A stretch of DNA of 64,000 nucleotides from Xanthomonas indica. Its GTDB lineage: Bacteria; Pseudomonadota; Gammaproteobacteria; Xanthomonadales; Xanthomonadaceae. The notes below the pieces were generated by a model. It searched no databases. It was not told the origin of the DNA and saw only the letters and a list, made by a program, of their open reading frames with translations. Location: positions 666,501-730,500 of the forward strand of contig NZ_CP131914.1 of assembly GCF_040529045.1 (NCBI RefSeq). Direction: 5' to 3'. Each line of letters begins with the position of its first letter. Within the stretch, counting starts at the first letter, position 1. Shown in pieces: positions 1 through 64,000 of the stretch. The position numbers were made by a program, and so were the translations under genes.

Positions 1-1573
1 GGGGTGCCTTGGTCGGCAGCGCGACCACGGTGCTGCGCTCGTCCGGCGGATAGCGCCCGGCGATGTAGGCGCGCAACGCGGCGAGGTTGGCGTAGTCCGG
101 GGCGATGTCGCTGCGCACGGTGTAGCGCAGCGTGGCGCTGGGGGTGGCCGGCTCGGCACCGGCGCCCACGTCGTAGGCCCAGATCTCCTGGATCGGGGTT
201 TCCTGGGCGACGTTGCTGAAGCGCAGGTGGCCGCCGCGGCGGCGTTCGAACTGGTCGACGCTGCGCACGGTGCCCTGCGCGCGCGTGAACAACGGCGCAG
301 GCGTGGCGCCTTCGGCGGCGTAGGTGGCCTGGCCGTAGGCGGCGCCGCGCAGTTCGATGCGGTTGAACGGTTCGTCGGGCAGGGCCAGGTCCAGCGCCTT
401 GCCACCTTCGACGTAGACGTTCCAGTCGGGCAGTTGGAAGTAATCGTTGCGGCCGGGCAGGCGCGAGCGGTTGTACACGCCGGGCCAGGTGGTCTCGGCG
501 ATGCCGTCGGTCGCCTTCCACATCCACTCCTTGAGGTCCTTGGCGTCGGCGAACTCGACCTTGCGGATGCGCGTGGAGGGCGCGTCCAGCGCCGGCGGGG
601 CGCGGCCGTGGTCCCAGCCGAAGCGATGCAGCCAGGCGTTGCGCGCGGCGCTGTCGGGCACGGCCTCGGCGCTGCGTGGCTCCTGTTGCCGGGCCAGCGC
701 GGCGACGCCGGCGGCATCGAGCATGCGGTCGTAGACGCGGAGCTCGTCGACATCGCTGCCGCGCAGGAAGTTGTAGCGGCTCTGCACCTGGTGCGGCGCC
801 AGCACGCGGGCGGCCAGTCCGAGCTGGTCCAGCGCGGCGTCGAAGTCGAGCGAGCCGCCCTCGGTGCAGGCCTGGGTGCAGTCCACCCGCGCGGCTTCCT
901 TGCCGTCCACGAACAGGCGCACACCGCGGGTCTCGTCCCAGGCGAAGGCGAGATGGGTCCAGGCGCTGGGCGCGGGGACCTTGTCGAGCTTGAAGGAGAC
1001 GCGGGTGCGCGCCAGGTTGGCGTCGGTGACGAAGGCATCGAAGCCGTGGCCGTTCCAGTCGATGCGCAGCCAGGCCATGTCCCAGCTGGTGTGGTCGGCG
1101 TAGCCGACGCGAAAGATCACGAACGGCGCTTCGCCGACCGGATAGCGCGAGCGCCAGAAGAACGACAGCGTGCCGCGCTGGGTGTAAATGTTGCCGGGGG
1201 CGTTCCAGGACAGCACGCCGTCGTCGGCCCATTCGATCGCCTGGCCGGACACGCCGGTGGGCACCAGGGTGATCTTGTCGCGGAAGTTGGGTGTCGGGTC
1301 GCCGTGGGCGACGTCGGCGTCCAGGCCTTTGTCGGCGGAGACGCGGAAGAGGAGTTCGGGGGTGGCGGCTGTGGCGATGGTGGGACAGACGAGTCCGCAC
1401 AGCAGGGCGAGACCGTGGAGCATGCCGCGCAGGCGCACGGGGAGTGCAGGAGCGAATCGAGGCCAGCTGTCGCGGCTGAAGCCGCTCCTACGAGGAGCCG
1501 GTGCGCGCGTAGGAGCGGCTTCAGCCGCGACGATGTGGTCGGCGGCGGCGCCACTGCGAATTGCCTGTTTCAT
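1..1573 (-). CDS. Secreted LamG/concanavalin-like jellyroll protein (C-terminus beyond the window)
   Basis: The reading frame is open from an ATG at 1573 to the window edge, giving 524 visible residues; the C-terminus is missing. From about residue 70 the sequence looks like a LamG-type carbohydrate-binding fold (for example GTLSFFWRSRYP, AWTHLAFAWDETRGVRLFVDG, VDELRVYDRML). An AAGGAG ribosome site precedes the 1573 ATG. However, the hydrophobic signal peptide (GLALLCGLVCPTIATA) begins only about 50 codons later, near 1423, and the codons between are largely REP hairpin sequence. The true start may therefore be GTG 1438 or ATG 1423. It lies downstream of the TonB receptor on the same strand (gap 121 bp), so a role in binding or processing an exported polysaccharide is likely but inferred. 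Enzymatic activity cannot be assigned. Confidence 0.7.
   Translation of the reverse strand, partial: MKQAIRSGAAADHIVAAEAAPTRAPAPRRSGFSRDSWPRFAPALPVRLRGMLHGLALLCGLVCPTIATAATPELLFRVSADKGLDADVAHGDPTPNFRDKITLVPTGVSGQAIEWADDGVLSWNAPGNIYTQRGTLSFFWRSRYPVGEAPFVIFRVGYADHTSWDMAWLRIDWNGHGFDAFVTDANLARTRVSFKLDKVPAPSAWTHLAFAWDETRGVRLFVDGKEAARVDCTQACTEGGSLDFDAALDQLGLAARVLAPHQVQSRYNFLRGSDVDELRVYDRMLDAAGVAALARQQEPRSAEAVPDSAARNAWLHRFGWDHGRAPPALDAPSTRIRKVEFADAKDLKEWMWKATDGIAETTWPGVYNRSRLPGRNDYFQLPDWNVYVEGGKALDLALPDEPFNRIELRGAAYGQATYAAEGATPAPLFTRAQGTVRSVDQFERRRGGHLRFSNVAQETPIQEIWAYDVGAGAEPATPSATLRYTVRSDIAPDYANLAALRAYIAGRYPPDERSTVVALPTKAP
1469..1531. repeat. Inverted pair of REP elements inside the 5' part of a gene
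   Basis: Two copies of the REP core (GCGGCTGAAGCCGCTCCTAC at 1472-1491 and its reverse complement at 1509-1528) face each other across 17 bp. They can fold into one long hairpin. They lie inside the translated frame between the ATG at 1573 and the signal peptide near 1423 and do not break it. Confidence 0.85.
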
Positions 1574-1694
1574 CTCGCTCCTTTGCGATCGGCGCGCGCC
1601 ATGACGGCGCGCGGCGACCTCCCTCCCCGGCCCGCGAGTATGCGGGTAGCGGGGCGTTGCCGATGCCGCAGCGCGGCACCGGCGCACGCAACCT

Positions 1695-4469
1695 TCAGAA
1701 CTTGTAGCGCACCCCGATCGCGTACTGGCGGCCGGTCTCGCTGTAGGTCAGCGGCAGTTGCGCGCCGCCCGCGCTGGTCTGCACCCACTCGTAGTACGGC
1801 ACGTTGGTCAGGTTCGAGCCTTCCAGGCTGATGTCGATCTTCTCGTCGATCTTGTAGGTCAGCTTGGCGTCGACGACATTGGTGCCGCGCATGCCGTGCA
1901 TGTCGAAGCCGGTCTCGGTGGCCGGCACCTGGGTCAGGTAGCCGTCGCGGTGGGTCAGCGACACGCGGCCGCTGAAGCGCTCGCCTTCGTAGAACAGCGT
2001 GGCGTTGTACGAATTCTTCGACAGGCCGGTGAGGTCGGTGTTGAAGGACAACGCGCCGGTGCCGGTGACGTACTGGATCTTCGACTGCACGTAGGTGTAG
2101 TTGAGCTGGGTGCCGAAGTTGGCCCACTTGCCCGGCAGGAAGCTGAAGGGCTGGATGTAGTTGAACTCGGCGCCCTTCAATTTACCGCCCGGGGTGTTGA
2201 GCGGCACGCTGAAGACGAAGTCGTCGCTGGCCGCCGCGCCGGTGCCGTCGAGCAGGCTGACCGGCAGGCCGCTGCTGGAGTACGGGGCGATGGTGCGCGC
2301 GGTCTGCACGAAGCTGTCGATGTCCTTGTAGAACAGCGCCAGGCCCAGCATCGCGCCTTCCTGCAGGTACCACTCGAAACCGAGGTCGGCGGTCTTGGCG
2401 CGGATCGGGTCCAGGTTCGGATTGCCGCCGCTGACCGTGCGCGCACCGCCGGCCACCGCGACGGTCACGCCCGGGGTCAGGCTGCCCAGGCCCGGCCGCG
2501 TCATCACCTTGGCGGCGCCGAAGCGGATCAGGAAGTCCGGGGTGATCTCGGCGACCAGGTTCAGCGACGGCAGGGTGTCGTGGTAGTCGCGCTCGACCGT
2601 GGTGTTGATCAGGTTGGAGCCGACCAGGGCGTAGCCGGTGGAGGACTGGTTGGTCTTTACGTAGCGCACGCCGATGTTGCCGGAGAACGGGATTGCGCCG
2701 ATGTCGAAGGCGAAGTCGCCCATCAGCCAGGCGCCGCGGTCCTTTTCTTCCACGCTGCGGGTGTTGACCGCGCGCTCGGTCAGCGTCCAGGTGCCGGTGC
2801 CGCTATAGATGCCCAGCGCATCGGCGATGCCGTTGAGGTCGGGTACCGCCCAGTTCGACGGGGTGCCTTCGATGCCCTTCAGCCCGGCCAGCGCCACCAG
2901 GTCGGTCGGCACGATGCGGTTGCCGGTGGCGAAGGTCGGCACGCTGGTCTCGGAGGCGCGGCGGAACTCCTTGGTGTCGAAGCCGTAGTTCTTGGCCAGC
3001 ACGCCGCCCTTGAGGGTGAAGTTCGGGCCCAGGTTCCACTCGAAGTTCAACGAGCCGGTGTCGAAATCGTTGTTGGCCGACTGCGGGCGCATGCGCACTT
3101 CGGCCAGCGTCCAGCCGTTGGCGGCGGTGGGATCGATGCCGTAGTTGAACACCGGCGAGGTGTCGCTGTTGCGGTAGTCGTAGCTGTAGCCGGCGACGTT
3201 GTTCTTGTCCATGATCACCGTGGTCTGGATCGGGTTCCGGTGCTTGGAACTGGAGGTGCCGACCTCGCCGGTGATCTTGAAGGTGTCGCTGAAGCGGTGC
3301 TCGCCGCTCAGGGTGAGCTGCTTGAAGACCGTGTTCCACTCGTCGTGGCGGTTCTCCGAACGGATGTCGACGTTGTCGAAGCGGCCGTACAGCAGCGCGC
3401 CGGAGGCCGGGTCGACATAGCCGTCGCGCACGATCATCTCCGGCTTGCCGTTCTGCGAGCGGCCGCGGCTGAAGCTGATCGCCTCGATGTAGTGCTCGTC
3501 GCGCTTGGCGTCGATCTTCGAGTACAGGCCGTCCAGCGAGAACTCGGTGCTGTCGTTGGGCTTCCACTGCAGCGAGCCAGTCACGCCCAGGCGGTTCTGC
3601 TCGTGCTCCATCTGCGTGTAGCGCGGGATGCGCGGGCTGAACACGTTGGCGCTGTTGGCCGCGGCGAACGGCGAGGCGGGGCTGTAGCCGTTGTTGCTGG
3701 GACCGTTGGCCCAGCGCGTGGTGCCGCTGCCTTCCTCAAGCACCTGGCGCTCGGAATAGGCCACCGACATCAGCGCGCCGAAGGTGCCGTCGGCCCAGGT
3801 GTTGGCGACCAGCGCGGCGATGCGCGGATCGGCCTTCTCCGACATGCCGTTGTAGGTGGCCTGGCCGTTGGCGGCGAAGGTGAAGCCGTCGTAGTCGAAC
3901 GGCCGCGCGGTGCGCAGGTCGACCGTGGCGCCCAGCGAACCTTCCTCGACGTCGGCCGAGGCGGTCTTGCGCACCACCATCTGGGTGAACAGGTCCGAGG
4001 CGAACACGTTGAAATCGAAGCCGCGGCCGCGGTTGGTGCCGCCGCTCTGGTCGCTGGCGCCGACCGTGGTCAGCGCCTCCATGCCGTTGATGCGCACGCG
4101 GGTGAAGTCCGGGCCGAGGCCGCGCACCGAGATGTTGCGGCCTTCGCCGGCGTCGCGGGTGATGACCACGCCGGGAATGCGCTGCAGCGATTCGGCCAGG
4201 TTGGTGTCGGGGAACTTGCCCACGTCCTCGGCGACGATGGCGTCGACCATGCCCTTCTCGGCGCGCTTGATGTCCAGCGCCTTCTCCACGCTGGCGCGGT
4301 AGCCGGTGACGACGACGGTGTCGAGCTCGGTGGTGGCATCGGCGGAGGCCGTGGCCGGCGCCTGCGCCGGGGCTTCCTGCGCCTGCAGGGCACCGGCCTG
4401 CAGGGCCAGGCCGATCGACAGCGCGAGCAAGGTAACCGGTGTCTTCCGGCGTTCGGTACGTGATTGCAT
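1695..4469 (-). CDS. TonB-dependent outer-membrane receptor
   Basis: This 924-residue protein has a signal peptide ending near ALQAQ (residue 31), a TonB-box-like ELDTVVVTGYR at about 50-60, and a plug domain with the hallmark run ESLQRIPGVVI then ISVRGLGPDFTRVRINGMEAL. A long beta-barrel follows and ends in the terminal aromatic RYKF. It is an energised outer-membrane transporter, probably for a sugar oligomer, given the flanking LamG protein and sugar kinase and the LacI-like operator upstream; the substrate is inferred. The ATG at 4469 is preceded by GGGAGGGGAGG, a strong ribosome site; a TTG five codons upstream lacks one. The operator at 4523-4539 lies 54 bp before the start. Confidence 0.92.
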   Translation of the reverse strand: MQSRTERRKTPVTLLALSIGLALQAGALQAQEAPAQAPATASADATTELDTVVVTGYRASVEKALDIKRAEKGMVDAIVAEDVGKFPDTNLAESLQRIPGVVITRDAGEGRNISVRGLGPDFTRVRINGMEALTTVGASDQSGGTNRGRGFDFNVFASDLFTQMVVRKTASADVEEGSLGATVDLRTARPFDYDGFTFAANGQATYNGMSEKADPRIAALVANTWADGTFGALMSVAYSERQVLEEGSGTTRWANGPSNNGYSPASPFAAANSANVFSPRIPRYTQMEHEQNRLGVTGSLQWKPNDSTEFSLDGLYSKIDAKRDEHYIEAISFSRGRSQNGKPEMIVRDGYVDPASGALLYGRFDNVDIRSENRHDEWNTVFKQLTLSGEHRFSDTFKITGEVGTSSSKHRNPIQTTVIMDKNNVAGYSYDYRNSDTSPVFNYGIDPTAANGWTLAEVRMRPQSANNDFDTGSLNFEWNLGPNFTLKGGVLAKNYGFDTKEFRRASETSVPTFATGNRIVPTDLVALAGLKGIEGTPSNWAVPDLNGIADALGIYSGTGTWTLTERAVNTRSVEEKDRGAWLMGDFAFDIGAIPFSGNIGVRYVKTNQSSTGYALVGSNLINTTVERDYHDTLPSLNLVAEITPDFLIRFGAAKVMTRPGLGSLTPGVTVAVAGGARTVSGGNPNLDPIRAKTADLGFEWYLQEGAMLGLALFYKDIDSFVQTARTIAPYSSSGLPVSLLDGTGAAASDDFVFSVPLNTPGGKLKGAEFNYIQPFSFLPGKWANFGTQLNYTYVQSKIQYVTGTGALSFNTDLTGLSKNSYNATLFYEGERFSGRVSLTHRDGYLTQVPATETGFDMHGMRGTNVVDAKLTYKIDEKIDISLEGSNLTNVPYYEWVQTSAGGAQLPLTYSETGRQYAIGVRYKF

Positions 4470-4522
4470 GTCCTCCCCTCCCAAGGGTTACATGACGGCG
4501 TGGAACTGCGGGCGTTGTCGCG

Positions 4523-4539
4523 AATGACACCGCTAGTCA
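4523..4539. promoter_or_regulatory. LacI-family-like operator, copy 1 (receptor side)
   Basis: AATGACACCGCTAGTCA, an interrupted palindrome with TGAC/GTCA arms around a central CG, 54 bp upstream of the TonB receptor start. It is identical over 17 bp to the site at 4680-4696. Its form resembles sites of LacI-type sugar regulators in Xanthomonas (TGACAnCGnTGTCA type). No LacI regulator gene is in the window, so the bound factor is unknown. Confidence 0.6.
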
Positions 4540-4679
4540 AAAACAACGTTAACAGTTGCGAAACATTGCGGCATCTTGCAGCGCAACAGAGTGCCAAGCG
4601 CTCCAAGGGTCTTTCCAGTCAATGAGATAGCGCGTGATCGCGATAGCGGCCAGTGCCGGAACGCCTGTTGCCGCACAGG

Positions 4680-4696
4680 AATGACACCGCTAGTCA
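4680..4696. promoter_or_regulatory. LacI-family-like operator, copy 2 (sugar kinase side)
   Basis: A second exact copy of AATGACACCGCTAGTCA, 70 bp upstream of the sugar kinase start and 157 bp from copy 1. The two sites fit coordinated repression of the divergent receptor and kinase genes, perhaps with looping. This is inferred from sequence identity and placement. Confidence 0.6.
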
Positions 4697-4765
4697 GTTT
4701 TTCTGGCCGACGTCCGCGTTTCGCGGCATGCTTGGCGTCCCTTCGGCCGCCCGGACCCGCCCGCC

Positions 4766-5788
4766 ATGACCGCTTCCCGCATCGTCTGCTTCGGCGAACT
4801 GTTGCTGCGCCTGGGCGCGCCCGGCCACGAACGGCTGCTGCAGACGCCGCGGCTGGAGGTGCAGGTGGGTGGTGCCGAGGCCAACGTGGGCGTGGCGCTG
4901 GCGCATTTCGGCCACACCGTCGCCGTGGTCAGCGTGCTGCCGGACAACCCGCTGGGCCAGGCCGCGGCCGGCGAGTTGCGCCGGCATGGCGTGGACACCA
5001 GCGGCGTGCGCTTCGTGCCCGGGCGCATGGGCCTGTACTTCCTCAGCACCGGCGCCGGGCACCGGCCCAGCGAGGTCACCTACGACCGCGCCGGCTCGGC
5101 CTTCGCGCTGGATGCGGGCGACCGGCACGACTGGCCGACGCTGCTGCGCGGCGCGCAGTGGCTGCACCTGTCCGGGGTGACCCCGGCGCTGGGCGAACGT
5201 GGCGCGGCGGCGGCGCTGGCCGCGGCAACTGCGGCCCGCGCGGCCGGGGTGCGGGTGTCGTTCGACGGCAACTACCGGCCCAAGCTGTGGGAGGCCTGGC
5301 ACGGCGATGCGCCGGGCATCCTGCGGCAGCTGCTGGCCCAGGCCGACGTGCTGTTCGCCGACTATCGCGACCTGGAGGTGGTCCTGGGTCACCGCTACCC
5401 GCAGGACAGCGTGCAGGCGCGGGTGGAGGCCGGTGCGCGCGACGCCTTCGCCGCGTTCCCGCAGCTGCAGGCGATGGCCTGCACCCAGCGCGTGGCGCAC
5501 AGCGTGGACCGGCACAGCCTGGGCGCGATGCTGCTGCGCCGCGATGGCAGCGTCGCGCAGGCGCCGGCCGAAGAGCTGAGCGGCATCGTCGACCGCATCG
5601 GCGGCGGCGACGCCTTCGCCGCCGGCGTGCTGCACGGGTTGATCCAGGGCTGGGACGACACCGCCACGATCCGCTTCGGCCTGGCCGCCGGCTGCCTCAA
5701 GCACACGCTGCCCGGCGACGTGCTGGCGCTGAGCGAAGCCGAGGTGCAGGCCTGCGTGGGGGCGACGCGGTTCGATGTGAGGCGGTGA
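4766..5788 (+). CDS. kdgK: PfkB-family sugar kinase, probably 2-dehydro-3-deoxygluconokinase
   Basis: The 340-residue product belongs to the ribokinase/PfkB family. The N-terminal signature GGAEANVGVALAHFG lies near residues 35-49. The C-terminal ATP/anion-hole motif GGGDAFAAGVLHG carries catalytic Asp near residue 282. The pattern VCFGELLLRLGAPG followed by GGAEANVG is typical of KdgK, which phosphorylates 2-keto-3-deoxygluconate from uronate (pectin, alginate) breakdown for entry to the Entner-Doudoroff route. Other PfkB sugar kinases cannot be excluded. It is transcribed away from the TonB receptor and shares its operator sequence, which links the kinase to the imported sugar. Confidence 0.8.
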   Translation: MTASRIVCFGELLLRLGAPGHERLLQTPRLEVQVGGAEANVGVALAHFGHTVAVVSVLPDNPLGQAAAGELRRHGVDTSGVRFVPGRMGLYFLSTGAGHRPSEVTYDRAGSAFALDAGDRHDWPTLLRGAQWLHLSGVTPALGERGAAAALAAATAARAAGVRVSFDGNYRPKLWEAWHGDAPGILRQLLAQADVLFADYRDLEVVLGHRYPQDSVQARVEAGARDAFAAFPQLQAMACTQRVAHSVDRHSLGAMLLRRDGSVAQAPAEELSGIVDRIGGGDAFAAGVLHGLIQGWDDTATIRFGLAAGCLKHTLPGDVLALSEAEVQACVGATRFDVRR

Positions 5789-5793
5789 AGGGC

Positions 5794-5830
5794 CGGGATT
5801 CGGGAATGGGGATTGGGGATTGGCAAAGGC
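5794..5830. repeat. G-rich GGGATT-type repeat at a convergent gene end
   Basis: Variants of GGGATTCGGGAATGGGGATT run immediately after the kinase stop codon. The reverse complement of the same repeat lies at 6488-6520, just before the fabV stop. The pair brackets the REP array. The same arrangement recurs at 30326-30454. Confidence 0.6.
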
Positions 5831-5869
5831 GCTAGTGCTGCGGGTTTTGCGGCGCGGGGTGGCGGCTTG

Positions 5870-6243
5870 GTATGGAACCGACCTCGTTCCCGGCGCGGTT
5901 CGGTCAATTCCAGCATCGCGGCTTCGGTTGTCGCGGCTGAAGCCGCTCCTACGGGAGTGCAGTTGCCGCGGGGATGGCTGGTGCACTTGTGGGAGGGACT
6001 TCAGTCCCGACGCGACTCGGTCGACGCACGCATTGCCGCTTCGCTTGTCGCGGCTGAAGCCGCTCCTACGGGAAAGCAGCTGTCGCGGGATGGCTGGTGC
6101 ATTTGTGGGAGGGACTTTAGTCCCGACGCGATTCGGTCAATTCACGCATCACGGCTTCGGTTGTCGCGGCTGAAGCCGCTCCTACGGGTGCGGCGTGTGC
6201 TGTCGGCGGCGTGCGCTCTCGTAGGAGCGGCTTCAGCCGCGAC
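5870..6243. repeat. Tandem composite REP array
   Basis: This noncoding stretch between kdgK and fabV holds two kinds of hairpin in alternation. Type A (core GCGGCTGAAGCCGCTCC) occurs at 5930, 6047 and 6163, with a period of 116-117 bp, and inverted at 6221. Type B (GTGGGAGGGACTTCAGTCCC) occurs at 5989 and 6105. The sequences between them are also repeated (for example GATGGCTGGTGCA), so the unit is about 117 bp and present in two to three diverging copies. No gene is seen between 5789 and 6520. Confidence 0.88.
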
Positions 6244-6423
6244 AAGCCATCGAACATCGGCAATGCGCGGTGCGAGCGCAATGGCGCACATGTCGCTGCT
6301 TCGGTATTGCGGGCAGCGCCGCTAGTCCACTGTATGGCCTGGCCCGCCGCCACTGCACAGCCCTCGCCTGTCTCGCCCATGGAGGCCGCTCATCCCGGCG
6401 CTGCCATCGCTTCGGCTGCCATC

Positions 6424-6457
6424 GAAAAAGAAAACGGCCGACATCGCTGCCGGCCGC
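6424..6457 (-). terminator. Rho-independent terminator of fabV
   Basis: Read on the minus strand, a GCGGCCG/CGGCCG stem with a 10-base loop is followed by TTTTCTTTTT, 64 bp after the fabV stop codon. Confidence 0.7.
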
Positions 6458-6487
6458 ATGTTCTCTCCAGGATCCGGGATCACAACG

Positions 6488-6520
6488 ACTCCCGAATCCC
6501 CACTCCCCAATCCCCGCTCC
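6488..6520. repeat. Inverted partner of the G-rich GGGATT repeat
   Basis: CCCGAATCCCCACTCCCC and adjoining AATCCCCGCTCC are the reverse complement type of the repeat at 5794-5830 and abut the fabV stop codon. Confidence 0.6.
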
Positions 6521-7726
6521 TCAGAGCTCCACGCAATCGAACTTGACGTCTGGGTCGACGTCGGCGTCGTAGTCCACGTCCTGGCGTTCAAAGCCGAACA
6601 GCTTGAGGAACTGATGCTTGTAGCCGGCGTAGTCGGTGAGCTGGAACAGGTTCTCGGTGGTCACCTGCGGCCACAGCGCCTTGCAGGCGTTCTGCACGTC
6701 GTCGCGCAGTTCCCAGTCATCCAGGCGCAGGCGGTTCTCGTCGTCGGTGGCCGCCGGCTGGCCGTCCTCGCGGTACAGGCGCTCGCGGAACAGGCGGTCG
6801 GCCTGTTCGATGGTGCCTTCGTGCAGGCCCTTTTCCTTCATGATCTTGTAGACCATGGAGATGTACAGCGGCATCACCGGGATCGCCGCGCTGGCCTGGG
6901 TGACCACCGACTTCAGCACCGCCACGTTGGCCGTGCCACCGTGCGGCTGCAGGCGGGCGTGCAGGCGCTGCGCGGTCTGGTCGAGGTCGACCTTGGCCTT
7001 GCCCAGCGCGCCGTGCCAGTAGATCGGCCAGGTGATCTCGGTGCCGATGTAGCTGAAGGCGACGGTGCGTGCGCCCGGCGCGAGCACGCCGGCCGCGTCC
7101 AGCGCATCGATCCACAGTTCCCAGTCCTGCCCGCCCATCACGGTGACGGTGTCTTCGATCTCCTGCTCGGTGGCCGGCTCGATCGAGGCCTCGATGATCG
7201 CGTCCTTGTTGGTGTCGATGGCGGTGGCGGTGTAGGTCTGGCCGATCGGCTTGAGCGCCGAGCGCTTCACTTCGCCGGTGCTCGGCAGCTTGCGCACCGG
7301 CGAGGCCAGCGAATACACCACCAGGTCGACCTGGCCGCCCATCTCGGTCTTGATCAGTTCGATGACCTTGGCGCGCGCTTCGTCGGAGAACGCGTCGCCG
7401 TTGATCGACTTGCTGTACAGGCCGTCGGCCTTGGCCTGCTTGTCGAAGGCGGCGGCGTTGTACCAACCGGCGGTGCCGGCCTTCTTCTCGCTGCCGGGCT
7501 TCTCGAAGAACACGCCGAGGGTGGCGGCGCCGAAGCCGAACGCGGCGGTGATGCGCGAGGCCAGGCCGTAGCCGCTGGACGCGCCGATCACCAGCACGTT
7601 CTTTGGCCCATCGTGGCGCACGCCGCGCGCGCGCGTGGCGGCGATCTGCTCGAGCACGTTGCGCTCGCAGCCGAGCGGATGCGTGGTGGTGCAGATGAAA
7701 CCGCGGACTTTCGGATGGATGATCAA
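6521..7726 (-). CDS. fabV: Enoyl-ACP reductase FabV (trans-2-enoyl reductase)
   Basis: The 401-residue product matches FabV along its length. It starts [17 protein letters not shown], has the Rossmann nucleotide motif [15 protein letters not shown] near residues 45-60, and the active-site region [16 protein letters not shown] containing the Tyr-x8-Lys pair. FabV performs the last reduction of fatty-acid elongation, using NADH, and is naturally insensitive to triclosan compared with FabI. Length equals the usual 390-405 residues. It is monocistronic, convergent with kdgK, and followed by a good terminator. Confidence 0.95.
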
Positions 7727-7858
7727 CGTGAATTCCTCGTCGGCACAATGCCCGCGGCATCTTAATGTCTGCGGCGGGCATGCAGAAGTCCCGGTGGCAG
7801 CACACGGCAGGGTATGGAGCGCGGTGCGGGTGAAGGCGCGCGCGTGCGGGGGTGTCGC

Positions 7859-8047
7859 GTCGCGACTGAAGTCGCTCCCACAAAAGAGCTGCGGCGCAGC
7901 GGCGGATGCCGTGCTGGCGGGAGGGAAAAGCGCGGATCGGCGAACCCTTCACCGCGTCGTTGGTTGTCGCGGCTGAAGCCGCTCCTACAGCAGCTCATCC
8001 GAGGGGGCTGATCGAAAAGCAGGGAGGGGGTTTCAGTCCCGACGCGC
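7859..8047. repeat. REP cluster upstream of fabV
   Basis: The 359-bp gap from 7727 to 8085 contains no gene. It holds a type A-like hairpin at 7859-7881 (GTCGCGACTGAAGTCGCTCC), a standard type A at 7966-7988, and a type B-like element at 8022-8046 (GGGAGGGGGTTTCAGTCCC). The alternation of the two classes resembles the array at 5.9-6.2 kb. Confidence 0.75.
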
Positions 8048-8085
8048 TGACGGTGGATGTCTCAGCGAGATCGCCTGCGGGCGCA

Positions 8086-8718
8086 TCAGATGATGCGCAA
8101 GGTGATCGCCTTGAGCACGGCGCGCGTGCGGTCGCGGGTGCCGAGCTTGTCCAGGATGGTGGAGACGTAGTTCTTCACCGTGCCTTCGGCCAGGAACAGG
8201 CTGCGCGCGATTTCCTTGTTGGAGTAGCCGCCGGCGAGCAGGCGCAGGATCGCCACTTCGCGTTCGTTGAAGGTGTCGCGCGGCGCGTCCTCGTCGCGGT
8301 AGCGGTAGCGCGCGCGCACCGGGTCGGTGCTGACCGGCTGCAGCAGGGTCTCGCCCGCGGCCACGCGCGCGATCGCCTCGCGCAGGTCCTCCGGCGCAGC
8401 GTCCTTGAGCAGGAAGCCCTGCGCGCCGGCGGCGGTGGCGCGCAGCAGCAGGTCGGATTCGTCGAAGGTGGTGAGCAGCAACACCGGCGTGCGGTCGCCG
8501 CGCGCGCGCAGCTGCTGCAGCGCCTGGATGCCGTCCATGCCCGGCATGCGGATGTCGCTGAGCACCGCGTCCACCGGCGTGGCCGCCACCGCGTCGAGCA
8601 GGGCCTGGCCGTCGTCGGCCTCGCAGGCGACGACGATGCCCTGGGTCTGCAGCAGCGCGCGCAGCCCCGCGCGCACCAGCACCTGGTCGTCGGCCAGGGC
8701 GATCCGCAGCGCGCTCAC
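8086..8718 (-). CDS. NarL/LuxR-type response regulator
   Basis: The 210-residue product has a receiver domain (RIALADDQVLVRAGL; phosphoacceptor Asp55 in DAVLSDIRMPGMDG; conserved Lys in GFLLKDA) and a C-terminal LuxR helix-turn-helix (FNEREVAILRLLAGGYSNKE then GTVKNYVSTILDKL). It starts at GTG 8718, where its first bases overlap the kinase stop codon by 3 bases (the shared sequence reads GTGA), so translation is coupled. It is the output half of the two-component system with the kinase just upstream. The stimulus and targets are unknown. Confidence 0.92.
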   Translation of the reverse strand: MSALRIALADDQVLVRAGLRALLQTQGIVVACEADDGQALLDAVAATPVDAVLSDIRMPGMDGIQALQQLRARGDRTPVLLLTTFDESDLLLRATAAGAQGFLLKDAAPEDLREAIARVAAGETLLQPVSTDPVRARYRYRDEDAPRDTFNEREVAILRLLAGGYSNKEIARSLFLAEGTVKNYVSTILDKLGTRDRTRAVLKAITLRII

Positions 8719-9812
8719 AGCGGCAGCCTCACGCTCAGCTGCATGCCGCCGAGCGGCGTGCGGCCCAGGTCCAGGCGTCCGTGCAGCGCGGCCAGGCGCT
8801 CGCGCATGCCGGCGATGCCGTTGCCCTCGCGGATGCGTTCGGCGCGGTGGCCGTCGTCCTCGATGTCCAGGCACAGCTGCTGCCGGTCCTGGCCCAGGCG
8901 CACCCGCACATGCGCGGCGTCGGCATGCCGCGCGGCGTTGGTCAGCGCTTCCTGCACCAGCCGCAGCAGGGTCTCGGCCAGGTGCGGATCGGTGATGCGC
9001 AGCGCCGGGTCGATCTGCAGCTGCAGCTGCGGCCGTGGGAACGGCGCGGCCAGGGCGCACAGCGCCGTCTCCAGGTCCACGCCGCGGTCGTCGCGCAGCG
9101 ACTGCACCACCGCGCGGATGTCGGCCAGCAGTTCGGCGGACAGCCGTTCCACCGTCGCCACCTCCGTGCGTTGCGCCAGCGCCGGATCGGCCAGCAGCAG
9201 GCGCAACTGGATGCGCATGGCGGTGAGCTTGTGCCCGGCCACGTCGTGCAGTTCGCGCGCCAGGCGCAGGCGCTCGGCATCGCGGGTGCTGTCGGCGAGC
9301 AGCGCGCGGGTGGCCAGCAGGTCGGCATTGACCCGCGCCAGCGCCTCGCGCGCCAGCTCGGCGGTGCGCGCGTAGTGCGCACTCAGGCCGGCGAAGGCAT
9401 GGAAGCAGCCGTAGATCAGCGTGGTCAGCAGCGGATGCTTGATGCTGGCGGCGGACAGCGCCAGGAACGTGCCCAGGTTGGCCAGCACGGCCAACAGCAG
9501 CACCTGCCGCGGCGGCCACTGCAGCGCCACCTGCGCGACCACCACCACCAGCAGCACCGGCGCCGTGCCGACGTGCGGCTCGAGCCAGACCAGGGCCATC
9601 GCCGCCGCCGCCTCGAGCCACAGCGCGGCATCGCGCCAATGCCCGGGCAGGTAGTGCGCGCCGATCAGCGGCAGCAGGAACAACGCCGCCGCGAGCCAGC
9701 ACCAGACCGCCAGGGCATGCGGCGCGAACTGGAACGACCACAGCACGGTGGCCACGGTCAGCAGCCCGGCCAGGCGCTTGGGTTCGATCAGGTCGCGCAG
9801 GAATCGGTTCAT
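8715..9812 (-). CDS. Membrane sensor histidine kinase (HisKA_3 type)
   Basis: The 365-residue protein has about five hydrophobic segments between residues 12 and 125, then a DHp domain with the phosphorylated His189 in RLRLARELHDVAGHKL, followed by a HATPase domain (NAARHADA, IEDDGHRAERIREGNGIAGM). This is the NarX/DesK-like class that pairs with NarL-type regulators. There is no large periplasmic sensor domain, so sensing may be in the membrane. ATG 9812 is chosen over an upstream in-frame ATG at 9914 because the hydrophobic region starts right after it. It forms a two-gene operon with the response regulator. Confidence 0.9.
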   Translation of the reverse strand: MNRFLRDLIEPKRLAGLLTVATVLWSFQFAPHALAVWCWLAAALFLLPLIGAHYLPGHWRDAALWLEAAAAMALVWLEPHVGTAPVLLVVVVAQVALQWPPRQVLLLAVLANLGTFLALSAASIKHPLLTTLIYGCFHAFAGLSAHYARTAELAREALARVNADLLATRALLADSTRDAERLRLARELHDVAGHKLTAMRIQLRLLLADPALAQRTEVATVERLSAELLADIRAVVQSLRDDRGVDLETALCALAAPFPRPQLQLQIDPALRITDPHLAETLLRLVQEALTNAARHADAAHVRVRLGQDRQQLCLDIEDDGHRAERIREGNGIAGMRERLAALHGRLDLGRTPLGGMQLSVRLPL

Positions 9813-10037
9813 GCGACCGATGCTGACCGCGGGTCGACGCCGCGGCAATGGGGCGCCTGCAGAAAGTGACTTCCGGCAGGCGGACCGGGTGACCAGCGGC
9901 CACTGCCGCGCCACCGCGATGGCGGCACACTGCGTCCATGTCCTGCTGCGCGCTGGATGCCCGGCGCGCTGGACGGGGCCGATTCATCCACCCTGCCACG
10001 CAATGCCGGCCTTGCACGCCGCACGAGGAACACCGCC

Positions 10038-10619
10038 ATGCCCATGACCCTGCACCATCCGGATCTGCTGTTCATGCTGCTCGGCCTGAGCTGGGGCGCC
10101 TACGAAATGGTGCTCGGCCACCGCCGCCGCGCCGCCGATGGTGGCGCCCGCGACCAGGGGACGCTGCGGCTGCTGTGGCGCGTGCTGTACGCCGCGGTGG
10201 CGCTGGGCGTCGTGCTGTCGATGCTCGGCGTGTGGCGGTATGCGCCGCACCTGCGCGAGCCGTTGCGCTGGACGGCGTGCGTGCTGCTGGCCAGCGGCCT
10301 GGCGCTGCGATTGTGGTCGATCCGCGTGCTGGCGCGCTGGTTCACCGTCGACGTGACCATCCAGGAAGGCCATCGCCTGGTCCGCCACGGGCCGTACCGC
10401 TATCTGCGGCATCCCTCCTACACCGGCGCGCTGCTGGCGTTCTACGGGCTGGCGCTGGGCATGGGCAACGTGCTGTCGCTGCTGGCGATCGTGCTGCCGG
10501 TGACCTGGGCGTTCCTGCGCCGCATCCAGGTCGAGGAAGCGCTGCTGACCCAGGCCTTCCCCGAGGAGTACCCGGACTACGCCGCGCACAGCTGGCGGCT
10601 GCTGCCGTGGGTGTGGTGA
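10038..10619 (+). CDS. Isoprenylcysteine carboxylmethyltransferase-like membrane protein
   Basis: The 193-residue integral membrane protein has about five hydrophobic helices and the ICMT/PEMT signature: EGHRLVRHGPYRYLRHPSYTG near residues 110-130 and a C-terminal EEALLTQAFPEEYPDYAA. This family methylates small or lipid substrates with S-adenosylmethionine at the membrane. The substrate is unknown; bacteria lack prenylated proteins, so another lipid or quinone-like substrate is likely. GAGGAA lies 7 bases before the ATG at 10038. It is divergent from the two-component genes with 225 bp between. Confidence 0.78.
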   Translation: MPMTLHHPDLLFMLLGLSWGAYEMVLGHRRRAADGGARDQGTLRLLWRVLYAAVALGVVLSMLGVWRYAPHLREPLRWTACVLLASGLALRLWSIRVLARWFTVDVTIQEGHRLVRHGPYRYLRHPSYTGALLAFYGLALGMGNVLSLLAIVLPVTWAFLRRIQVEEALLTQAFPEEYPDYAAHSWRLLPWVW

Positions 10620-10647
10620 GGCCACGTCGCTGGTCGCGACCCCACTG

Positions 10648-10662
10648 ATTGGTATTACCAAT
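10648..10662. promoter_or_regulatory. LldR-type operator O1
   Basis: ATTGGTATTACCAAT is a perfect ATTGGT/ACCAAT palindrome with a 3-base centre, the form bound by GntR/FadR-family regulators PdhR and LldR. It lies 91 bp before the lldR start, with its centre 99 bp from the second site. Confidence 0.75.
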
Positions 10663-10746
10663 ATTGTGCAGCCAGCGCGTTGAAGAGATTGACCTCGCGT
10701 GAGATCAGGCGCCTAATGCCGCCGTAGCGCTTGCTCTCTCTGCGTG

Positions 10747-10761
10747 ATTGGTATGACCAAA
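10747..10761. promoter_or_regulatory. LldR-type operator O2 overlapping the lldR start codon
   Basis: ATTGGTATGACCAAA keeps the ATTGGT/ACCAA arms. Its 3-base centre is the ATG start codon of lldR (10753-10755). Two operators about 99 bp apart on the same gene suggest autoregulation with looping, as known for the E. coli lldPRD operon. Confidence 0.7.
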
Positions 10762-11553
10762 ATTTCCATTGCTGCCAGCACACCAGCAGCCGCCGAGCCC
10801 CCAGCCCGGCTCAGCGACCGGGTCGCCGCCCAGTTGCGCGCACTGATCGCACACCGCGGCCTGGCGGTCGACGCGCGCCTGCCCGCCGAGCGCGCCCTGG
10901 CGGCAGAGCTGGGCGTGTCCCGCCCGGTGCTGCGCGAGGCCATCGCCCAGCTCGCCAGCCAGGGGCTGCTGCGCGCCCGCGTGGGCGGCGGCACCTACGT
11001 GCAACGGCCACCGACCCCGGAGGACCAGGTGGTGGCGCAGCTGCAGCCGTTCCTGCCGCTGCTGCATGCCGACCCGGAATACCGTTTCGACGTGCTGGAA
11101 GCGCGCCACGCCCTGGAAGGCGCCACCGCCTGGCACGCGGCGCTGCGCGCCACCGACGACGACCGCGCGCGCATCGACGCCGCGTTCGAGGCGCTGCTGC
11201 AGACCCATGCGCAGGCCGATGCGGCCGCCCAGGCGCATGCCGATGCCGACTTCCACCTGGCCATCGCCGAGGCCACCCACAACCGCGTGCTGCTGCAGGT
11301 GATGCGCGGCCTGTTCGACCTGCTGCAGGCCAACATCTCGCAGAGCCGGCAACAGCTGTTCGCCTCGCCGCGCATCTTCGCCGCCCTGCACGCCCAGCAC
11401 CGCGCCTTGCGCGACGCGATCCTGGCCGGCGACCCGGAACGCGCCCGCGCCGCCGCGCACGCCCACCTGGAATTCGTGCACAGCGCGCTGCGCACCCTCG
11501 ACGAGGACGATGCGCGCCGCGCCCGCGCCTCGCGCCTGCCCTCCTCTCCCTGA
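10753..11553 (+). CDS. lldR: GntR/FadR-family regulator of lactate use
   Basis: The 266-residue product has an N-terminal winged helix (LSDRVAAQLRALI then LPAERALAAELGVSRPVLRE, about 20-75) and a C-terminal FCD ligand domain with metal-binding His/Asp (DADFHLAIAEATHN, HRALRDAIL, HAHLEFVH). It is placed 12 bp ahead of lldD and carries two LldR-type operators, so it is assigned as the L-lactate-responsive repressor of this pair. ATG 10753 lies inside an operator and has no obvious ribosome site; GTG 10744 is an in-frame alternative. Confidence 0.85.
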   Translation: MTKISIAASTPAAAEPPARLSDRVAAQLRALIAHRGLAVDARLPAERALAAELGVSRPVLREAIAQLASQGLLRARVGGGTYVQRPPTPEDQVVAQLQPFLPLLHADPEYRFDVLEARHALEGATAWHAALRATDDDRARIDAAFEALLQTHAQADAAAQAHADADFHLAIAEATHNRVLLQVMRGLFDLLQANISQSRQQLFASPRIFAALHAQHRALRDAILAGDPERARAAAHAHLEFVHSALRTLDEDDARRARASRLPSSP

Positions 11554-11565
11554 CCGCCTGCCGCC

Positions 11566-12729
11566 ATGATCATTTCCGCGTCCACCGACTACCGTGCCGC
11601 TGCGCAGCGCCGGCTGCCGCCGTTCCTGTTCCACTACATCGACGGCGGCGCCTATGCCGAGCACACCCTGCGCCGCAACGTGTCCGACCTGAGCGACATC
11701 GCCTTGCGTCAGCGGGTGTTGCGCGAGGACATGTCGGCGCTGGACCTGCGCACCGAGCTGTTCGGCGAACGCCTGGCCTTGCCGGTGGCGCTGGGGCCGG
11801 TGGGCCTGACCGGCATGTACGCGCGGCGCGGCGAGGTGCAGGCGGCCAAGGCGGCGGCGGCCAAGGGCGTGCCGTTCACCCTGTCCACGGTGTCGGTGTG
11901 CCCGATCGAGGAAGTGGCGCCGGCAATCGACCGGCCGATGTGGTTCCAGCTCTACGTGCTCAGGGACCGTGGCTTCATGCGCAATGCGCTGGAACGGGCC
12001 AAGGCGGCCGGCGTCACCACCCTGGTGTTCACCGTGGACATGCCGGTGCCGGGCGCGCGCTACCGCGACGCGCATTCGGGCATGAGCGGCCGCCATGCGC
12101 CGCTGCGGCGCATGCTGCAGGCGGTCACCCACCCGCGCTGGGCCTGGGACGTGGGCCTGCGCGGGCGCCCGCACGACCTGGGCAACATCTCCACCTACCG
12201 CGGCCACCCGACCGGGCTGGCCGACTACATCGGCTGGCTCGGCGCCAACTTCGACCCGTCGATCACGTGGAAGGATCTGGAATGGATCCGCGCGTTCTGG
12301 ACCGGGCCGATGGTGATCAAGGGCATCCTCGACCCGGCCGACGCGCGCGATGCGGTGCGCTTCGGCGCCGACGGCATCGTGGTCTCCAACCATGGCGGAC
12401 GCCAGCTCGACGGCGTGCTGTCCAGTGCGCGGGCATTGCCGGCGATCGCCGATGCGGTGCAGGGCGAGCTGAAGATCCTGGCCGATTCCGGCGTGCGCAG
12501 CGGCCTGGACGTGGTGCGCATGCTGGCGCTGGGCGCCGACGCGGTGCTGCTCGGCCGCGCCTTCGTCTACGCGCTGGCCGCCGCCGGCCAGGCCGGCGTG
12601 GAGCACCTGCTGGGCCTGATCGAGAAGGAGATGCAGGTGGCGATGACCCTGACCGGCGCCAAGTCGATCGCGGCGATCTCGCGCGAGTCGCTGGCGCAGG
12701 TGACGCGCGAGGCGATGGTCTCGGCGTAG
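11566..12729 (+). CDS. lldD: L-lactate dehydrogenase (FMN, quinone-linked)
   Basis: The 387-residue product is a full-length FMN-dependent alpha-hydroxyacid dehydrogenase. It starts [20 protein letters not shown] and contains the FMN and active-site elements [23 protein letters not shown], and the catalytic His region [11 protein letters not shown] near residue 278. LldD oxidises L-lactate to pyruvate at the inner membrane and passes electrons to the respiratory chain. It follows lldR by 12 bp and should be in the same operon. No lactate permease gene is next to it. Confidence 0.95.
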
Positions 12730-13008
12730 GGCGTATCAGCCAGTCGCGAACCTGCCACGCCGCGATGGCGCGTCGCGAGGAAGCCGGGACGCGGATGGCG
12801 AGGCACGCCAGTGGAATGACGCCCTTGCCACCGCGCTCGCTCGGGTTGGCCGGGCGGGCCGCGGCATTGACGGCGCGCGGCACGACCTGACGACCGGGCA
12901 GGCGCTGTGCGCCGCACCACCAGCGGCACGTTTGCCGGCCCCGGTGCGGTGCGGCGCCCTCCAGATCGGTGGTGCACCTGGCGCCACCGCCACCGCCACC
13001 GCCCCGCC

Positions 13009-13986
13009 CTACCCCGCCTTGCGCCGCGCCGGCGCCTTGCGTGCGGCCGGCTTGGCCTTGGCTGCCGCCGGTTTCGCGCGCGAGGCCTTCTTCGCCTTGC
13101 CGGACGCCGCCTTGGCCGGCTTGCTGGCCTTTTTCGCGGTCTTGCGCACCGGCACGCGTTCGTCCTGCCTGGCCGGCGTGCGCTTCTTGGCCTCCAGGCT
13201 CTTCTGCAGCAGCGACATGAAGTCGACCACGTTGGTGGCGGCGTCTTCGCGGTGCGGCGCCTCGGCGTCCTCGTCGACCTGGGTGGTGCCCTCCTGCGCC
13301 TTGATCCGCTTCTGGATCACCGCGTGCAGCCGCTCGCGGAATTCGTCGTGGTAGGCATCGGGGTCCCAGCGCCCGGACATCGAGTCGATCAGCTGCGCCG
13401 CCATCTCGGTTTCCTTGGCGCTGATCCGGTAGTCGGCGGCCTTGCCGCTGGGCAGCGTGTAGTCGTCCAGGTCGACCAGTTCCTGCGGATAGCGCAGCAG
13501 GATCAGCACCAGCGCGTCCTGCAGCGGCATCACCGCCGACAGGTATTCGCGGGTGCGGATCACCACCCGCGCGATGCCGACCTTGCCGGTGCTGCGCAGG
13601 GTCTCGCGCAGCAGCACGTAGCCCTTTTCGGCCTTCTTGCCCGGCACCAGCACGTAGGGCTTTTCGAAATAGCGCAGGTCGATCTCGGCGGCGTCGACGA
13701 AGGCTTCCACCTCCACCGCCTCATGGCTCTCCGGCGCGGCCGAGGCGATGTCCTGCTGCTCGACCACCACGTAGTTGCCCTTGCTGTATTCGTAGGCCTT
13801 GACGATGTCCTTCCAGGGCACTTCCTCGCCGGTGTCGGCATTGACCCGCTCGAAGCGGATCGGGCGCTTGTCGCGCGCGTCGAGCATGCGGAAGTGCAGA
13901 TCGACCCGGCGTTCGCCGGACATCAGCGACACCGGCACGTTGAGCAGGCCGAAGGACAGCGTGCCGGTCCAGATCGGGCGCGGCAT
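13009..13986 (-). CDS. ku: Non-homologous end-joining protein Ku
   Basis: The 325-residue product begins MPRPIWTGTLSFGLLNVPVSL, the standard bacterial Ku opening, and keeps the core beta-barrel region (VPWKDIVKAYEYSKGNYVVV, AEKGYVLLRETL, LVLILLRYPQELVDL). From about residue 270 it carries a long Lys/Ala-rich tail (KKASKPAKAASGKAKK and similar), a DNA-binding extension seen in many soil and plant-associated bacteria. Ku binds double-strand ends and recruits LigD, which is not in this window. Its ATG overlaps the stop codon of the upstream small gene (TGATG). Confidence 0.95.
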   Translation of the reverse strand: MPRPIWTGTLSFGLLNVPVSLMSGERRVDLHFRMLDARDKRPIRFERVNADTGEEVPWKDIVKAYEYSKGNYVVVEQQDIASAAPESHEAVEVEAFVDAAEIDLRYFEKPYVLVPGKKAEKGYVLLRETLRSTGKVGIARVVIRTREYLSAVMPLQDALVLILLRYPQELVDLDDYTLPSGKAADYRISAKETEMAAQLIDSMSGRWDPDAYHDEFRERLHAVIQKRIKAQEGTTQVDEDAEAPHREDAATNVVDFMSLLQKSLEAKKRTPARQDERVPVRKTAKKASKPAKAASGKAKKASRAKPAAAKAKPAARKAPARRKAG

Positions 13987-14381
13987 CAGTGCGCCTCCAT
14001 GCCGGTGGCCTGCGCCGGCAGGTGATCCAGCGCCTGCCAGGCGTCCTCGACCACCTGCCGCGCCTGGTCCCAGTCCAGCCGCGAGTCGCCGCGCACCAGG
14101 TCCCAGTGCGCGGCCAGCTCGCCATCGGTCTCGGCTTCCGGCCCGCGCGGCCAGCCGCGGGCGTGGGTCTGCAGGGCGAAGGCGTAGGCCGGGCACAGGT
14201 CGCGCCACGGGGTGCGGTGGCGGGCGCGGCGCTGGCGATAGTCGGCCAGGCTGTAGCGGCGGTAGTCCGGCGCATCCTGCGGGCGCGGTGCGGCGCCACG
14301 GCGACGCGGCGACGGCACGCTCGGCAAGGGGTCCAGATGGGCGTTGAACAGCAAGGGGTCGGGGCGGTCGCTGGGGCGCAT
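13986..14381 (-). CDS. Conserved small protein translationally coupled to Ku
   Basis: The 131-residue product begins MRPSDRPDPLLFNAHLDPLP and is rich in Arg, Trp and Tyr (YRRYSLADYRQRRARHR, WRDLCPAYAFALQTHARGW). There is no signal peptide or membrane segment. No function is recognised. Its stop codon overlaps the ku start as TGATG, so the two are probably co-translated and the product may act with Ku, but that is inference from position alone. Confidence 0.65.
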   Translation of the reverse strand: MRPSDRPDPLLFNAHLDPLPSVPSPRRRGAAPRPQDAPDYRRYSLADYRQRRARHRTPWRDLCPAYAFALQTHARGWPRGPEAETDGELAAHWDLVRGDSRLDWDQARQVVEDAWQALDHLPAQATGMEAH

Positions 14382-14453
14382 GGCAGGGCTCCGGGCGGCA
14401 ACGTCGGCGGGGGGATGCGCAGCAGTAGCGCCCGCCCCGTTAGCGGTTCGTGA

Positions 14454-14846
<393 letters not shown>

Positions 14847-14882
14847 GCCACCAGGGCATCGTCGACGCGATGCATTACATGT

Positions 14883-14948
14883 GTAGGAGCGGCTTCAGCC
14901 GCGAGCGGCGTTCCCGGTAACGCCCGTCGCGGCTGAAGCCGCTCCTAC
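14883..14948. repeat. REP hairpin pair (inverted)
   Basis: A type A REP at 14883-14904 and its inverted partner at 14926-14948 face each other across a short loop containing GGTAACGCCCG. The module is very close to that at 56500-56566, whose loop has GGGAACGCCCG. The right arm overlaps the DUF779 gene end and supplies its TAG stop codon. Confidence 0.88.
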
Positions 14949-15340
14949 ACCTTCCCCGCCGCCTCCAGCGCGGCGTACTCGCTGTCGTCGAACAACCGCG
15001 AGCGCACCAGGAAGCGCACGCCCTCGCCGTTCTCCAGCGAGAACATGCCGCCGCGGCCGGGCACGACATCGATGATCAGCTGCGTGTGCTTCCAGTAGGC
15101 GAACTGCGACGGGCTGATGTAGAACGGCGCCTCGCCGATCTCGCCCAGCAGCACGTCGCGATCGCCGACGATGAAGTCGTCCTGCGGATAGCACATCGGC
15201 GAGGACCCGTCGCAGCAGCCGCCGGACTGGTGGAACAGCAGCGCGCCGTGCCGCGCCCGCAGCTTGGCGATCAACTGCAGGGCCGGCAGCGTTGCCAGTA
15301 CCTGCGGCGGCAGCGCGGCCGCGGGCGCGGACGCATCCAT
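14945..15340 (-). CDS. DUF779 family protein (aldehyde dehydrogenase partner)
   Basis: The 131-residue product matches the DUF779 family: LRARHGALLFHQSGGCCDGSSPMCY near residues 30-55, then a conserved LLGEIGEAPFYIS and KHTQLIIDVVPGRGGMFSLE. The CC and C residues look like a conserved thiol or metal site. Members are usually encoded with NAD aldehyde dehydrogenases and alcohol dehydrogenases, as here; the biochemical role is not settled. Its ATG overlaps the adh stop codon (TGATG), so it is translationally coupled. The stop codon comes from the adjacent REP element. Confidence 0.85.
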   Translation of the reverse strand: MDASAPAAALPPQVLATLPALQLIAKLRARHGALLFHQSGGCCDGSSPMCYPQDDFIVGDRDVLLGEIGEAPFYISPSQFAYWKHTQLIIDVVPGRGGMFSLENGEGVRFLVRSRLFDDSEYAALEAAGKV

Positions 15341-16368
15341 CAGGCGGCCATGTCCAGCACGATGCGGCCTTCGATCTTGCCGGCGTGCATGCGTGCGAAC
15401 ACGTCGTTGATGTTGTCCAGGGTGTCGGTGGCCACGGTCGCGGCGACCTTGCCCTGCTCGGCGAATTCCAGCGACTCCTGCAGGTCCAGGCGGGTGCCGA
15501 CGATCGATCCGCGCACGGTCACGCCGTTGAGCACCATGCCGAAGATGTCCAGCGGGAACTCGCCCGGCGGCAGGCCGTTGAGCGACACGGTGCCGCCGCG
15601 GCGAACCATGCCGATGGCTTGTTCGAACGCCTTCGGCGAGACCGCGGTGACCAGCGCACCGTGCGCACCGCCGATCTCCTTCTTCAGGTACGCCACCGGG
15701 TCGGTGGTGCGCGCGTTCACCGTCACCGTCGCGCCCAGGCGCGTGGCCAGCGCCAGCTTGGCGTCGTCCACGTCCACCGCGGCCACGTTCAGGCCCATCG
15801 CCTTGGCGTACTGCACCGCCATGTGGCCGAGGCCGCCGATGCCGGAGATCACCACCCAGTTGCCAGGCTTGGTGTCGGTGACCTTCAGGCCCTTGTACAC
15901 GGTGACGCCGGCGCACAGGATCGGTGCGACCTCGACGAAGCCGATGCCCTTCGGCAGATGGCCGACGTAACTGGCGTTGGCCAGCGCGTATTCGGCGAAG
16001 CCGCCGTTGACCGAATAGCCGGTGTTCTGCTGCGTCTCGCACAGGGTTTCCCAACCGCCCAGGCAGTGCTCGCAATGGCCGCAGGCCGAGTACAGCCACG
16101 GAATGCCGACGCGGTCGCCTTCCTTGACGTGGTCCACGCCGGCGCCGACCGCCACCACGTGGCCCACGCCCTCATGGCCGGGAATGAACGGCGGATTCGG
16201 CTTCACCGGCCAATCGCCTTCGGCCGCGTGCAGGTCGGTGTGGCACACGCCGCAGGCCTCGATCTTGACCAGAATGTCGCCGGCCTGCGGCCGCGGCACC
16301 GCCACTTCCTCGATCGCCAGCGGCTTGCCGAATTCCCGCACCACGGCGGCTTTCATCGTCTTGTCCAT
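15340..16368 (-). CDS. adhP: Zinc-dependent alcohol dehydrogenase (AdhP-like)
   Basis: The 342-residue product is a medium-chain Zn alcohol dehydrogenase. Catalytic zinc ligands are in GVCHTDLHA and PGHEGVG. The structural zinc site is [15 protein letters not shown] near residues 90-105. NAD binding is at [21 protein letters not shown]. It interconverts ethanol and acetaldehyde and should work with the aldehyde dehydrogenase encoded upstream. AGGAG lies 7 bases before ATG 16368; a second ATG four codons on is possible. An FNR-like box sits 59-73 bp upstream in the gap to the aldehyde dehydrogenase gene, so adhP may also have its own promoter. Confidence 0.92.
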
Positions 16369-16427
16369 TGCAACGCTCCTGAGAAAAACGGGTGATGTCA
16401 CCATCGCGCGACCGGCGACGGAGTGCC

Positions 16428-16441
16428 TTGATCCAGATCAG
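16428..16441. promoter_or_regulatory. FNR/Anr-like box upstream of adhP
   Basis: TTGATCCAGATCAG fits TTGATnnnnATCAA with one mismatch. Its centre is about 66 bp from the adhP start, compatible with activator position near -41 if the leader is short. It suggests oxygen control of adhP separate from the sigma-54 promoter. No FNR-like regulator gene is in the window. Confidence 0.5.
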
Positions 16442-16491
16442 TTGGGGCAGGCGACGACACGCTGCTGCGTGCCGCCGCCCTGCCCCATGCG

Positions 16492-18021
<1,530 letters not shown>

Positions 18022-18079
18022 CGTGTTCTCCTTCGGCGGTCGGAAAGGACGGGCAGGGCCGTCCGGTAGCCGCATGTGC

Positions 18080-18094
18080 GCAAGTCCGATGCCA
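18080..18094 (-). promoter_or_regulatory. Sigma-54 (-24/-12) promoter of the aldehyde dehydrogenase operon
   Basis: On the minus strand TGGCATCGGACTTGC matches TGGCAC-rnnn-TTGC with correct GG-to-GC spacing and one change. The start codon is about 60 bp downstream. The divergent gene encodes a sigma-54-dependent activator with a GAFTGA motif, which supports the call strongly. Confidence 0.82.
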
Positions 18095-18194
18095 GGTTTT
18101 GCGTGCTGCGCCGCGTCACGCGGTCGCACCGCGACAGATCGACGCACCTGCACCGGTTTTGCTGCGTCGCGTCACGTGTGGCGATTGCACCGCG
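18095..18194. promoter_or_regulatory. Direct repeats upstream of the sigma-54 promoter
   Basis: Two related blocks start at 18095 and 18155. Each reads GGTTTT followed closely by CTGCGyCGCGTCACG and a variable stretch ending GCACCGCG. They are separated by about 60 bp (near six helical turns) and sit directly behind the -24 element. They may be binding sites for the activator or a bending protein such as IHF. Confidence 0.55.
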
Positions 18195-18235
18195 CCGACG
18201 GATGTGCTGTTTATCGGAACACCCGTATCAACAGG

Positions 18236-18252
18236 TGTCGCAATCTGCGACA
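18236..18252. promoter_or_regulatory. Perfect palindrome, probable enhancer site for the AcoR-like regulator
   Basis: TGTCGCAATCTGCGACA has perfect 7-base arms around ATC. It lies 13 bp before the regulator start and about 140 bp upstream of the sigma-54 promoter, a usual distance for an enhancer. A degenerate relative, GGTCGCACCGCGACA, is at 18122-18136. Confidence 0.6.
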
Positions 18253-18264
18253 GCGGAGCCGGAC

Positions 18265-20160
18265 ATGGCGCAACCATCGCAACATCAGCTCGGCCTGGCG
18301 CGCCGCGCCTTCTTCGAACGCGGCGGCGCGCCGGTCGGGCAGGTGCCCGACACCATCCTGCAGTCGTGGCAGCGCTGCCAGCGCCTGGGCCTGGCCGCGG
18401 ATGCCAAGCCGGCAATCGAGCCGCTGGAGGCCTCGCGCCTGCGCGCCCTGCGCGAGGCGCACGAGCGCCTGTGGCGGCTGGCCCGCGCCGAGCTGGAAGG
18501 CCTGGCCGGCGACGCCGCGGCCACCGGCAGCATCGTGCTGCTCACCGACGAGGCCGGCTGGATCCTCGACGCCGAAGGCAGCCCGCGCTTCCTCGACAAG
18601 GCGGGCAGGGTGGCGCTGATGCCGGGCGCGTGCTGGAGCGAAACCCAGGTCGGCACCAATGCCATCGGCACCGCCATCGTCGAAAGCCGCTCGGTGGAAG
18701 TGCGCGGCGGCGAGCACTACTTCGCCCCGCATCAGATCCTCAGTTGCGCGGCGGTGCCGATCTTCGATCCCTACGGCGGCCTGGCCGGCGTGCTCGACAT
18801 CTCCGGCGACGCCAGCGTGCAGCACATGCATGCGTTGGCGCTGGCGCGGATGGCGGTGGCGAACATCGAGCACCGCTACTTCGACGACGGCATTCCCGGC
18901 TGCGAACTGCTGCGCGTGCACCACGACCCGGCGCTGCTCGGCACCGCGCGCGAGGCGCTGCTGGCGTTCCGCAACGGCCGCCTGGTGGCGGCCAACCAGG
19001 CCGGGTTGCGGCTGTTCGGACTGGAACGCCACGAACTCGGGCGCGCGCCCTACGAGGCACTGTTCGAGGAACCGCTGTCGCGGCTGCGCCAGCAGGGCAG
19101 CGTGTTCGACCTGCAGGGGCGCGCACTGCACGGACGCATCGACAGCCCGGCCGACGACCGTCCGCGGCGGCGCCCGCAGCAGGCGCCGATCACCGTGACC
19201 ACGTCGTCGCGGCCTTCGGCGGCGGCCGCGTCTGACGCGCCGCTGTTCGATGCCGCGCAGGAGCTGGCGCTGGAACGCGCGCGGCGCGTGCTCGACGCGC
19301 AGCTGCCGGTGCTGGTGCAGGGCGAGACCGGCACCGGCAAGGAAGTGTTCGCGCGCGAACTGCACCGGCGCAGCGCGCGCGCCGGGCGCCCGTTCGTGGC
19401 GGTCAACTGCGCGGCGCTGCCGGAAGGGCTGATCGAAGCGGAACTGTTCGGCTACGAGGACGGTGCCTTCACCGGCGCGCGCAAGCACGGCAGCCCGGGC
19501 CTGCTGCGCCAGGCCGATGGCGGCGTGCTGTTCCTGGACGAGATCGGCGACATGCCGCTGGCCCTGCAGCCGCGGCTGCTGCGCGTGCTGCAGGAACGCG
19601 AGCTGCTGCCGCTGGGCGGCGGCAAGCCGGTGAAGCTGGATTTCGCGCTGATCTGCGCCACCCACCGCGACCTGGACGCGGCGATGGCCGAACAGCGCTT
19701 CCGCCCCGACCTGTACTACCGCATCGCCCATCACTGCGTGCAGGTGCCGGCGCTGCGCGCGCATCCGGACCGGCGGACGCTGGTCGCCGACCTGTGGACA
19801 CGGCTGGGGCAGGGCAGGCGCCTGACCGAGGCGGCCCTGGCGACGCTCAGCGTCTATGCGTGGCCGGGCAACCTGCGCCAACTGGTGGCGTGCCTGCGCA
19901 CGCTGGTGGCGTTGAGCGAGGCGGACGCGCTGGTCGATACCGACGCCTTGCCGGCTTACCTGCCCGGCCTCCGCGCGGCGGAGCAGGGCGGCCACGGCGG
20001 CACCGCGATGCCATTGCCCGACGCCGACCTGGACAGCCTGGCGCTCGGCGCCATGCGCCAGGCACTGGATGCCTGCCAAGGCAATGTGTCGCAGGCCGCA
20101 CGCCGGCTGGGCATCAGCCGCAGCACGCTGTACCGGCGGCTGCAGTTGGGGACGCACTGA
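18265..20160 (+). CDS. acoR: AcoR-like sigma-54-dependent transcriptional activator
   Basis: The 631-residue product has an N-terminal GAF-like sensor region (about 60-200, with GACWSETQVGTNAIGTAIV typical of AcoR-type proteins), a PAS-like stretch (LLAFRNGRLVAANQAGLRLFG), then an AAA+ domain with Walker A GETGTGKE, the sigma-54 contact motif GAFTGA, and Walker B GGVLFLDEIGD. A Fis-type helix-turn-helix ends it (GNVSQAARRLGISRSTLYRRL). It faces the aldehyde/alcohol dehydrogenase operon, which has a sigma-54 promoter, so it should activate that operon in response to a small metabolite, probably acetaldehyde or a similar compound (inferred). ATG 18265 has GGAG upstream; longer starts lack support. 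Confidence 0.9.
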   Translation: MAQPSQHQLGLARRAFFERGGAPVGQVPDTILQSWQRCQRLGLAADAKPAIEPLEASRLRALREAHERLWRLARAELEGLAGDAAATGSIVLLTDEAGWILDAEGSPRFLDKAGRVALMPGACWSETQVGTNAIGTAIVESRSVEVRGGEHYFAPHQILSCAAVPIFDPYGGLAGVLDISGDASVQHMHALALARMAVANIEHRYFDDGIPGCELLRVHHDPALLGTAREALLAFRNGRLVAANQAGLRLFGLERHELGRAPYEALFEEPLSRLRQQGSVFDLQGRALHGRIDSPADDRPRRRPQQAPITVTTSSRPSAAAASDAPLFDAAQELALERARRVLDAQLPVLVQGETGTGKEVFARELHRRSARAGRPFVAVNCAALPEGLIEAELFGYEDGAFTGARKHGSPGLLRQADGGVLFLDEIGDMPLALQPRLLRVLQERELLPLGGGKPVKLDFALICATHRDLDAAMAEQRFRPDLYYRIAHHCVQVPALRAHPDRRTLVADLWTRLGQGRRLTEAALATLSVYAWPGNLRQLVACLRTLVALSEADALVDTDALPAYLPGLRAAEQGGHGGTAMPLPDADLDSLALGAMRQALDACQGNVSQAARRLGISRSTLYRRLQLGTH

Positions 20161-20316
20161 ACCAGGGTGTCGCGACGCTGCCGGCAACACTGCACAAGAT
20201 CATCGAGCTCGCCTGTAGTGATCGCCAATCGCCAGCAGCGACGTGACGAGCATGCGTGTGAGGCGGCTACGTCCCAGCGTCTGTCTGCGCTGCTGCGCCT
20301 GTGCCGACAGGACCGC

Positions 20317-20652
20317 TCAGGGAAGGAGGCGCACACGCTTCACGAACCGCAACCGCTCGTCCGGGCTCGGACCGGCAATGCGGTCGCCGTTGGCTTCGGT
20401 GGCGTACTCCAACGCCACCTGCCTGCCCTTGAGTGCCTTCTTCAACACCGACACCTCGCTTTCTGCCTCGACGACAAACCAGTCGCCACACTGCATCGTG
20501 CAATACGCCTCCACCTGCCGCCCATCGGCCGCACGCACGACGATGCTCATGTCGTCGATGCCTCCGCCCTCGACCAGCGTGCCGGTGACGGACGCGGCCA
20601 GCGCGGTGATCGGCGTGAGGGCGAGCAGGGCGAGCAGCCATCTGGTTTTCAT
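20317..20652 (-). CDS. Small exported protein of unknown function
   Basis: The 111-residue product starts with a clear signal peptide (MKTRWLLALLALTPITALAA). The mature part has two cysteines close together (YCTMQCGDWFVVE) and is charged at the C-terminus. It is predicted periplasmic, perhaps with a disulfide. It sits downstream of the second TonB receptor on the same strand, with 74 bp between. No family is recognised. Confidence 0.7.
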   Translation of the reverse strand: MKTRWLLALLALTPITALAASVTGTLVEGGGIDDMSIVVRAADGRQVEAYCTMQCGDWFVVEAESEVSVLKKALKGRQVALEYATEANGDRIAGPSPDERLRFVKRVRLLP

Positions 20653-20726
20653 CAGCGTCTCCAAACGCGTGCGAGGGTGGCCCCGTACTGACGGTGCCCG
20701 CGCAATGCTGCACGTCGACGACCCAC

Positions 20727-22853
20727 TCAGGGCATGAAATCCCACTGCAACCCGACCGTATAGCCGCGATCCGGACCCGGTTCGTAGTAACGGCCATTGC
20801 CGTCGTTGACGATGACCGAACCGATGTAGCGGCGATCGAACGCGTTGTCGATGCGCGCGAAGGTCCGCAGGGTGCCGTGCGCGGTGGTCCAGCGCCGCGC
20901 CGCTTCCAGATTGAGCACGGCGTAGCCGGGCGCGGCCTCGCTGGCCAGGTCGTTGACCACGGTGTCGCCGGCGGCCACGCCCTCCACCGCGAACTGCCAG
21001 GCGTGCGGCTGCCATTGCCAGCGCGCGAACAGTTGCTGGCGCGGCACGCCGGGCAGGCGCGTGCCGGCGGCCACCACCGCGGTGGGCGTGGCGCAGCCGC
21101 TGCTGGCGCAAGTCAGGTAGGCCTGGCGCACCGTCGCCTGCAGCCAGGTGTAGGCCAGCTGCAGTTGCGCGCTGTCGCCCAGCGGCAGGGTCAGGCTGGT
21201 CTCGGCGCCCTGGCGGCGGGTGCGGCCGATGTTGCGGTAGGTGCTGCGGCCGTTGGTGTTGCTGGCCACCGCCAGCTCGTCGTCGGTGGTGGCGCGGAAC
21301 AGCGCTGCGTCCCAGCTGGCGCCGGCGGCGTTGCGCCACTTCGCGCCCAGTTCCAGGTTCTGGCTGCGCGCGGCGGCCAGGTCCAAGGCCAGGCCGGCGC
21401 CGCCGTCGCGGCGGTAGCCCAGCTCGTTGAAGGTCGGGGTCTCGAACCCGCGCCCGGCCGAGGCGTAGAGCCGCAGATCGTCGCTGACGCGGAACACCAG
21501 CCCGGCCACCGGCGTGGTCGCGGCATAGTCGGTGCGGCCGCTGTCGTCGGGGTTGCGGCCGACGATGTAGGCGTCGTCCGAGCGGAACCGCACCTGGCTG
21601 TGACGCAGGCCGGCCAGCAGCGACCAGCGCTCGGCGAACTGCCACCAGGCCTGGGCGAACTGGTCCACGTTCTCCACTCGGTCCTGCTGGTCGCGGCGCA
21701 GCCGGCCCTTCACCCCCAGCGTACTGCCGACGAAGTTCTCGTAGCCGGTGCGGTGCTGTTGCTGGCGATCGGCATTGGCACCGACGGTGAACTGGAACGG
21801 GCGGCCGCCCAGTTCGCCCTGCCAGGCCCAGCGCGCGTCGAGGCCGCCGTAGTCGCCATCCAGGTCGATCACGCCGCCGGCGTTGAGCGGGTTGCTCTGC
21901 GCACTCACCGGCACCGACAGGTACTGCTCCACGTCGCGGCGCCCGGCGTAGCCCATCAGCCGCCAGGTCTGCTGGTCCACCTGCTGGGTGAAGATGGCGC
22001 CGGCCTGCACCTGGCGGGTGGACTTGCGGGTGTCGTACTGGCTGGCCACGGCGGTGGCCTGGCGCGGGTCGGCGGCGACCTGGGCGCGGTTCAGGCCCAG
22101 CGGATCCTGCGCATCGGGCGCCTCCAGCGCGTTGAGCAGCAGGTCCAGGCGCCGCCCCGGCGCCAGGTCGATGCCGATCTTGGCGTTGAAGGTGGTGCGC
22201 TGCGCGTGGCTGTGGTCGCGGTAGCCGTCGGTGCTGAAATGGGTGGCGGCCAGGTTGTAGTGGACGTCGCCCTGCTGGCCCAGCGCCTGCGCGCTGAGGG
22301 CGGCGGTGCCGTGGCTGCCGATCGCGCTGCGCAGCCGCCACGGATCGTCCGGCTGGCCATCGGCGCTCCACAGCTGCACCACGCCGCCGGAGGAATTGCC
22401 GTACAGCGCCGAGAACGGCCCGCGCAGCACCTCGACCCGCTCGCTGCCGAACAGGTTGAAGTTGGACAGCTGGCCCTGGCCATCCGGCATCGTCGCCGGG
22501 ATGCCATCGAGCAGCAGGCGCACGCCGCGCACGCCGAACGCCGAGCGCGCGCCGAAGCCGCGAATCGACAACTGGGTATCCTGCGCATAGTTCTGGCGGT
22601 CGCGCGCGAGCAGGCCGGGCACCCCGGCCAGGGCCTCGGAGGCCTGCACGCCGAGGCGGTCGCTGTCGCCCAGGCCGGTGGTGGTCAGCGACGCCGGCAG
22701 GTCGAAATCGGCCACGCCGCCGACGCGGGCGGCCTGGACCTGCAACGCCGGCAGGGTGGTGGCGGGATCCGCGCCGGGGGCGGCGCGGACAAGGGAGGAC
22801 AGCGCCAAGGCGCAGGCCCCGCAGAGCAGGGCAGAGGGCAGGGGAACGGACAT
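20727..22853 (-). CDS. TonB-dependent outer-membrane receptor (siderophore/metal type)
   Basis: The 708-residue product has a signal peptide to about residue 25, a plug domain (EALAGVPGLLARDR, TQLSIRGFGARSAFGVRGVRL, VEVLRGPFSALYGNSSGGVV), and a beta-barrel ending in the aromatic LQWDFMP. At about 700 residues, with the SIRGFGARS plug motif, it resembles siderophore or metal-chelate receptors such as FecA/PfeA-like proteins more than the long oligosaccharide receptors. Substrate is unknown. It is divergent from tyrB; no clear Fur box was identified in the 129-bp gap. Confidence 0.9.
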   Translation of the reverse strand: MSVPLPSALLCGACALALSSLVRAAPGADPATTLPALQVQAARVGGVADFDLPASLTTTGLGDSDRLGVQASEALAGVPGLLARDRQNYAQDTQLSIRGFGARSAFGVRGVRLLLDGIPATMPDGQGQLSNFNLFGSERVEVLRGPFSALYGNSSGGVVQLWSADGQPDDPWRLRSAIGSHGTAALSAQALGQQGDVHYNLAATHFSTDGYRDHSHAQRTTFNAKIGIDLAPGRRLDLLLNALEAPDAQDPLGLNRAQVAADPRQATAVASQYDTRKSTRQVQAGAIFTQQVDQQTWRLMGYAGRRDVEQYLSVPVSAQSNPLNAGGVIDLDGDYGGLDARWAWQGELGGRPFQFTVGANADRQQQHRTGYENFVGSTLGVKGRLRRDQQDRVENVDQFAQAWWQFAERWSLLAGLRHSQVRFRSDDAYIVGRNPDDSGRTDYAATTPVAGLVFRVSDDLRLYASAGRGFETPTFNELGYRRDGGAGLALDLAAARSQNLELGAKWRNAAGASWDAALFRATTDDELAVASNTNGRSTYRNIGRTRRQGAETSLTLPLGDSAQLQLAYTWLQATVRQAYLTCASSGCATPTAVVAAGTRLPGVPRQQLFARWQWQPHAWQFAVEGVAAGDTVVNDLASEAAPGYAVLNLEAARRWTTAHGTLRTFARIDNAFDRRYIGSVIVNDGNGRYYEPGPDRGYTVGLQWDFMP

Positions 22854-22982
22854 GCGCCATCATCGCCCATGTGCCCCCGGGCCGCACCCGCCAAGCGCGG
22901 CAGCGTTTGTTAGGATGAGGTGTTTGACCGCGCCGGCTCCGGTCCTTCCGGCCCCCACCTCCGCCACCGAACGAGTACCGCC

Positions 22983-24185
22983 GTGTCCTTCTTTGCAAAC
23001 GTGGAACAGGTCCCAGGCGACCCGATCCTGGGCCTGACCGAGGCCTACAACGCCGACTCCCGCCCGACCAAGGTCAACCTGGGCGTGGGCATCTACTACG
23101 ACGAAAACGGCCGCATCCCGCTGCTGCGCGCCGTGCAGCAGATCGAACAGCAACTGGCGCAGGAGGCCAAGCCGCGCGGCTACCTGCCGATCGACGGCCT
23201 GCCCGCCTACGACCTGGCCACGCAGAAGCTGCTGTTCGGCGCCGAGTCGCCGCTGCTGGCCGCCGGCCGCGTCGCCACCTCGCAGACCGTCGGCGGCAGC
23301 GGTGCGCTGCGCGTGGGCGCGGACCTGCTGAAGAAGCTGCTGTCCACCTCGACCATCGCCATCAGCAACCCGAGCTGGGAGAACCACCGCGCGGTGTTCA
23401 CCGCCGCCGGCTTCGACGTGGTCGACTACACCTATTTCGATCCGGCCAGCCACGGCCTGAACTTCGACGGCATGCTCGCCGACCTGCGCGCGCTCGCGCC
23501 CGGCAGCGTGGTGCTGCTGCACGCCTGCTGCCACAACCCCACCGGCGCCGACCTGAGCCAGGCGCAGTGGCGCACCGTGGCCGAGTTGCTGAAGGAACGC
23601 AACCTGTTCCCGTTCGTGGACATCGCCTACCAGGGCTTCGACAAGGGCATCGACGCCGACGCCTACGCGGTGCGCCTGCTGGCCGAGGTCGGCATCGACA
23701 ACTACGTGGTCGCCAGTTCCTACTCCAAGTCGTTCTCGCTGTACGGCGAGCGCGTCGGCGCGCTGTCGGTGGTCTCGGCCAACGCCGCCGAGAGCAAGGC
23801 GGTGCAGTCGCAGGTCAAGCGCATCATCCGCACCATCTACTCCAGCCCGTCCACGCACGGCGCCGCGCTGGTCGCCGGGGTGCTCAACAGCCCGGAACTG
23901 CGCACGATGTGGGAGCAGGAACTGACCGAGATGCGCGAGCGCATCCACGCCCTGCGCGCCGGCATGGTGCAGAAGTTGGCCGCCCTGGGCGCGCCGGAGT
24001 TCGGCTTCATCCAGCAGCAGGCCGGCATGTTCTCCTACTCGGGCTTGAGCAAGGCGCAGGTGGACCGGCTGCGCGAGGAGTTCGGCATCTACGCGGTCGG
24101 CACCGGCCGCATCTGCGTGGCCGCGCTGAGCCAGAAGAACCTGGACTACGTGACCCAGGCCGTGGCGACCGTGCACAAGGGCTGA
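22983..24185 (+). CDS. tyrB: Aromatic amino acid aminotransferase
   Basis: The 400-residue product is a class I aminotransferase of the AspC/TyrB group. It begins SFFANVEQVPGDPILGLTEAY, has PLP contact residues in HNPTGADLSQAQW and DIAYQGFDKG, and the Schiff-base lysine in SSYSKSFSLYGERVGAL near residue 250. It transfers amino groups between aromatic amino acids or aspartate and 2-oxoglutarate. GTG at 22983 is chosen since it gives the usual length and N-terminus; there is a weak ribosome site. A strong terminator follows. Confidence 0.92.
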   Translation: MSFFANVEQVPGDPILGLTEAYNADSRPTKVNLGVGIYYDENGRIPLLRAVQQIEQQLAQEAKPRGYLPIDGLPAYDLATQKLLFGAESPLLAAGRVATSQTVGGSGALRVGADLLKKLLSTSTIAISNPSWENHRAVFTAAGFDVVDYTYFDPASHGLNFDGMLADLRALAPGSVVLLHACCHNPTGADLSQAQWRTVAELLKERNLFPFVDIAYQGFDKGIDADAYAVRLLAEVGIDNYVVASSYSKSFSLYGERVGALSVVSANAAESKAVQSQVKRIIRTIYSSPSTHGAALVAGVLNSPELRTMWEQELTEMRERIHALRAGMVQKLAALGAPEFGFIQQQAGMFSYSGLSKAQVDRLREEFGIYAVGTGRICVAALSQKNLDYVTQAVATVHKG

Positions 24186-24241
24186 GTGCCGCCGGCGAGG
24201 CCGCCGCCTGGCGGCCTGATGCAGTCCGGCCAGGACATCGC

Positions 24242-24272
24242 ACCGGGAGCGCGCAAGCCTCCCGGTTTTTTT
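24242..24272 (+). terminator. Rho-independent terminator of tyrB
   Basis: ACCGGGAG and CTCCCGGT pair across a 9-base loop, followed by seven T residues, 57 bp after the stop codon. Confidence 0.88.
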
Positions 24273-24394
24273 ATGCCCGCCGCCAACGCCGGCGCGCCTG
24301 GGGCGGGATCGCGCAGGCGGCGCTGTGCCGTGTGGCGCGATCGATCGGGTCGCCGCACGGCATCCTGTGCCACCTGCGCAGGCGCCAGCGCAGG

Positions 24395-25882
24395 TCACGC
24401 CGCATGCCGTTGGAAATGGCCGATCAGCGCCGCGAGGTCCGGGGTTGCCACCCGTGCGGCGACGTAGCCGTCCGGACGCACCAACAGCCACTCGCCCGGG
24501 TATGGTGCGTAGGCGTCGGCGAAGTGGCCGTGCACATCGCGCAGATCCCCGGCCGGACCGATGATGTGCACGTGCAGTCCGCGGCACCCGGGGGCGAGGG
24601 CCCGATCGGCGGCGTAGCCGAGCAGGGTCCAGTGGGTGCCGCGCAAGACCTCGAACAGCCGCAGCGGCTGCCCGCCCGCACCGCGCAGCGGCGCATCCGG
24701 CGCCCGGTCGCCCGGCTGTAGTATCCGGCGCTCGCCCGCGTCGGCCTGCAGCGACAGCGACGAGGCCCGGTACTGCAGGTCGAGCTGCTGCACCTCGCGA
24801 CCGCGCCGCTGGTCGCCGTGGCGGGCGCGATCGAGCAGCCGCGTGGACAGGCCCAGCATCGCGGCGGCGATCGGCCGCCGCTCTTCCTCGTAGGTATCGA
24901 GCAGGGCGGCGGGCGCGCCGCGCAGCACCGCGGCCAGCTTCCAGCCCAGGTTGTACGCATCCTGGGCGCTGGTGTTCAGCCCCTGGCCGCCGGTCGGCGG
25001 ATGGATGTGCGCCGCATCGCCGACCAGGAACACGCGCCCGGCGCGGTAGCGATCGGCCAAGCGCGCGCTCATCTGATAAGCCGATGCCCAACAGACGCGG
25101 TCGATCACCAGGTCGTCGCGGCCGGTACGCGCGCGCAGCATGGCCGCCAGGCCCGCGACCGACAGGTCCACCTCGCCGTCGCGCGGCACCGGCGCCTGCA
25201 GTTGGAACAGCGTCGTGCCCAGCAACGGGCACAGCGAAATGCGCCGCGCGTTGTCGTCCTCGTGGAACGTATGCCAGGCACCACGCGGCAGCCCGTGCAG
25301 CACGATGTCGGCGACCACGGCGCGCACGCCCAGGGTCTGGCCGGGAAAGCCGATGCCCAGCATGGGGCGCACCGCGCTGCGGCCGCCGTCGGCGCCGATC
25401 AGGTAGCGCGTAGCGATGGTCTGCTCGCCGGCCGGCGTGGCCACGCGTACGGTGACGCCCTCGGCGTCCTGCGCGAAATCGAGCAAGGCATGGCCGAACT
25501 CCACCTGGTGCCCCAGTTCCGACAGGCGCGCGCGCAGCGCCGCTTCGGTCAGGAACTGCGGCACCATCAACGGGCTGCGATAGGGTTCGGCCGGGGTGGC
25601 GGGACCGCCGTCCACCACGACCGTGTCGACCCAGCTGCCGTCGGCGCGATGGGTGCGCGACACCGGGTAGAGGCCACCGGCGGCGAACAGTCGATGGATC
25701 AGGCCCATGTCCTCGAACATCTCCTGGCTGCGTGGCTGGATCCCCTTGCCGCGGGAGCCGGGGAAGGGCTGGTCGCGCTGTTCCAGCAGCCGGAACGCGA
25801 CACCGCGGCGGGCCAGTTCGATCGCCAGGGTCAAACCGGCCGCGCCGGCACCGCAGATCACCACCTCGGGGGACATCGTCAT
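24395..25882 (-). CDS. FAD-dependent aromatic hydroxylase (PheA/TfdB/MhpA-type monooxygenase)
   Basis: The 495-residue product has the FAD fold GAGAAGLTLAIELARRG near the start, the DG motif IGADGGRSAVR, and the GD motif GRVFLVGDAAHIHPPTGGQG. After residue 360 it carries the thioredoxin-like C-terminal domain of phenol-hydroxylase relatives (PGDRAPDAPL). These enzymes hydroxylate aromatic rings with NAD(P)H and O2. The substrate is unknown and may be a plant phenolic or an antibiotic. ATG 25882 has GGAG 9 bases upstream; an ATG at 25897 is an alternative. It is divergent from a MarR regulator with a palindromic operator between. Confidence 0.88.
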   Translation of the reverse strand: MTMSPEVVICGAGAAGLTLAIELARRGVAFRLLEQRDQPFPGSRGKGIQPRSQEMFEDMGLIHRLFAAGGLYPVSRTHRADGSWVDTVVVDGGPATPAEPYRSPLMVPQFLTEAALRARLSELGHQVEFGHALLDFAQDAEGVTVRVATPAGEQTIATRYLIGADGGRSAVRPMLGIGFPGQTLGVRAVVADIVLHGLPRGAWHTFHEDDNARRISLCPLLGTTLFQLQAPVPRDGEVDLSVAGLAAMLRARTGRDDLVIDRVCWASAYQMSARLADRYRAGRVFLVGDAAHIHPPTGGQGLNTSAQDAYNLGWKLAAVLRGAPAALLDTYEEERRPIAAAMLGLSTRLLDRARHGDQRRGREVQQLDLQYRASSLSLQADAGERRILQPGDRAPDAPLRGAGGQPLRLFEVLRGTHWTLLGYAADRALAPGCRGLHVHIIGPAGDLRDVHGHFADAYAPYPGEWLLVRPDGYVAARVATPDLAALIGHFQRHAA

Positions 25883-25901
25883 CGCTGCAGGCTCCATAAA
25901 T

Positions 25902-25914
25902 GTGCAAAATGCAC
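25902..25914. promoter_or_regulatory. MarR-type operator
   Basis: GTGCAAAATGCAC, a perfect GTGCA/TGCAC palindrome with an AAA centre, lies 20 bp from the monooxygenase start and 18 bp from the marR start. A dimeric MarR protein could control both genes from this one site. Confidence 0.65.
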
Positions 25915-25932
25915 TTAACTGGAGAGGACGAT

Positions 25933-26418
25933 ATGCCTGCCGATAAGAGAGTGCAAGATACACATATATCGCCCGAACTGAAGTCGCTGCACCTGTCCAT
26001 GGTCAGCATCGCCAGCGTGATGAACCGCCCGCGCAACGACGCGCGACTGCTGGAAGAAGCCGGCCTGACCCTGGACCAGGCGCTGTTCCGCCTGCTGGTG
26101 GTGATCGAGCGATTCGGGCCGATCGGGGTGGTGGACCTGGCCGAGCGCCTGGGCCGCGACTACACGACCATCAGCCGCCAGGTCGCCAAGCTGGCGGCGA
26201 TGGAGCTGGTCGAACGCCGCGGCAACGCGCAGGACCGGCGCCTGCGCGAGGCCACCGTCACGCCCAAGGGCAAGGACATGACCGACCGTCTGGATGCGGC
26301 ACGCGAGCGCATCGGCCGGCGGATCTTCGCCTCCTGGGCGCCGCAGGACGTGACGGATCTGGTGCGGCTGATGGCGAAGTTCGCCGCTGCCCTCGAAGCC
26401 GACGAGCGCACGCCATAG
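25933..26418 (+). CDS. MarR-family transcriptional regulator
   Basis: The 161-residue product has the MarR winged helix: [37 protein letters not shown], then the wing [17 protein letters not shown]. The flanking helices form the dimer interface. It should repress the divergent FAD monooxygenase and itself through the palindrome at 25902-25914, released by a phenolic ligand (family knowledge). GGAGAGGACGAT precedes ATG 25933; an in-frame ATG at 25900 lies inside the operator and has no ribosome site. Confidence 0.9.
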
Positions 26419-26537
26419 CGGCACGCGCGCGTCGGCCGCTACGCGGCGTTTCGACGCGCGTGCAGCGCGGCGCATCGAAATCCGCGGCGCAACCCGCGAC
26501 AATGGCGGTCCCCTTCTCACGCAAGGCCGCCCTGCCC

Positions 26538-27554
26538 ATGTCGCGAACCTCGCTGACCCGCTTCCTGATCGAAGAACAGCATGCCGGGCGTATCGGCCCG
26601 GAACTGCGCCAGCTCATCACGATCGTGTCCCGTGCCTGCAAGCGCATCTCCATCGCGGTCAGCAAGGGCGCGCTGGGCGGCGTGCTCGGCGATGCCGGCA
26701 CCGGCAACGTGCAGGGCGAGGCGCAGAAGAAGCTGGACGTGCTCAGCAACGACATCCTGCTCGAAGCCAACGCCTGGGGCGGCCACCTCGCCGCCTGCGC
26801 CTCGGAAGAGATGGACCACTGCCAGCCGGTGCCCGACAAGTACCCCAGCGGCGATTTCCTGCTGCTGTTCGACCCGCTGGACGGCAGCTCCAACATCGAC
26901 GTCAACGTCTCGGTCGGCACCATCTTCTCGGTGCTGCGCGCACCGCCGGGCACCGACAAGCCCGGCGACGAGCACTTCCTGCAGCCGGGCACCGCGCAGG
27001 TCGCCGCCGGCTACTGCATCTACGGCCCCAGCACGATGCTGGTGCTGACCCTGGGCCACGGCACCCACGCCTTCACCCTGGAGCGCGAGGAGGGCAGCTT
27101 CCTGCTGACCCAGGCCGACATGCGCATCCCCGAGGACACTGCCGAGTTCGCGATCAACATGTCCAACCAGCGCCATTGGGAAGCGCCGATGCAGCAGTAC
27201 GTGGCCGACCTGCTCGCCGGCAGCGAAGGCGTGCGCAGCAAGAACTTCAACATGCGCTGGATTGCCAGCATGGTCGCCGACGTGCACCGCATCCTCACCC
27301 GCGGCGGCATCTTCATCTATCCCTGGGACAAGAAGGATCCCGGCAAGGCCGGCAAGCTGCGGCTGATGTACGAAGCCAACCCGATGGGCATGCTGGTGGA
27401 GCAGGCCGGCGGCGCCGCCAGCACCGGCCGCGCGCGCATCCTCGGCCTGCAGCCGGAGCAACTGCACCAGCGCGTGCCGGTGTTCCTGGGCTCCAAGAAC
27501 GAAGTGGCCGAGGCGGTGCGGTATCACCTGGAGCACGACAGCCGCCAGGGCTGA
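26538..27554 (+). CDS. fbp: Fructose-1,6-bisphosphatase class I
   Basis: The 338-residue product matches class I FBPase: [39 protein letters not shown], the metal-binding [20 protein letters not shown] near residues 112-131, and the C-terminal [17 protein letters not shown]. It removes the 1-phosphate of fructose-1,6-bisphosphate in gluconeogenesis. ATG 26538 fits the family N-terminus ([10 protein letters not shown]). It is monocistronic, with a small hairpin 22 bp after the stop. Confidence 0.96.
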
Positions 27555-27575
27555 GCGGACGGCGCGACAGTCGCG

Positions 27576-27594
27576 CGTCCAGGTCCCCTGGACG
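27576..27594 (+). terminator. Possible hairpin terminator after fbp
   Basis: CGTCCAGG and CCTGGACG pair perfectly around a TCC loop, 22 bp after the fbp stop. No T tract follows, so termination efficiency is uncertain. The rest of the gap to 27814 shows nothing recognisable. Confidence 0.4.
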
Positions 27595-27814
27595 ATGGCG
27601 GCTGTCGCCCGCACTGCCGTATAGTCGCTGCCGCAACGCCGACGCATGGCCGCGGTGGTGCAGGGGGAAGCCGCCACAGGCGGCGTATTGCGCTTCGGCG
27701 AGATCGTCCTGGAACGGCAGCCGTCGCTCCTGGGCGGTGCCTCGGCGCGATGATGTGCGCTATCGCGGTCGCAGCGCCGGTGGCGGTAAAACAACGCAAA
27801 CAGGGGAAAGTGCG

Positions 27815-28138
27815 ATGAAACGTGTCTTCGGGCTGTTGCTGCTGCTCGTCTCGGGTGTGGCCTGTGCCGACACCACGCAACAAGGGAAGATCACCCGTGT
27901 GGTGGTCGAATCCAACTACGCCTCCGTCTGGCTGGAGAACCAGCCGACCAACAACGAGTGCGCGTCCGACGGGCGCTGGGTAATCGATTTTTCCGCGGAT
28001 ACCATCGCCAAGGAGAAGTATTCGGCCATCCTCTCTGCTGCCTCTTCCAGGACCCAGGTCGTGCTGCAGTTCACGACCAGCGAGGGCTGTGGCGGCTTCG
28101 GTGCGAAGAAGATCCACTACGTCGACCTGCTGTACTGA
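27815..28138 (+). CDS. Small exported protein of unknown function
   Basis: The 107-residue product starts with a signal peptide (MKRVFGLLLLLVSGVACA) and has mature cysteines in NNECASDGRW and SEGCGGFGAKK, which could form a disulfide. AGGGGAAAG precedes the ATG at 27815. The region WLENQPTNNECASDGRWVID resembles small periplasmic hypothetical proteins found widely in gammaproteobacteria. No function is assigned. The next small gene begins 84 bp downstream. Confidence 0.75.
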   Translation: MKRVFGLLLLLVSGVACADTTQQGKITRVVVESNYASVWLENQPTNNECASDGRWVIDFSADTIAKEKYSAILSAASSRTQVVLQFTTSEGCGGFGAKKIHYVDLLY

Positions 28139-28222
28139 TCGCACACGCACGCCGCCCCCTGGCCGGGGGCGCAGCGATGCGGCAGGATGCAGGCAGCGAC
28201 CAAGACGAACAAGGAGGTTCCG

Positions 28223-28735
28223 ATGCGCTGGTGCATGATGCTGGTGGCGGTGTTGTGTAGCGGCATGGTGTCGGCGGCCGAGCCCTTTCGCATGCAGAAC
28301 CTGATGCTGCTGCAGCCCGACGCGGTGATGCGCGAGCGTGCCGGGAACATCGAAGCGCTGGCGGCGTATGTGAAGGCGCTGAACGCCGCGGCGTCGCGCG
28401 AACTGGCGCGGGTCGGCACGCCCCGGCCTGCCGCCGGCTTCGTGGCGGTGGCCGTCCGCCCCGGCGGCCGTTCCAGGATCTGGCTGGATCTGGCACCCAC
28501 ACTTCCCGATGCGACGGCGACGACGCTGGTCACGGCACTGGAGCGGGTGCCGCCGTTCCAGGCCAAGGGCGGCGTGGTGGTGTTCGCGCTCAACGTCACC
28601 CTGTGGGACGCGCCGCCGACCGAGCGCCAAGGACCATCACCAGCGGCCTGGCAGCGTGTCGCCGAGGGCCAAGGGGCGCCGATGGAGATCGGCGACCTGG
28701 TCGATCGGGTCTGGCCCGCGAGTGCGGCGCACTGA
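28223..28735 (+). CDS. Small exported protein of unknown function
   Basis: The 170-residue product has a signal peptide (MRWCMMLVAVLCSGMVSAAE) and a mature domain without recognised motifs; it includes GFVAVAVRPGGRSRIWLDL and KGGVVVFALNVTLWDAP. AAGGAGG precedes ATG 28223, an ideal ribosome site. It may be co-transcribed with the small exported protein upstream. Function is unknown. Confidence 0.75.
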   Translation: MRWCMMLVAVLCSGMVSAAEPFRMQNLMLLQPDAVMRERAGNIEALAAYVKALNAAASRELARVGTPRPAAGFVAVAVRPGGRSRIWLDLAPTLPDATATTLVTALERVPPFQAKGGVVVFALNVTLWDAPPTERQGPSPAAWQRVAEGQGAPMEIGDLVDRVWPASAAH

Positions 28736-28940
28736 GGCCGCTGCGCGCCTTGGCTTGCATCCTGTTGGATGACAGATCCGTCCGCCGCGACGTCACCCTG
28801 ATGTGCATCGCCGCCGCTGTGTCCGCGGTTGCCTGGCGTGGTGGCTGCGGTAGGGTAGCGGCAGTGTGGCGGCCTGCGCGAGCGCGATGACTGCAGGCGG
28901 TCGTCACATGCACTTGGTCGTACCGGGCGGGAGGAACCCC

Positions 28941-29213
28941 ATGAACCAGACCCTCGTCGTGCTGTTCTTCTTCGCCACCGCACCGGTCGCGCTGATGCCC
29001 ACCGTCATCGCGCTGTTCACCCGCCACCGCTGGCGAAAGCGCATCGTGTTGATCAACTTGGCGCTGTGGACGCTGCTGTTCTTCGCCGCCAGGAGCTTCA
29101 CCCTGTACAACTCCAGCCGCTTCGAGTTGCCGACCCTGCTGGCGCTGGCGGTGTGGCTGGTGCTGCTGGGCATCGCGATCCGCGGCAACCCGGCGGCCAC
29201 CGACAAGCGCTAG
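28941..29213 (+). CDS. Small membrane protein resembling the superinfection-immunity family
   Basis: The 90-residue product has three hydrophobic segments and the pattern LMPTVIALFTRHRWRKRIVLINL followed by WTLLFF. A basic loop between helices in this form resembles the family named for T4 Imm, common in bacterial chromosomes where the role is mostly unknown. GGGAGGAACCCC precedes ATG 28941. No phage genes lie nearby, so immunity is not implied by context. The family call is tentative. Confidence 0.6.
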   Translation: MNQTLVVLFFFATAPVALMPTVIALFTRHRWRKRIVLINLALWTLLFFAARSFTLYNSSRFELPTLLALAVWLVLLGIAIRGNPAATDKR

Positions 29214-29278
29214 CGTCGGGCAACGCGGCACCTGTTCCGCTGAAGCGCGGCGGCCAGCGGCCATGTCGCAGTGGTAGG

Positions 29279-29518
29279 CACGAGGACGGCGCGCACAAGG
29301 TCAGCGCCGACCTGTACCAGAGGCTCACCGACGTCGGCTCCAGCATCGCCGGCGGCAGCCCGCCATACTGGGCCGGCGACGCCATGGGCAGCACCGCCTA
29401 CCGGGACCTGAAGCAGACGCCGAAGGTGCTGGCCGACACCATCACCACCGCCGCCAGCAATGCCGCCCACCTGGCGCGCCTGCTCAAGGCCAGTCCGTAC
29501 CCGCCGCCGCTGGCCTGA
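29279..29518 (+). pseudogene. Coding-like fragment without a start
   Basis: From 29279 to a stop at 29518 the plus frame reads like a real protein (SADLYQRLTDVGSSIAGG, YRDLKQTPKVLADTITTAASN) with G/C-biased third positions, but no plausible start or ribosome site precedes it; an ATG at 29262 is in another frame and stops at once. It may be the tail of a decayed gene or part of a gene shifted by a small deletion. The remaining gap, 29214-29602, shows nothing else. Confidence 0.35.
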
Positions 29519-29602
29519 GGCGGCCGCTGCGTCGCCGCGCCAATCGCTGGCGACCGCGTCGCTGCGGCTGCAACCCTGCGAAATCGCTGGTAAGGTCGCG
29601 CG

Positions 29603-30310
29603 ATGTCCGACCCGCATCCCGATTTCATCGAAGTGTTCGAGGGCGCCATGTCCCGCGAGGACTGCGCCGCCATCCTGCGCCGCCTGCGCGGCAGCACCCA
29701 GTTGCGGCCCGGCGAAGTCGGCAGCGGCGTGTTTCCCGAGCTCAAGCGCAGCCGCGACCTGCGCATCAGCGGCCTGGAACCGTGGCGCGACGTGGAACAA
29801 CGACTGCAGCAGGCCGTGTTCGGCGGGCTGCTGGGCTACCTGCGCAAGTACCCGCAGACCCTGATCTCGCCGCTGATGCTGCAGGTGCCGGGCGCTGACG
29901 GCCAGCCGCACCGGCTCGGTGCCGACGACTTCGCCCTGCTCGACGACGCGGCACTGTCCAACCTGGCGCGCACCTGCCTGCGCCCGGGCGCGATCAACCT
30001 GCAGTGGTACGAAGCCGGCGAGGGTGGCTATCCGTACTGGCACTGCGAACTGTATCCGCGCGATCCCGGCGCCGAGACCCTGCACCGGCACCTGTTGTGG
30101 ACCCTGTACCTCAACGACGATTTCGACGAGGGCGAGACCGAGTTCCTGTTCCAGCGCCGCAAGATCGCCCCGCGCGCCGGCAGCCTGCTGATCGCCCCCA
30201 CCGCCTTCACCCACACCCACCGCGGCAACCGCCCGCAACGCGGCGACAAGTTCATCGCCACCAGCTGGATCCTGTTCCAATCGGCCCAGGCGTTGTACGG
30301 CCGGGAGTAG
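29603..30310 (+). CDS. 2-oxoglutarate/Fe(II)-dependent oxygenase family protein
   Basis: The 235-residue product has the double-stranded beta-helix layout of 2OG oxygenases: NLQWYEAGEGGYPYWHCELYP (near 135-155) with a first metal ligand, LLWTLYLNDDFDEGETEF, and the distal His/Arg segment TAFTHTHRGNRPQ near residue 205. The fold matches the prolyl-4-hydroxylase-like group. The first ligand pair reads HCE rather than the common HxD, an acceptable variant that should be checked. Substrate is unknown. It is convergent with the radical SAM gene. Confidence 0.78.
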   Translation: MSDPHPDFIEVFEGAMSREDCAAILRRLRGSTQLRPGEVGSGVFPELKRSRDLRISGLEPWRDVEQRLQQAVFGGLLGYLRKYPQTLISPLMLQVPGADGQPHRLGADDFALLDDAALSNLARTCLRPGAINLQWYEAGEGGYPYWHCELYPRDPGAETLHRHLLWTLYLNDDFDEGETEFLFQRRKIAPRAGSLLIAPTAFTHTHRGNRPQRGDKFIATSWILFQSAQALYGRE

Positions 30311-30325
30311 GGATTCGTCGAAAGC

Positions 30326-30454
30326 AGGGATTGGGGATTTGAGATTCGGGATTCGCAAAAGCGGCGCGACGCTGCGGTCCGCCGCCATTGCAATTCAACC
30401 GCCAAGAAAGCCGCTCTTGCGAATCACCAATCCCGAATCCCCACTCCCCGCTCA
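30326..30454. repeat. G-rich GGGATT repeats and inverted repeat between convergent genes
   Basis: GGGATTGGGGATTTGAG-type sequence at 30326-30356 is mirrored by ATCCCGAATCCCCACTCC-type sequence at 30429-30448. Inside it, 30350-30365 (GATTCGCAAAAGCGGC) pairs with 30410-30425 (GCCGCTCTTGCGAATC), with one mismatch. The structure could act as a bidirectional terminator. A similar pair brackets 5789-6520. Confidence 0.6.
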
Positions 30455-31543
30455 AAACAACTCGCCCTGCGGCGACGGCGGGCGCGGCGGCAGCGGTTTG
30501 ACGAAGTGGCTGCAGTCCAGGCGGCGGCGCGGGGACTCGGCATAGCCCAGCCGCTTGTGCGCCAGGGCGAAGCGCCGCGCCAGCAGGTCGGCGTAGACGC
30601 CTTCGCCGCGCATGCGCTTGCCGAAGGTGCTGTCGTAGTCCTTGCCGCCGCGCAGTTGCTGCACCGTGCTCATCACGTGCGCGGCGCGATCGGGGTGGTG
30701 CGCCTGCAACCAGTCGCGGAACAGCGGCGCCACTTCGTGCGGCAGGCGCAGCAACACGTAGCCGGCGGACTCGGCGCCCGCCTCGCGGGCCGCTTCCAGC
30801 ACCGCTTCCAGCGCATGGTCGTTGATCCACGGGATCACCGGCGCCACCATCACCCCGACCGGCACCCCGGCGGCGTGCAGGGTGCGCATCGCCCGCAGCC
30901 GCGCGTGTGGCGCCGAGGCACGCGGCTCCAGCCTGGCCGACAGCCGCGCGTCCAGCGAGGTCACCGAGAAATGCACGCTGACCAGGTTGTCGCGGGCCAG
31001 CGGCGCCAGCAGGTCCAGGTCGCGCTCGACCAGCGCGTTCTTGGTGATCAGCGAGAACGGATGGCGGGTCTCGGCGAAGACCTCGATCAGGCGCCGGGTC
31101 AGCTGCAGCTTGCGCTCGATCGGCTGGTAGGCATCGGTGTTGATGCCCAGCGCGATCGGGCTGGGCACGTAGCCAGGCTTGGCCAGTTCGCGACGCAACA
31201 GCTCCGGGGCATTGGTCTTGGCGAACAGCCGCGTCTCGAAGTCCAGCCCCGGCGACAGGTTCAGATAGGCATGGCTGGGACGGGCGAAGCAGTAGCTGCA
31301 GCCGTGCTCGCAGCCGCGGTAGGGGTTCACCGATTGCGCGAACCCCACGTCCGGCGACTGGTTGCGGCTGATGATGCTGCGCGCGGTCTCCTCGCTCACC
31401 TGGGTGCGCAGGCGCGGGGCGGCGAATTCCTCGCTGTCGTCGGGGTGCCAGCCATCGTCCTCGGCCTGGCTGACGGTCCGTTCGAAGCGGCCGGGCAGGT
31501 GGCTGCCGGCGCCGCGGCCCTTGATGGCAGTGCTCATCGGCAT
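30452..31543 (-). CDS. PA0069-family radical SAM protein
   Basis: The 363-residue product contains the radical SAM cluster motif CEHGCSYCFAR near residue 80, within NPYRGCEHGCSYCFARPSHAYL, the typical run of the PA0069/SplB-related family. It continues with LGINTDAYQPIE and FSLITKNALVERDLDLL. These proteins bind a 4Fe-4S cluster and S-adenosylmethionine; the reaction of this family is not well defined. Two ATGs (31543 and 31537) are equally plausible. It is monocistronic. Confidence 0.88.
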   Translation of the reverse strand: MPMSTAIKGRGAGSHLPGRFERTVSQAEDDGWHPDDSEEFAAPRLRTQVSEETARSIISRNQSPDVGFAQSVNPYRGCEHGCSYCFARPSHAYLNLSPGLDFETRLFAKTNAPELLRRELAKPGYVPSPIALGINTDAYQPIERKLQLTRRLIEVFAETRHPFSLITKNALVERDLDLLAPLARDNLVSVHFSVTSLDARLSARLEPRASAPHARLRAMRTLHAAGVPVGVMVAPVIPWINDHALEAVLEAAREAGAESAGYVLLRLPHEVAPLFRDWLQAHHPDRAAHVMSTVQQLRGGKDYDSTFGKRMRGEGVYADLLARRFALAHKRLGYAESPRRRLDCSHFVKPLPPRPPSPQGELF

Positions 31544-31927
31544 AGGCTACGCGCCGGGCGTCTCGGCGGATGCGACGGTGCCTGCCGCCGCGCTGAATCT
31601 TTCAGGCCGACGCCTGCGGCACGGCCACCTTCGTCCCGTGCGCAGGATTGGCGCGCTGTCAGCGCAGCAGGTCGACGCTCAGGGTGACCCGGCCGAGATG
31701 ATGCCGCGCTTTGCCGGGGCCGATCCCCACTCGCTCGCGAACAGGTCCCCACGGGTGTCACGCGGCTGCCGCGAGCAGGTGTCATACACCATGCAGCGCC
31801 ATGTCGGTTCGCGGCGCCGGTGGCCAGCAGCAAGACAGGCGGCCTCCGCGTCGCGCAGGCCGACCGCGCCATCCCGCGCCGGCATCGCCTTCGCCGCAAT
31901 CTCCGCGCCACCCTCTAGAATCCGCCG
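31544..31927. other. 384-bp gap without a recognised gene
   Basis: This stretch separates the radical SAM gene from the divergent cardiolipin synthase gene. A minus-strand frame of about 68 codons ending at 31679 is open, but it lacks a ribosome site and family signature. Both promoters probably lie here. No clear operator was seen. Confidence 0.5.
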
Positions 31928-33400
31928 ATGCTCGTGATCGCGACTCTGCAGAACACCTGGGACCGGCTGACCGGTATCCCGCACATCGGCGCCTACCTCA
32001 CCGCCGCCTACCTGCTGTACATCCTGTGGCTGAGCGGCTGGATCGTGCTGCAGAAGCGCGAGCCGGCGGCGACGCTGAGCTGGGTGCTGTCGCTGGCCGC
32101 CCTGCCTTACCTCGGCTTCGTCATCTACTACCTGCTGGGCCCGCAGAAGGTGAAGCGGCAGCGCCTGCGCCGCGGCCGCTCGCGCTCGGGCATGGAGCAC
32201 TACAGCAGCGTCTGCCCGCCGGACGCCGACTGCACCGAGCTGGCCAAGATCGCCCAGGCCACCACCGGCCTGGCGCCGAGCTCGGCCACCGCGGTGCAGT
32301 GGCTGGTCGACGGCGCGGCCACCTACGAGGCGATCGTGCGCGACATCGGTGCCGCCCAGCACCACGTGCACCTGGAGTACTACATCTTCAATCCCGACCG
32401 CACCGGCACGCGCATCCGCGACGCGCTGGTCGAGCGCGCCCGTGCCGGCGTGCGGGTGCGCCTGCTGCTGGATGCGGTCGGCTCCTCGCAGGTACGCAAG
32501 CGCTTCCTGCGGCCGCTGCTGGAGGCCGGCGCCGAGGTGGCCTGGTTCCATCCCACCCAGCTGCTGCGGCCGTTCAAGTTCAAGCGGCCCTGGGTCAACC
32601 TGCGCACCCACCGCAAGATCGTGGTGATCGACGGCCGCATCGCCTTCACCGGCGGCATCAACGTCACCGACGAGGAGAACGAGGCGCTGCGCGCCGATGC
32701 CTACCGCGACCTGCACCTGCGCTGCGAGGGCCACGTGGTGCGCAGCCTGCAGCTGGTGTTCGTGGAAGACTGGCTGTACGCCACCCGCCAGGGCCGCGAC
32801 GCCTTCGACATGGCGCGGATCTGGCCCAACGACATGCCCAGCCGCGATGCCGGCAGCATCCAGGCACAGGTACTGGTGTCGGGACCGGATTCGTCGTGGG
32901 AGAGCATCCACCGCCTGCAGGTCGCCGCGATCTACGAGGCACAGCGCCGGGTCTGGCTGGTCACGCCGTACTTCGTGCCGGGCGAGGCCGCGCGCATGGC
33001 GCTGACCTCGGCCGCGCTGGGCGGGCTGGACGTGCGCCTGCTGGTGCCCAAGCGCAGCGACTCGCGGCTGGTGACGCTGGCCGCGCGCTCGTACTTCGAC
33101 GAACTGCTGCAGGCCGGCGTGCGGATCTACGAATACGGCCCGCGCATGCTGCACACCAAGGCATTGATCACCGACGAGGACCTGTGCCTGGTCGGCAGCG
33201 CCAACTTCGACAACCGCAGTTTCCGGCTCAATTTCGAGGTCGCCACGCTGTTCCGCGACCACGGGCTGACCCGGCAGCTGGCCGAGCTGCTGGAAGGCGA
33301 GATGGCCGATGCGGTGCGTGTGCGCGACGACCGCAAGCGCTCGCTGTGGCGCTATCGGCTGCCGGAGGCAGTGGCGCGGCTCACCTCGCCGCTGCTGTAG
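31928..33400 (+). CDS. cls: Cardiolipin synthase (phospholipase D family)
   Basis: The 490-residue product has two N-terminal transmembrane helices (about 20-75) and two HKD phospholipase D motifs: HRKIVVIDG with GGINVTD near residue 225, and HTKALITDEDLCLVGSANFD near residue 410. This is the standard bacterial ClsA layout. It condenses phosphatidylglycerol to cardiolipin at the inner membrane. It is followed at 102 bp by a small membrane protein gene. Confidence 0.94.
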   Translation: MLVIATLQNTWDRLTGIPHIGAYLTAAYLLYILWLSGWIVLQKREPAATLSWVLSLAALPYLGFVIYYLLGPQKVKRQRLRRGRSRSGMEHYSSVCPPDADCTELAKIAQATTGLAPSSATAVQWLVDGAATYEAIVRDIGAAQHHVHLEYYIFNPDRTGTRIRDALVERARAGVRVRLLLDAVGSSQVRKRFLRPLLEAGAEVAWFHPTQLLRPFKFKRPWVNLRTHRKIVVIDGRIAFTGGINVTDEENEALRADAYRDLHLRCEGHVVRSLQLVFVEDWLYATRQGRDAFDMARIWPNDMPSRDAGSIQAQVLVSGPDSSWESIHRLQVAAIYEAQRRVWLVTPYFVPGEAARMALTSAALGGLDVRLLVPKRSDSRLVTLAARSYFDELLQAGVRIYEYGPRMLHTKALITDEDLCLVGSANFDNRSFRLNFEVATLFRDHGLTRQLAELLEGEMADAVRVRDDRKRSLWRYRLPEAVARLTSPLL

Positions 33401-33501
33401 TCGCGGCGCCCCGGCGGCCGGGCCACCCGCACCGGCCGTGGCGCCACGTGGAACCGGCACGCCCGGCGGCGCTACACTGCGCCATCCTTGGGGAGATCGT
33501 C

Positions 33502-33768
33502 ATGTACTGGCTCTTTCTGCCGCTTGCGCTGGGTGCTTTCGTTCTGGCGTTCACGACGCCGCACATGTGGTTGCTGGTGGTGAGCCTGCTGGCCGCGCTG
33601 GCCTTTCTGCTGGCCTGGGCGCGCGGCTGGTACGTGGCCAAGATCGGCGACGCCAGCCAGCGCGATGCGATGCCGATGATCGACCCGGCCGAGCTGCGCC
33701 GGCTGCGCGAGCAGGCCGAGGCGCGCCGCGCCGCGGCCGCCGCCAGCGACGACGCCGCGGCGCCGTAA
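33502..33768 (+). CDS. Small two-helix membrane protein
   Basis: The 88-residue product has two hydrophobic helices (about 2-20 and 22-42), followed by a charged tail ([19 protein letters not shown]) that may form a short coiled coil. GGGGAGATCGTC precedes the ATG at 33502. The position between cls and pdxJ with a 13-bp gap to pdxJ suggests co-transcription with pdxJ. Function is unknown. Confidence 0.8.
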
Positions 33769-33781
33769 CGGCACGCCGGCA

Positions 33782-34534
33782 ATGACCAAGCTCAGCGTCA
33801 ACGTCAACAAGATCGCGGTGCTGCGCAATTCGCGCGGCGGCGACCTGCCCAGCGTGCTCGAGGCCGCGCGCGCCTGCCTGGATGCCGGCGCGCACGGCAT
33901 CACCGTGCACCCGCGGCCGGACCGCCGTCACATCCATGCCGAAGACGTGCTGGCGCTGGCCGAGCTGACCCGCGACCGCGGCGTCGAATTCAACATCGAG
34001 GGCAACCCGTTCGCACCGCCGCGGACCGGTTATCCCGGGTTGATCGCCCTGTGCGCGCAGGCCCGCCCGGCGCAGGCGACCCTGGTGCCCGACGGCGACG
34101 GCCAGCTCACCTCCGACCACGGCTTCGACTTCGGCCGCGACAGTGCGCGCCTGCGCCCACTGATCGCCGAACTGAAGGCGCTGGGCTGCCGGATCAGCCT
34201 GTTCGTCGATGCCGACAACCCCGAGCTGGCGGTGGCGGCCGAACTGGGTGCCGACCGCATCGAGCTCTATACCGGCCCCTATGCGGCCGCATGGGAGCGG
34301 GGCGACAGCGCCGCGGCGGCGCCGTTCGCGGCCGCCGCACGCCGCGCGCAGGCGGCCGGCCTGGACGTCAACGCCGGCCACGATCTGGCCCAGGCCAATC
34401 TCGGCGCGTTCCTGGCGAACGTGCCGCAGGTGCTGGAGGTCTCGATCGGCCACGCGCTGATCGGCGAGGCGCTGTACGCCGGGCTCGACGCCACGGTGAA
34501 GGCCTATCTGGCGGTGCTGGCCGGCGCACGCTGA
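33782..34534 (+). CDS. pdxJ: Pyridoxine 5'-phosphate synthase
   Basis: The 250-residue product matches Pdx[21 protein letters not shown], the active-site segment [16 protein letters not shown] with catalytic His and Arg, FNIEGNP, CTL-equivalent ATLVPD, and the C-terminal [17 protein letters not shown]. It condenses 1-deoxyxylulose 5-phosphate and aminoacetone phosphate to pyridoxine phosphate in vitamin B6 synthesis. Placement next to the tonB-exb genes is a recognised xanthomonad arrangement. Confidence 0.96.
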
Positions 34535-34694
34535 GCCAAACAAACTCTGCGAGGCAGGCGCCGCTCTGGAGCAAGGCGCGCTTTGCTGGCGCAGCGATCG
34601 CCGTCCGCAGGGCTGTCGCGCTCAGCGCAAGCTGGCCATGGTGCGTCTTGCGCTGCCGCCCTCAAACCGGAACGACGAGCGGCGCACGACGTGC

Positions 34695-34718
34695 ACGACG
34701 CCACCTTTCGGTGGCGTC
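34695..34718. terminator. Hairpin between pdxJ and the extra exbD
   Basis: CGACGCCACC and GGTGGCGTCG pair perfectly around a TTTC loop. The two genes are convergent here, so it may terminate both, though no T tract follows. Confidence 0.6.
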
Positions 34719-34746
34719 GCTACATGGCGGCCCGGCGGGCCGCCGC

Positions 34747-35154
34747 TTACTGCACGAAGCCGATGCGCTGCACGTCGGCGTTCTTCGCCGCCGCCAGCAC
34801 CTTGGCCATGGCGTCGTAGTCGGCATCCGGGCTGGCATCGATGCGCAGCTCGGGCGGATTGCCGGCGGCTTGCGCCATCGCCTGCTGCAGGCGCGGCTGC
34901 AACTCGCGCAACGGCAGGGGGGAGGCATTCCAGAACAACTGGCCGCTGGCATCCAGGCGCAACTGGATCGGGTCCGGTGGCGGCAAGGGCCTGGACATTG
35001 CCGGCGTGCGCTGCGGCAGGTCCATGGTGATCGTCCGCGTCAGCATCGGCGCGGTGACGATGAAAATGATCAACAGCACCAGCATCACATCGACCAGCGG
35101 AGTGACATTGATCTCCGCCAGCGGTCCCCGAGTCCCTGCAGCACTGAACGCCAT
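34747..35154 (-). CDS. Third ExbD-family energy transducer
   Basis: The 135-residue product has one N-terminal membrane helix with the essential Asp ([23 protein letters not shown]) and a periplasmic domain ending IGFVQ. It closely parallels ExbD2 next door (MAFS start, [31 protein letters not shown]), indicating duplication. An AGGAGG ribosome site precedes ATG 35154. A terminator after exbD2 at 35396-35425 separates it from the tonB operon, so it has its own promoter in the 321-bp gap. Its partner could be the same ExbB or another. Confidence 0.9.
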
Positions 35155-35395
35155 GGCCAGCCTCCTGTGGGTGTGGTGTCGCGCCACCAGCCTACACCTG
35201 GGCCGCGGCGATGTGCGAGTGGGCGGCCAAGGATGGTGCGGGCATGCGGACTTGGCCCAGGCGGCGGACACGCAGGCGGCAGGGTGCACGGGACGCGCGT
35301 GTCCGGACCATTCGGCTGCATGTCGCGTCAGCGCATCCGGCCGCGGACCGGGCCTGCCTGGCGAACGGGCAGGGGAGGGGCTTCCGTCCGCGCAT

Positions 35396-35425
35396 AAAAA
35401 AACGCCACCGTTGCCGGTGGCGTTT
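35396..35425 (-). terminator. Rho-independent terminator of the tonB operon
   Basis: On the minus strand ACGCCACCGG and CGGTGGCGT-type arms pair around a short loop, followed by seven T residues, about 50 bp after the exbD2 stop. The remaining gap 35155-35395 shows no gene and should contain the promoter of the extra exbD. Confidence 0.88.
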
Positions 35426-35475
35426 GCAGTCGCGTCATGACTGAGGTGTTGCGGTGAAACGGATTGCGTTGAAGC

Positions 35476-35889
35476 TTATTGCTGCACGAAGCCGATCTTC
35501 TTCATGTCCGAGTTCTTGGCGGCGGCCAGCACCTTGGCCATCACTTCGTACTCGGAATCCGGATTGGCATCGATGCGCAGTTCCGGCTGGTTGGTCGGAT
35601 CGCGCTGGACTTCGTTTTCCATCATCTGCGGGAGCGCACTCACCGCCACCGGGCTGTTGTTCCAGAACACCTGGTTCGACGCATCGATCCGCAGATCGAT
35701 CGGCGGCGGCGGATCGCGCAACTGCGGCGGCGGGTTGATGACCCGCTGCGGCAGATCCACGTCGATCGGGTACGTCATGATCGGCGCGGTCACGATGAAG
35801 ATGATCAACAGCACCAGCATCACGTCGACCAGCGGCGTGACGTTGATGTCGGCCATGGGACCACGGCCGCCTCCTGAGCTGAACGCCAT
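35476..35889 (-). CDS. exbD2: ExbD2 biopolymer transport protein
   Basis: The 137-residue product has a single membrane helix ([22 protein letters not shown], with the proton-path Asp near residue 24) and a periplasmic domain rich in Pro ([14 protein letters not shown]) ending KKIGFVQQ. With ExbB and ExbD1 it forms the proton-driven motor that energises TonB. The ATG starts 3 bp after the exbD1 stop, so the two are tightly coupled. Confidence 0.93.
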
Positions 35890-35892
35890 GGC

Positions 35893-36318
35893 TCAGTTCC
35901 CCTTCTCTTTGGTCGCAACGAAGCCGACGTCCAGCATGCCCTGACTCTGCGCGATCTTGGTGATCTCGTTGATCGTGCGCATCTTGGTGGTGCGGTCGCC
36001 ACGCAGGTTGAGCGGCGGCTGCGGGGTCTGCTGTGCGGCGGTCGAGAAGCGCGACTCCAGGGCTTCCTTGGAGATCGGCTCATCGTTCCAGTACAGCGAC
36101 CCATCTTCCTTGACCGCCAGCGTGATCGGATTCGAACGCTTGTCGTCCTTGTCCGGATCCTGCTTCAAGTTGGCTTGGGGCAGTTCCACCTTGACCTTGT
36201 GGGACATCAGCGGTGCCGTGATGATGAAGATGATCAGCAGCACCAGCATCACGTCCACGAGGGGCGTGACGTTGATGTCGGCCATGGGGCCGCCGCTGTT
36301 ACCACTACTGAAAGCCAT
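35893..36318 (-). CDS. exbD1: ExbD1 biopolymer transport protein
   Basis: The 141-residue product has the same helix ([18 protein letters not shown]) with conserved Asp, then a periplasmic domain including LKQDPDKDDKRSNPITLAV and ending KEKGN. It is less like the other two ExbD copies in its second half. It lies 40 bp after exbB. In xanthomonads tonB, exbB and exbD1 are described as required for iron uptake while exbD2 has a special role in host interaction (family knowledge). Confidence 0.94.
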   Translation of the reverse strand: MAFSSGNSGGPMADINVTPLVDVMLVLLIIFIITAPLMSHKVKVELPQANLKQDPDKDDKRSNPITLAVKEDGSLYWNDEPISKEALESRFSTAAQQTPQPPLNLRGDRTTKMRTINEITKIAQSQGMLDVGFVATKEKGN

Positions 36319-36358
36319 AACGGGCTCCGTTAACGTTGCGTGGACGACTTAGCCGGGA

Positions 36359-37123
36359 TCAGCGAACGCGCGAACCGGTGGCGAAGAAGTCGTGCAGGTC
36401 GTGAGCGAAGGTGTCGAACTTGGCGATCACCGAGCTGTTGACCTTGCTGAAGAAGTTGAAGGCGAACACGGCCGGGATCGCGACGAACAGACCGATCGCG
36501 GTCATGATCAGCGCTTCACCGACCGGGCCGGCCACGGCGTCGATCGAGGCGGAGCCGGTGGCACCGATCTTGATCAGCGCGCCGTAGATGCCCCACACGG
36601 TACCCAGCAGACCGACGAACGGCGCGGTCGCACCGACGGTCGCCAGCAGGGTCATGCCCGACTGCAGCTTGGTGCTTTCGCGGGTCACGGCCTGACGCAG
36701 GGCGCGGTCAACGAACTCCGAACGGCTCAGGGTCTCGCCCAGGCCGGTGCCGGTGCCGGCTTCGGCGCGCTGGTGGTGCGCAGCGGCCTGCGCGGCGTCC
36801 AGGGCGATCTTCGAGAACGGCTCGGAAGCCGGCTGCTCTTCCATCGCACGGATGGCGTCCTGCGCGTTCGGGGTATCCCAGAACAGGCTGGTGACGCGGT
36901 CGGCCTGGCTCTTCAGGCGCGTGGCGCGGAAGATGTTGATGATCGTCCAGTACCAGGACGAGGCGGACATGATGATCAGGGTGATGAGCACCACCCAGGA
37001 GACGGCGAAGTCACCCGGCTTGGAGGTCATTTCGGTGATCAGGTGCTCGAAGCCCATCTGCGACAGGGCGTTCGATGCGTTGTTGCCCCCCGCAGCAGCG
37101 GCGATGAAAATTTCCTGCAGCAT
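36359..37123 (-). CDS. exbB: ExbB motor protein (MotA/TolQ/ExbB family)
   Basis: The 254-residue product has a first membrane helix near 40-60 (WVVLITLIIMSASSWYW), a long cytoplasmic loop, and two helices at about 150-220 (LLATVGATAPFVGLLGTVWGIYGAL and ALIMTAIGLFVAIPAVFAFNFF), the family signature. It forms the pentameric proton channel for TonB. It lies 96 bp after tonB in the same direction. Confidence 0.95.
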   Translation of the reverse strand: MLQEIFIAAAAGGNNASNALSQMGFEHLITEMTSKPGDFAVSWVVLITLIIMSASSWYWTIINIFRATRLKSQADRVTSLFWDTPNAQDAIRAMEEQPASEPFSKIALDAAQAAAHHQRAEAGTGTGLGETLSRSEFVDRALRQAVTRESTKLQSGMTLLATVGATAPFVGLLGTVWGIYGALIKIGATGSASIDAVAGPVGEALIMTAIGLFVAIPAVFAFNFFSKVNSSVIAKFDTFAHDLHDFFATGSRVR

Positions 37124-37219
37124 GACGCTTACCTTTGTTGTGTGTGGTGGTGATGAGGGTGGTGCAAAGAGTAGACAGGCCGTGCGGACCGGCGGTGCGC
37201 CGGCCCGCGAACCCTTGTA

Positions 37220-37894
37220 TCAGTTCAGCGCGAAGTTGACCGGGACGCGGACGCGACCGGCAGTCTTCTGTCCATTGACGACAGCGGCATTGAACCGCCA
37301 CTTGCGCGCTGCTTCCATGGCGGCGCGGTCCAGGTCGCGGTTGCGGCTGGATTTCTCGACGGCAACGTTCGTGACGTTACCACTGGCATCGACGTCGATG
37401 ATCAGGATCACCTCGCCCTGTGCGCCCGACCGGAATGCAGCCGGCGGGTACTTCGGCGGGTTCATGTTCTTCGACGAAATATCGACGCTAGCGCTGATGT
37501 CCGAGGGTGCGGCCGGCGGCGCGGGCGGCGACGGCGGGGTGGCCACGTCGTTCGGGCGCGGCTCCGGCACGTCGATCACCGGGGCTTCCGGCGGCGGCGG
37601 CAGCGGGGTCGGCTTCGGCGGCGCCAGGTTCTTCACCGGCGGCGGCGGGGTTTCCGGCGGCTTCGGCGGCGGCGGCGGCGGCGGGGGAGGCGGCGGCGGT
37701 GCATCCACCAGGGTGACCATGATGTTGCGTTCCTTCTCCGCCACCGCCTTGGGCGCAACGGCCGGAATCAGCAGCAACATCAGCGCCGCAAGATGCAGCG
37801 CGATTACGAAGGCAATACCGATGATGCGCGGCCAGCTGAGGCCGGAGGCGTCATCTTTGTCGTACTGCCGATGGATGACCAGTTGTTCCGTCAT
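37220..37894 (-). CDS. tonB: TonB energy-transducing protein
   Basis: The 224-residue product has an N-terminal anchor helix (IIGIAFVIALHLAALMLLLI, about 25-45), a Pro-rich periplasm-spanning segment including a run of 12 prolines near residue 65, and the TonB C-terminal domain (PPKYPPAAFRSGAQGEVILIIDVDASG, ARKWRFNAAVVNG). It couples inner-membrane proton energy to outer-membrane receptors, two of which are encoded in this window. It heads the tonB-exbB-exbD1-exbD2 operon. Confidence 0.95.
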   Translation of the reverse strand: MTEQLVIHRQYDKDDASGLSWPRIIGIAFVIALHLAALMLLLIPAVAPKAVAEKERNIMVTLVDAPPPPPPPPPPPPKPPETPPPPVKNLAPPKPTPLPPPPEAPVIDVPEPRPNDVATPPSPPAPPAAPSDISASVDISSKNMNPPKYPPAAFRSGAQGEVILIIDVDASGNVTNVAVEKSSRNRDLDRAAMEAARKWRFNAAVVNGQKTAGRVRVPVNFALN

Positions 37895-38046
37895 GCGCCA
37901 ATGACTCGATTAAAGGGGGGCGGATTCCGCTGTGGAGCTGAACCCAAGTTCACGCGGCGATGACACCGCAGGAACCTCCAAGCTTATACCAATCCCTGTT
38001 ACCTGCACTACTTTCAGCACTGGTCTTCGGGGGCTTTTTTTGCGTG

Positions 38047-39240
38047 CTACTTCAGGTTGATGATCTTCTTGGCGTCTTCCGGCTTTTTGACGCCCTTGGC
38101 CAGTGCCTGCTGCGCGGCCTGCTTGGCTTCGGCCACACGGCCTTCCGAATGCAGCACCTTGGCCAGGTTGAGATAGGTTTCGCCATCCTTGGACAGCGGC
38201 GCGGCCTTCTGCCAGTTCTCGATCGCCTGCGGCAGCTGGTCGGTGTAGTAGTACGACTGCGCCAGGGCGAGGTAGGTCTGGTAGTCCGGCTTTAGGATGC
38301 CCTTCTGCATGCCCTCGTTGATGACCGCGATGACGTCCTTCTCGTGGCCCTCGGTGTTGGCGTAGATCGAGTACAGCTGCTTGTATTCCTTTTCGTCGGT
38401 CAGCTGACCGGCGGCACGCAGCTTGTCCATGACCCCTGCGGCCTTGTCCATCTGGTCGGCCTGCATGTACATGCTGGCCAGGTTGAGCTGGGCCTTCTTG
38501 TCGTTGGGCGACTTGGCCGCCAGCGCCTCGGCGGCCTTGACCGCCTCGCCGGTCTGGCCGGCTTCGGCGTAGGACGCCATCAGCAGCTGGTTCCAGCTGT
38601 CCTTCGGCTCCGGCGAGGCGGCGATCGCCTGCTTCAGCGCCGGGATCGCTTCCTGGTAGCGCTGCGCCTGGTACAGCGCCTGGCCCTTGAGGATCAGGTC
38701 TTCCGGGCGGGTCGACTTGGTTTCGGCGAGGAACTTGTCCAGCGTGGCCAGGCCTTCGGCGGTCTGGTCGTCCTGCAGCTGCAGCTGCGCCAGCATCAGC
38801 ATCGACTGGTAGTGGCCGTTGTTGTCCAGGCCGTTGAACTGGATCGCCTGCTTGAGGTAGGCCTGCGCGGCCTTGCTGTCGTCGAGGTTGTAGGCGGCCT
38901 GCGCGGCCAGCTGCGCGGCGACCGACTTGTCGTACTCGTTGGCGCCGCTGTTGGCCAGGATCTCGTCGGCCTGGGCACGCACCGAGGCGTAGTCCTCGCC
39001 CTTGTTGTAGGTGTCGATCAGCTTCTGCAGCTTGCTGCCGAGCTTGGACGACGGCTTGCCGTTCGGCTCCTTGCGCTCGGCATTGGGGAACAGCACCGCC
39101 GCCTTCTCGTTCTTCGCATTACGCGAGGAGCGGTGGTCGGTGCGATCGCTCTGCGCAGCGGCATCGGTCACCACCGCGCCACCGAGGGCGGCGGTGATCA
39201 CCAGGGACAACAACGCTTGCTTGCGGATGCGGAATTTCAT
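38047..39240 (-). CDS. Exported tetratricopeptide-repeat protein
   Basis: The 397-residue product has a signal peptide (MKFRIRKQALLSLVITAALGG, cut near DAAAQ) and about seven TPR-like helical repeats between residues 75 and 390 (for example YQAQRYQEAIPALKQAIAASP, YTDQLPQAIENWQKAAPLS). It is predicted periplasmic and a scaffold for protein contacts. It lies just upstream of tonB on the same strand, separated by about 150 bp. A link to TonB function is possible but not shown. Confidence 0.85.
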   Translation of the reverse strand: MKFRIRKQALLSLVITAALGGAVVTDAAAQSDRTDHRSSRNAKNEKAAVLFPNAERKEPNGKPSSKLGSKLQKLIDTYNKGEDYASVRAQADEILANSGANEYDKSVAAQLAAQAAYNLDDSKAAQAYLKQAIQFNGLDNNGHYQSMLMLAQLQLQDDQTAEGLATLDKFLAETKSTRPEDLILKGQALYQAQRYQEAIPALKQAIAASPEPKDSWNQLLMASYAEAGQTGEAVKAAEALAAKSPNDKKAQLNLASMYMQADQMDKAAGVMDKLRAAGQLTDEKEYKQLYSIYANTEGHEKDVIAVINEGMQKGILKPDYQTYLALAQSYYYTDQLPQAIENWQKAAPLSKDGETYLNLAKVLHSEGRVAEAKQAAQQALAKGVKKPEDAKKIINLK

Positions 39241-39399
39241 GGGTCACCTCGGTGGAAACCGCCCGGAGCGGCACGGAAGACGGAGCGGCCATTCCTCGGC
39301 CGAGCCAGCAAACCTATCAGAAACCTGTACGCCGTGAAAACGTTTTTAGATGCGTTTTCTGTGACAGCGCCGGCGACGGGCGCGGGGACGACGGCCGAC

Positions 39400-40206
39400 T
39401 CAACCGCACTTGGGCGTCCTGCCGGCGCTGCGCGCCTGCGCATACACCGGTTCCAGCGCAGCGACGTCGCGCTGCAACTCGCCGATGCGGGCACTGGGAT
39501 CGGGGTGGGTGGAGAGCCATTGCGGCAGACGATCGCCGCCGGCGGCCATCATGTTCTTCCACAGATCCACCGCCTGCGCCGGGTCGAATCCGGCCTGTGC
39601 CATCAGGCGCTGGCCGACGATGTCCGCCTCGCTTTCCTGCTGGCGCGAGCCGGGCAGCAGGAACAGCGTCTGCGCGGTCATGCCGCCGACCTGGCCGACG
39701 GTGTCGGCCGCACCCTGGCCGTAGCGCGCGCCGGCCAGCGCGCCGATCACGCTCAGGCCCGCCTGCGCGCCGAGCTGACGGGTGATGCGTTCTTCGTGGT
39801 GACGCGAGATGACGTGGCCGATCTCGTGGCCGAGCACGGCGGCGAGCTGGTCCTGGTTCTTGGCCACGCTGAAGATGCCGCTGTTGACCCCGACCTTGCC
39901 GCCGGGCAGGGCGAACGCGTTGGGTTCCTTGTCGTTGAACAGCGCCGTTTCCCAACCGGTGCCGCGCCATTGGTCGGGCAGTTGCGCGACCAGCGCGTTG
40001 ACCACGCAGCGCACGTAGGCGTTGCGCTTGGGATCGGTGTCCAGCGGTTCCTTGGCCTTGGCTTCGGCGAACGCCTGCGCGCCCATCTGGTCGAGTTGTT
40101 GCTGCGAGATGCCCCCCACGACCTGGGTACGCCCGGTTGGCGATGTCGTCGTCGCACACGCTGCCAGCAGCATCGCGAACGACGCGCCAAGTACCACTTG
40201 CTTCAT
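39400..40206 (-). CDS. M48-family metalloprotease lipoprotein
   Basis: The 268-residue product has a lipobox (MLLAACATT, Cys at about 17), the zinc motif HEIGH in LAAVLGHEIGHVISRHHEE near residue 130, and the third ligand Glu in ESEADIVGQ near 190. It is the LoiP/YcaL-type M48B group, outer-membrane anchored periplasmic quality-control proteases. The length fits the family. It is an independent unit with 159 bp to the TPR gene. Confidence 0.92.
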   Translation of the reverse strand: MKQVVLGASFAMLLAACATTTSPTGRTQVVGGISQQQLDQMGAQAFAEAKAKEPLDTDPKRNAYVRCVVNALVAQLPDQWRGTGWETALFNDKEPNAFALPGGKVGVNSGIFSVAKNQDQLAAVLGHEIGHVISRHHEERITRQLGAQAGLSVIGALAGARYGQGAADTVGQVGGMTAQTLFLLPGSRQQESEADIVGQRLMAQAGFDPAQAVDLWKNMMAAGGDRLPQWLSTHPDPSARIGELQRDVAALEPVYAQARSAGRTPKCG

Positions 40207-40274
40207 ACGGTCCCCCCTCCTAACACGCGTGGCAGTGTGGGGGGCCGCGTCTTAACATTTCGTCAAACAAACCT

Positions 40275-41132
40275 TCAGGTTGCGCCAAACCAATAGAGCC
40301 CGGCCACCGCGAGGGCGTTGTTGAGTCCATGCGCGGCGATCGGCGCCCACAAGGTGCCGGTGCGCTTGTACAGCCAGGCGAACGCCGCGCCCATGCCGCC
40401 GTAGACCAGCCACAGCTGGGCGGTCGCCGCCAGGCTGTTGCCGGTGGTTCCCGGCACCTCGTGCACCAGGGCGAAGGCAGCGCCGCTGAGCAGCATGCCC
40501 AGCCGCGGCCGGCCGGCATCCCACAGCCGCCCGAACAGCACGCGGCGGAACAGCAGTTCCTCGTAGGCCGGGGCGATCACCACGGCGAACACGATCAGGA
40601 ACAACGGCATCTGCGCCATCGCCTCGCGCATCAGCGGCAGGTTGGTGGGTTCCGGCTTGATGCCGAACTGCGCCGACACCGCGGAGATCGCGGCACTGCC
40701 GAAGAACACTCCGGCCGCGACCAGCAGCACCCAGCCCCAGGTCGACGGCACGCGCGCCGCCTGCCACGAGGCGCGGCGCTCGGCGGCACTGGCCGGGCGC
40801 CGCAGGAAGTACAGCAACAGCGCTGCGGACAGGGTGCTGACCAGCGCGATCAGCAGCTGCGCCAGCGCGCCCGGCTGGCCGACCTGCTGCGCGACCAGCG
40901 TGGCCAGGCGATCGGCGGGGATGCCCTGCGTCTTCAGCTGCATGGCCAGCTGGAAGCCGCGCAGCACGCCCCAGACCAGGCCGCACAGCACGCTCACCCC
41001 AAGCAGCACCACCGCCGCCAGCAGCACGTCGAGGAAGAAACCGAGGATCGGCCGGCGCGGACGGGTCGGCGTCGGCGTCGGCGGGGAGGACAAAGACAGC
41101 GGAGCGGCGGGCAACGGCGGCGGTGCGGTCAT
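40275..41132 (-). CDS. CPBP-family intramembrane metalloprotease
   Basis: The 285-residue protein has about seven hydrophobic helices and the CPBP/Rce1-like motifs EELLFRRVLFG (near 195) and FALVHE (near 225), with a final HGLNNALA. The paired Glu and His residues are the putative catalytic site. Members process prenylated or small peptides, and many are linked with self-immunity to bacteriocins, but this one has no such neighbours. ATG 41132 is chosen as the closest to the first helix. Confidence 0.85.
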   Translation of the reverse strand: MTAPPPLPAAPLSLSSPPTPTPTRPRRPILGFFLDVLLAAVVLLGVSVLCGLVWGVLRGFQLAMQLKTQGIPADRLATLVAQQVGQPGALAQLLIALVSTLSAALLLYFLRRPASAAERRASWQAARVPSTWGWVLLVAAGVFFGSAAISAVSAQFGIKPEPTNLPLMREAMAQMPLFLIVFAVVIAPAYEELLFRRVLFGRLWDAGRPRLGMLLSGAAFALVHEVPGTTGNSLAATAQLWLVYGGMGAAFAWLYKRTGTLWAPIAAHGLNNALAVAGLYWFGAT

Positions 41133-41176
41133 CGCGGTCCTGCGCGGAAGCGGGCGGAAGGCACGGAGGGCAGCCG

Positions 41177-41196
41177 GCCCCGGCACGCGCCGGGGC
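41177..41196 (-). terminator. Hairpin after gyrB
   Basis: GCCCCGGC and GCCGGGGC pair perfectly around a 4-base loop, 15 bp after the gyrB stop. There is no T tract. Confidence 0.5.
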
Positions 41197-41210
41197 GACC
41201 GCCGCCGCGG

Positions 41211-44887
<3,677 letters not shown>

Positions 44888-45292
44888 GCGGGGATGGAGG
44901 CGAAAGCGCTCGCGCCGGGCGCACGCAGATCGGGGGCTATGGGGGAGAGCGGCAGCATACCCAAAACGGTTGGCAGGCGGTGTGGAGCAAGCGCGCTTGC
45001 GGTTGGGCCGGGATGCGATCTGCCGCGTTGTGTCCTGACGAGATGGGCGCGCCTGCTGGACTCGGCGCATTCCATCGAAAGTCGGATGGATAGGATATCC
45101 GCCGTGTGCCGTCTGCAAAAGCACTGACGACAAAACAAAACTCGCCTCTCAACTGCGGTCAGTCCACGGTGAGCGACGAATGCCGAGCGTCGCCGCAGCG
45201 CTCTCTTTCGACGTCTCCAGCCCTTGATTCTTATCTCCCGCGGTTGCCCGTGGGGGTGCCACCGCAGCAACAACTCTGCTCCCAACCCGCCA

Positions 45293-45321
45293 GAAAAAGA
45301 AAACCCGGCACAAGGCCGGGT
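45293..45321 (-). terminator. Rho-independent terminator of dnaN
   Basis: On the minus strand ACCCGGC and GCCGGGT pair around CTTGT and are followed by TTTCTTTTT. It lies about 40 bp after the dnaN stop and indicates that recF-gyrB are at least partly read from another promoter. Confidence 0.82.
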
Positions 45322-45335
45322 CGCTTTTCTGCGTT

Positions 45336-45351
45336 TGTTCCACGTGGAACA
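45336..45351. promoter_or_regulatory. parS site 3 (between recF and dnaN)
   Basis: TGTTCCACGTGGAACA is a perfect 16-bp palindrome and the best parS match in the window. It is the binding site type for ParB in chromosome partition. parA and parB are not in this window. Confidence 0.92.
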
Positions 45352-45361
45352 CAAAGAAACG

Positions 45362-46462
45362 TTAGAGACGCAGCGGCATCACCACATGGCGCGAGCGGGC
45401 GCTGCTGGCTTCGCGCACCAGCGCCGACGAGTTGGCGTCGCGCAGCTGGATCACCACGAACTCCTCGCGCAGCGCGGACAACGCATCGAGCAGGTAGTTC
45501 ACGTTGAAGCCGATCGCCAGGTCGCTGACCTTGGTGTCCGCTTCCACTTCTTCCTGCGCTTCTTCCTGCTCGGGGTTGTGCGCGCTGATCTTCAGCTGGC
45601 CCGGGGAGACTTCCACGCGCACGCCGCGGTACTTCTCGTTGGACAGGATCGCCGCACGCTGCAGCGCCGCGCGCAGGGTTTCGCGATCCAGCTTGACCTC
45701 GCGGTCGGCACCGATCGGGATCACGGCTTCATAGTCGGGGAAGCGACCGTCGATCAGCTTGGAGGTGAAGGTGACATCGTCGCGCTTGACCCGCACGTGC
45801 GCGCGACCGACTTCCAGTTCGACTTCGCGCTCGCCGCCTTCCAGCAGGCGCTGCAGCTCGGTCACGCCCTTGCGCGGCACGATGATCTGGCGCTTGGCGC
45901 CGCCAGCGTTCTCCAGCTCGGTCTCGCACAGCGCCAAGCGATGGCCATCGGTGGCCACGCAGCGCAGGGTCTGGTCGCGCAGGTCGAACAGCAGGCCGTT
46001 GAGGTAATAGCGCACGTCCTGCTGGGCCATCGCGAACGCGGTGCGCTCGATCAGTTCCTTCAACGCCGCTTCCGGCACCACCACGCGCTCGGTGGCTTCG
46101 ACTTCGTCGACCGACGGGAAGTCGTTGGCAGGCAGCGTGGCCAGGGTGAAGCGGCTGCGCCCGGCCTGCACGGTGATCTTGTCGCCGGACTGGGACACGG
46201 TGACCTTGCTGCCGTCGGGCAGGGCACGCACGATCTCGAACAGCTTGCGCGCCGGGATGGTGGTTTCGCCATCCTGGGCATCGTCGACCGCAATGCGCGA
46301 GACCATTTCCACTTCCAGATCGGTACCGGTGAGCGACAGCTGGCCGCCCTGCACCTGCACCAGGAAGTTGGCCAGAACCGGCAAGGTCTGGCGGCGTTCG
46401 ACCACATTGACGACTTGCGCCAATGGCTTGAGGAAGGCTTCGCGCTGCAGTGTGAAACGCAT
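45362..46462 (-). CDS. dnaN: DNA polymerase III beta sliding clamp
   Basis: The 366-residue product has the three-domain clamp structure. It starts MRFTLQREAFLKPLAQVVNVVERRQTLPVL and ends with the conserved VVMPLRL that forms part of the partner-binding pocket. It tethers polymerase to DNA. The length is standard. It is separated from dnaA by the oriC segment and followed by a terminator. Confidence 0.97.
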   Translation of the reverse strand: MRFTLQREAFLKPLAQVVNVVERRQTLPVLANFLVQVQGGQLSLTGTDLEVEMVSRIAVDDAQDGETTIPARKLFEIVRALPDGSKVTVSQSGDKITVQAGRSRFTLATLPANDFPSVDEVEATERVVVPEAALKELIERTAFAMAQQDVRYYLNGLLFDLRDQTLRCVATDGHRLALCETELENAGGAKRQIIVPRKGVTELQRLLEGGEREVELEVGRAHVRVKRDDVTFTSKLIDGRFPDYEAVIPIGADREVKLDRETLRAALQRAAILSNEKYRGVRVEVSPGQLKISAHNPEQEEAQEEVEADTKVSDLAIGFNVNYLLDALSALREEFVVIQLRDANSSALVREASSARSRHVVMPLRL

Positions 46463-46625
46463 GTGGTTCCGTGCCCCTATGCTTTAAAAGATGTGGAATA
46501 AATCAAAAGCTTGGTGGTGATGGTAGAGCGAAAATCGGTGAAAATGTAGCTCAAGCCACTGAAAACAAAGAATTTTTGGCGCCACCAATCCCGTGTACTA
46601 CTGTCCCGGAACTGGTGGGGAAACC

Positions 46626-46634
46626 TGTGGATAG
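46626..46634 (-). promoter_or_regulatory. DnaA box (reverse)
   Basis: TGTGGATAG is the reverse complement of CTATCCACA, one base from the TTATCCACA consensus. Confidence 0.75.
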
Positions 46635-46660
46635 TTTTGCCGTCGCCGCCGCGTCGCGCT

Positions 46661-46669
46661 TTATCCACA
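46661..46669 (+). promoter_or_regulatory. DnaA box (perfect)
   Basis: TTATCCACA exactly matches the high-affinity DnaA box. It is in opposite orientation to the box 27 bp away. Confidence 0.85.
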
Positions 46670-46736
46670 GTTTCTCCCGGATTTGTCGCGAAGTCATGCA
46701 CCGATTTATCCGGCGTCCTCCGCACCGGCCGCCGCA

Positions 46737-48077
46737 CTACTCGCTGAGCTTGCGGATCAGCTTGTCCCAGTCTTCTCGGAGCTTGCCGTCGGTCTCCATC
46801 AAGTGCTTGATCTGGCGGCAGGCGTGCAGCACGGTGGTGTGGTCGCGCCCGGCGAACGCATCGCCGATTTCCGGCAGGCTGTGTTCGGTCAGTTCCTTGG
46901 TCAGCGCCATCGCCACCTGCCGCGGCCGCGCCAGCGAACGCGTGCGGCGCTTGGACAGCAGGTCCTTGATCTGCAGGCCGTAGTAGTCGGCCACGGTCTT
47001 CTGGATGTTGGGGATGCCGATCGCCTGCTGCTGTGCGCGCAGCAGGTCGCGCAGGGTTTCCTGGGCGAATTCGGTGGTGATCGCGCGGCCGGTGAAGTTG
47101 GCGCGGGCGGCCAGCGTATTGAGCGCGCCTTCCAGGTCGCGCACGTTCGAGCGCATCTTCTTGGCGATCAGGAACGCCACGTCGTCGGGGATCTCCGCGC
47201 CGCGCTCGCGCGCCTTGGCCAGCACGATCGCCGCGCGGGTCTCGAAATCGGGCGGATCGATCGCCACCGACAGGCCCCAGGCCAGGCGCGACTTCAGCCG
47301 CGGCTCCAGGCCCTCGACCTCGCGCGGATAGCGGTCGCAGGTCAGGATGATCTGCTGGCGGCCGTCGAACAGCGCGTTGAAGGTGTGGAAGAACTCTTCC
47401 TGGGTGCGGTCCTTGCCGGCGAAGAACTGGATGTCGTCGATCAGCAGCGCGTCCACCTGCTGGAACTGGCGCTTGAACTGGTCCATGGTCTTGTCCTGCA
47501 GCGCACGGATCATCGCGCTGAAGAACTGTTCCGAGCGCAGGTACATCACCCGCGCGTTCGGATTCTGCTCGCGCATGGCGTTGCCGGCGGCGAACATCAG
47601 GTGGGTCTTGCCCAGGCCGGTGCCGCCGTACAGCAGCAGCGGGTTGTGCGCACGGTCGCCGGGCTTCTGCGCGGCCTGCACCGCCGCGGCCAGGCCGAGC
47701 TGGTTGCTGCGGCCTTCGACGAAGTTGGCGAAGGTGTAGTGCGAATCGAGATTGCCGGCGAACGGCTCCAGCAACGGCGGCGCCGGCGTGCGCGCGGCGG
47801 CGGTCTCGCTGGGCGGGGCGGCGACCGGTTCCGGCGCGCGCGGGCGCGAGCCGACCTGCAGCAGCACCTCGCCGCTGCCGGCGAAGTAGGTCAGCAGCTC
47901 GCGGATGCGCGGCAGGTAGCGCTCGCGCACCTGCTCGACGATGAAGGCGTTCGGGGCGTACAGCACCATGCTGTTGTCATGGCGCTGTTCGGCTTGCAGC
48001 GGTTTCAACCAAGTGTGAACGTCCTCGGCTGGAAATTCGGCTTCCAGACGTTCCAGGCAACGGGGCCAAGCATCCAT
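46737..48077 (-). CDS. dnaA: Chromosomal replication initiator DnaA
   Basis: The 446-residue product has domain I ([24 protein letters not shown]), a short variable linker, the AAA+ domain (Walker [19 protein letters not shown]; Walker [23 protein letters not shown]), and the DNA-binding domain IV ([16 protein letters not shown] near residue 415). It binds DnaA boxes and opens the origin. ATG 48077 (MDAWPR) is the family start; an in-frame ATG at 48107 would add ten residues. Confidence 0.97.
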
Positions 48078-48207
48078 CAGATCTAAATTCGTCGATAGAC
48101 CGGGCATGAAGGGCGCGCTCGGGCGCGGCGCATTCGGCCGGTGGGAGAGGAAAGCGGATGGATCAGACTACCACCGGCGCGCAGGGTCGGGAATGGTTTT
48201 CCCACGG

Positions 48208-48228
48208 CTATTCACAGATCCATCCACA
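48208..48228. promoter_or_regulatory. Two degenerate DnaA boxes upstream of dnaA
   Basis: CTATTCACA (48208-48216) and CCATCCACA (48220-48228) match TTATnCACA with one and two changes. They lie between the divergent dnaA and rpmH genes and may mediate dnaA autoregulation. Confidence 0.5.
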
Positions 48229-48269
48229 GGCCGGGCGCTTCTCTGCTCCACTCCCGTCCAGACAGGGAG

Positions 48270-48297
48270 TTGACCGCGGCGTGAGTAGTCCTATAGA
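48270..48297 (+). promoter_or_regulatory. Sigma-70 promoter of rpmH
   Basis: TTGACC at 48270 and TATAGA at 48292 are separated by 16 bp. Transcription would start near 48305, about 35 bp before the rpmH start codon. Confidence 0.72.
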
Positions 48298-48338
48298 ATT
48301 TCCGGTTCTTTCCGCCCCATTCAGATCAGAGCGCCCCG

Positions 48339-48479
48339 ATGGCCACCAAGCGCACCTTCCAGCCCAGCAACCTCAAGCGCAAGCGCGACCACGGCTTCCG
48401 TGCCCGTATGGCCACCGCCGACGGCCGCAAGATCCTGGCCCGCCGCCGCGCCAAGGGCCGCAAGCGCCTGAGCGCTTGA
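48339..48479 (+). CDS. rpmH: Ribosomal protein L34
   Basis: The 46-residue product reads [20 protein letters not shown] and ends with a basic tail to KRLSA, the complete L34 sequence pattern. It is a component of the large ribosomal subunit. It precedes rnpA by 38 bp and probably shares its transcript. Confidence 0.97.
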
Positions 48480-48517
48480 TTGCTTCGCCGCCCCAGGCGG
48501 CGCCTGCAATCCGGACC

Positions 48518-48955
48518 GTGAATCCTCCCGACCCGCGTAGGCGATTTCCTCGCTCTGCGCGGGTTCGCACGTCTGCGGAATACCGCGTCGTGTTCGATGC
48601 CGCGCGCCGCTGCTCCGAGCCGCTGATGAGCCTGCACTGGCGCAGTGCGCCGCACCCGGCGCGGCTGGGGTTGGCGGTGTCGCGCAAGGTCGACAAGCGC
48701 GCGGTCGTGCGCAACCGCATCAAGCGGGTGCTGCGTGAGGCCACGCGGCAGCTGCTGCCGTGGCTGGCGCCCGGCGATTACGTGGTGGTGGCGCGCAGCG
48801 CCGCCGCCCAGGCCAGCGGCGTGCAACTGCGCCAGGCCTATGAGCGCTTGCTGCGTCGCGCCGGCGCATTGCCGGCCCCGGCCGCGGACGGCACAATGCC
48901 GCCGCCTCTTCGTCCTTCTTCCCCCACTTCCACGTCAGAAACCGCTTCTGGCTGA
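48518..48955 (+). CDS. rnpA: Ribonuclease P protein component
   Basis: The 145-residue product has the RnpA core: [39 protein letters not shown] (the RNR motif), and [25 protein letters not shown]. It assists the P RNA in cleaving tRNA leaders. The start is taken as GTG 48518 ([13 protein letters not shown]), giving a usual length with a Ser/Pro-rich C-terminal tail. It is followed by yidC after 18 bp; no yidD lies between. Confidence 0.93.
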
Positions 48956-48973
48956 GCCGAGCTTGCCTGTCCG

Positions 48974-50704
48974 ATGAACCAGACCCGCCTTTTCCTGATT
49001 TTCGCCTGGCTGATGGTCGCGGCGCTGTTGTGGATGGAGTGGAACAAGGAACACGCGCCGAACGCCACTGCGACAACGGTCGCGGCGGCGACCACGGTGC
49101 CGCCGGCGCAGGACGCCGACGCCGGCGCCACCCATGCGCCGGCCGTGCCGCAGGCCACGGTGCCCGGCACCGCGCCGGCCAGCACCACGCCCGAGACCGC
49201 CGCGGCCAGCGCTGCGCCGCGCGTCACCGTCACCACCGACGTGCTGCGCCTGACCCTGGATGGCCGCAGCGTGTTCGACGCCGACCTGCTGCTGTTCCCG
49301 CAGACCAAGCAGCCCGGCAGCCCGCCGGTGCAACTGCTGACCGAGGACCCGGCGCATCCGTACACCGCCATCAGCGGCTGGGTGGGCGAGCACAACTCGC
49401 CATCGCCGGGTCCGGGCGGCTTCCGTCCCGAGCAGCCGGGCAAGGACTACGTGCTGGCCAAGGGCCAGGACAGCCTGCAGGTGCCGTTCGTGTGGAACGG
49501 CCCGGATGGCATCAGCATCCGCCGCGTCTACACCCTGCAGCGCGGCCACTACGCCGTGCAGGTGCACGACGAGGTCATCAACCACGGCAGCAAGCCGTGG
49601 CAGGGCTATGTGTTCCGCAAGCTGAGCCGGGTGCCGACCATCGTCAGCCGCGGCATGACCAACCCGGATTCCTTCAGCTTCAACGGCGCCACCTGGTTCA
49701 GCCCGGCCGATGGCTACCAGCGCCGCGCGTTCAAGGATTATCTGGACGACGGCCCGCTGAACCAGACCATTAAGGGTGGCTGGATCGCACTGCTGCAGCA
49801 TCACTTCTTCACCAGCTGGATTCCTCAGGCTGATCAGGAATCGCTGTTCGTGCTGTCCAATGACGGTCCGCGGCACGTGATCGAAACACGCGGTCCGAGT
49901 TTCACCGTGGCGCCGGGCGCCAGTGCCAGCACCGAAGCGCGGCTGTGGGTGGGCCCGAAGCTGGTCAATCAGATTGCCAAGGAGCAGGTGAAGGGGCTGG
50001 ACCGCGTGGTCGATTACAGCCGTTTCACCTTGCCGGCGATGCTGGGCCAAGGCCTGTTCTGGATCCTGAGTCATTTGCACAGCCTGATAGGCAACTGGGG
50101 CTGGTCAATCGTCGGCCTGGTGGTCCTGCTGAAGCTGATGCTGTATCCGCTGTCGGCCGCGCAATACAAGAGCATGGCCAAGATGCGCAAGTTCCAGCCG
50201 CGCATCCAGCAGCTCAAGGAGCGCTACGGCGACGACAAGCAGAAGTTCCAGACGGCGATGATGGAGCTGTACAAGAAGGAGAAGATCAACCCGATGGGCG
50301 GCTGCCTGCCGGTGCTGATCCAGATGCCGATCTTCTTCGCGCTGTACTGGGTGCTGGTGGAGTCGGTGGAACTGCGCCAGGCGCCGTGGTTCGCCTGGAT
50401 CCAGGACCTGACCGCGCGCGATCCGTACTTCATCCTGCCGGTGATCAACGTGGCGGTGATGTGGCTGACGCAGAAGCTGACGCCGTCGCCGGGCATGGAT
50501 CCGGTGCAGGCCAAGATGATGCAGTTCATGCCGCTGGTGTTCGGCGTGATGATGGCCTTCGTGCCGTCCGGCCTGGTGCTGTACTGGGTCACCAACGGTT
50601 CGCTGGGCCTGTTGCAGCAGTGGTGGATGACCAAGCGCCACGGCGAACCGGCCACCGCCGGCGGTGGCGGCAGCGGCAAGCCGCCGGCCAAGGCCAAGAA
50701 GTAA
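48974..50704 (+). CDS. yidC: Membrane protein insertase YidC
   Basis: The 576-residue product is the Gram-negative YidC: one N-terminal membrane helix ([14 protein letters not shown]), a large periplasmic domain (about 50-350), and a cluster of five membrane helices, with [21 protein letters not shown] and [21 protein letters not shown]. It inserts and folds inner-membrane proteins with Sec or alone. It ends with a basic Pro/Lys tail. A perfect 11-bp hairpin follows the stop. Confidence 0.97.
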
Positions 50705-50710
50705 ACCCGA

Positions 50711-50736
50711 CAACGCCCGCCCTCCGGCGGGCGTTG
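50711..50736 (+). terminator. Hairpin terminator after yidC
   Basis: CAACGCCCGCC and GGCGGGCGTTG pair perfectly around CTCC, 7 bp after the stop. It has no T tract, so termination may be partial. Confidence 0.65.
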
Positions 50737-50802
50737 CGCATGTGGCCGGGGAAGGCGCCGGCGCGTGCGGTCCCGCACCGCCTTGCTCGCGAGTCCGTGG
50801 TC

Positions 50803-53544
50803 ATGCGCAAGCGCCGTCGTCCGTTGTCGCCGTCCGTGGCCGTGATCGGCCTGCTCGCGTTGGTCCTGGCCGCCTGCCAGCGTTCGCCCGCCGGCAGCGA
50901 GACAACGGCCGCCAAGCCCGCATCGCCAGAGACGGCGATCGCCATCCCCGGCTCGCCGGCGTTGCAGACCCAGGCCACGGCGCTGCTGCGAGGCCTGCAG
51001 GCGCAACTGGCGGCGCAGCGCAAGATCATCGTGCTGCTGGCCGACGAGGCCAGGCAGTCGCCCGCCGACCGGCAGACCTCCAGCAGCGTCGGCCAGCAAC
51101 TGTTCCACGAGGGCCTGGAGCGCCGCGAGGTGCTTGCCAGGCAATTCGATGCGCTTCTGGCGCTGCCGGACCCGCAGCGCTTCGCCGCGATCGGCAGCCT
51201 GCTGGACTACGTCGAATCGGCGCCGGACCTGTACGACGCCGACCGCCTGGCGTTCCGCGAGATTCTCGCCGACTGGCAGCTGCGCATCGGCAAGGATTCC
51301 TCGCTGCCGGCGATCAAGCTGCACCAGCGCATCGGCGAGGACCTGGACGCGCTCGACGAGATCGAACGCACCTACAACCGCGAGATCACCGTGATCTTCA
51401 GCCGCTTCGACCGCACCCGCGCGATCGTGCAGAAGCGCGAGAAGTGGGAGGACTACGTCGCCCACCTGGGCACGCTGTACACGCGCGAGGCGATCCTGCG
51501 CGACTACGGCGTGATCACCCCGTATCCGATGTCGATGCAGGACAGCGACCGCGAGGTGTTCGGCCGCGACCTGCCGCCGAAGACCGTGGTGCTGAGTTTC
51601 GACGACGGCCCGCATCGCGCGTACACCGACGAGATCGTCGCCATCCTCAAGCGCTACGACGTGCCGGCCACGTTCTTCGAAGTCGGCCGCAACCTGGGCA
51701 AGCTGGAGCCCGATGGCAAGGTCGACTTGTCGCCGTTGGCCAGCGTCAGCCGTAGCCTGATGGAGCAGGGCTACACCGTCGGCAACCACAGCCTGACCCA
51801 CGCGCAACTATCCAAGGAAACCGGCGCCGCGTTGCGCAGCCAGATCCTCGACACTGACCGCATGCTGCGCGCGGTCGACGCCAAGCGCGCGCCGCTGTTC
51901 CGCTTCCCCTATGGCGCGCGCAATGCCGAGGGCATGCAGATCCTCGGCGAGGCCGGGCTGAAGTCGGTGATGTGGAACGTGGATTCGCTGGACTGGGCCG
52001 ACCCGGTGCCGGAGTCGATCGTGCAGCGCGTGCTCGAGCAGGTCGGCCGCGAGCAGCGCGGCATCCTGCTGTTCCACGATATCCACGAACGTACGGTCAA
52101 GGCGCTGCCGCAGATCCTGGACCGGCTCAGCGCCGACGGCTACCAGTTCGCCGGCTGGAACGGGCGCGACTTCAGCGTCGCGCGCGCGGCCAGCAACGCC
52201 GCCGCGCCGGCGGTGACCAGCGGCTACGACAAGTCGTGGGCCATCGTCATCGGCATCGACGACTACGCGCACTGGCCCAAGCTGCAGTACGCGGCCAACG
52301 ATGCGCAGGCCATCGCGCAGACGCTCACCGGCAGCTTCGGCTTCCCGTCGTCGCAGGTGATCGTGCTGAAGAACCAGGAAGCGACCCGCAACAACATCCT
52401 GGCCGCCTTCCACGATCGGCTCGCGCACGGCGGCGTGGGCAAGAACGATCGCGTGTTCGTGTTCTTCGCCGGCCACGGCGCCACCCGCAAGCTGGCCTCC
52501 GGGCGCGACCTCGGCTACATCGTGCCCGCCGATTCGGATCCGGCGCAGTTCGCCACCGACGCGATTCCGATGACCGAGATCCAGGACATCGCCGAGAGCT
52601 TGGAAGCCAAGCACGTGCTGTTCGTGATGGACGCGTGCTACAGCGGCCTGGGCCTGACCCGCGGCGGCGGCACCAGCGCCTACCTGCGCGAGAACGCGCG
52701 GCGCATCGCCCGGCAGATGCTCACCGCCGGCGGCGCCGACCAGCAGGTGGCCGACAGCGGCCCCAACGGCCATTCGGTGTTCACTTGGGTGCTGTTGCAG
52801 GCGCTGTCGGGCAAGGCTGACCTCAACGGCGACGGCCTGATCACCGGCACCGAGCTGGCCGCCTACGTGGCGCCGGCGGTGTCGAGCATCTCGCAGCAGA
52901 CGCCCGCGTTCGGCAGCCTGCCCGGTTCGCAGGGCGGCGAATTCGTGCTGCAGGTGCCGGAGGGCGAGGAGTTCCTCACCGCCAGTACGCAGCAGCTGTC
53001 CTCGGCGGCGATCGCGATGAACGACCGCGTCGATGCGGCCGCGCCGGCGTCGACCGCGACGCCGCACGCCGGCGCCAGCAGCGCCACCGCGCCGGCCACC
53101 CCGGCCAAGCCGGCGGTGGTGGTCAAGGACCTGCAGGGCGGCGAGCGGCCGCTGGCGGTGCCGGCCGCAGCCGGCCCGGTGTCCGACCGGCAGCGTGCGC
53201 AGCGCGCCAACGACCGCGGCCTGCAGCTGTACAAGGAGAAGCGCTACGACGAGGCCGAAGCGCAGTTCACCGAGGCGCTGAAGCTGCGCCCGGACTTTGC
53301 GCTGGCGGCCAACAACCTGGGCTTCATCTACTATCGCCAGGGCAAGTACGCGCAGGCCGTGCGCTGGCTGGAGAACACGCTGAAGATCGATCCTTCGCGC
53401 GCGGTGGCCTATGTCAACCTGGGCGACGCCTACCGCCAGCTGGGCGATGCCGCCAAGGCCAAGCACGCCTTCCAGACCTACCTGGAACTGCAACCCAACG
53501 GTGCGTCGGCCGCCTACGTCCGCGGCCAGTTGCAGACGCTGTAA
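50803..53544 (+). CDS. NodB polysaccharide deacetylase - caspase-like - TPR lipoprotein
   Basis: The 913-residue product has, in order: a lipobox (LVLAAC, Cys25); a helical N-terminal region; a NodB deacetylase at about 255-440 with FDDGP (266-270), NHSLTH (His329/His333), RFPYG (367-371) and FHD (His425); a caspase-like (C14) domain at about 476-735 with His558 in FFAGHG and Cys612 in MDACYSG; an EF-hand-like [13 protein letters not shown]; an Ala/Pro/Thr linker; and TPRs at about 797-910. All key deacetylase and caspase residues are present, so both domains may be active. It is predicted to be membrane-anchored and periplasmic, modifying cell-wall or surface glycans and cutting a protein partner. 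The function is not known. It lies between yidC and mnmE. Confidence 0.9.
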
Positions 53545-53575
53545 TTCGCCACGCTACCGACCTGCCGCTCTCGCC

Positions 53576-54919
53576 ATGCCGTCTTCCGCCACCGACACCA
53601 TCGCCGCCATCGCCACCGCCCCTGGTGCGGGCGGTGTCGGCGTGGTGCGCGTGTCGGGTCCGGCGGCGGCGGCCGTTGCCGCCGGTCTCGGTCTTGGCGG
53701 ATTGGTGCCGCGCAGCGCCCGCTACGCGCGTTTCCGCGACGCGCACGGCGAGGTCGTGGACGACGGCATCGCCCTGTGGTTCCCGGCGCCGCGCAGCTTC
53801 ACCGGCGAGGACGTGCTGGAACTGCAGGCGCATGGCAGCCCGGTGCTGTTGCGGCACCTGGTGGCGCGCTGCTGCGAACTCGGCGCGCGGCCGGCGCGCC
53901 CGGGCGAGTTCAGCGAGCGCGCCTTCCTCAACCGCAAGCTCGACCTGGCCCAGGCCGAGGCGATCGCCGACCTGATCGCCGCGGGCGACCTGCGCGCGGC
54001 ACGTGCGGCGCGGCGTTCGCTGGACGGTGTGTTCTCGCGCCGCGTCGACGACCTGGCCGAACAGCTGATCCGCCTGCGCATCCACATCGAAGCGGCGATC
54101 GATTTCGCCGACGAGGCGCTGGACACCCTCGGCGGCGAACAGGTCCGTGCCGGCCTGGCGCAGGCGCGCGCGGATCTGGCGCAGCTACGCGTCGACGCCG
54201 AACGCGGCCGGCGCCTGCGCGATGGCCTGCATGCGGTGCTGGTCGGCCCGCCCAACGCCGGCAAGAGTTCCCTGCTCAACGCATTGGCCGGCAGCGACCG
54301 CGCCATCGTCACCGACATCGCCGGCACCACCCGCGACACCTTGCACGAGACCGTGCGCCTGGATGGCGTGGAACTGACCCTGGTCGACACCGCCGGCCTG
54401 CGCGAGGGCGGCGATGCGATCGAGCGCGAAGGCATGCGCCGCGCGCGCCAGGAACTGCAGCGCGCCGACCTGGCGCTGATCGTGCTCGATGCGCGCCAGG
54501 CCGAGGCCGGCCACGCGGCGATCGCCGATGCCATCGCCGAGGTGCCGCAGCGCCTGTGGATCCACAACAAGAGCGACCTGCTGGCTGCGGTGCCCGCCGC
54601 CAGCGCCGAGCGCGTCTACGTCTCCGCCGCCACCGGCAGCGGCCTGGAGCAGTTGCATGCGCAGTTGCGCGCGATCGCCGGCGCGGCGGCCGGCGAGGGC
54701 AGCGATGGCGAGTTCTCCGCACGCGCGCGCCACGTCGATGCGTTGCAGCGCGCCGCCGCCCATGCCGACGCGGCCGCCGCCGAACTGCAGCACGAACGCC
54801 TGGAACTGGCCGCCGAGGAACTGCGCCTGGCGCATGCCGCGCTCGGCGAGATCGTCGGCACGCTCAGCGCCGACGACCTGCTCGGGCGGATCTTCTCCAG
54901 CTTCTGCATCGGCAAGTAG
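53576..54919 (+). CDS. mnmE: tRNA modification GTPase MnmE (TrmE)
   Basis: The 447-residue product starts with the formyl-THF binding domain ([22 protein letters not shown]), has the GTPase G1 motif [16 protein letters not shown] near 220, G2 GTTRD, G3 DTAGLRE, G4 NKSD, and ends with the invariant FCIGK. With MnmG it adds the carboxymethylaminomethyl group at U34 of certain tRNAs. ATG 53576 gives the standard N-terminus. Confidence 0.97.
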
Positions 54920-54946
54920 CGCGCACGCGCACGCCGCCGCGTTTGC

Positions 54947-55852
54947 TTACGGCTTCAACGCCGCCAGCTGCGTGCGCTGGTCCTGCAGCCACTGTTCGAA
55001 CGGTAGCGGCGCCTGCCCGGTCAGCGCCTGGTAGTCGCCAGTGACCGTGGCGACGCGGCCGGCCGCGGTGTTGGTGTCGAACGAGGCATAGACGCGCGCG
55101 ACCGGCTCGGGCAGGCCGGCGCCGACCATGCCCTGCACCAGGCCCTCGACCGGTACCGGCACCACCTGGATCTGTACGTCCAGGACCTGCGCGACCAGTG
55201 CGGCGATCTCGGCGGTGGTGTAGGCGCGCGCGCCGCTGAGGGTGAGCGTGCGCTTGCCGTCGCCGCCGGCCAGGGCGACCGCGGCCGCGCGGGCCAGGTC
55301 ATCGCGCGCGATGTGGGCGATGCCGCCGTCGCCGGCCGCGCTGTACCACTGGCCAGAGGCCAGCACCGACGGCAGGCTCATGAACAGATTCTCGAAGTAC
55401 CAGTGATTACGCAGCACGGTCCAGGCGGGCACGGCGCTGGCGGCAAGGGCGTCTTCGGTACCGGCATGGTCGGTGGCCAACAGCAGCGGCGAGCCGTGCG
55501 GTTCCGGGCAGGAGGTGTAGACCAGGTGGCCGACGCCGGCGCGCTCGGCCGCGGCGATCGCCGCCTGGTGCTGCTGCAGGCGGTGGCCGGGGCGGTCCAG
55601 TGCGTCGGTGCTGATCAGCAGCACGCGGCCGGCGCCGCGGAACGCTGCGTCGAGCGAGGGGGCGTCGTCGAAATCGCCGTGGCGCACGTCCACGCCGCGC
55701 GCGGCCCAGGCCGCCAGGCGGTCGGGCTGGCGGGTCATCGCCACCACGCGCGACGGCGCCACCTGCAGGGTGTCGAGCAGGTGCGTGAGCACGCGCTGGC
55801 CGAAGTGGCCGCCGGCGCCGGTCACGAGCAGGGAATCGGAAGATGCGGACAT
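54947..55852 (-). CDS. NAD(P)H-binding SDR of the QorB/YtfG type
   Basis: The 301-residue product is an atypical short-chain dehydrogenase with an N-terminal Rossmann motif (LLVTGAGGHFGQRVLTHLL), a NmrA-like core, and the segment TVLRNHWYFENL typical of the QorB (YtfG) quinone oxidoreductase group. It reduces quinones with NADPH. GGAG lies 8 bases before ATG 55852. It is divergent from an HxlR regulator, as qorB and ytfH are in E. coli. Confidence 0.85.
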   Translation of the reverse strand: MSASSDSLLVTGAGGHFGQRVLTHLLDTLQVAPSRVVAMTRQPDRLAAWAARGVDVRHGDFDDAPSLDAAFRGAGRVLLISTDALDRPGHRLQQHQAAIAAAERAGVGHLVYTSCPEPHGSPLLLATDHAGTEDALAASAVPAWTVLRNHWYFENLFMSLPSVLASGQWYSAAGDGGIAHIARDDLARAAAVALAGGDGKRTLTLSGARAYTTAEIAALVAQVLDVQIQVVPVPVEGLVQGMVGAGLPEPVARVYASFDTNTAAGRVATVTGDYQALTGQAPLPFEQWLQDQRTQLAALKP

Positions 55853-55910
55853 GACAGGTCTCCTGAGGAAGGGAGGCGTCGCAGGACGCCATGGTCTGGA
55901 AAAGGAACCT

Positions 55911-55927
55911 GGTCTATCCTAGAGACC
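55911..55927. promoter_or_regulatory. Palindromic operator for the HxlR regulator
   Basis: GGTCTATCCTAGAGACC has perfect GGTCT/AGACC arms. It is between the divergent qorB-like and hxlR genes, 59 bp from each start, and is a likely HxlR binding site. Confidence 0.55.
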
Positions 55928-55985
55928 TGGGCCGGGCTGTAAAGACGGCACTTTTTCCGCCCCTGCTTACCCCGAGGTAACCACC

Positions 55986-56438
55986 ATGGCCATCGTCGTA
56001 CCCCCGGCCACTGCCGGCGACGTGCTGCTGAGCCAGCAATTGCAGGACTACCAGCGCGCCGGCATGGCCATCGACCAGTGCCCGGTGCGCGACGTGCTGG
56101 CGCAGATCGGCGACAAGTGGAGCACCCTGTTCGTGATGCTGCTGGCCGAACGCCCGCACCGCTTCGGCGAACTGCGCCGCGCGCTGCCGGACATCTCCCA
56201 GCGGATGCTGACCCAGACCCTGCGCGACCTGCAGCGCGAAGGGCTGGTCGCGCGTGAGGTGCTGCCGACCGTGCCGCCTGGGGTGGAATACCGGCTCACT
56301 CCGCTGGGCCAATCGCTGAGCGTGGTGCTGGCGCCGCTGGTGCGCTGGGCCGCCGATCACCACGCGCAGATCCGCAGCGCGCGCGCCGCGTTCGAGAGCG
56401 ACGCACCGGCGCCGAGCGCGCGCGCTGCCGCTGGCTGA
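55986..56438 (+). CDS. HxlR-family transcriptional regulator
   Basis: The 150-residue product has the HxlR winged helix: [58 protein letters not shown]. The single conserved Cys at about residue 32 is a redox- or electrophile-sensing site in many members. It should control the divergent quinone oxidoreductase in response to quinone or thiol stress (family knowledge). Confidence 0.92.
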
Positions 56439-56499
56439 GCGCAGTGTGGGCACCAATGGCGGAGCTGCTGATCACCGAGGCCGTTTCATACGTAGATAC

Positions 56500-56566
56500 G
56501 TAGGAGCGGCTTCAGCCGCGACGGGCTTTACTGGGAACGCCCGGTCGCGGCTGAAGCCGCTCCTAC
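56500..56566. repeat. REP hairpin pair (inverted)
   Basis: Type A REP at 56500-56522 is mirrored at 56544-56566 across a 21-bp loop. Loop and arms match the module at 14883-14948. It fills most of the 208-bp gap between the hxlR gene and the ABC ATPase gene. Confidence 0.88.
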
Positions 56567-56646
56567 GGACATTCCCGCATCACCCGCATCACCTGCGACA
56601 TCTCGCAATCCGACGGCCCCGAACGCCCGAACCCGGCAACCGCCGA

Positions 56647-57489
56647 TCAGCGCTCCGCAACCACCCGCGCGCTGTAGCTGTCGCCGTCGCGCTGCACCCG
56701 CACCGGTCCGCCGAATACCGCCGACAACGGCGCATCGGCCAGCAGTTCCTCGCGCGTGCCGTCGGCGTACACCTGGCCCTCGCGCAGCAGGATCACCCGC
56801 GCGATCTCCGGCACGATCTCCTCGATGTGGTGCGTGACCAGCACCAGGGTGATGCCCTGGCGGGCGAGGTCGCGCATCGTCGCCAGCAGGTGCTCGCGTG
56901 CGACCAGGTCCAGCCCGGTGCTGGGTTCGTCCAGCAGCAACGCCTGCGGCCGGTTGACCAGGGCGCGCGCGATCAGCACGCGTCGGGTTTCGCCGGCTGA
57001 CAATTCGGCGTAGGGGCGCCGCAGCAGCGGCAGCGCGTGCGCGGCCTGCAGCGCCTCGCGCGCCCGCGCCCGCATCGCCTCGGTCACCTCGCGGTGCGGC
57101 GGCACCACATAGCTGGCGAAGAATCCGGACAGCACCGCGCTTTCCACATCCAGCCCGGGCATGTCGGCGAGATTGACGCTGAGATCGCCGGTGACGATGC
57201 CCAATTGGCTGCGCAGCCGGTCCACCTGCCAGCGGCTCTGGCCGAGCACCCGCACCGCCGGTTCCTCGCCGGCGCGCGCCAACGGATACAGCTCGCGGGT
57301 GATGAGCTTGATGAACGAGGATTTGCCGCAGCCGTTCGGGCCGAGGATGGCGGTGTGCTGGCCGAGTGCGATGCGCAGGCTCAGCGCGTGCAGTACGCGG
57401 ACCTGGCCGCGCACCACGCTGGCGCGGTCCAATTCGATCAGCGGCGCGGCCGCTGGCACGGGGGTTGCTTGGGGAGAGGCAACTGACAT
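56647..57489 (-). CDS. ABC transporter ATP-binding protein (ModF-like, orphan)
   Basis: The 280-residue product is a single ABC ATPase: Walker A LGPNGCGKSSFIKL near 55, signature ELSAGETRRVLIARAL, Walker B ALLLDEPSTGLD, and switch His in VLVTHHIEEI. The D-loop/ETRR signature pattern and size resemble the ModF-type or soluble ABC proteins. No permease gene is adjacent, so its partner is unknown. ATG 57489 (MSVASPQ) gives a short Ala/Pro-rich lead before the domain. Confidence 0.85.
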   Translation of the reverse strand: MSVASPQATPVPAAAPLIELDRASVVRGQVRVLHALSLRIALGQHTAILGPNGCGKSSFIKLITRELYPLARAGEEPAVRVLGQSRWQVDRLRSQLGIVTGDLSVNLADMPGLDVESAVLSGFFASYVVPPHREVTEAMRARAREALQAAHALPLLRRPYAELSAGETRRVLIARALVNRPQALLLDEPSTGLDLVAREHLLATMRDLARQGITLVLVTHHIEEIVPEIARVILLREGQVYADGTREELLADAPLSAVFGGPVRVQRDGDSYSARVVAER

Positions 57490-57621
57490 GGAACCGACAC
57501 CGTTCTGTGATCGGGAGCGCTTGGCGGCTGAATACCATACGCGAGCGCCGGGTGAAGTTTGCAGTCGCAACCCCCATCATGTTCTGACCCCACGCCGTCC
57601 TACGCTCTGGAGCTTCTGGCA

Positions 57622-58818
57622 ATGTTCGACGCGATCCTCGACTTCCTCGGCAACGGCCTGCTCGGCGTCGGCTGGTGGGGCATGCTGGCCGTGCTGCTGC
57701 TGTTCACCCAGCTCACCATCTTCGCGGTGACCTTGTATCTGCACCGCAGCCAGGCGCACCGCGGCGTGGATTTCCATCCGCTGCTGTCGCACTTCTTCCG
57801 CTTCTGGACCTGGTTCACCACCTCGATGATCACCAAGGAGTGGGTGGCGATCCATCGCAAGCACCACGCCAAGGTGGAGACCGAGGAAGATCCGCACAGC
57901 CCGCAGACCAAGGGCATCGCCCGCGTGTTCTGGCGTGGCGTGGAGCTGTATCGCGAAGCGCGCACCCAGCGCGGCGACATCGAGCAGTACGGCAAGGGCG
58001 CGCCGGACGACTGGATCGAGCGGCACCTGTACACCCCGTACGCGAACCTGGGGCCGGTGGCGCTGTTCGTGGTCAACTTCGCGCTGTTCGGCCTGCCCGG
58101 CATCGCGCTGTGGGCGCTGCAGATGGCCTGGATCCCGTTCTGGGCCGCCGGCGTGATCAACGGCCTGGGCCACTGGTGGGGTTACCGCAACTTCGAGTCG
58201 GCCGACACCTCGACCAATCTGACGCCGTGGGCGCTGTGGATCGGCGGCGAAGAACTGCACAACAACCACCATGCCTTCCCGAGCTCGGCGCGCTTCTCGA
58301 TGCGCCGCTGGGAACTGGACATCGGCTGGATCGCGATCCGTGCGCTGGCCGCCCTGCGCCTGGCCAAGATCCTGCGCGTGGCGCCGACCCTGGACGTGCG
58401 CCCGAACATCGCCGTGCCCGACGCCGACACCCTGCGCGCGCTGCTGTCGCATCGCTTCCAGGCGATGACCGATTACCAGCGCAACGTGTTCAAGCCTGCG
58501 CTCAAGGAAGAAGCCGCGCAGGCCGGCGCCAAGCTGCGCAAGCTGCTGCCGCGGCGCCTGCGCAAGGGTCTGGTCGACGATGGCCGCTGGCTCAAGCCCG
58601 ACGCCCGCGCACAGCTGCAGCACTGGGTGGCGCAGCGTCCGCGCATGCGCACCCTGGTCGAGCACCGCGCGCGTCTGGCTGCCCTGCTGGAGGCGCGTAC
58701 CCATGACGCCAGCGAACGTCTCAAGCACCTGCAGGCCTGGTGCCACGACGCCGAAGCCAGCGGCATCGCCGCGCTACAGGCCTACGCGGCGCGGCTGAAG
58801 GGCTACGCCCTGGCATGA
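57622..58818 (+). CDS. Acyl-CoA/acyl-lipid delta-9 fatty acid desaturase
   Basis: The 398-residue protein has four to five membrane helices and the three histidine boxes of membrane desaturases: HRSQAH (about 40), HRKHH (about 77), and HNNHHAFP (about 215). It inserts a double bond in fatty acyl chains. Beyond residue 270 it has an unusually long soluble, helical tail rich in Arg/Ala (LRKLLPRRLRKGLV and on). GGAGC precedes ATG 57622. A hairpin follows the stop. Confidence 0.93.
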   Translation: MFDAILDFLGNGLLGVGWWGMLAVLLLFTQLTIFAVTLYLHRSQAHRGVDFHPLLSHFFRFWTWFTTSMITKEWVAIHRKHHAKVETEEDPHSPQTKGIARVFWRGVELYREARTQRGDIEQYGKGAPDDWIERHLYTPYANLGPVALFVVNFALFGLPGIALWALQMAWIPFWAAGVINGLGHWWGYRNFESADTSTNLTPWALWIGGEELHNNHHAFPSSARFSMRRWELDIGWIAIRALAALRLAKILRVAPTLDVRPNIAVPDADTLRALLSHRFQAMTDYQRNVFKPALKEEAAQAGAKLRKLLPRRLRKGLVDDGRWLKPDARAQLQHWVAQRPRMRTLVEHRARLAALLEARTHDASERLKHLQAWCHDAEASGIAALQAYAARLKGYALA

Positions 58819-58846
58819 GCCGCGGCGGACCGCCTGCCCCGCCACA

Positions 58847-58871
58847 CGAACGCCGCCTTGCGCGGCGTTCG
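58847..58871 (+). terminator. Hairpin after the desaturase
   Basis: CGAACGCCGC and GCGGCGTTCG pair perfectly around CTTGC, 29 bp after the stop. The EF-hand gene start follows 7 bp later. Confidence 0.65.
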
Positions 58872-58877
58872 TCGTTG

Positions 58878-59222
58878 ATGGCGTGGCGGATGCTGAGCAT
58901 CGCCTGCGCCCTGATCGCTGTTGGCATCGCCAACGCCCAGGCGCAGGCGATCGACAGCACGGCCAGCTACCTGCAGCGCATGGACCGCGACGGCGACGGC
59001 CGTGTCAGCCTGGACGAATACCTGGCCTGGATGAGCTACGCCTTCGACGCGCGCGACCGCGACCACGACGGCGTGCTCAGCCCGGCCGAACTGCCCGGCG
59101 GCCGCGGCCCGCCGATCACCCGCGCGCAACACCTCGCCACCCTGACCGCCCGCTTCCGCAAGCAGGACACCAACGGTGACGGCTACCTCAGCGCGCGGGA
59201 ACTCGCGGCGCCGCCGCAGTGA
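58878..59222 (+). CDS. Exported EF-hand protein
   Basis: The 114-residue product has a signal peptide (MAWRMLSIACALIAVGIANAQA) and three EF-hand-like calcium loops: DRDGDGRVSLDEY, DRDHDGVLSPAEL, and DTNGDGYLSAREL. It is a small predicted periplasmic calcium-binding protein of the calerythrin-like group. An in-frame ATG at 58815 overlaps the desaturase stop (ATGA) and would add 21 residues; the start after the hairpin is preferred since it begins the signal peptide. Confidence 0.82.
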   Translation: MAWRMLSIACALIAVGIANAQAQAIDSTASYLQRMDRDGDGRVSLDEYLAWMSYAFDARDRDHDGVLSPAELPGGRGPPITRAQHLATLTARFRKQDTNGDGYLSARELAAPPQ

Positions 59223-59357
59223 GCGCTGCCTGCGCCAGGCGCGCTATGCGGCCCGTCGCGCCGTGCGTGCGGTGTCCATCCGCCGACCCCTGCTTCAGCG
59301 GAAGGGCACCTCGCGCCCGCTAAGCTTGTCCATCTACCTGCGACACTCAACGACCCC

Positions 59358-60170
59358 ATGCCCGAACTCCCCGAAGTCGAAACCACCCGGCGCGGCCTGG
59401 AGCCACATCTGTCGGGGCGGCGCATCCACGGGGTGATCCTGCGGCGGCCGGATCTGCGCTGGCCGATCCCGCCGGAGGTGGCGGAGCACCTGCCGGGGCA
59501 GCGCATCGACGGGATTCGCCGGCGTGCCAAGTATCTGTTGCTGGACACCGCGGTCGGCAGCGCGCTGTTGCATCTGGGCATGTCCGGCAGTCTGCGCGTG
59601 TTGCCCGGCGACACGCCGCCGCGGGCGCACGATCATGTCGACATCAGCCTGGAAGACAGCCGCGTGCTGCGCTTCAACGATCCGCGCCGGTTCGGCTGCC
59701 TGCTGTGGCAGGCGCCGGGCGAGACCCATCCGTTGCTGGCCGAACTGGGGCCGGAGCCGCTGTCGGAGGCGTTCGACGGGGATCATCTGTTCCGGCTCAG
59801 CCGCGGCCGCACCGCGCCGGTCAAGACCTTCCTGATGGACCAGCGCATCGTGGTCGGGGTGGGCAACATCTACGCCGCCGAGAGTCTGTTCCAGGCCGGC
59901 ATCAGTCCGCTGCGCGAGGCCGGCGAGGTCTCGCGCGCCCGCTACGCGCGCCTGGCCGAGGCGGCCAAGGCGATCCTGGGTTATGCGATCCAGCGCGGCG
60001 GCACGACGCTGCGCGATTTCATCAGCCCGGACGGGGCACCGGGCTACTTCGAGCAGGAACTGTCGGTCTACGGCCGCGAGGGCGAGGCCTGCAAGCGCTG
60101 CGGGCGCACGCTGCGCCATGCCAGCATCGGCCAGCGCGCCAGCGTCTGGTGCGGCCACTGCCAGCGCTGA
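59358..60170 (+). CDS. mutM: Formamidopyrimidine-DNA glycosylase
   Basis: The 270-residue product starts [18 protein letters not shown] (catalytic Pro2/Glu3), has the H2TH domain, and a C-terminal zinc finger [24 protein letters not shown] (four Cys). It removes 8-oxoguanine and FaPy lesions from DNA. Length is standard. Confidence 0.97.
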
Positions 60171-60405
60171 GCGATGGCGGCGCTCGCGTGGAGCGTAGAT
60201 GGCGCAGTCGGCTCGCGCGGGTAGACCTGTTGCCCGGTCCGCATTGCCAAATCCGGAAGGCAGGGGCGGGAAGACGCGTCCCACGCGCCAGGTCTCGGCT
60301 GTCCGGCGTGCCCGTGCCCGCGGATTCCACCGCATGGGCGCCATCACCGCCGTCTTCGGCGCCGCTTGTCTATGATGAGCGTCCTTTTCCGTTTCGATCC
60401 CGGCC

Positions 60406-62010
60406 ATGCAACGACGCGATTTCCTCAAGAACGCCGCCGCCGCCTTCGCCGCCATGGGCTTGCCGGCGATGCCGATGCTCGGCCAGGCCGCCCCCGCGGT
60501 GGGCCTGCGCCGCCTGGGCAAGCCGCAGCCGTTCGACTACGCCTGGCTCAAGGGCCACGCGCGGGCCATGGCCGAGGCGCCGTACCAGAGCCACAAGCGG
60601 GTGCTGCCGGCGCCGGTGGAGGGATTGACCTGGGACCAGTACCAGTCGATCCGCTACCGCCAGGATCACGCGCTGTGGGCGGCCGAGCAGGGGCCGAAGT
60701 TTCAGGCCAAGTTCTTCCACCTGGGCCTGTACTTCAAGACGCCCGTGCACATGTTCGACCTGGTCGACGGGCAGGCGCAGGAACTGGCCTACGACAGCGC
60801 GGCGTTCGACTACGGCAGCAGCGGGCTGAAGGGCAAGCCGTTGCCGAAGGAACTGGGCTTCGCCGGCTTCCGCCTCAACACCAAGCAGGACACCGAGCGC
60901 GACTTCGCCGCCTTCCTCGGCGCCAGCTACTTCCGTGCGGTGGGCAAGGAAGGCCAGTACGGCCAGTCGGCGCGCGGGTTGGCGATCGACACCGGCACCG
61001 GTGGTCCGGAGGAATTCCCGGACTTCATCGCCTACTGGCTGGAACAGCCCAAGGCCGGCTCGGACACGGTGGTGGTCTATGCGCTGCTGGATTCGCCCAG
61101 CGTGGCCGGCGCCTACCGCTTCGCGATCACCAACGGCGACGTGCTGCTGATGGACATCGACAGCGCCCTGTATCCGCGCAAGACCATCGAGCGCATGGGC
61201 CTGGGTCCGTGCACCAGCATGTACCAGGTCGGCGAGAACGATCGCCGCATGGATTGGGACTGGCGCCCGGAGATCCACGACACCGACGGCCTGGCGATGT
61301 GGACCGGCGGCGGCGAGTGGATCTGGCGGCCGCTGTGCAATCCGCCGCACCTGCGCTTCAACATGTTCGTCGACGAGAACCCGCGCGGCTTCGGCCTGCT
61401 GCAGCGCGACCGCAACTTCGATCATTACCAGGACGACGGCGTGTTCTACGAGAAGCGCCCGTGCCTGTGGGTGGAGCCGAAGCAGGGCTGGGGCAAGGGC
61501 TCGGTGCAACTGGTGGAGATCCCCACCGTCGACGAGACCTTCGACAACATCGTCGCGTTCTGGAATCCGCAGGACAAGCCGCAGCCGGGCCAGGAACTGC
61601 TGTTCGGCTATCGCCTGTACTGGGGCGCGCAGCCGCCCGCGTCCTCGCCGCTGGCGCATTGCGTGGCCACCCGCACCGGCCTGGGTGGCGTGGTCGGGCA
61701 GAAGCGGCACTATTTCTCGTGGCGCTTTGCGGTGGATTTCGCCGGCGGCGAGCTGGCCAAGCTGGGCAAGGAGAAGGACGCCAAGGTCGAGGCGGTGCTG
61801 CAGCTCAACCGCGGCCGCACCGAGATCGTCTCGGCGCGGCCGCTGCACGAGATTTCCGGCTACCGCGCGATGTTCGACGTGGTGCCGCCGGACGACGGCA
61901 GCGAGCAGATCGACATCCGCCTGTACCTGCGCAGCGGCGAGCGGCCGCTGACCGAGACCTGGCTGTATCAGTGGACGCCGCCTCCGGCGGCCGAGCGCAA
62001 GCTGTATTGA
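60406..62010 (+). CDS. opgD: Glucans biosynthesis protein D
   Basis: The 534-residue product starts with a Tat-type signal (MQRRDFLKNAAAAFAAM, RRDFLK) and matches the MdoG/OpgD family (FDYAWLKGHARAMAEAPY, KFFHLGLYFKTPVHMFDLVDG, TSMYQVGENDRRMDWDWRPEIHDTDGL). It acts in the periplasm on osmoregulated periplasmic glucans, which in xanthomonads contribute to virulence and stress tolerance. It is monocistronic with a 235-bp upstream gap. Confidence 0.94.
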   Translation: MQRRDFLKNAAAAFAAMGLPAMPMLGQAAPAVGLRRLGKPQPFDYAWLKGHARAMAEAPYQSHKRVLPAPVEGLTWDQYQSIRYRQDHALWAAEQGPKFQAKFFHLGLYFKTPVHMFDLVDGQAQELAYDSAAFDYGSSGLKGKPLPKELGFAGFRLNTKQDTERDFAAFLGASYFRAVGKEGQYGQSARGLAIDTGTGGPEEFPDFIAYWLEQPKAGSDTVVVYALLDSPSVAGAYRFAITNGDVLLMDIDSALYPRKTIERMGLGPCTSMYQVGENDRRMDWDWRPEIHDTDGLAMWTGGGEWIWRPLCNPPHLRFNMFVDENPRGFGLLQRDRNFDHYQDDGVFYEKRPCLWVEPKQGWGKGSVQLVEIPTVDETFDNIVAFWNPQDKPQPGQELLFGYRLYWGAQPPASSPLAHCVATRTGLGGVVGQKRHYFSWRFAVDFAGGELAKLGKEKDAKVEAVLQLNRGRTEIVSARPLHEISGYRAMFDVVPPDDGSEQIDIRLYLRSGERPLTETWLYQWTPPPAAERKLY

Positions 62011-62118
62011 GCGCAACCGCGCGCGCTGCCTGCCGGCAGCGCGCGTGCTTGGATCGGGCATTGCGCTCGCATTTCAGTCCTGGCGCAGCCGGGTGTGCGA
62101 GCGTGGTGCGCATCGCGC

Positions 62119-62197
62119 GTCGCGGCTGAAGCCGCTCCGACAAGGATGCGCGGTCCCGGCAATGTGTTGCTGTGGGAGGGACTTCAGTCCCGACGCG
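62119..62197. repeat. REP type A next to type B
   Basis: A type A element at 62119-62141 (one base changed, CTCCGAC) is followed by a type B element at 62172-62197 (GTGGGAGGGACTTCAGTCCC). The order and spacing match half a unit of the 5.9 kb array. Confidence 0.8.
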
Positions 62198-62212
62198 GAA
62201 ATGGCTCCGCGT

Positions 62213-62986
62213 TCAGTGCTTGTCGGGCTCCTGCGGCGGCTTCTGCGGCGCGCCTTCCGTGCTGATGTCCTCGACATCGCCGATGTCGACCCGGCCCGGG
62301 GTGCGGCCGTCCCACACCTGGTCCTGCAGCTTCCAGTACGCGCTCGGTTCCCAGAACTGCTTGGCGTAGAACACTTCCGGATCGATGCTGCCGCCGCGCG
62401 GGCCGTTGATCGACAGCGGGCCGGCCGCGCCGGAGTGGCCGAGCAGGCCGCCGGTGCTGCGCATCGCCTCGCGCCGCAATACCGCTTCCTGGCGCGGCTT
62501 GGCGACCTGGTCGCCGTACTCGGCGAGCATGGACTTGTCGAGCTTGGCCGCGCGCTTGCGCTCGTCCGGGGTCAGCTGGTTCCAGTACTCCATCTTGCGC
62601 GCGCCGAACTGGTCGTAGCCGCGCTCGGCGGCCAGCGCCATCCACAGGAAGCCCATCGTATGGTCGGCAGCGCCGCCCTGGCCCTCCCAGTACATCTCGC
62701 CCAGCCGCGCCTGCGACGGCTTGTCGGCATAGCGGGCGGCCAACTGGTACTGCTTCCGGGCCTCGGCGTACTCGCCCTTCTTGTCGGCGCGAATGCCGGC
62801 GCGGCGATAGAACAGGTCCAGGTGCGCGTCGAGGAAGCCGTCGGTCAGCACCTGCGCCGGGATGTCCTGGAAGGTGTGGTCGCCCGGGGCCGCAGTGGCG
62901 AGGCCGGGCAGGGCGAGCAGCAGGGCACAGGCCAATGCGGTGCCGCTGCTGGCAAGAAATCCTCTGAACGAAAGCATGTTCCTCAT
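62213..62986 (-). CDS. Exported Sel1/TPR-like protein
   Basis: The 257-residue product has a signal peptide (FLASSGTALACALLLALPGLATAA) and a Sel1-like repeat stretch (KPSQARLGEMYWEGQGGAADHTMGFLWMALAAERG, about 90-125), with a Gly/Pro-rich C-terminal part ending GAPQKPPQEPDKH. Sel1 repeats mediate protein contacts. Its role is unknown. The start could also be ATG 62977. Confidence 0.8.
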   Translation of the reverse strand: MRNMLSFRGFLASSGTALACALLLALPGLATAAPGDHTFQDIPAQVLTDGFLDAHLDLFYRRAGIRADKKGEYAEARKQYQLAARYADKPSQARLGEMYWEGQGGAADHTMGFLWMALAAERGYDQFGARKMEYWNQLTPDERKRAAKLDKSMLAEYGDQVAKPRQEAVLRREAMRSTGGLLGHSGAAGPLSINGPRGGSIDPEVFYAKQFWEPSAYWKLQDQVWDGRTPGRVDIGDVEDISTEGAPQKPPQEPDKH

Positions 62987-63143
62987 CCCATGAGTGAGCG
63001 ATCGGCGCGATTCTAGGCATGCCGCCAGGTGCGCTCCATAGACTGATGGCATAGGAACAGACGCGCGTACGGCACGCGTCAGCCACGGTTCATCGCATCG
63101 TGCCGCGACGCACCAGCGCGGTGCGTCAGTGGTGACATCCGGG

Positions 63144-63764
63144 TTACAGCGGCAGCGCGATCTGCAGCGGATCGATGCGGCCTTCGCCGCGCATGATCTT
63201 CTTGAACTCGGGGCGGCTGACCGACACGTAGCGCTCGTTGCCGCCGATCTCCACCTGCGGGCCGTCCTGCACCGCGTGGCCGTTCTCGTCCACGCGCACG
63301 GTCATCGTCGCCTTGCTGCCGGTGTGGCAGATGGTCTTGATCTCCTGCAGTTCGTCGGCCCAGGCCAGCAGGTACTGGCTGCCCTCGAACAGTTCGCCGC
63401 GGAAATCGGTGCGCAGGCCGTAGCACAGTACCGGGATGCGCAGCCGGTCGACCACTTCGCTGAGCTGCCAGACCTGGGCGCGGCTGAGGAACTGGGCCTC
63501 GTCCACCAGCACGCAATGCAGCGGCCCGTGGTTGGCGATATCGGCCTCGATGGTGGCCAGCAGATCGGTCTCGGCGACGAAGGGCATGCCGTCGGCGCGC
63601 AGGCCGATGCGCGAGGCGACCACGCCGCTGCCGGCGCGGTGGTCCAGCCGCGGCGTCAGGATCGCCGTGCGCATGCCGCGCTCGCGATAGTTGTGTGCCG
63701 ACTGCAGCAGCGTGGTGGTCTTGCCGGCGTTCATCGCCGAATAGTAGAAATACAGTTTCGCCAT
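63144..63764 (-). CDS. tdk: Thymidine kinase (type II) with degraded zinc site
   Basis: The 206-residue product has the P-loop ([16 protein letters not shown]), the Walker [15 protein letters not shown], and the C-terminal lasso [14 protein letters not shown]. It phosphorylates thymidine for salvage. In E. coli-type enzymes four Cys bind structural zinc; here the equivalents read ICHTGSK and VSVSRP, so two or more cysteines are missing. ATG 63764 begins [15 protein letters not shown], the family start. Confidence 0.9.
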
Positions 63765-63899
63765 GCCGCCGATTCTAGCGCGGCGGCCGCGCGCCCCGGC
63801 CTTCGTCGGCCGAATCGCGAACGGGTTCAGCGCCGGCGCGGAGGCGGGGCGTCGCCGCCGGCCGGCGCCCGGTACAATGCGCGGCCAAGGGAAGTCTTC

Positions 63900-64000
63900 A
63901 TGCACGGTCTCAATCCTCCCCAACGCGCCGCGGTCCTGCATTGCGAGGGTCCGTTGCTGGTGCTGGCCGGTGCCGGCAGCGGCAAGACCCGCGTGATCGT
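63900..64000 (+). CDS. rep: Rep/UvrD-family DNA helicase (5' end only)
   Basis: The first 33 residues ([20 protein letters not shown] and on to the Walker A GAGSGKTR) match the N-terminus of superfamily I helicases of the Rep/UvrD group. The rest lies beyond the window. The MHGLNPPQ opening is closer to Rep than to UvrD. Confidence 0.8.

Follow-up and report, generated by a model that had tools for sequence, protein, structure and literature searches.

The gene between yidC and mnmE in the window (the whole stretch of 64,000 nucleotides that was analysed) encodes a 913-residue protein whose domain content is well supported: a lipobox is followed by a helical region, a NodB/CE4 deacetylase domain, a C14 caspase-like domain, an EF-hand-type loop and TPRs. 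The deacetylase–C14–TPR architecture was published in 2012 as that of the Xanthomonas-type metacaspase, and the window protein is a member of this family. The finding is real, well conserved and already described. In our preferred reading, to which we assign a probability of about 0.4, the protein would lie outside the cytoplasm and combine, in one tethered chain, a deacetylase of wall glycan, a protease specific for Arg/Lys and a TPR dock.

A described architecture and its parts

The sequence-only reading of the window knew of no described function for this architecture, a statement that does not hold: Asplund-Samuelsson et al. (2012; PMC3501461) named the Xanthomonas-type metacaspase, and the accessible part of their paper ties it to reported cell death. 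The family is defined there by PF01522, a metacaspase domain and one to three TPR domains, with some members differing in their TPRs or lacking them. The hosts named are Xanthomonas, Xylella, Stenotrophomonas and two Acidobacteria, the His–Cys dyad is intact in all 17 sequences, and trmE adjoins the gene. A connection is drawn with caspase-like activity and programmed cell death reported in X. campestris pv. glycines; the authors treat it as tentative and call for functional work. Domain order, His–Cys dyad and trmE/mnmE neighbour all recur in the window, and xanthomonad and Acidobacteria hosts in our samples; no difference in architecture was seen. Added here to the description, as far as its accessible part extends, are relatives that contain only the NodB part, the unannotated helical region, a p10-like part recognised by fold, the EF-hand-type loop, the anchor types, a pocket prediction and betaproteobacterial copies (Massilia, Polaromonas, Variovorax); Acidobacteriota copies were found here as well. 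Among the literature matches listed, no title refers to an enzyme assay with this protein; that scope does not include the first Xanthomonas caspase papers, so an assay of this kind may exist.

The features of the gene are collected in Table 1. The upstream in-frame ATG leaves the exact start ambiguous; the start used here yields a compact signal peptide with the LAAC lipobox. The NodB motifs FDDGP, NHSLTH, RFPYG and FHD begin at F266, N328, R367 and F424, respectively, and the C14 dyad consists of H558 in FAGHGA and C612 in DACYSG. Hence the earlier description of a predicted lipoprotein with a complete set of NodB motifs, an intact His558/Cys612 pair, an EF-hand-like loop and C-terminal TPRs was accurate. 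The domain searches it suggested gave Pfam matches to Polysacc_deac_1 (residues 256–388, E 1.1e-26), Peptidase_C14 (residues 478–673, E 3e-22) and, in three stretches, TPR_2 (E 2.8e-19). The top NCBIfam match was TIGR02764 (PdaB; E 7.7e-34), with 117 bits against a cut-off of 237. As none of the 25 families among the NCBIfam matches listed reached its cut-off, the protein has no equivalog name. The source genome contains one such gene; four further matches are short TPR or deacetylase stretches of 34–42% identity. A simple scan of positions 50500–53700 revealed no consensus promoter or terminator. Directly after the yidC stop, at 50705–50740, a GC-rich inverted repeat without a T-run was seen by eye, outside what the terminator scan listed.

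Table 1. Features of the gene and its neighbours in the window (positions are those of the window)
Feature	Positions	Strand	Basis or remark
Gene for NodB–C14–TPR protein (predicted membrane-anchored), 913 residues, stop included	50803..53544	+	translation, Pfam, relatives
Signal peptide, lipobox LAAC, predicted lipidated Cys25	50803..50877	+	sequence pattern; alternative in-frame ATG at 50740
Helical region, residues 51–250, without Pfam family or clear solved relative	50953..51552	+	
NodB/CE4 domain, residues 251–460; D267, D268, H329, H333, R367, D394, D397, H425	51553..52182	+	
Caspase-like domain, residues 472–719, p20 and p10-like part; H558/C612; acidic D500, D610	52216..52959	+	
EF-hand-type loop, residues 673–684 (D673–E684)	52819..52854	+	
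Variable linker, residues 721–794, conserved short motif at about 772–780 (V774, K775, L777, G779)	52963..53184	+	
C-terminal TPR domain, residues 795–913	53185..53541	+	Pfam, fold
yidC, upstream neighbour, context only	48974..50704	+	
mnmE (trmE), downstream neighbour, context only, start about 53576	53576..54919	+	listed ORF opens upstream of that start

Predicted active sites, putative metal loop and anchor

Assignment of the deacetylase part to CE4 rests on conserved catalytic motifs together with the fold, both of which it has in common with PgdA of S. pneumoniae (2c1g/2c1i) and Bc1960 of B. cereus (4l1g). Unlike the window protein, the PgdA and Bc1960 matches show no protease or TPR part. 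The caspase-like part belongs to C14 by its caspase fold over residues 472–719 of the predicted model and by the His–Cys dyad. The Pfam match ends at residue 673, position 196 of the 233 of the profile, whereas the fold alignment continues to 719, over a putative p10-like part after p20. The full-chain model is of moderate quality (mean pLDDT 70.2, pTM 0.40), and its placement of the domains relative to each other is unreliable. The structure prediction proposed earlier as a check gave a divided result: both enzyme folds appear in the model, but the loop of residues 613–651 that follows Cys612 was modelled with a confidence below 50.

The solved proteases closest by sequence are metacaspases. 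In the sequence alignment, D500 is matched to a metacaspase Asp and D610 to the Asp of the DSC motif, and both are present in 52 of 52 rows. These two aspartates are presumably pocket residues in metacaspases, and we take caspase Gln161 (caspase-3 numbering) to stand two residues before the catalytic Cys, where all 52 rows have Asp610 and hence not the Gln of caspases sensu stricto. That Gln is part of the basic pocket of caspases according to the accessible part of PMC5756287. Because the nearest solved kin are metacaspases and acidic residues occupy the two presumed pocket positions, the caspase-like domain is predicted to cleave after Arg or Lys. Yeast metacaspase-1 (4f6o) and the paracaspase MALT1 (4i1r) are like the window protein in the dyad, the acidic presumed pocket residues and the caspase fold over 472–719. 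They differ from it in that the window protein is predicted to be extracytoplasmic and is fused to a deacetylase and TPRs.

The EF-hand-type loop has acidic residues or Asn at places 1, 3, 5 and 12, identical in 52 of 52 rows. Its residue pattern agrees with a metal site and suggests calcium binding; calcium dependence, as raised in the sequence-only reading, does not follow from the pattern. In metacaspases, by contrast, the 280-loop is described as a calcium site in the accessible part of PMC5756287. In a sample of the class, C14 matches at E ≤ 1e-12 were present in 17 of 94 genomes. Of 25 other C14 loci, 22 could be aligned over the loop; as judged by eye, three were similar, three partially similar and 16 had no such loop. 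The loop is a subgroup trait among C14 loci. An ORF at window positions 58740–59222 contains two EF-hand-like stretches, seen by eye.

Anchor types were read with a simple N-terminal pattern, and lipoprotein status is accordingly a prediction. The window protein has a Cys after a hydrophobic stretch, as expected of a lipobox. A lipobox was recognised in the window and in 19 of 24 xanthomonad rows; three rows have a TM-like N-terminus and two are unclear, some of these being near-lipobox. Among the 27 non-xanthomonad rows the proportions shift to 19 TM-like, five with a lipobox and three unclear. The proteins thus seem to retain a membrane tether of changing kind, and this supports an extracytoplasmic, probably periplasmic, location. 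Motifs, conservation, fold and the predicted anchor pattern agree with the previous suggestion of two intact-looking enzyme domains outside the cytoplasm.

Conservation, distribution and gene neighbourhood

Conservation was evaluated in an alignment of 52 rows, the window and 51 loci, from which L042, L049, L055 and L060 (split over frames) and L061 (contig end) had been left out. Residues H329, H333, H558, C612, D500, D610, D673, N675, D677 and E684 are identical in all rows; D267 and D268 are conserved in 51 rows and fall in a gap in the remaining one. Identity to the window averages 0.58 in the helical region, 0.74 in NodB, 0.77 in p20, 0.86 in the p10-like part, 0.46 in the linker and 0.72 in the TPRs. 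Within the linker, the motif VVVKDLQGG (residues 772–780, window 53116–53142) retains L777 and G779 in 52 rows and K775 in 48. The dN/dS values, determined by NG86 for three pairs only (window versus L006, L007 and L008, in this order), were about 0.013, 0.045 and 0.11 for the caspase part, 0.037, 0.096 and 0.13 for NodB, 0.07, 0.07 and 0.10 for the TPRs and 0.10, 0.29 and 0.49 for the helical region. The caspase part had the lowest values in two pairs, the TPRs slightly lower ones in the third. The low values indicate selection on both enzyme domains.

The scan of genome contigs yielded 58 loci, of which 56 (L006–L061) were used; L062 and L063 match the TPRs only. Near-full-length relatives are about 52–98% identical in the best segment. 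The gene is open over the match in 48 of the 56 loci, is split over frames in the four named above, lacks an intact N-terminal part in L017, L051 and L052, and is cut by the contig end in L061. Frame breaks that separate the parts of the gene, for which a check had been proposed earlier, therefore occur in 4 of 56 loci, and they resemble the decay of individual copies or errors of draft assembly and not a two-cistron organisation. In L052 (Xanthomonas nasturtii), the ORF at 4707–6932 keeps a lipobox N-terminus and matches the window protein only from residue 260, as though the helical region had been deleted in frame. L060 (Xanthomonas bromi) is decayed; its best four pieces are spread over three frames and do not include the stretch 221–455 (NodB).

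Whole genomes were sampled with a family profile at E ≤ 1e-60. Matches were obtained in 35 of 247 genomes of the window's family, leaving 212 without a match, and in 7 of 398 genomes of the phylum, one of which (G068) is frame-split and carries stops. Among the matches listed, 10 of 13 genomes of the same genus have the gene. In another family of the same class, 29 of 299 genomes matched, 27 near full length and two with NodB-like sequence only; in the Acidobacteriota, 10 of 247 matched, three at full length and the others short or cut. Betaproteobacterial copies, e.g. in the three genera named above, are patchy, and viral contigs contained no DNA matching the search patterns. The gene is thus patchy and extends beyond the xanthomonads, and it is dispensable, since some xanthomonad copies are broken and 212 of the 247 family genomes have no match. 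Of the earlier proposal of a lineage-wide xanthomonad protein, presence in the family remains; the gene is absent from most of its sampled genomes and is also found outside it.

No Pfam family covers the helical region, and the solved structures searched contained no clear relative of it. Modelled alone, it forms a helical bundle (pLDDT 80.6, pTM 0.68). A search with this region only (E ≤ 1e-4) of 299 genomes of the phylum retrieved four, three with the present gene and the remnant-like G068. In Acidobacteriota, the helical region and NodB occur in seven reading frames that end behind NodB (query end 453–479); six of these are ORFs of 436–493 residues and one is embedded in a longer frame, and an eighth (L061/L071) is cut by a contig end. 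One genome (G742) carries both a short and a full-length copy, and no caspase or TPR match was present in four 14-kb neighbourhoods of short forms. Since such forms exist without caspase or TPR parts, the helical region and NodB make up a single unit, and the protease part can be separated from it. Trees were constructed by a quick method once 19 rows that were near-duplicate, fragmentary or incomplete had been removed. The tree of the helical–NodB part had 50 rows and that of the caspase part 43; the caspase part is absent from the seven short forms. A xanthomonad clade and a Massilia/Telluria clade were recovered in both, as would be expected if the deacetylase and protease halves had travelled together. 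Outside these two clades, the trees disagree on the placing of the Acidobacteriota copies and of L083 (the loci concerned are L068, L069 and L083), with 13 and 14 inner forks open.

The location between yidC and mnmE noted in the sequence-only reading was found again in the xanthomonad loci. With the two window genes as queries, yidC and mnmE flank the gene in 28 of 28 xanthomonad loci (in L009 mnmE only, the contig ending upstream) and in 0 of 28 non-xanthomonad and 0 of 3 Acidobacteriota loci, some with short flanks. In the window, mnmE follows 31 bp after the stop. The gap in the 28 xanthomonad loci is 0–31 bp in 10, 139–289 bp in 15 and 549 bp in one, with two broken copies, whose last frame stops early, set aside. 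Based on these distances and flank counts, co-transcription with mnmE is plausible for the window gene and its close relatives, and the pairing marks one family only. No partner gene conserved across genera was seen in the loci compared. In L020, a metagenome-assembled 'Azonexus' contig, the protein falls inside the xanthomonad clade, yidC and mnmE are absent, and the neighbours resemble dprA, def and fmt by eye; this copy represents either transfer or misbinning. From their translations, dnaN and dnaA were recognised at window positions 45362–48107 on the minus strand, which places the gene near the chromosome origin region. As regards anti-phage defence, PADLOC returned its 'caspase' model (E 2.2e-22) and two weak matches to other models; the window neighbours look housekeeping-like, by eye only.

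Possible function and alternative explanations

In the preferred model, the helical region and NodB would constitute an N-acetylglucosamine deacetylase of the peptidoglycan or chitin type that a lipid or transmembrane anchor holds near the wall. The caspase-like domain would be an Arg/Lys-specific cysteine protease of the metacaspase/paracaspase type with the metal-binding EF-hand-type loop in its p10-like half, and the TPR domain would dock a partner or substrate protein. Upon envelope stress, the protease might cut either itself or the protein docked there, and the deacetylase would at the same time alter the wall and thereby the action of wall hydrolases. We infer the periplasmic location, the deacetylase substrate, the cleavage preference and the role of calcium; the trigger, the TPR partner and the coupling of the two activities are guesses. 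SddA, a periplasmic wall-glycan deacetylase of E. coli (PMC12440217), may serve as a model for the role of NodB; the accessible part of that paper mentions no protease for it. Proteolytic control of the candidate glycan system is possible. If the protease is periplasmic and cuts after basic residues, it is a candidate for such control of the cell wall and an unlikely source of the DEVD activity reported in Xanthomonas cell death. A more far-reaching version, which we regard as doubtful, holds that an envelope-resident metacaspase, tethered in the periplasm and cleaving behind Arg/Lys under metal control, works in one chain with a wall deacetylase to switch wall remodelling under stress, that the reported caspase-3-like activity comes from another protein, and that the helical region is a new domain defining a deacetylase subfamily in which caspase and TPR parts were gained or lost.

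Self-cleavage could be the main activity of the protease, after a conserved Arg in the 620–637 loop or at Lys775 of the linker, which would activate it or release a part from the membrane. Support for this possibility comes from R620, R634 and R637, none of which varies among the 52 rows, and R629 (50 of 52), from the retention of K775 in 48 rows within an otherwise variable linker, from the low confidence of loop 613–651 in the model and from the autocatalysis of the orthocaspase MaOC1 cited in the accessible part of PMC8283722. As the conserved arginines may be structural, and by our reading several other C14 domains also have an Arg near the place of R637, we consider it unlikely that self-cleavage predominates. 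The protein may instead execute programmed cell death in Xanthomonas, with the caspase domain as the source of the caspase-3-like, DEVD-cleaving activity reported for cells under stress, perhaps after self-cleavage to 55 kDa. The accessible part of PMC3501461 describes a gene of X. campestris pv. glycines (GI 88792532) that combines deacetylase and caspase and is a homologue of the family; antibodies to caspase and PARP cross-reacted with its product, and mutants deficient in caspase showed no cell death. DEVD activity was also reported in X. campestris pv. campestris (Xcc) 8004 (PMC4006831), in a paper whose main text does not contain the words metacaspase and deacetylase. Arguing against an executioner are D610 at the place of the caspase pocket Gln, the sequence kinship with metacaspases and, in the accessible literature, Arg/Lys cleavage by other characterised C14 members. 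Furthermore, the protein is predicted to be extracytoplasmic, whereas one of the reported markers, DNA damage, is cytoplasmic (PMC4006831, accessible part), and PMC3501461 itself notes a size mismatch of 55 versus about 100 kDa. E. coli has no metacaspases according to the accessible part of PMC3501461, yet caspase-3-like activation is cited for it (PMC4006831, PMC4933709, as far as accessible); DEVD assays therefore need not report a C14 enzyme. The executioner role is in our view distinctly unlikely, and the predicted cleavage preference and likely extracytoplasmic place fit the cell-death link of 2012 poorly. The added anatomy makes the printed link to a death protease testable; it sharpens the question and leaves it unanswered.

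That NodB is silent, or mainly a glycan-binding tether, with the protease as the sole working enzyme, would agree with the slower evolution of the caspase part and with inactive deacetylase-like lipoproteins reported in Bacillus anthracis (PMC4505593, accessible part). It is quite improbable in view of the conservation of the catalytic motif residues checked, the low dN/dS of NodB and the short relatives that retain the helical–NodB unit alone. Hardly any weight is given to a translation-linked protein, a role suggested by the mnmE that follows at 31 bp in the window. The occurrence of mnmE downstream in all 28 xanthomonad loci, the 10 narrow gaps and the apparent translation function assigned to the operon in the accessible part of PMC3501461 speak for it. 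They are outweighed by the pairing's confinement to one family in the flanks compared, by the wider gaps and by the predicted extracytoplasmic location of the protein.
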